Shown one piece after another: positions 1 through 21,597 of a stretch of 21,597 bases of DNA. The stretch is from a virus. The stretch is from positions 1-21,597 of the IMG/VR virus record IMGVR_UViG_3300035183_000129; one strand, 5' to 3'. Both the position numbers and the translations under genes were made by a program. Within the stretch, counting starts at the first letter, position 1. Each line of letters starts with the position of its first letter. The notes under the pieces were generated by a model, which saw only the letters and a program-made list of their open reading frames with translations, made no database searches and had not been told where the DNA came from.

Positions 1-517
1 TGTTTTGCTGTAGTGCTAGGGGTGGGGTGGGGTAGAGAGCACCACTCGGAAAATCTCTCGATTTTTGAGAACCATTCTCGATCGATCAAAAAATATCTCT
101 CGAGATTTTCGAGAACCGATACTCTCAATCCCCATCAGGAAAATCTCTCTCGATCTCGATCGATGTAGTGTAGTGTTGCCAGAAGTATCTTTCAATGGTG
201 CTATCTCTCTCCATCTCGATCGGTAGTTCGATTGGCTGAAGGCTTCAGTAGCTTGATCTTTTTCGGTGTCGATCAATTTTTCGATCTCGATTTTCGAGTC
301 AATTTTTTGTTCAGATCAAAAAAGTTTCAGTCAGTAGAGAGGAAAGTTTGTGTTGTATCGGAAAAGAGTCAGAGAGGGAGATTGGGTCGGGTCGATTCTT
401 CCATTCACTTCTAGATCGATCAGATCATCGTCCCAGCGCTTCAAAGGCATCGTGTTTCTCTCAGATGGATTTTTGGGTAACGGTTCAAAAGAAAAAGGTT
501 GCAGCAAGCAATGAGGT
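1..517. other. Gene-free low-complexity region at left end
   Basis: I see no convincing gene here. The reading frames on both strands are short and low in complexity, with runs of Ser/Arg/Ile/Phe arising from the repeated TCTCGAT text. The stretch is AT-richer than the rest of the window. It starts with three GGGG tracts spaced by single T (19-32) and is dominated by variants of TCTCGAT, CGATCG and TTTTCGAG. Terminase and portal genes, which normally precede a head protease, are not present. It could be a contig end with assembly noise, a non-coding control or packaging region, or a decayed gene. The sequence alone does not decide. Confidence 0.6.
48..312. repeat. Degenerate TCTCGATC-type repeat cluster
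   Basis: Imperfect copies of an element of the form AAAATCTCTC-GAT followed by CTCGATCGAT begin near 48, 88, 138, 200 and 270. The first two copies also share GAGAACC followed within a few bases by CTC (67-80 and 110-126). Several pieces are self-complementary (CTCGAG, CGATCG), so the region can form short hairpins. I count 12 GATC sites between positions 79 and 430, about seven times the chance expectation for that length. GATC is also frequent in the flanking genes, so part of this is a genome-wide bias. No function can be assigned. Confidence 0.5.
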
Positions 518-532
518 GTGTTTGCTTTGGGT

Positions 533-2254
533 ATGGAACGGTTCGTCCGGACGACCAATCAGATCAAGACGGTCCAGATTCGAAAGGAAATGCTGGACGG
601 GAAAGAGCATTGGGTGGTGCCGATGGTGATGCTGGTCGAGGGGGTGCACAATGGGTCGTTAGGTCCCATTTACTATCCCGCCAGTGAATTGGCCAAAGTG
701 CCGGCAGTATGGAATCACAAACCGATCGTGGTCGAGCATCCGGTTTGGAATGGGGTGCCGGTGAGTGCGTGCGAACCGGTCATTTTGAACGCGAGGAAGG
801 TGGGGGTCATTCTCAATACGAAGTGGGAAGAGGGGAAGCTCAAGGCCGAAGCTTGGATTGATCCGATCAAGGCGAAACAAGTCGATCCTCGGATCATTGA
901 GGCGATCGCCAATCAGAAGGTGATGGAGTTGAGTACGGGGTTGTTCTTGGAAGAAGAACCGGTCAGTGGGACTTGGAACGGGGAGAACTACCAGTCGATC
1001 GCTCGGAATTTGCGTCCCGACCATTTGGCTTTGCTTCCGGATGGGGTCGGGGCATGTAGCGTAGCGGATGGAGCAGGATTTATCCGGAACGCGGCGGTGG
1101 TCGAGGTCAAGCTGAAGAAAGGGGAAGGGATTCGGAGTCGAGAAGAAGCCCAACAGTGGGGACGTCAGGTAGGATTCCATTGGGATCGACTCCAGGAAGA
1201 CGCTCGGGAGTTTCGCTTTCAACGGGAAGGATTCGCTTGGAACAGCCAGAACAAACGGCAGGAGGTTCAACTCAACGAGAGGTGTAGTGTTATGTTGGCG
1301 TCTTTGGAGACTTCATTGGGCCAGCGGTTCGATGCAGTGCAGAAGGCGATCCGCGAGAAGTACGGCGACAATGTTTGGTTGGTTGATTTGTTTGAAGATC
1401 GAGTCATCTACGGGGATGGCGATCGCCTCTTTCAGGTCAACTATACCATCAGTGAAGACGGGACAGTGACGTTGGAGGGTGAGACCGTCGAGGTCAAGAA
1501 AGAGGTGACGTATCGGGTGCTCGCCGTCATGAAGAAAGAGGCGGACGGCGAGCACCCGGCATCCCATTACCTCGTGGTGGAGGATCCTGAGAAGCCTTCG
1601 ACCTGGCACTTGCGCGTCAAAGATGCGGATGGGAATCTGGACCATCGCCTGATGGGCGCTGCCTGGGCTGCCTTGCACAAAGGGTTCCGCGGGAACAAAT
1701 ACGAGGGACCCCAGAAGCAGGAGGCCATTCGGAAACTGAAGGCGCTCTACAAGCAAGAAGGATTGGATCTGCCGAGTGAAAACTCGGAGGAAGAAAGGAA
1801 CAGCATGAAGGAAAAACTGATCGCAGAGATCCTCGCGGCGAACTCGGTATGGAAGGAGGAGGACCGTGAGAAATTGATGGCCCTGGAGGAGGGTGTGATC
1901 CAAAAGATCCGCAATTCTCTGGCTCCTTCCCAAGCACTGGAACCTCCCAAACCGCCGGCTTCGGTGGAGGAGTACATCGCCGCCGCTCCGGAAGGGATGC
2001 GGGAGGTCCTGGCCAACGGCTTCAAGGCTTACCAGGCCAAGAAGCAAGAAACCATCAAGACGATCCTGGCCAACAAGCGGAATCCTTTTACCGAGGAGGA
2101 GCTCAAGGCTAAGGATCTGAACGAATTGGAACGCCTGGCGCAGCTGGCGACTCCGGAACCGGCACCGGATTACCGGGGCCAAGCGCCGGTGAACCAATCG
2201 AAGAAGGAAGAGGAACCGCTCGTGGTGCCTCGACTGAGCTTCAAGAAGAACTAA
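533..2254 (+). CDS. DUF2213-type head maturation protease with C-terminal scaffold-like region
   Basis: This probably processes and scaffolds the procapsid. The first ~190 residues match the DUF2213 pattern I recall: MLVEGVHNGS, then WNHKPIVVEHP, CEPVILNARKVG, MELSTGLF, and RPDHLALLPDGVGACSVADG. The His of VEHP and the Ser of ELSTGLF are plausible catalytic residues of an HK97/herpesvirus-type prohead protease; this is inferred from the pattern. A middle block around residues 335-420 (STWHLRVKDADG to EGLDLP) resembles a DUF6582-like segment. The last ~150 residues are charged, helical and scaffold-like, ending in EEPLVVPRLSF. Its place just before the cement and capsid genes fits. A GTG at 518 is an alternative start, and an in-frame stop at 512 limits extension. 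Neither start has a good ribosome site, so the 5' end is uncertain. Confidence 0.8.
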   Translation: MERFVRTTNQIKTVQIRKEMLDGKEHWVVPMVMLVEGVHNGSLGPIYYPASELAKVPAVWNHKPIVVEHPVWNGVPVSACEPVILNARKVGVILNTKWEEGKLKAEAWIDPIKAKQVDPRIIEAIANQKVMELSTGLFLEEEPVSGTWNGENYQSIARNLRPDHLALLPDGVGACSVADGAGFIRNAAVVEVKLKKGEGIRSREEAQQWGRQVGFHWDRLQEDAREFRFQREGFAWNSQNKRQEVQLNERCSVMLASLETSLGQRFDAVQKAIREKYGDNVWLVDLFEDRVIYGDGDRLFQVNYTISEDGTVTLEGETVEVKKEVTYRVLAVMKKEADGEHPASHYLVVEDPEKPSTWHLRVKDADGNLDHRLMGAAWAALHKGFRGNKYEGPQKQEAIRKLKALYKQEGLDLPSENSEEERNSMKEKLIAEILAANSVWKEEDREKLMALEEGVIQKIRNSLAPSQALEPPKPPASVEEYIAAAPEGMREVLANGFKAYQAKKQETIKTILANKRNPFTEEELKAKDLNELERLAQLATPEPAPDYRGQAPVNQSKKEEEPLVVPRLSFKKN

Positions 2255-2270
2255 CTGAGGAGGAAATCCT

Positions 2271-2702
2271 ATGGCTGAGACGCCCAAACGCATTCATCTC
2301 ACTGGGAGTGGCCGGATTGAGGAGGGGACCGCAGGGGGTTCCATCACGCCGGGTCACTTGATTCAACTGAACTCTTCGGGGAACCTCGTCGTCCATGCGA
2401 CGGCCGGGGGTCCGGCGGAGAAAGCGTTCGCGCTGGAAGATGCTCTGCAAGGCAAAGAGATCGGAGACGCCTACAGTTCGGGAGATCAGGTCAGCTTCGT
2501 CTTGGCCGCTCCTGGAGACGTGGTGTACGCCTTTCTGGCTGCCGGGCAGAACGCAGCGATCGGTTCGTACCTCACCAGCAATGGCAACGGGGCGCTGAAG
2601 GTGGCTTCGGGCACGGATACGCGCCTGGCGGTAGCACTGGAGGCGCTGGACCTGACGGGCGTAGGGGCAACGACTTCGAGAATCCGGGTTCGGGTTCTGT
2701 AA
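2271..2702 (+). CDS. Capsid cement/decoration protein (DUF2190-like)
   Basis: A 143-residue beta-rich protein that likely binds the outside of the capsid lattice. It has the composition and motif order of small DUF2190-type cement proteins: an N-terminal GSGRIEEGTAGGSITPGHLIQ, a central KAFALEDALQGKEIGDAYSSGDQV, then VVYAFLAAGQNAAIGSYLTSNGNG and a C-terminal beta strand RIRVRVL. There are no membrane segments or cysteines. A strong ribosome site (GAGGAGGAAA) precedes the ATG. It lies between the protease and the major capsid protein, the usual place for cement proteins. Family naming is from memory of the motif pattern; a generic head protein is the alternative. Confidence 0.75.
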   Translation: MAETPKRIHLTGSGRIEEGTAGGSITPGHLIQLNSSGNLVVHATAGGPAEKAFALEDALQGKEIGDAYSSGDQVSFVLAAPGDVVYAFLAAGQNAAIGSYLTSNGNGALKVASGTDTRLAVALEALDLTGVGATTSRIRVRVL

Positions 2703-2720
2703 CAGAAAAGGAGGAGAACG

Positions 2721-3779
2721 ATGAGTGACTACATCTTGAACGGACAATCCTACGGGACGGTGGCGGCAGCCTTGATGGGCCACAACTTCGATCCCAGTGC
2801 CCTCCGGCCTTGGATCGGTACCGACGGGCGCCACTACTTGACCGCCAACCAAGAAGGGAAACCGGTGGCCGTTCCGGCGCCGGTGGCCAACGCCACGCTT
2901 CGGAAGGAAGAGTGGCAGTTGCTGGACACCGCGATTGTCGCGGCCGCCAAAGAACGCCTTCGCGTCGTGGCGGATCTGCGGGGCGCGGGTTTGGAATTCA
3001 ACATTCCGAACGGCCTCGGTAAGACGGTCCTCCAGACGGAGAACGTCGGCGACATCACCAACGCTCGGATCTCGATGGATCCGGCGGTGGCCGGGGAAGC
3101 TGATCGTCCGAAGTACGACATCGTCAACTTGCCGTTGCCGGTGATTCACAAGGACTTCTACTTCTCGGCCCGGCAGATCGCCACTTCGCGGAACCTGGGC
3201 GCTTCGCTCGACACTACGATGGCCGAGCTGGCAGCGCGTCGGGTGGCGGAGGAAGCGGAGAAACTCGCGTTGGGCACCGCCAGCTCGTTCACCTACGGGG
3301 GCGGGACCATCTACGGGTTCAAGAACTTCCCGAGCCGCATTACTCACACCATCACGGCCGCCACGGCCGGGGGCTGGACGCCGGCGACGCTGGTGAAAGA
3401 AGTCCTGGCCATGCGCCAGAAGTCCATCAACAAGTTCCACTACGGGCCGTGGGTGATCTACAACTCGCCCAAGTGGGATCAGTACCTGGACGACGACTAC
3501 AGCGCCGCCAAGGGAGATAACACACTGCGCCAGCGCCTTCAGGCGATCAGCGGGATTCAGGACGTCCGGACGGCGGACTTCCTGGGTGACACTTGGGACC
3601 TGTTCCTGGTCCAGATGACTTCCGATGTCGTCCGGATGGTGGTCGGCATGGATGTCACTACCGTCCAATGGGAGACGATGGGCGGAATGCAGGTCCACTT
3701 CAAGGTCATGGCGATTCTGGTGCCCCAGCTTCGCGCCGACGCGAACGGGAATACCGGTATCGTTCACGGATCTGTCTGA
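2721..3779 (+). CDS. Major capsid protein (HK97 fold, encapsulin-like family)
   Basis: This 352-residue protein should form the capsid shell. The central segment, from VNLPLPVIHKDFYFSARQ through ASLDTTMAELAARRVAEEAEKLALG, is the pattern shared by encapsulin/linocin-like major capsid proteins. It is followed by a loop giving YGFKNFPSR. The C-terminal half holds WVIYNSPKWDQYLDDDY, IQDVRTADFLGDTWDLFLVQM and VQWETMGGMQVHFKVMAILVPQL, typical of the P-domain and A-domain strands of this family. It has one of the best ribosome sites in the window (AAGGAGGAGAACG) and follows the cement protein by 18 bases. A strong hairpin follows downstream. Both fit a highly expressed late protein. Confidence 0.88.
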   Translation: MSDYILNGQSYGTVAAALMGHNFDPSALRPWIGTDGRHYLTANQEGKPVAVPAPVANATLRKEEWQLLDTAIVAAAKERLRVVADLRGAGLEFNIPNGLGKTVLQTENVGDITNARISMDPAVAGEADRPKYDIVNLPLPVIHKDFYFSARQIATSRNLGASLDTTMAELAARRVAEEAEKLALGTASSFTYGGGTIYGFKNFPSRITHTITAATAGGWTPATLVKEVLAMRQKSINKFHYGPWVIYNSPKWDQYLDDDYSAAKGDNTLRQRLQAISGIQDVRTADFLGDTWDLFLVQMTSDVVRMVVGMDVTTVQWETMGGMQVHFKVMAILVPQLRADANGNTGIVHGSV

Positions 3780-3859
3780 TCGTAAGGTGAACGGCGCGGG
3801 TCCTCTGGGAGGTCTGGGAATAGGCCTAGACCATAAAAGAGGCACCTGAACGATCAGCG

Positions 3860-3893
3860 GGGGAGGGTCCTGCCGGGGGGTAGGACCCTCCCC
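3860..3893 (+). terminator. Perfect 12-bp GC-rich hairpin after the capsid gene
   Basis: GGGGAGGGTCCT (3860-3871) is exactly complementary to AGGACCCTCCCC (3882-3893) around a 10-base G-rich loop. No T-run follows, so it is not a canonical intrinsic terminator. It may be a partial terminator, an RNA-stability element protecting the 3' end of the capsid message, or a processing site. It sits in the longest intergenic gap between two structural genes (3780-3909), where expression would be expected to drop after the capsid gene. A weaker pair, GGTCT with AGACC, lies just upstream around 3813-3834. Confidence 0.6.
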
Positions 3894-3909
3894 TCAACGA
3901 AACCAAACC

Positions 3910-4203
3910 ATGAATCGCAGACTCAAAGTCAAGATCGGATCTCACTACGACGAGAGTGGGAAGGAATGGGTGGCCGGTCAGGTCTTTGAAGGACCGGCTC
4001 GGCTGCTGGAGGTGTTCCCAGAGAAGTTCGAGGATCTGGGAGAAGCCGGTGCCAAGAAGACCCAAGAGCCGGTCTTGGTTCAGAACGAACCTGAATCACC
4101 GCCGGAGTCGCAGGAGGAACCAGCTGCTGAAGCCAAGCCACCCAAGAAACCGGGTCGCAAACCGGCGATTCCTCTCAATGAGGATGACTGGGATAAACCG
4201 TGA
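3910..4203 (+). CDS. Small acidic/proline-rich protein of the head-neck region, function unknown
   Basis: A 97-residue protein I do not recognise. Residues 1-50 look folded (KVKIGSHYDESGKEWVAGQVFEGPARLLEVFPEKFEDL). The rest is low-complexity Pro/Glu/Lys (PESPPESQEEPAAEAKPP, then KKPGRKPAIP) and is probably disordered. Short proteins with this shape often sit between the capsid gene and the first head-tail connector of siphophages, so a minor head role is an inference from position. It begins a new translational block after the hairpin. Its stop overlaps the GTG start of the connector gene (GTGA), which supports both being real. Confidence 0.7.
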   Translation: MNRRLKVKIGSHYDESGKEWVAGQVFEGPARLLEVFPEKFEDLGEAGAKKTQEPVLVQNEPESPPESQEEPAAEAKPPKKPGRKPAIPLNEDDWDKP

Positions 4204-4598
4204 TCCGAACCAACGCTGCACTGGTTGCTGAGATCATTGAGGTTGATCCTAAGATCAACCTCGATCCGTTCATTCTATCCGCTTCGGTGTTGGTGGACGA
4301 AATCGAGCAGAACTCGAGTTCGACCCTGACACCGGAGCGGTTGGAATTGATTGAAAGGTGGCTGGCGGCTCACTTCTACGCCATGCGCGACCCGCGGGCG
4401 GAGACTGAGAGAGCCGGATCAGTGGGCGTGACCTATCAATCGAAAGTCGATCTCAATCTGTCGCTTTCCCACTATGGGCAGATGGCCATCGTCTTGGATA
4501 CCACGGGAACGTTGCGCCTTCTTTCTGAGGCTGGGAAGGTGCGTCGAGGGGCTTTCTGGTTAGGCCGAGAAGAAGATCGAGGCGATGTCGACCGCTAA
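4200..4598 (+). CDS. Head-tail connector (adaptor) protein
   Basis: A 132-residue, largely helical protein expected to attach under the portal as the first connector ring. The sequence shows the usual adaptor layout: an N-terminal helix with VAEIIEVDPKINLDPFILSA, then TPERLELIERWLAAHFYAMRDPRAE, then ERAGSVGVTYQSKVDLNLSLSHYGQMA, the beta hairpin plus helix typical of gp6/Ad1-like proteins. The start is GTG overlapping the upstream stop. The 3' end overlaps the next gene by 14 bases. Position between capsid and closure genes supports the role. The exact family was not searched. Confidence 0.75.
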   Translation: MIRTNAALVAEIIEVDPKINLDPFILSASVLVDEIEQNSSSTLTPERLELIERWLAAHFYAMRDPRAETERAGSVGVTYQSKVDLNLSLSHYGQMAIVLDTTGTLRLLSEAGKVRRGAFWLGREEDRGDVDR

Positions 4599-5265
4599 CT
4601 TCTGGGACCCAACTGGCATCTGGAAGGACCAAGATGCTATTCTGATCGGAGGGGGACCTTCTTTGAGAGGGTTCCCTTTCGAGCGACTCAAAGGTCGAAA
4701 TGTTATCGGCATCAACGACGCCTTCCGGCTCGGACCCGAGATCGTCAAGTTCAATTTCTTTGGGGACGCTGGATGGTGGATTCGGATTCGAGACGAGGCG
4801 ACTGCTTCTCCGATACCTTTCGTGACAAACTCACCGACGCTGTTCGATTGGAAAGTCCCCAACTTGTACAAGATGGACCGGCTCTTGAACGGCATCGGAG
4901 AGGGTCCGGTGTTGGGCTGGAATCACAACTCCGGCGCAGCTTCCATCAATCTCGCTTACACGATGGGAGCGTCTCGAATCTTCCTATTGGGGTTCGACCT
5001 CACCAACCAGAACTACCGTTCTCACTGGCACGACTTCAATGAGAACACGATCCCGCAAGAGTCTTTTGACCGCTTTCGGATCGGGTTTGGAACAGTAGCT
5101 GAAGGACTGGAAGGGAAGGTGAAGATCTTCAACGTTACTGACGGATCTTCAATGCTGTTCGTCTTCCCGCGGATAGATTTCGACACTTTCTGGGCGATAC
5201 TCGATGGGCATTATCACCAAGATGCGGAAGCAGAAGGCGGTCTGGTGGAAGAGGCTTTCACTTGA
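4585..5265 (+). CDS. DUF115/MptE-like putative nucleotide-binding enzyme in the neck module
   Basis: A 226-residue protein that resembles the DUF115 / 6-hydroxymethylpterin pyrophosphokinase MptE-like and glycosyltransferase-related group found scattered in phage genomes. Visible features are an N-terminal AILIGGGPSLRGFPFERLKG (glycine-rich GGGPSL at residues 22-27), then RNVIGINDAF, FNFFGDAGWW, and a middle NSGAASINLAYTMGASRIFLLGFDL, which looks like a second Rossmann-type strand-helix. Its substrate is unknown. It overlaps the connector gene by 14 bases and the closure gene by 62, so it is fully built into the operon although it is not an expected structural protein. Virion or host-surface modification is possible but speculative. 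Confidence 0.65.
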   Translation: MSTANFWDPTGIWKDQDAILIGGGPSLRGFPFERLKGRNVIGINDAFRLGPEIVKFNFFGDAGWWIRIRDEATASPIPFVTNSPTLFDWKVPNLYKMDRLLNGIGEGPVLGWNHNSGAASINLAYTMGASRIFLLGFDLTNQNYRSHWHDFNENTIPQESFDRFRIGFGTVAEGLEGKVKIFNVTDGSSMLFVFPRIDFDTFWAILDGHYHQDAEAEGGLVEEAFT

Positions 5266-5545
5266 TCGCTACGGCCGTCCGACGTTTGCCCTTCCGGTAG
5301 AAGTGGACTGCCGGTGGGAAGAAGATGCCCGTGAATTTCTTTCTCCTAAGGGAGAGAAGCTGGTCTCTCGGGCGGTGGTTTACGTCGATCGTCCGATGAC
5401 TGTGGGCGACCGCCTCCGGTTAGGGGAGTTAGAATCGACCATTCCGAATAACCCGCTTGCGCTGAGTGACACCTTTGAGATCCGGCAGTTCACCCAACTA
5501 CCGAATCTGAAGGTGACAGAAACCCTCTACACCGCCTATCTGTGA
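5204..5545 (+). CDS. Head closure protein (second connector ring)
   Basis: A 113-residue beta-rich protein whose N-terminus GIITKMRKQKAVWW, followed by GRPTFALPVEVDCRWEEDAREF, is the pattern I recall for phage head-closure/stopper proteins. Later AVVYVDRPMTVGDRLRLGEL and a C-terminal LKVTETLYTAYL fit the same fold. The chosen ATG lies 62 bases inside the preceding gene; I keep it because residues before MRKQK appear conserved in the family. A start at 5222 would shorten the overlap to 44 bases. The stop overlaps the next GTG start. Confidence 0.72.
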   Translation: MGIITKMRKQKAVWWKRLSLDRYGRPTFALPVEVDCRWEEDAREFLSPKGEKLVSRAVVYVDRPMTVGDRLRLGELESTIPNNPLALSDTFEIRQFTQLPNLKVTETLYTAYL

Positions 5546-5964
5546 TTGTCGTCCACCAGATTCAAGGGGTGAAGGAAATCGTCTTCAACCTGGGGAGACA
5601 GGTTGAAGGGAACGAGCAGAAGCTGACTCGTGCTCTGAAGAAGGCAGGTCTGTTCATTCAGCGTGAGAGCCAGAAGCGGGTCCCGGTCGAGTTTGGTGTC
5701 CTCAAGGCATCTGCCTTCACCCGCGCCATCCGTTCAGGGAACCGGACTGACGTGGTCGTCGGCTATACGGCTCCCTATGCGCTGTGGGTGCATGAGAAGA
5801 TACTGATGAAGCTGAAAGGGCAGCTTCGTCGTCCTTCGCCTCCTCACAAGGGCCGATACTGGGACCCTCAAGGGAAAGCGGAGGCGCGCTTCCTGGAGAA
5901 CGTGGTGAACCAGAAGCAACAGGACATCATGCAGATCATCACCACTGAGATGAAGAATCCGTGA
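5542..5964 (+). CDS. HK97 gp10-like neck/tail-completion protein
   Basis: A 140-residue protein with the gp10-like layout: an N-terminal helix (EGNEQKLTRALKKAGLFIQRESQKRVPVEFGVLKASA), a central NRTDVVVGYTAPYALWVHE, and a C-terminal helix with RFLENVVNQKQQDIM. The YA.WVHE segment and the preceding VPV..G.L..S are typical of this family, which joins the finished head to the tail. The start is GTG within GTGA, overlapping the closure gene, and its end overlaps the tail-terminator start in the same way. Confidence 0.82.
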   Translation: MIVVHQIQGVKEIVFNLGRQVEGNEQKLTRALKKAGLFIQRESQKRVPVEFGVLKASAFTRAIRSGNRTDVVVGYTAPYALWVHEKILMKLKGQLRRPSPPHKGRYWDPQGKAEARFLENVVNQKQQDIMQIITTEMKNP

Positions 5965-6380
5965 GCTCTCCTGCCGAAATCATCTATCAGCTCCTCGGAG
6001 ACTTGGGGCTCATTGAGTCGGCTTGGCCGGCCTATATCAGCTTCATGCCGGACAGCCCGGACCAAGTCATCGCCATCTACGATGATGATGGAAAGCAGGA
6101 CGGGAGGATCATGTTCAGCGGGGAGCAGATTGAGCATCCCGGAGTGACTATCCTGGTGAGAGGCCAACTCTACCCTGACACTTTCGCCAAAGCTGAGGCG
6201 ATCGCCAAAGCGCTCGATGGTGTTCGCAATGTTCTGGTTGCTCCATCCTCGTCTGATCAGTATGTTGTGACCAACGTTTCGAGGACGAGCACTGTGATCG
6301 CACTTGGAATCGAAGAAGAAGACCGGAGCCGAAGGCACCTGTTCCGGTTGAGCATGGTGCTGACGCTTCGAAAGACCTGA
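5961..6380 (+). CDS. Tail terminator protein
   Basis: A 139-residue protein expected to cap the tail tube and mediate joining to the neck. It begins AEIIYQLLGDLGLI, then YISFMPDSPDQVIAIYDDDGKQDGRIMFSGEQIEHPGVTILVRG, and ends in RHLFRLSMVLTLR. This is the common terminator/minor-capsid pattern: a helix, a VI.IYD.DG strand, then PGV.I.VRG. Its position immediately before the tail tube gene supports the call. The GTG start overlaps the upstream stop. Confidence 0.78.
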   Translation: MSSPAEIIYQLLGDLGLIESAWPAYISFMPDSPDQVIAIYDDDGKQDGRIMFSGEQIEHPGVTILVRGQLYPDTFAKAEAIAKALDGVRNVLVAPSSSDQYVVTNVSRTSTVIALGIEEEDRSRRHLFRLSMVLTLRKT

Positions 6381-6395
6381 TGAAGGAGGACAAAC

Positions 6396-6833
6396 ATGCC
6401 TAGCAGCGTTCGAATGGATGATGGGTTCGCGACGTTGATCACGTTGGCGAACATTCCCACGGTCAAAATCTACGAGAAGGAGGTCACGCCTCCGGGTTGG
6501 TCGGGTGGTGATGCCATCGATACCACTACGATGCGCAACACTACCTGGCGCACGGGAGCGCCGCGGAAGCTGAAGTCGTTGACTCAGGTGACTGCGGTGG
6601 TGGCTTTTGCTACCGAAGCGCTCTCTAGCATTCAGGCTCAGCTGAATGTCAACCAGCAGATCACCGTCACGTTCCCGGACAACTCGACTCTCCAGTTCTA
6701 CGGATACCTGGCTGAGTTCACGCCGGGTCGGTTCACGGAAGGAGAACAGCCGACGGCAACGATTACGATTCGCCCGACGCTGGTCAATAATTCGGGCGTC
6801 GAGACGGCGCCTGTCTTCACTCCGGCGAGCTAA
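6396..6833 (+). CDS. Major tail tube protein
   Basis: A 145-residue beta-rich protein that should polymerise into the tail tube. It contains IYEKEVTPPGWSGGDAIDTTTMRN, RTGAPRKLKSLTQVTAVVAF, then VNQQITVTFPDNSTLQFYGYLAEFTPGRFTEGEQPTATITIRPT. The E-V-TPPG...ID.TTM.N segment and the FPD.S.L.F.GYL..F strand pair are typical of siphophage tube proteins. It has a strong ribosome site (AAGGAGGA) and its own short 5' gap, as expected for an abundant protein. The G/GT chaperone pair directly follows, as it does after most tail tube genes. Confidence 0.85.
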   Translation: MPSSVRMDDGFATLITLANIPTVKIYEKEVTPPGWSGGDAIDTTTMRNTTWRTGAPRKLKSLTQVTAVVAFATEALSSIQAQLNVNQQITVTFPDNSTLQFYGYLAEFTPGRFTEGEQPTATITIRPTLVNNSGVETAPVFTPAS

Positions 6834-6836
6834 CCC

Positions 6837-7172
6837 ATGAAACTGAGTCTCTCGTTCCGACAAGAGCAGGTCACCATCGAGCAGGACGGGAAAGAGGTTC
6901 CGTACACCGTCCGCGAAATGACGGCTGCCGACCGGGACCGTTATCTGGACCACCTCACCAAGCGGATGGAGGTTGGGCCAGATGGTCGGCTGACGCAGAT
7001 GAAGGACGTTGTTGGGCTGCAATCCGAACTCTTGGGATTTTGTCTGCACCGAGATGGCCAGCGCGTCCCGGTGGAGGAGATTCAGCAATGGCCTGCCTCA
7101 GTGGTCCAAGCACTGTTCGACATCGCCCAGGACCTGAATCGGCTCAACGCTTCCCCTCCAAAAAACGCCTAG
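6837..7172 (+). CDS. Tail assembly chaperone G (zero-frame product)
   Basis: A 111-residue protein corresponding to lambda gpG. It reads VTIEQDGKEVPYTVREMTAADRDRYLDHLTKRM and ends SPPKNA just after a run of six A residues. It lies between the tube and tape measure genes, where the G/G-T pair is almost always found. The protein should coat the tape measure protein during tail assembly. Most ribosomes should stop at the TAG at 7170-7172; a minority would shift at 7160-7166 to make the longer form. The ATG follows the tube stop by three bases. Confidence 0.82.
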   Translation: MKLSLSFRQEQVTIEQDGKEVPYTVREMTAADRDRYLDHLTKRMEVGPDGRLTQMKDVVGLQSELLGFCLHRDGQRVPVEEIQQWPASVVQALFDIAQDLNRLNASPPKNA

Positions 7173-7486
7173 AGGGTGAGGAGCTGGCCTGGTACCGGGT
7201 CGCTTCTCACCTAGGAATCCCAGTCGGGGAGCTGCGTGAGAGGATTACTCTCACGGAGTTCCTCGGCTGGCTCGAATATCTTCACTTCGACGAGAGTCGA
7301 ACCACCAAACTCGACTTCTATCTGGCTCAGATCGCCGCGGAATGTCGCCGTGGGTGGGTGGCGCATCCGAAACAGGTGAAGGTCGAGGATTTCTTGATTT
7401 CTACCGAGCCTCCTCCGAAACCCAACCCGGAACTCTCCAAGGCGAAATGGCTCTTCGCCTTGGGGTTCCAACCTGAAAAGAACTGA
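6837..7486 (+). CDS. Tail assembly chaperone G-T, made by -1 frameshift
   Basis: The frameshift product joins the first 110 codons of G (to base 7166) to a -1 reading frame that continues from 7166 to the stop at 7484-7486, giving about 216 residues. The T part reads RLEGEELAWYRVASHLGIP, then EFLGWLEYLHFDESRTTKLDFYLAQIAAECRRG, closely matching the pattern of phage G-T C-terminal domains, and ends PELSKAKWLFALGF. The T part has no good independent start: the open frame back to 7040 is out-of-frame sequence within G. This is the standard mechanism for siphophage tail chaperones. The T domain is expected to recruit tail tube protein. Confidence 0.82.
7160..7166 (+). promoter_or_regulatory. -1 ribosomal frameshift slippery heptamer A_AAA_AAC
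   Basis: Bases 7160-7166 read A AAA AAC in the zero frame of the G gene, an exact X_XXY_YYZ heptamer. Slippage by one base lets both tRNAs re-pair on AAA AAA and opens the T frame (next codon CGC at 7166). The zero-frame stop TAG follows two codons later, at 7170-7172. Both the site and the downstream open frame are seen directly. Confidence 0.88.
7168..7215 (+). promoter_or_regulatory. Candidate frameshift-stimulating stem-loop
   Basis: CCTAG (7168-7172) pairs with CTAGG (7211-7215) and GTGAG (7176-7180) pairs with CTCAC (7206-7210), giving ten base pairs interrupted by a three-base bulge and closed by a 25-base loop. It starts only one base after the slippery heptamer, which is closer than usual. 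The upper stem, at nine bases, is a more typical distance. It is a plausible stimulator, but the energy was not computed. Confidence 0.45.
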
Positions 7487-7489
7487 CCT

Positions 7490-10285
7490 ATGGCGTTTTT
7501 CGTAGCACCAGGTGGTTTCATTGGAGGTACCTCGCTCGGTAATCTCTACGTTCGTCTCACTGCCGATCCGTCCGCCTTCATCCGAGCCATGATGGCCTCG
7601 CAGCAGGCCACCAGCCAGGCGGCGGCTCAGATGACCCAGGCAGTGGTAGGGATGGCGGGCGCGGTGTCTTCTGCCATCATCGGCATGACGGCGGTGGCGA
7701 TCAACGAGTTCGCCAAGTTCAACAAGGCGATGACAGAAGCCACTGCGATCATGGGAGAGGTTTCTCTCAAGACGCGGATCGGCCTGGAAACCACTGCCCG
7801 CTCACTGGCGAAAGATCTGTCCATCTCAGCGAAGGATCTGGCTCAAGCCTTCTACTTCCTGACCTCAGCTGGTCTGGATGCACAACAGTCCATGAGGGCG
7901 CTTCCGATTGTGGCTCGATTCGCTTCGGCGGGTGTCCTGGACATGGAGAAGGCCACCAGTCTCTTGGCCAACGCTCAATCCGCCTTGGGCTTGAAGTCCA
8001 AGGATGCGATCGAGAACATGAAGAACATGGCCAAGGTCGCGGATGCAATCACCGCCGCCAACATCCTAGCCGACGCCACTTCGGAGCAGTTCGCGAAAGC
8101 CCTTACGAACAAAGCCGGCGCGGCCATGCGGGCTTTCAACGTTGACTTTCAGGAAGGTATCGCTGTTCTGGCTGCCTTTGCTGATCAGGGTATCAAGGCA
8201 GAGGAGGCTGGTGAAGCGTTCTCCATTATCCTTCGCGACCTTCAGAGGTCGGCCCTAAACTCTCCCCAGATCTTTCGGGAGTTTGGGGTATCGGTCTTCG
8301 ACGCGGCAGGCAATGTTCGGAGCCTGGCAGACATCCTCCATGACATGGAAGGGGCTCTGGCGGGGACTTCTTCGGAGCAGAAGCGGTTGGTGCTTCAAAT
8401 GATGGGTTTCCAAGATCGGTCCCTGTCCGCCATGCTCTCAGTCATCGGTGTCTCGGACAAGATTAAGGAATACACGGCTCGAATCAAAGAGATGGGAGGG
8501 GCGACGGAGGAAGTCTCCCAGAAGCAGATGACCTCCCTGATAGACCAGGCTACTACCCTCTGGCATCGAATTCAAGACCTGGCTATTCAGATCGGGAAGG
8601 AACTAGAACCGGTGTTGCGAGAATGGATCGACCGGATGAAGGAGGTGATAGACGAGATTTCTGATTTCGAACAGCGAACGGGAGCTCTATCTGCTGCTGC
8701 GGCCACGGTGGTGGATGTCTTCAAGGCGATCCTGGTAGGACTCATGACGGTGTGGACGGTCCTCAAGAACGTCGCCACCATCATCGCCGATACGCTTGTC
8801 TCGTTGTGGTCGGTTCTGAAGCCTTTGGGGTTGTTCCTGGTAGACATTCTCAAGCGTGTGGGTGTCGCCATCTACGAGGCGGCGAAGGCTTTCGAGTTCC
8901 TGTTCAAAGCGGTTCAGAGCCTCATCAGGTTCAACATCTTTGAAGCCCAACGGAATCTCGAGACTTTCAAAGACAGATTCTTGGGAGCCTTCTCGGAAGC
9001 CTGGCAGGGTGTCAAAGAAGACTCGAAGAAGAACTGGGACGATCTGAAAGAAGGATGGAACCAGCTGCTCAAGGTCTTCCCCGAGATGGCCAAGATGACC
9101 TTGGAGGATCTGGCCCAGCAGTGGGAGCAGTATGCTGATCGAGTCTTGAAACTCTTTCCGTCGTTCGAAGAGCGCCAGAAGAAAACTGAAGCGCTGATGG
9201 ACACCACCAAGAAGCAGCTTCAAGGGGTGGCTCAGGCGGCGGACGGGGTCAGGAAGGCGGTGGACAAGGCCTCTGAATCCTTCCAGAGGATGTCGGTCCA
9301 GGCTGTCATCAATTCCCACAAGGTCGAAGCGCTGCTGAACCTCCTAGGGGTTCCGAAGATGTCGCAGCGGCCTGTGGCACCGAACGTGAAGGCGCTGATG
9401 GAGCGGATTACGTTCGAGTCGGGTGGGAATGTCAACACGGAGCAGGCGGCTGAAATGCTGCGCGCCGCTAACATCCCGGTCGGTGGGATGGCTCGAGGAG
9501 CTTCGGCATTGGAACTTCTAGGTCCTGAGACCTTTCAGATCCGCCAGTTCCAAGAGGAAATCGAGCAGAACAAGGCGAAACTTGATATCCTAAAACAGCT
9601 GGGTGATCAAGAGGTTGAGCTGACTGAAGACATTCAGAAGCGCAAGGAAGAGGCAATCAAAGCCTACAACGAGCGACTCAAGGAACTCACTCTCGCCCAG
9701 AGTGTCTTGCTGATCAAACAGTACGAAAACTCTTTCGGGGAGTTGGCGGATGCGTTGAAAGGGTTTGCAGGCGAACAGAGTGGGATCTACAAGGCGATGT
9801 TCGCTGTCTCTAAGGCCTTCGCCTTAGCCGACGCCATCATCAAGATTCAGCAAGGCATGGCTCAAGCGCTGGTGCTGCCCTTCCCGGCCAACCTAGCTGC
9901 TATCGCTCAAGTTGTCTCAGCTACTGCGAGCATCATCTCGACGATTCAGTCGGTGACGATGACGTTTTCAGGCGAACGGGCGATGGGCGGCCCAGTTCAG
10001 AGGAATCGAACCTATCTCGTCGGTGAGAAAGGTCCGGAGCTCTTTGTACCTTCCCAGTCTGGGTCCATAATTCCCAACGATCGGCTGGCGATGGGTGGGT
10101 CAGTTCAGGTTATCGTGAACAACTTCACCGATGCTCAAGCTGAGGTTCGAGAGCGCCAGATCGGAGAGAAGCGAGTGATCGAAGTCATGATCAAGCGGAT
10201 CAAGCAAGAGCTCAGTTCGGACGTCCGAGATGGACGAGGGGATTTTGTGCGGGCGATGGAATCGACCTACCGCCTCAAACGATGA
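7490..10285 (+). CDS. Tail tape measure protein (TP901-type)
   Basis: A 931-residue protein that sets tail length and is likely ejected with the DNA. The N-terminal third has the TP901 core: LYVRLTADPSAFIRAMMASQQATS, FNKAMTEATAIMGEV, then LAQAFYFLTSAGLDAQQSMRALP and a long AAFADQGIKAEEAGEAFSIILRDLQ region. A strongly hydrophobic block lies around residues 407-470 and a second around 770-825. Charged coiled-coil helices lie between and before them. The C-terminus has the familiar GGPVQRNRTYLVGEKGPELFVPSQSGSIIPND motif near residue 831. It directly follows the G-T chaperone and is the largest complete gene in the window. Confidence 0.92.
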   Translation: MAFFVAPGGFIGGTSLGNLYVRLTADPSAFIRAMMASQQATSQAAAQMTQAVVGMAGAVSSAIIGMTAVAINEFAKFNKAMTEATAIMGEVSLKTRIGLETTARSLAKDLSISAKDLAQAFYFLTSAGLDAQQSMRALPIVARFASAGVLDMEKATSLLANAQSALGLKSKDAIENMKNMAKVADAITAANILADATSEQFAKALTNKAGAAMRAFNVDFQEGIAVLAAFADQGIKAEEAGEAFSIILRDLQRSALNSPQIFREFGVSVFDAAGNVRSLADILHDMEGALAGTSSEQKRLVLQMMGFQDRSLSAMLSVIGVSDKIKEYTARIKEMGGATEEVSQKQMTSLIDQATTLWHRIQDLAIQIGKELEPVLREWIDRMKEVIDEISDFEQRTGALSAAAATVVDVFKAILVGLMTVWTVLKNVATIIADTLVSLWSVLKPLGLFLVDILKRVGVAIYEAAKAFEFLFKAVQSLIRFNIFEAQRNLETFKDRFLGAFSEAWQGVKEDSKKNWDDLKEGWNQLLKVFPEMAKMTLEDLAQQWEQYADRVLKLFPSFEERQKKTEALMDTTKKQLQGVAQAADGVRKAVDKASESFQRMSVQAVINSHKVEALLNLLGVPKMSQRPVAPNVKALMERITFESGGNVNTEQAAEMLRAANIPVGGMARGASALELLGPETFQIRQFQEEIEQNKAKLDILKQLGDQEVELTEDIQKRKEEAIKAYNERLKELTLAQSVLLIKQYENSFGELADALKGFAGEQSGIYKAMFAVSKAFALADAIIKIQQGMAQALVLPFPANLAAIAQVVSATASIISTIQSVTMTFSGERAMGGPVQRNRTYLVGEKGPELFVPSQSGSIIPNDRLAMGGSVQVIVNNFTDAQAEVRERQIGEKRVIEVMIKRIKQELSSDVRDGRGDFVRAMESTYRLKR

Positions 10286-10288
10286 GCC

Positions 10289-10666
10289 GTGAACGTTACC
10301 ACGACCAATTCTTGGCCCGCTGAGCTACCGGCTCCTCGGTTGGACTATCATGGGGAGCCGTTCTACCAGAATTTGGTCAGTCCTGAAGAGGCTCCGATCA
10401 TTTTTCGTTCAAGGCGGTTCGTTCGACCTTATCCGGTCATTCAGGCTGTTTGGGTCCTCACAGACGAACAGTTCGGCACCTTCGAGACTTTCTGGGAGAC
10501 GAACCTCGGGCATGGTGTAGCTTGGTTCACTTTGGATCTCAGATATCCGAAGAACAGCTCTCTCTCGAATTGGGTGGTGAGGTTCGAGGGAGAATACCAG
10601 GCCGAGAAGTTGGACCAGAAGCTGTGGCAGATCACCGCCCCCTTGATCTTACTCCATGAACTTTGA
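10289..10666 (+). CDS. Minor tail protein, gpM-like position (distal tail), copy 1
   Basis: A 125-residue protein directly after the tape measure, the place of lambda gpM. It has the pattern of a phage family I recall here: a W-P-x-x-LPAP start (SWPAELPAPRLDY), a strand with RSRRFVRPYP, VWVLTDEQFGTFETFWETNLGHGVAWFTLDL, then VRFEGEYQAEKLDQKLWQITAPLIL. The order is a beta strand, an F..F..F helix, G.AWF.L, then W.I.A.L. It probably forms the joint between tail tube and tip. The start is GTG. A clear paralogue lies at 11608-12081. Confidence 0.68.
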   Translation: MNVTTTNSWPAELPAPRLDYHGEPFYQNLVSPEEAPIIFRSRRFVRPYPVIQAVWVLTDEQFGTFETFWETNLGHGVAWFTLDLRYPKNSSLSNWVVRFEGEYQAEKLDQKLWQITAPLILLHEL

Positions 10667-10979
10667 GACGAGACTCGTGGAAGACATCATCAGTCTGAAG
10701 AGGGATGTCAAGGAGATTCGAGAGTGCCTACTGGGTGATCGAATCGCCGGCAAGCCTGGTCTCATTCAACTGATTGAGGAAATTCGGAGAGAGATCTACG
10801 GAGACTCTAGTCGGCACCAGGTCGGGTTGATTGAGAGACAGGATGAACTTCGACAGATCTTGGAGGCCCTGGATCGACAGAAAGAAGCCATACGCTGGAT
10901 GGCGGTCGGATGGGCTGGTGCTGTCTCGTTGATCCTCTCCATCGCGTCCTATTGGATCAGGCACTTTCTAGGGAAATGA
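10656..10979 (+). CDS. Holin-like coiled-coil protein with one C-terminal membrane segment
   Basis: A 107-residue protein with an N-terminal charged coiled coil (LVEDIISLKRDVKEIRECL and EEIRREIYGD, then QDELRQILEALDRQKEAIR) and a single C-terminal membrane helix at about residues 81-103 (WMAVGWAGAVSLILSIASYW). This architecture resembles XhlA/hemolysin-type accessory holins, but many other membrane-anchored phage proteins look the same. It overlaps the preceding gene by 11 bases, and its stop overlaps the next gene's ATG (ATGA). It is therefore coupled to a putative hydrolase, compatible with a lysis or envelope role. That role is inferred from topology and position only. Confidence 0.55.
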   Translation: MNFETRLVEDIISLKRDVKEIRECLLGDRIAGKPGLIQLIEEIRREIYGDSSRHQVGLIERQDELRQILEALDRQKEAIRWMAVGWAGAVSLILSIASYWIRHFLGK

Positions 10980-11596
10980 GACGGGTCTTCATCTACGTGA
11001 ACGGCATCCTGACCTTCCCAGGTCGGAGTTCGAACTGGACCGGGAGAGCTGTCACTGCCACGCATCTCCTGACCCAGGCCCGAGCCGAGAAGGTAGAGTA
11101 TCTTTCCTTTCCTTCTCTCACAAGGCTTCTAGGACAGCGCCACCGCGTTAACCGATTGATTCGAACCATTGGATTCTACCGGGGATGGAAAATCACTCTG
11201 GTAGGTCATTCAAATGGCGCGGCAGTGATCGCGGATGCACTCAAACGACTGGACTGGTATCCGATTGACGAGGTGATCCTGTTCAGTCCAGCTTGCGGTG
11301 CGGACATGGAGCTGAACGGATTCGCCGCTGCATTGCGCGAGAAACGGTTGAGCAGGGTTCGAATCTACATCGCCGGCAAAGATTGGGCGATGCGGTTGGC
11401 CATGTCTTTCTTGGGGAAACTGTGCGGGTACGGTTCTCTTGGTCTCACTGGTCCTCGACACTTTGTGAGTCCGGCAGTTCAAGTGGTCGAGAAGCCCAAC
11501 TGGAACCATAGTGAGTGGTGGACGGATACCAACTTCCCTTGGACGATGGGTGAAATCCTAGGGAAGGAACTTGCTTTGAACCCCGAGGTCCAGTAG
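10976..11596 (+). CDS. Alpha/beta hydrolase (putative lipase/esterase)
   Basis: A 206-residue protein from the ATG at 10976, which overlaps the upstream stop; an upstream in-frame start at 10910 would lie inside the membrane-protein gene and is not favoured. It carries the nucleophile elbow ITLVGHSNGAAV with Ser79 in G-x-S-x-G. A second strand, DEVILFSPACG, follows. RVRIYIAGKDWAM offers Asp136 and NWNHSEWW offers His178, giving a plausible Ser-Asp-His triad in the right order. The N-terminus VFIYVNGILTFPGRSSNW has the strand and oxyanion-loop look of lipases. No signal peptide is visible. Lysis (LysB-like), tail-borne deacetylation or host-lipid attack are all possible; the substrate is unknown. 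Confidence 0.7.
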   Translation: MRRVFIYVNGILTFPGRSSNWTGRAVTATHLLTQARAEKVEYLSFPSLTRLLGQRHRVNRLIRTIGFYRGWKITLVGHSNGAAVIADALKRLDWYPIDEVILFSPACGADMELNGFAAALREKRLSRVRIYIAGKDWAMRLAMSFLGKLCGYGSLGLTGPRHFVSPAVQVVEKPNWNHSEWWTDTNFPWTMGEILGKELALNPEVQ

Positions 11597-11607
11597 ATTT
11601 TTCTAGA

Positions 11608-12081
11608 ATGTCGCTGCCGAGCTGGCCAACTACATTGCCTGCTCCTCTCTTGGAGGGGTATCGACTCTCCTCTTCGTCGCGAAAGTATGCGACGGAGATG
11701 GAGACTGGAAGAAAGCGCATTCGTCGGCAGTTCGAGGAACTTCGAAAGATAGCTGAGGTCCAGTGGACTTTTACGGGGGACCAGTTCTACACCTTCCGGT
11801 CATTCTTCCAGGATGTTCTCCAGAACGGCACGCTGGCTTTCACTTTGAACCTCTACGGAGAACCGCAGGAGGTTCGGTTCCTCCAAGCCAGCTTTTCTTT
11901 CGACCATTCTGACAACCTCTTTCGAGTCTCGTCAGTGCTAGAGGTACCTCCGATCGTTCCGATCCCGGTCGATCTCACCTTCACCTATTCTCTAGGTGGT
12001 TCAGCATTCCGAGACACTGGAAACCTGATCACTTTCGGCGTTTCGTTGAACGGAGCGCCGGTCGTCGAACGCGAAAAATGA
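11608..12081 (+). CDS. Minor tail protein, gpM-like paralogue, copy 2
   Basis: A 157-residue protein that shares the layout of the 10289-10666 product: SLPSWPTTLPAPLLEGYRLSS, then TGRKRIRRQFEEL, AEVQWTFTGDQFYTFRSFFQDVLQNGTLAFTLNL, and VRFLQASFSFDHSDNLFRVSSVLEVPP. Matched features are W-P-x-x-LPAP, the W.T/LTD.QF.TF..F helix, G..(A)F.L.L, and a closing V..L. The last ~30 residues (PIVPIPVDLTFTYSLGGSAFRDTG onwards) are an extension absent in copy 1. Two copies separated by a membrane protein and a hydrolase suggest gene duplication and divergence or two stacked tail-tip components. Confidence 0.65.
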   Translation: MSLPSWPTTLPAPLLEGYRLSSSSRKYATEMETGRKRIRRQFEELRKIAEVQWTFTGDQFYTFRSFFQDVLQNGTLAFTLNLYGEPQEVRFLQASFSFDHSDNLFRVSSVLEVPPIVPIPVDLTFTYSLGGSAFRDTGNLITFGVSLNGAPVVEREK

Positions 12082-12206
12082 AACTTTTCCTTCCACCAAC
12101 CTACCCCAGCAGTCCGCAAGAGCTGCTGAATCCCCACCTCCGGCGGCGGGTGCTTTCGGCCTCCACCTGCCCGCCCGCCGCCGGGTTCACTTTCAACTTG
12201 GAATGA
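12078..12206 (+). CDS. Possible 42-residue small protein upstream of virion cassette
   Basis: An ATG overlapping the preceding stop (ATGA) opens a 42-codon frame, MKLFLPPTYPSS to FTFNLE, ending three bases before the next ATG. The overlap matches the operon's coupling style. However, the protein is short, Pro/Arg-rich, unrecognised, and contains an 11-bp GC hairpin, so it may be only a leader. It shares the reading frame of the gene at 12210, separated by one TGA. Confidence 0.35.
   Translation: MKLFLPPTYPSSPQELLNPHLRRRVLSASTCPPAAGFTFNLE
12140..12184 (+). promoter_or_regulatory. 11-bp all-GC hairpin upstream of virion cassette
   Basis: CCGGCGGCGGG (12140-12150) is perfectly complementary to CCCGCCGCCGG (12174-12184) with a 23-base loop. 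No T-run follows. It ends 25 bases before the ATG at 12210, so it could affect transcription or isolate the downstream ribosome site. It could also mark the junction of an inserted cassette. Confidence 0.5.
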
Positions 12207-12209
12207 AGT

Positions 12210-13148
12210 ATGGCGCTGCAACTCTATCAGCACATTGACACTGGAGCCCCTGCGGCCAACGCGCGCGTGATAAGCGTGCTTCGCGCGTGTCTGGTCAACG
12301 GCTATAGTTCAAAGGCTGCGGCTGGATGGTCGGAAGCTTTCACTGGCACGAACAAAGCGGTGTTCAAGATGCCCGCGACAGCTCCGCGGCAACTTCACTT
12401 GCGGCTTGAAGTGTACAGCACCACTTCAACACGCTGGAACGGTTACGTTGACATGTCGGACATAGACACCGGAACTTACAAGTTTTTCAACGGTAACTAT
12501 ACTTGCTACGACGACACCGGTACCACAGGTTGGAAAGTGCTCGCGGATGACAAGACGGTAATTTGGATTCCACGCGGTACTGATTACGTCTGGCGCTGCT
12601 ACTATTTCGGTTACTTGAGAGATGAAGCGCCGGGAGACTTAAATCACGCTTGGTGCGGGGGCAATCAAGGTCTGGGAGGCTATCCGTCCACTGTAGGCTC
12701 TTTCTGGGCGGTGTATTCTGGCAGCAACCCGTGGGGGCAATCTGTCTATGGGCAACTGCTCGGTCCTTACGGCGAGTCGCTGGGTTCTACGGTTTATGCT
12801 ATCGGGACGACGATGATGGGCACAACGCATGAGGACCAAAGAGACAATCAAGAAGGGACACGATTCCCCGGCGCTCCTCCCAGCAACGGTGTCTATCAAT
12901 TCGCGAGGATGCCCATCACGGAAGCGGGAGACAACTACACGCCTTGCGTCTTGCGCGGCAACTTGCGCGGATTGGTATGGCCTTGTCACCGCTACTCGAC
13001 GTTGACTGACGATTTGACCATCTCCGGTGTCGGCCAATACAGCGGGTTCACAATCAGGATTCTGAAAGACGTGAAGGCCTTCGACAACATCACGAAGCCG
13101 GGGGAAAGCAATACGTTCGCTTTTGGTTTGGTAATCGGAGACACTTGA
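12210..13148 (+). CDS. Virion/tail structural protein, function unknown
   Basis: A 312-residue protein. The N-terminus LYQHIDTGAP, then VISVLRACLVNGYSSKAAAGWSEAFTGTNKAVFKMP, is a pattern I recall from phage tail-region hypothetical proteins, often annotated as virion structural proteins. The rest is Gly/Tyr/Trp-rich with beta-type periodicity (RLEVYSTTSTRWNGYVDMSD, WKVLADDKTVIWIPRG) and no membrane segment. Its arginine codons lean to CGC more than the neighbouring genes do, and G/C-rich runs are more frequent, suggesting separate acquisition. The next gene starts two bases after its stop. Confidence 0.6.
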   Translation: MALQLYQHIDTGAPAANARVISVLRACLVNGYSSKAAAGWSEAFTGTNKAVFKMPATAPRQLHLRLEVYSTTSTRWNGYVDMSDIDTGTYKFFNGNYTCYDDTGTTGWKVLADDKTVIWIPRGTDYVWRCYYFGYLRDEAPGDLNHAWCGGNQGLGGYPSTVGSFWAVYSGSNPWGQSVYGQLLGPYGESLGSTVYAIGTTMMGTTHEDQRDNQEGTRFPGAPPSNGVYQFARMPITEAGDNYTPCVLRGNLRGLVWPCHRYSTLTDDLTISGVGQYSGFTIRILKDVKAFDNITKPGESNTFAFGLVIGDT

Positions 13149-13149
13149 A

Positions 13150-13578
13150 ATGCCTGATACTGCCAACGACCGCTGCCCGGTTCTGGGTTTTGTCCCCAAG
13201 AAACCTTGGATTGCGTTTCAAATCAACAGCGAGCCGTTTGCTTTGGGCGGCCTGGACGCGACTACGGGCAATCCGGCTCCCAGCTTGAAACTGAGAGCCG
13301 GACGCTGGCCGGTGCGTCTTGCCGTCAAATCGGGCGCGCGGACGGTGAAAGTGGACGTGCGCCAACCGGACGCCACAGCGGCAAGGCCGGTGATGAGGAT
13401 CAAAGCAAACTCATCTATCGGTATCCCTTCCGATGTGACTGCCACCGCCGGAAGTCAAACGACCTGGCAGACAATTTCAGCCACCATCAATCCGACAGCC
13501 GACGGAGCGTTTGTCTTGGAGCTCGAAAATCCTGACCCGGAGAAACCATGTTGGTTCGACAACGTCAAGATCCAATGA
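13150..13578 (+). CDS. Small beta-sandwich-like virion protein, function unknown
   Basis: A 142-residue protein that begins PNDRCPVLGF-like (actual start MPDTANDRCPVLGFVPKK) and continues with PSLKLRAGRWPVRLAVKSGARTVKVDVRQP, MRIKANSSIG, TWQTISATINPTADGAFVLELENPD and CWFDNVKIQ. The alternating strands and the closing W-F-D-N-V-K motif resemble carbohydrate-binding or appendage-type beta-sandwiches, in which a final WFDNV strand is common. The family is not identified. It shares the atypical codon style of the upstream gene, so the pair looks like one cassette. Confidence 0.55.
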   Translation: MPDTANDRCPVLGFVPKKPWIAFQINSEPFALGGLDATTGNPAPSLKLRAGRWPVRLAVKSGARTVKVDVRQPDATAARPVMRIKANSSIGIPSDVTATAGSQTTWQTISATINPTADGAFVLELENPDPEKPCWFDNVKIQ

Positions 13579-13703
13579 TGCGATTTCGGGTGAACCTGGC
13601 GAGACTGACGGGGACTGCAACCACCCAAGGAGCAGGGAGGTTCGTTTGGTTCTCCTCCCTGCTCCTTTCTCTACATGAGGAAGCTCTAAAAGAGGCAGCA
13701 TGA
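13575..13703 (+). CDS. Possible 42-residue small ORF between cassette and tail fibre
   Basis: An ATGATGA overlap with the preceding stop opens a 42-codon frame whose own TGA overlaps the tail-fibre ATG (ATGA). These are the same coupling signals used across the operon. Against it, the sequence (MMRFRVNLARLTG onwards) is unrecognised and lies over a strong terminator-like hairpin. Its role may be simply to carry ribosomes across the hairpin to the fibre gene. Confidence 0.3.
   Translation: MMRFRVNLARLTGTATTQGAGRFVWFSSLLLSLHEEALKEAA
13627..13667 (+). terminator. Strong hairpin resembling an intrinsic terminator before the tail fibre
   Basis: A perfect 14-bp stem: AAGGAGCAGGGAGG (13627-13640) pairs with CCTCCCTGCTCCTT (13654-13667) around a 13-base loop, and the 3' side runs into TTTCT. 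The stem is stronger than needed, but the T-tract is short. With no obvious promoter in the 32 bases before the next start, it more likely attenuates than ends the late transcript. A ribosome translating the small ORF across it would disrupt it. Confidence 0.65.
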
Positions 13704-16333
13704 GAATTCTTGGAACTCTCAAAGATAGTCTGGGGAATCTGTTCAACGGCACGGTCAAATTCGTGCCGGCGATGCCTCCTCGTTTGGTAGATGGAGGAGT
13801 GGTTGTTTCTGACCCCATTCAGGTTCAGATAGTTGATGGAGTTCTGGACGTCACTCTCCTCGCGGGAGTCTATACGCTCTCTACCACTCCTCCGACCATG
13901 GTTCTCAGGGTTGTCGTTCCGGAAGGAGATGGGGTTCTGGATATCACTCAGATCAGCTCAGGATTCGCAAACATGAAGCCGGTTGATGTAGGAATTCCCA
14001 AAGGAGGCGATACCGATCAGGTTCTCGCGAAGAATTCCTCTACTGACTACGACGTTTCGTGGAAGACATTCACTGGCGGTGGTGGGGGTGTTCCGGAAGC
14101 GCCTCAAGACGGAAAGGCCTATGCACGCCGAAACGCTGCCTGGATTGATGCTGACGGCCGATATGTTCCTCCCGCCCGGCAGATCACAGCGGGAACTGGT
14201 CTTACTGGTGGCGGTAACCTCTCAGCTGACCGGTCATTCTCGCTGACTGGTCAGGCTCTAGCTTTGCACACCGCTGCAAACAACGGGTTTTTCACTCGCA
14301 CTGGATCTGGCACGGTAGCCAACCGCACCATTACTGGTGGAGCAAACATTTCAGTGACCAACGGTGACGGTGTTGCAGGTAACCCGACCGTGGCTCTCAC
14401 TGGTCAGATCCCAATCGCCAACGGTGGGACAGGCGCTTCGGATGCTGATACAGCGCGGGCGAATCTTGGTGCAGCACCGATCTCGCACACTCATCCAGCT
14501 GGTGACATCACTGGTCTTGCTTCCATTGCTACTAGCGGGAGTGCCGGTGACTTGACTTCCGGGACTGTTTCTGCTGACCGCCTCAATCTCACTACTGACG
14601 GCAACATGCTCCGCCGCTTCGGCGGCGTGCTTCAGGAGCGCACTCCATCCCAAGTACTCTCAGACATCGGAGCTGCTGCTGCGACACACACGCATCCGCT
14701 TTCGCAGCTTGAACAGAGCGGTGCGACCACTGGTCAGGTTCCGCAGTGGGACGGTACCACCTGGACGCCGGCGACTATTTCAGGAAGCGGCGGCATCCCG
14801 GAAGCGCCTCAGGACGGCAATGCCTACGCGCGCCGCAACGCCGCCTGGGTCAATGCCGATACCCGCTACGTCCCGCCCGCTCGCCAGATTACCGCCGGCA
14901 ACGGTCTCACCGGCGGCGGCGATCTCTCCGCCGACCGCTCGCTCGCCCTCACCGGCCAGGCCGCGGCGCTGCACAATCTGGCCACTAACGGCCTGATCAC
15001 TCGCACCGGCTCCGGCACGGTGGCCGCCCGCACCATCACCGCCGGAGCCAACATTTCCGTGACGAACGGCGATGGCGTGGCCGGGGATCCTGTAGTAGCC
15101 GTCACCGGCCTCGCCGCCATCGCCACCAGCGGGAATGCTGGCGATCTTACTTCGGGCACCGTCCCCGCCGCGCGCCTCAATCTCACTACTGACGGCAACA
15201 TGCTCCGCCGCTTCGGCGGCGTTCTGCAGGAGCGTACCCCATCCCAGGTGCTCTCGGACATCGGCGCGGCAATCGCGGCGGCCGGAGTGCCGGTGGGCGG
15301 TACGCTGAATCAAGTACTCAGCAAGGCCAGCGCTTCTGACTACGACACCTTTTGGCGTTCGATTCTCGAAGTGCCGAACGTCGGCGCTGGAGAGGTCGGC
15401 AAGGTGCTGAAGGCTACCGCGGTGGGGGTATATCAGTGGAGCATGGTCATGGGCTCCGCGGAGATCCTCATTACTGAGTATGATGCGCCTGGGAGTTACA
15501 ATTACAATTTCACACCAGGTACGGCCGGATTTTTCCTGATCTGGATCGTGGGTGGTGGGGGCGGTGGAGGATCGGGTCGGATCGGCGCTGCCGGGACGGC
15601 ACGCAGCGGCGGGGGCGGAGGGAGCGGAGGAACAACGGTTTTCGCCATTATGCCGCACTCTTTATTCTCGGCTGGCGCCATTCCGGTCAATATCGCCGCT
15701 GGCGGGCTGGGAGGCGCGGCGGTAACTACTGCGGATACCAGCGGAAACGCTGGTCTTACCTGCACCGCGGATACATCCTTCGGCGGGGACGGTAGTTCTG
15801 GTAACCCGGGCGTCCGCGCTCGAGGCGGCGGCGGAGGAGGTGGGGGTGGAACTTCATCGGGCGGTACTGCTGGGTCCGGTATCAACGGCGGTGTAGGTGG
15901 GTTTACATTCGGCCCAGGCTCGGGCGGTGGTGGGGGAGCAAGCGGCGGGGCAGGAAGTAACGCTGCATGGCCGAACACTGCTGCGTTGAATCTAGGCGGT
16001 GGAGGTGGGGGTGGCGTCTCGACATCTAATACGGCCTCCAATGGTGGGTCCGGGCGCTATCCTATTCAATTTCGCTCTGGTGGCAGCCAAGGTGCCGGTG
16101 GTTCAGGTGGAGTGAATGGCGGCGCGGGCACTTCAGGGAATTGGGGAGGATTCGGTTGGGGCAGCGGCGGTGGTGGGGGCGGTGGAGGAACTTCAACGGG
16201 CGGCGCCGGCGGCGATGGCTGGCGCGGTGGCGGCGGTGGTGGGGGTGGGGGTGGCACCAATGGATTTTCCAGCGGCGCAGGAGGCAAAGGCGGAGATGGA
16301 TACGCGCTGATCATTAGCGTGAAGGTGAACTGA
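13700..16333 (+). CDS. Tail fibre with internal duplication and polyglycine-rich C-terminal domain
   Basis: An 877-residue fibre, probably the receptor-binding appendage. The N-terminus (GTLKDSLGNLFNGTVKFVP) is a short beta domain that may attach it to the tail. The linker DTDQVLAKNSSTDYDVSW is common in phage fibres. The shaft holds two homologous units starting at residues 132 and 367 (PEAPQDGxAYARRNAAW). Each has YVPPARQITAG, a LTGGG motif and QERTPSQVLSDIGAA. Two HxH pairs (His263/265 and His330/332) recall metal-binding sites in trimeric fibres. Residues ~586-610 read TEYDAPGSYNYNFTPGTAGFF. From ~617 to 867 the chain is dominated by short polyglycine runs, resembling polyglycine-II adhesin tips such as phage S16 gp38. 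That comparison is inferred from composition. Confidence 0.85.
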   Translation: MRILGTLKDSLGNLFNGTVKFVPAMPPRLVDGGVVVSDPIQVQIVDGVLDVTLLAGVYTLSTTPPTMVLRVVVPEGDGVLDITQISSGFANMKPVDVGIPKGGDTDQVLAKNSSTDYDVSWKTFTGGGGGVPEAPQDGKAYARRNAAWIDADGRYVPPARQITAGTGLTGGGNLSADRSFSLTGQALALHTAANNGFFTRTGSGTVANRTITGGANISVTNGDGVAGNPTVALTGQIPIANGGTGASDADTARANLGAAPISHTHPAGDITGLASIATSGSAGDLTSGTVSADRLNLTTDGNMLRRFGGVLQERTPSQVLSDIGAAAATHTHPLSQLEQSGATTGQVPQWDGTTWTPATISGSGGIPEAPQDGNAYARRNAAWVNADTRYVPPARQITAGNGLTGGGDLSADRSLALTGQAAALHNLATNGLITRTGSGTVAARTITAGANISVTNGDGVAGDPVVAVTGLAAIATSGNAGDLTSGTVPAARLNLTTDGNMLRRFGGVLQERTPSQVLSDIGAAIAAAGVPVGGTLNQVLSKASASDYDTFWRSILEVPNVGAGEVGKVLKATAVGVYQWSMVMGSAEILITEYDAPGSYNYNFTPGTAGFFLIWIVGGGGGGGSGRIGAAGTARSGGGGGSGGTTVFAIMPHSLFSAGAIPVNIAAGGLGGAAVTTADTSGNAGLTCTADTSFGGDGSSGNPGVRARGGGGGGGGGTSSGGTAGSGINGGVGGFTFGPGSGGGGGASGGAGSNAAWPNTAALNLGGGGGGGVSTSNTASNGGSGRYPIQFRSGGSQGAGGSGGVNGGAGTSGNWGGFGWGSGGGGGGGGTSTGGAGGDGWRGGGGGGGGGGTNGFSSGAGGKGGDGYALIISVKVN
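14093..14676 (+). repeat. Tail fibre shaft unit 1
   Basis: This unit runs from PEAPQDGKAYARRN to VLSDIGAA. It includes an extra ~34-residue block, PIANGGTGASDADTARANLG through SHTHPAGD, that unit 2 lacks. Synonymous positions are moderate in GC (for example GGT, ACT and CTT are common), unlike unit 2. Confidence 0.8.
14579..14628 (+). repeat. 50-base exact direct repeat, copy 1
   Basis: This 50-base stretch, beginning CGCCTCAATC, is identical to 15173-15222, although the surrounding repeat units differ in many synonymous positions. It encodes the LNLTTDGNMLRRFGG segment. Identity restricted to this block suggests recent gene conversion or a recombination joint. Confidence 0.85.
14798..15269 (+). 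repeat. Tail fibre shaft unit 2 (GC-richer copy)
   Basis: The protein closely follows unit 1 (PEAPQDGNAYARRN, YVPPARQITAG, SVTNGDGVAG, QERTPSQVLSDIGAA) but the third codon positions are mostly C or G, in contrast to unit 1. It lacks the NGGTGA/HTH block. The 705-base spacing between unit starts equals 235 codons. Confidence 0.8.
15173..15222 (+). repeat. 50-base exact direct repeat, copy 2
   Basis: Identical to 14579-14628, 594 bases downstream of it in the same frame. Recombination between the copies would delete 594 bases (198 codons) and leave the fibre frame intact. Confidence 0.85.
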
Positions 16334-16608
16334 TGAATCTCGCTCTTCTCAACGAAATCGGCGAAGTGGTTACCTTAGTCAACCACGATGGGCGTGCCTA
16401 CCCATTGCCCGAAGGCTGGCGCTTTGAGGACCCAGCCAAGGTTTCTATCGAGACCATGCAGCGTTATTACGCACGCAGCCAGGAACAAGCGCCACCAGCA
16501 ACGGTGCCGGCAGCTGGTGATGCGGACTTGGCGCAGCGATTGGCGGCCCTCGAGGAGAAGACCCGCCACCTTGAAGTCATCCTGGCCCGGCTCGGCGTCA
16601 AGCCATGA
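16333..16608 (+). CDS. Small protein after the tail fibre, C-terminal coiled coil
   Basis: A 91-residue protein. The N-terminus MNLALLNEIGEVVTLVNHDG, then YPLPEGWRFEDPAKV, looks folded. Residues ~62-90 (DLAQRLAALEEKTRHLEVILARLG) are a clear leucine-heptad coiled coil. It begins within the fibre stop (TGATG). A fibre-assembly chaperone or a fibre-tip accessory is the usual role for genes placed here, but I do not recognise the family, so this is inference from position. Confidence 0.6.
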   Translation: MNLALLNEIGEVVTLVNHDGRAYPLPEGWRFEDPAKVSIETMQRYYARSQEQAPPATVPAAGDADLAQRLAALEEKTRHLEVILARLGVKP

Positions 16609-16886
16609 AACCGATTCTCTACACGCTCTTGGCCCTGCTATCAACAGGTTGCGTCACCCGTACCATCCGGTTTGAATATGCGGGTGGGAAGGATGGAGCG
16701 CATGTCTTGACAGTTCGGACGACAAGTTTCTTCAGCAACACCTCTTTGGAACGCCTTCAAGAGGATATTCAGACTTCTGAGTTCGTGTCCGGTAGTCTGG
16801 CCCAAGGCCTGATCATCCGACCCAATGAGGAAGCGCTGAAAGCCATTGTTGAAGGCGCTGTCAGAGCAGCTCTCTCGAAACCATGA
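16605..16886 (+). CDS. Phage lipoprotein 1 (lipobox LSTG-C)
   Basis: A 93-residue protein with a short lipoprotein signal, MKPILYTLLALLSTGC, and the acceptor cysteine at residue 16. The mature part includes RTIRFEYAGG, LTVRTTSFFSNTSLERLQEDIQTSEFVSGSLAQGLII and a C-terminal EALKAIVEGAVRAAL. No endopeptidase motif is seen. It might be an Rz1-like spanin partner, but it is not proline-rich as Rz1 usually is and no Rz gene surrounds it. A lysogenic-conversion, superinfection-exclusion or envelope-anchored role is also possible. ATGA overlaps link it to both neighbours. Confidence 0.65.
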   Translation: MKPILYTLLALLSTGCVTRTIRFEYAGGKDGAHVLTVRTTSFFSNTSLERLQEDIQTSEFVSGSLAQGLIIRPNEEALKAIVEGAVRAALSKP

Positions 16887-17356
16887 AACCCCACTGGCTC
16901 TCACTCATGCTGACTTCGCTCTTGATCGGATGCGCCTCCGCTTCGAAAGGTGCATCTCCACCCCTGGAACGAATCGAAGCACTGGCTCGATGGAGTGCTT
17001 ATCTGGCTACTCTGAATGTAGGGGTTCAGAACCGAGAGCCTCTACAGAAAGCAGCTGAGACCATCCGGGATCTCTCGAAATCCGCACCGTTGACCCCTGC
17101 CATGGCGATGGCCGCGCTTCACGCAGCTGGGGCGACTTGGCTCTCCTGTCCTGAAGGAGTGATTGCAGTGACAGGGGTGATCATGCTTGATGACGCAGCC
17201 TACGGTTACTTCACTATTCAAGACGAGCAGGCGATTCGAGCTCTACTCCGAGGGGTGGCGGATGGTATCTTTTTGGGGCTGGCTCTAGCTACGGGTGACG
17301 GATCGCCCCAAGAGAAACGGCTGGAAGAGGAAGCACTTAGACTGAGGTACCGATGA
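16883..17356 (+). CDS. Phage lipoprotein 2 (lipobox LLIG-C)
   Basis: A 157-residue protein with signal MKPHWLSLMLTSLLIGC, the lipidated Cys at residue 17, then a helical domain: LERIEALARWSAYLATLNV, REPLQKAAETIRDLSKSAP, MAMAALHAAGATWLS, and QAIRALLRGVADGIFLGLALATGDG. The helices are amphipathic with alanine-rich faces. I recall similar uncharacterised lipoproteins in phage genomes but cannot name the family. It follows another lipoprotein, so the two may work together at the envelope. Confidence 0.65.
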   Translation: MKPHWLSLMLTSLLIGCASASKGASPPLERIEALARWSAYLATLNVGVQNREPLQKAAETIRDLSKSAPLTPAMAMAALHAAGATWLSCPEGVIAVTGVIMLDDAAYGYFTIQDEQAIRALLRGVADGIFLGLALATGDGSPQEKRLEEEALRLRYR

Positions 17357-17595
17357 AAACGATGGCGAGACTCAGAATCGAGTACATCAAACGCCGAGCC
17401 GGAAAAGGACGGCAGTGGCAGTGGTACGTTCGGATCAGAAGAGGCCGGCGGATCTTACTGCACTCTGAGTTCTACAAGAACCTGAAGTCAGCCACGACGA
17501 TGATTCAGAACCTCAGGCGCAGCCTATCAGAGGGGCGATACTCAGAACACTACCTGACGCCTCTAAAGAGAGATCCTGAAGTCAAAGGGTCTTGA
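17353..17595 (+). CDS. Small basic DUF1508-like protein 1
   Basis: An 80-residue, strongly basic protein (RLRIEYIKRRAGKGRQWQWYVRIRRGRRILLHSEFYKNLKSATTMIQNLRRSL). The W-x-W-Y-V-R-I-x-x-G-R-x-I-L-x-S-E-x-Y-x-x-x-x-x-A-x-x-x-I pattern is that of YegP/DUF1508-type beta-hairpin proteins, which are usually a tandem of ~50-residue repeats. One repeat is present here. Its function is unknown in bacteria. Stop and start overlap with neighbours; a paralogue follows directly. Confidence 0.6.
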   Translation: MKTMARLRIEYIKRRAGKGRQWQWYVRIRRGRRILLHSEFYKNLKSATTMIQNLRRSLSEGRYSEHYLTPLKRDPEVKGS

Positions 17596-17789
17596 TGAAC
17601 CCGACCACCCAGATATCTTTTGAAAGAGCAGGTGGGAAATGGTACGCTGTAATCCGGCGCCGAAAGCGCATCTTGTTACGATCGTCTCCTTATCGGAGTC
17701 TGCGACGAGTGCAACAGGATCTCGATCAACTTCTTGCAGACCTCCGAGAATGGAGATTTCGGTGGATAACGCCTCAAAGAGAGACATGA
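17595..17789 (+). CDS. Small basic DUF1508-like protein 2
   Basis: A 64-residue paralogue of the upstream protein. KWYAVIRRRKRILLRSSPYRSLRRVQQDLDQLLADLREWRFRW aligns at W-Y, R, R-I-L-L, S, Y and L. The ATG at 17595 overlaps the TGA of gene 1 (TGATG); a TTG at 17592 is a weaker choice. It is Arg-rich and could bind nucleic acid or act as a monomeric beta unit; this is inference. The pair may arise from splitting of the two-repeat DUF1508 form. Confidence 0.55.
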   Translation: MNPTTQISFERAGGKWYAVIRRRKRILLRSSPYRSLRRVQQDLDQLLADLREWRFRWITPQRET

Positions 17790-17857
17790 AAATCCTGTGG
17801 GCTGTAGCTGGTGCTTTTCTTTGCCTTCATGTTGTGTTACTGTTTGTCCTGAAGTGA
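17786..17857 (+). CDS. 23-residue single-span membrane microprotein
   Basis: The ATG overlaps the preceding stop (ATGA), and the frame reads MKILWAVAGAFLCLHVVLLF to a TGA at 17855-17857. This leaves one base before the next ATG at 17859. The whole protein is one hydrophobic helix with a Lys at each end. Coupling on both sides in the operon's usual style argues that it is translated. It may be a lysis-related pore, regulator or membrane anchor partner for the lipoproteins, but this is not shown. Confidence 0.5.
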   Translation: MKILWAVAGAFLCLHVVLLFVLK

Positions 17858-17858
17858 G

Positions 17859-18362
17859 ATGCCAAACATCACCTATCAGGACGCGATCAAAGAAGCCTTT
17901 GCACTCGCACCGGCTGACCAGGTTATCTTGGACACCTTGGAGATTCGCCAAGGTACTGTCCAGCAACCGGTCTATTTGGTGAGGTCTTCTCGAGAGATCT
18001 ACGCCAAGACCGAAGACGCTCAGTTTCATCTCTTCATCCCAGTCGGGTTTCAGATTACGCTGCCGGCTGAGAACACTGAAGGATTCAGGTCGCTCAATAT
18101 CACCATCGACAACGTCGGGAAGAGCGTTCTGAACTTCATCAATACTTCAAAGAGCTACCGAGTGCCGGTGGAGGTAGTGTATCGTCCCTACCTCAACACT
18201 GACCTCGACACTCCTCAGATGAATCCACCTCTGGTGTTCTATCTGAAAGACATTCAGGTGACCCCTCAACAGATTGTCGGAAAAGCCACGTTCATGGAGT
18301 TGGTGAACCGAAAGTTTCCCTCTGAACTCTACACCCGACTCCGTTTTCCTTTCCTCCAATGA
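17859..18362 (+). CDS. DUF1833 family minor tail protein (gpL position)
   Basis: A 167-residue protein matching the DUF1833 pattern I recall: YQDAIKEAFALAPADQVILDTLEIRQG, then FHLFIPVGFQITLPAENTEGFRSLNITIDNVGKSVLNFINTSKSYRVPVEVVYRPYLNTDLDTPQM, and VGKATFMELVNRKFPSELYTRLRFPFL. The last segment (A.F..L.NR.FP...YT...FP.L) is diagnostic. It sits just before the NlpC/P60 gene, as lambda gpL precedes gpK, and should build the tail tip. Its stop overlaps the next start. Confidence 0.88.
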   Translation: MPNITYQDAIKEAFALAPADQVILDTLEIRQGTVQQPVYLVRSSREIYAKTEDAQFHLFIPVGFQITLPAENTEGFRSLNITIDNVGKSVLNFINTSKSYRVPVEVVYRPYLNTDLDTPQMNPPLVFYLKDIQVTPQQIVGKATFMELVNRKFPSELYTRLRFPFLQ

Positions 18363-18760
18363 CCCACTGGTCCGAGAAATACATCGGTCTCCCCTACCGC
18401 TTGGGAGGCAGGGATTGGAACGGTGTGGACTGCTGGGGTCTTCTCTATCTCTACTTCAGAGAAGAGCGAGGAGTCTTGCTTCCAGAGCTGCCTGAGTGCG
18501 CCACTTGGAACTTGCTTGAGCTCTCTTCAGAGCTGGTCAAAGGAGTGCAGCAGGGATGGAAGCTGTTGCGTGGGCCTGAAGAAGGTTGTGCCGTGGCCAT
18601 GAGTCTCAGGACTGTGCCTCACCACGTCGGTGTCTGGACTGAGGCAGATGGAGGCAAAGTGCTGCACTGCTGGTCATCTCAGCCTGTCGTGGCTGACACG
18701 ATGCGCGGCCTCAGGGCCAAAGGCATCCGAACCGTGGAGTTCTATGGCTTTCATCATTGA
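18359..18760 (+). CDS. NlpC/P60-type peptidase of the tail tip (gpK-like)
   Basis: A 133-residue protein. N-terminal YIGLPYRLGGRDWNGVDCWGLLYLY carries the catalytic Cys25 in the D-C-W-G-L motif. Central VPHHVGVW offers His88/His89, and VLHCW gives His103 as a possible third residue. This is the C40 peptidase pattern of lambda gpK C-terminal domains; the N-terminal JAB1/MPN-like half of gpK is missing, as in many siphophages. It is expected to open peptidoglycan locally during entry or to process tail-tip proteins. Its 3' end overlaps the gpJ-like gene by 17 bases. Confidence 0.88.
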   Translation: MTHWSEKYIGLPYRLGGRDWNGVDCWGLLYLYFREERGVLLPELPECATWNLLELSSELVKGVQQGWKLLRGPEEGCAVAMSLRTVPHHVGVWTEADGGKVLHCWSSQPVVADTMRGLRAKGIRTVEFYGFHH

Positions 18761-21597
18761 GACTCCCAATCCTTTTCAGCCGCTGACGGACATGAAGAAG
18801 CATGTCCATCCGGGTGGTATCACCATCCGCCAGTGGCTGCAACAGACCTATCCGGGATTCGTAGAGTTCGAACGACCGACGATCTGTCTAGTGAACGGAG
18901 AGCCGGTCCTCAGGAAAGACTGGGATAGAGAGATTGGTCCTAACGACATCGTGAATTTCATCGGTGTTGTGGGTGAGATCGTGACGATTATCGCACTGAT
19001 CGTCGCGGTCGTTTCCATCGCCATCACAGTGGCGCTGGCACTCTCCCTCCCTAGTGCGGAGAATGTTCCTACCTCTGATCCGGTCTATTCCATCAAGGGT
19101 CAGAACAACCAGATCAGACTCGGGGAACCGATTGAGGTGTGTTATGGGAAGAACCGAATCTATCCTTCTTACGCCTCTCGACCCTATACTCGTTACATCG
19201 ACAACGACCAGTACCTCTACTCCCTTTTCTGTCTAGGTCAAGGCTACTACGAGATTCACGAGATGCGGATCGGGGATGCTCCGACCTCTTCCTACGAGGA
19301 AGTGACGACGGAGATCATCCCACCTGGAGGCACTGTCACTCTTTTCAAGACCAACGTCTATACCTCACCTGATGTCGGAGGCCAAAAACTCTATGCTCCC
19401 AATCAGCCTGACTATCCTCTCCCTGATGGATGGGTGGGACCTTTCGCTGCTTCAGCGTCGGGTGACCAAGTTACTCAGATTGAGCTGGACTTTGTGTTTC
19501 CGAAAGGGCTCTACCGGTCAGACAAGAAAGGGAAGCTGAAGAACCAGACAGTCCAATGGGAGGTCCAGTACCAGGCCATCGATAACAGCGACAACCCGAC
19601 AGGTCCGTGGCAGACCTTGTTGACCTTGTCACTGACACTCAAAACGACTACCCCCCAGCGCAAGACCTATTCCGCCAACGTCGCCACGGGACGATACTGG
19701 GTCAGATGTCGTCGAACCAGCCAGTACAGCGATGATTACAAGGTCGGGAATGATCTTGTTTGGGAAGGCTTGCGCGGGTACGTCAGCGGAGGTGAAGTCA
19801 ACTACGGGAACGTGACGCTGGTGGCAATGCGCGTTCGAGCCACCTCGAACCTCAATGACCGGACCCGAGACCGATTCAATGTCATCGCCACTCGAAAGCT
19901 TCCTATCCGAAACTCAGACGGGACCTGGTCGTCACCTATAGCGACCCGGTCTATCATCTGGGCGTTCGTAGATCTCTTCAAGTCAGCTTACGGAGGAAAA
20001 GTTCCTTCGGACAACTTCTTCGACTGGGACACGCTAGAAGGACTCGATGCTCTCTACGCCTCTAGAGGCGACTATTTCGATTGGATCTTCCGAGACTCCA
20101 TCACGGTCTGGCAAGCGGCCACGATGATCGCGAAAGTTGGGAGAGCTGTTCCGTTGCTCTCAGGCTCGCTGATCACCATGCGACGCGATGGGCCGTTGAG
20201 TGTCCCGGTCACACTCTTCACGCCTGACAACATCGTCAAGGGATCTTTCCAATGGCAGATCAAGCTGTGGGACCCGAACGAGTACGATTCAATCGCCGTT
20301 GAGTACACCGAACCTGCCACCGGATACCTACCCGAGCAAGTCCTTTGCACTCTCCCTGGGGACACCTCAGACAATCCTGAAGACGTTCGATTCGCCGGTA
20401 TCTCCAACCGAGATCAGGCTTATCGAGAAGGGATGTACCTGGCCGCCGTTCGACGGTATCAGCGAGAAGTCATCACCTTTGAGACTGGGATGGAAGGGTT
20501 CATCCCAAGCTACGGAGATCTCATCTACATTGCTCACGATTTGCCTTCTTGGTCTCAGACGGGTTATGTCTTGGCGGCAGAGGAGGTGTCGACTGGCGTC
20601 TATCTCTTGAAAGTGTCCGAACCGTTGCGGTTTGACTCGTCGAACCCGTATGTCATTCTCTTGCGGGGTCGGAAGGCTCAAGCGTTAGGCCCCTATGTGG
20701 TCACCGCCACTTCCGATCCGACGTTGATTGAGGTCATGACGGGTACCTTCATCGACTTCCTGACGGGCGGGACCACTGAACCCATGCTTTTCCTCTTCGG
20801 GGTTCAGAATCAGCTACAGCTGAAGGCGAAGGTGGTAGGGATCGAACCGTTAGGCGGAGAGCGGGTAGCCATCACCGCTGTCCCTTATCTGGACCTCCTC
20901 TACACGTTCGACGGCGCCGCGCCGTCTCTGGTGAAGCCGAACTTCCCAGAGACTGCCGACGCCCCAGTCATCAACCAGCTCTTCCTGTCTCAGGTTGAGA
21001 TCGTTGAAACCACCATTCAGGTCAGCTGGACGGCGGCAGTAGGAGCTTTCTTCTATCTGGTCGAGATCTCAACTGACGGAACGACCTGGACCCGAAAAGC
21101 TCGAACTGAAAAGACAGCGGTGTTGGTTGAGGTTCCTCCCGGCACCATCTACGTTCGAGTGGCGGCGGTGGGCAACGGCCAAGGGCCTTGGAAACAAGGT
21201 TCAATCGATGTCGGAGTAGTGTTTGGGATGTCAGTCACCATCCCCTGGGATGGTCTGGAATGGCGGGTGGACTGGTGGGACCAGCTGAACGTTACCCGGT
21301 ACAACTGCAAGGTCTTCGATGACAGCGCTTCGCTCCCGGTTCTGAAGCGCAACATCGACGTCACCACTCTCTATTTCCATTACACCTACGCCCTGGCACA
21401 ATCCGATGGGAATCTCACTCGGCACCACAAGCTGACGGTCGATGCGTTAATCCTGAGTGACGATGTTCCTGATCTGTACGAACCAAACGGCAATCCTCGG
21501 TCTATCAAGCTCTACAATGCACCGCCTCCGGCGCCGTTGCACCTGGCCTACACTCACCAAGAAGACAGTGACGGGAGCATTCTGCTCTCCTTGACCT
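18744..21597 (+). CDS. Central tail-tip/host-specificity protein (gpI-gpJ-like), partial
   Basis: This is an open frame from the ATG at 18744 to the window end: 951 codons with no stop, so it is truncated at its 3' end. Residues 1-72 (FVEFERPTICLVNGEPVLRKDW, then GPNDIVNFIGVV) resemble the ubiquitin-like gpI-type domain. A hydrophobic segment follows at ~73-101. Then SAENVPT-YSIKGQNNQIRLGEPIEVCYGKNRIYPSYA is the classic start of gpJ/TipJ, with further J-type parts (VWQAATMIAKVGRAVPLLSG, YGDLIYIAHDLPS). A fibronectin-III-like domain begins near residue 737 (DAPVINQLFL to IYVRVAAVGNG), with more beta domains to the end. This fibre reaches the receptor. Confidence 0.9.
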   Translation, partial: MAFIIETPNPFQPLTDMKKHVHPGGITIRQWLQQTYPGFVEFERPTICLVNGEPVLRKDWDREIGPNDIVNFIGVVGEIVTIIALIVAVVSIAITVALALSLPSAENVPTSDPVYSIKGQNNQIRLGEPIEVCYGKNRIYPSYASRPYTRYIDNDQYLYSLFCLGQGYYEIHEMRIGDAPTSSYEEVTTEIIPPGGTVTLFKTNVYTSPDVGGQKLYAPNQPDYPLPDGWVGPFAASASGDQVTQIELDFVFPKGLYRSDKKGKLKNQTVQWEVQYQAIDNSDNPTGPWQTLLTLSLTLKTTTPQRKTYSANVATGRYWVRCRRTSQYSDDYKVGNDLVWEGLRGYVSGGEVNYGNVTLVAMRVRATSNLNDRTRDRFNVIATRKLPIRNSDGTWSSPIATRSIIWAFVDLFKSAYGGKVPSDNFFDWDTLEGLDALYASRGDYFDWIFRDSITVWQAATMIAKVGRAVPLLSGSLITMRRDGPLSVPVTLFTPDNIVKGSFQWQIKLWDPNEYDSIAVEYTEPATGYLPEQVLCTLPGDTSDNPEDVRFAGISNRDQAYREGMYLAAVRRYQREVITFETGMEGFIPSYGDLIYIAHDLPSWSQTGYVLAAEEVSTGVYLLKVSEPLRFDSSNPYVILLRGRKAQALGPYVVTATSDPTLIEVMTGTFIDFLTGGTTEPMLFLFGVQNQLQLKAKVVGIEPLGGERVAITAVPYLDLLYTFDGAAPSLVKPNFPETADAPVINQLFLSQVEIVETTIQVSWTAAVGAFFYLVEISTDGTTWTRKARTEKTAVLVEVPPGTIYVRVAAVGNGQGPWKQGSIDVGVVFGMSVTIPWDGLEWRVDWWDQLNVTRYNCKVFDDSASLPVLKRNIDVTTLYFHYTYALAQSDGNLTRHHKLTVDALILSDDVPDLYEPNGNPRSIKLYNAPPPAPLHLAYTHQEDSDGSILLSLT

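Follow-up and report, generated by a model that had tools for sequence, protein, structure and literature searches.

Between the tail fibre gene and the gene for a DUF1833 minor tail protein of this virus lie five small genes, two of them for predicted lipoproteins, and we asked whether the five form a single system and what role the lipoproteins might play. The window, meaning the whole stretch of DNA that was analyzed, is a 21.6-kb linear virus record with a siphovirus-like head and tail operon, including genes for capsid, connector, tail proteins, tape measure, fibre, DUF1833, NlpC/P60 and a J-like protein. A sequence-only reading had described five ORFs with ATGA or TGATG coupling at 16605–17857, and these are present as claimed. 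All are on the forward strand: lipA (16605–16886; 93 aa), lipB (16883–17356; 157 aa), the basic gene argA (17353–17595; 80 aa, pI 11.3), its basic paralogue argB (17595–17789 from the ATG, with an alternative TTG start at 17592; 64 aa) and a gene for a single-helix membrane peptide of 23 residues (17786–17857), referred to below as the 23-mer. The junctions of lipA/lipB, lipB/argA and argB/23-mer are ATGA and that of argA/argB is TGATG, while a gap of 1 nt separates the 23-mer from the DUF1833 gene (17859–18362, forward strand; PF08875, E 5.8e-31; phrog_396, E 4.9e-37).

A sixth coupled ORF of 91 aa (16333–16608, forward strand) lies between the fibre and lipA, overlapping the former by 1 nt and the latter by 4 nt, and coupling is unbroken from the fibre through this ORF, the block and the DUF1833 gene to NlpC. 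Since it runs on from fibre to NlpC, coupling does not delimit a five-gene module. A scan for sigma-70-type sites found no promoter-like site for the block, and no forward-strand terminator was found for it. With coupling continuous and neither kind of signal detected, the block appears to belong to a single late operon and not to be a separate unit.

Judged by gene order among its relatives, the block fills a mosaic accessory slot of the late tail operon and is not one five-gene system. One relative, L004, has flanks 84%–86% identical to the window and is without the fibre and the 91-aa ORF. It keeps lipA (~90% identity) and an intact 23-mer, and lipB, argA and most of argB are gone. After lipA it carries ATGAACCCGA, which matches the start of argB, followed by TTGATAACGCCTCAAAGAGAGACATGA, which matches its end, and because the two are joined in this way, a deletion most likely removed lipB, argA and the central part of argB, leaving a scar. 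A different kind of virus, with another tail type, is represented by L010/L011, in which genes resembling DnaB helicase, terminase and portal were recognized by reading the translations, and in which the stabilization or head-closure-like protein (L010) is weakly similar to those of phage C75C1 and a Manatee Spring phage. The order in L010 is lipA (62%–67% identity), an extra small ORF, lipB (43%–45%) and a single arg gene (33%). Neither argB nor the 23-mer is present there, and lipA-lipB-arg adjoins an unrelated tail or head-closure gene. In two further relatives, L017 and L018, the upstream tail protein (84% identity in L017) and a 142-aa protein (79%–80%) are followed by a homologue of the extra ORF of L010 and then by other tail genes, with lipA and the arg genes absent.

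The 142-aa protein (13150–13578, forward strand) has a conserved C-terminal domain, and its gene, because the upstream genes are shared while what comes after varies, can be placed as the left-hand anchor of the variable slot in L004, L010, L017 and L018. In the virus of the window, the DUF1833 gene is the right-hand anchor and the 91-aa ORF the left edge of the slot content. The losses in L004, the different gene set of L010 and the absences in L017 and L018 all speak against the proposal of five genes acting as one system. The suggested search for the five-gene order elsewhere recovered lipA-lipB-arg in L010, and the full order was not kept; absence of the order from other viruses, named beforehand as counting against the reading, thus did not hold for these three genes. 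We regard lipA-lipB-argA as the recurrent core of the slot, seen in just two independent lineages.

Other small ORFs occur at comparable positions. The extra ORF of L010 (5303–5488; weak match to phrog_32980, E 0.0017) and its counterpart in L017 (10426–10698) belong to a family that shares the slot and replaces lipA and lipB in L017 and L018. In phage C75C1, the head-closure gene is immediately preceded by a series of very small ORFs whose products are basic or single-helix (2014–3777 of record L028), the same position as lipA-lipB-arg in L010.

The claim of two lipoproteins agrees with the signals found. LipA has the lipobox LSTG-C (Cys16; mature length ~78 aa) and LipB the canonical lipobox LIG-C (Cys17), and a PS51257-like rule applied to all six frames of the window found a lipobox in no other ORF of 60 aa or more. 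First-order Markov random sequences of the same composition contained a mean of 0.75 such ORFs (range 0–3), against which a count of two is by itself weak evidence, but the two genes adjoin. With serine at −3, the LipA motif fails the strict pattern [LVI][ASTVI][GAS]C and passes a looser one. Its lipid-anchor cysteine and the residues that follow are conserved in three viruses (window, L004 and L010), and the preceding signal-peptide region differs. In LipB, a second cysteine, Cys89, is conserved.

Substitution patterns between the window and L004 indicate that translation and purifying selection are very probable for both lipA and the 23-mer, because dN is far below dS in each: 0.057 versus 0.87 for lipA (dN/dS ~0.07) and 0.060 versus 0.73 for the 23-mer (dN/dS ~0.08). 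In the latter, 21 of 23 residues are identical and 8 of 11 changes are synonymous (binomial p ~0.001, calculated by hand). The 23-residue membrane protein of the earlier description is retained as a hydrophobic helix (Kyte-Doolittle maximum 2.59) under selection. The predicted lipB and arg genes are supported by their homologues in L010.

The earlier reading could name no function for any of the five genes, and for LipA and LipB our searches found no named family. Pfam, PHROGs and NCBIfam gave no credible match for either protein, the PADLOC search returned nothing, and tblastn of LipA, LipB and the arg proteins against 50,697 GenBank phage records yielded nothing credible. Scanning genomes for LipA and for the neighbouring 142-aa protein, with short degenerate patterns that miss distant relatives, returned no match. 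Against the PDB, the LipA profile matched no chain at E up to 10, and the LipB profile gave only chance-level matches to unrelated proteins. The AlphaFold2 model of LipA was unusable (pLDDT 46). The LipB model was mostly helical and of moderate confidence (pLDDT 70, pTM 0.70); its fold search gave no PDB or viral match at E up to 0.001, and the best VIA-align Z of 6.2 is background for a helical model and uninformative. LipA and LipB therefore appear as a pair of unrecognized phage lipoprotein families, with partly conserved order, that are candidates of a known kind.

The two basic proteins had been called twin DUF1508-like proteins. The twinning holds, as argA and argB share 37.5% identity over ~46 residues (tblastn E ~4e-7 to 6e-7 against one small subject), and the resemblance to DUF1508 gained weak independent support. 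The sole Pfam match of the L010 arg protein was DUF1508 (PF07411; 16.9 bits, E 0.0061, below the cut-off of 22), a family that neither argA nor argB matched. When an HMM built from solved DUF1508 chains was scored against shuffled sequences, the real score was reached by 1 of 2000 shuffles for argA, 3 of 2000 for the L010 arg protein and 179 of 2000 for argB. Profile-profile alignment with hhalign gave P 0.0046 in the same register, but a probability of 7.6%. As a point of method, the E. coli YegP sequence used as a query was checked and aligned end to end with PDB 2k8e. Like the DUF1508/UPF0339 family (YegP, PF07411), argA and its L010 homologue share in register the pattern W-Y-x-R ... I/V-L-x-x-S-E-x-Y ... 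I/V; unlike that family, the arg proteins score below the Pfam cut-off, reach only the low profile-profile probability above and have a pI above 11. On this basis we term the pair weakly DUF1508-like, not DUF1508. A candidate third paralogue in L008 (2845–2958, E 3e-4) was rejected because its frame differs from that of the tail ORF that contains it.

Since the lipoprotein pair is kept next to unrelated structural genes in two kinds of phage, the host envelope is a more likely site of action for LipA and LipB than the virion. Phage exclusion lipoproteins are encoded beside receptor-binding or gpJ genes and act on outer-membrane receptors from the periplasm (PMC9586334; PMC12685063). The Llp gene lies next to the pb5 gene, on its downstream side, coliphage exclusion lipoproteins are encoded directly downstream of gpJ (PMC9586334), and Llp, like Rtp45, is a small lipoprotein of the periplasm (PMC12685063). 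By analogy with T5 Llp, the reading that we tentatively prefer is that LipA and LipB are late-expressed, probably outer-membrane lipoproteins that would block re-adsorption. They would be made late in infection, placed in the outer membrane and bind one or more host outer-membrane proteins from inside; the shielded receptor would then keep new phage from adsorbing to doomed cells or post-lysis debris, as with T5 Llp and Rtp45. The outer-membrane location, receptor binding and exclusion are what we infer for the pair, and the basic DUF1508-like proteins and the 23-mer would be separate accessory genes of the same slot. This suggestion draws on the lipoboxes, the size of LipA and the position beside tail-fibre and tail-tip genes, the block being downstream of the fibre gene and upstream of the J-like gene. 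Like Llp (T5), Cor (T1, phi80 and relatives) and Rtp45 (Rtp), LipA is a small phage protein with an N-terminal lipobox, encoded beside tail-tip or putative receptor-binding genes. Unlike in those systems, two lipoproteins occur in tandem, LipB is larger than known exclusion lipoproteins (~141 aa when mature), the late operon shows no promoter-like site of their own, no sequence match to LipA or LipB is detectable, and LipA is not tied to the neighbouring tail protein. Co-inheritance of LipA with the putative receptor-binding tail protein was tested and not supported, as L004 has LipA at ~90% identity but the tail protein at 26%, and L017 has the tail protein at 84% but no LipA. Also counting against exclusion, the T5 paper describes exclusion proteins as produced early, and no separate promoter-like site was seen for the block.

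The position of the block can also be read against exclusion, because in three annotated relatives it holds a lysis cassette, and for this reason lysis comes close behind. In the Stenotrophomonas phages Bhz60 and Summit and the Xanthomonas phage FoX4, a relative of the tail protein at 12210–13148 and a fibre are directly followed by holin and endolysin genes, with spanin genes also in Bhz60 and Summit and one lipoprotein in Bhz60. LipA, LipB or both might accordingly be lysis accessories in outer-membrane disruption, o-spanin-like or spanin-associated, with the 23-mer as a small holin or lysis regulator, an assignment that we consider somewhat doubtful. O-spanins are the other precedent for an envelope-acting phage lipoprotein (PMC6139136), as the o-spanin of two-component spanins (Rz/Rz1 type) is a phage lipoprotein of the outer membrane. 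The second conserved cysteine of LipB fits such a role, and carriage of the genes by viruses with two kinds of tail points to a function that is host-specific and directed at the envelope. The L010 LipB matches Rz-like spanin PHROGs weakly (E 0.04–0.05), through its signal peptide and Pro-rich start alone. For LipA and LipB, no Llp- or Rz-type sequence match was found. Unlike two-component spanins, the block has no recognized endolysin and no i-spanin-type ORF with an N-terminal helix and periplasmic coiled coil, and neither lipoprotein has a penta-proline region, LipA having no Pro-rich region at all. A hydropathy scan of the window genes found no partner with an N-terminal transmembrane helix and periplasmic domain in the block, although the record is a fragment and one may lie elsewhere. 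Also speaking against a lysis role, L004 has LipA without LipB, and L010 is missing the 23-mer.

A slot whose content varies in every relative (window, L004, L010, L017/L018), even to an extra gene between lipA and lipB in L010, could simply gather small genes without a common function (morons). We think this unlikely, as chance gain would rarely keep the lipA-lipB-arg order between the window and so distant a virus as L010, and selection on LipA is strongly purifying. Quite unlikely, in our estimate, is that LipA and LipB, with the DUF1508-like partner, form a two-lipoprotein envelope-modifying unit common to phages of different tail type and related hosts, achieving exclusion or outer-membrane disruption in a manner unlike Llp or spanins. 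The location of the genes amid the late tail genes, with the fibre on one side and tail-tip genes on the other, would suit tail-tip lipoproteins that touch the host envelope during DNA entry. This is improbable, given that the same genes stand beside unrelated structural genes in L010, that L017 and L018 have the same upstream tail genes but no lipA, and that lipid-modified proteins leave the assembly compartment by export. Among the roles offered by the sequence-only reading, exclusion and lysis therefore still lead and virion-envelope contact is disfavoured. Should LipA and LipB prove to be factors of exclusion or lysis, two unrecognized lipoprotein families would join a class with few solved receptors and mechanisms, and the slot would mark where to seek such genes among phages that have not been cultured; as mere passengers, they would make an ordinary finding.

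Several other genes in the window and its relatives were noted. Among the head genes, the product of 4585–5265 strongly matches phrog_4603, named alpha-2,3-sialyltransferase (E 1.9e-28). Before the tape measure gene, two overlapping ORFs, 6837–7172 and 7040–7486 (in another frame), resemble a tail chaperone pair of the frameshifted G/GT kind. The region 10656–11596 encodes a 107-aa coiled-coil-like protein whose C-terminal stretch is hydrophobic and then a 206-aa alpha/beta-hydrolase-like protein (GHSNG; sub-threshold Pfam matches), and relatives carry a GDSL/SGNH hydrolase in the tail region. The fibre (13700–16333; 877 aa) contains internal repeats, and its C-terminal part is very rich in glycine. 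A virus 99.96% identical to the window (L002/L008) reaches past J to QueC and a gene on the other strand that, by reading of its sequence, appears DUF932-like, its PHROG having no name. The QueC-like gene (L008 1020–1724; phrog_1550, E 1.9e-64), which runs in the opposite direction to the tail genes, suggests 7-deazaguanine DNA modification in that virus.
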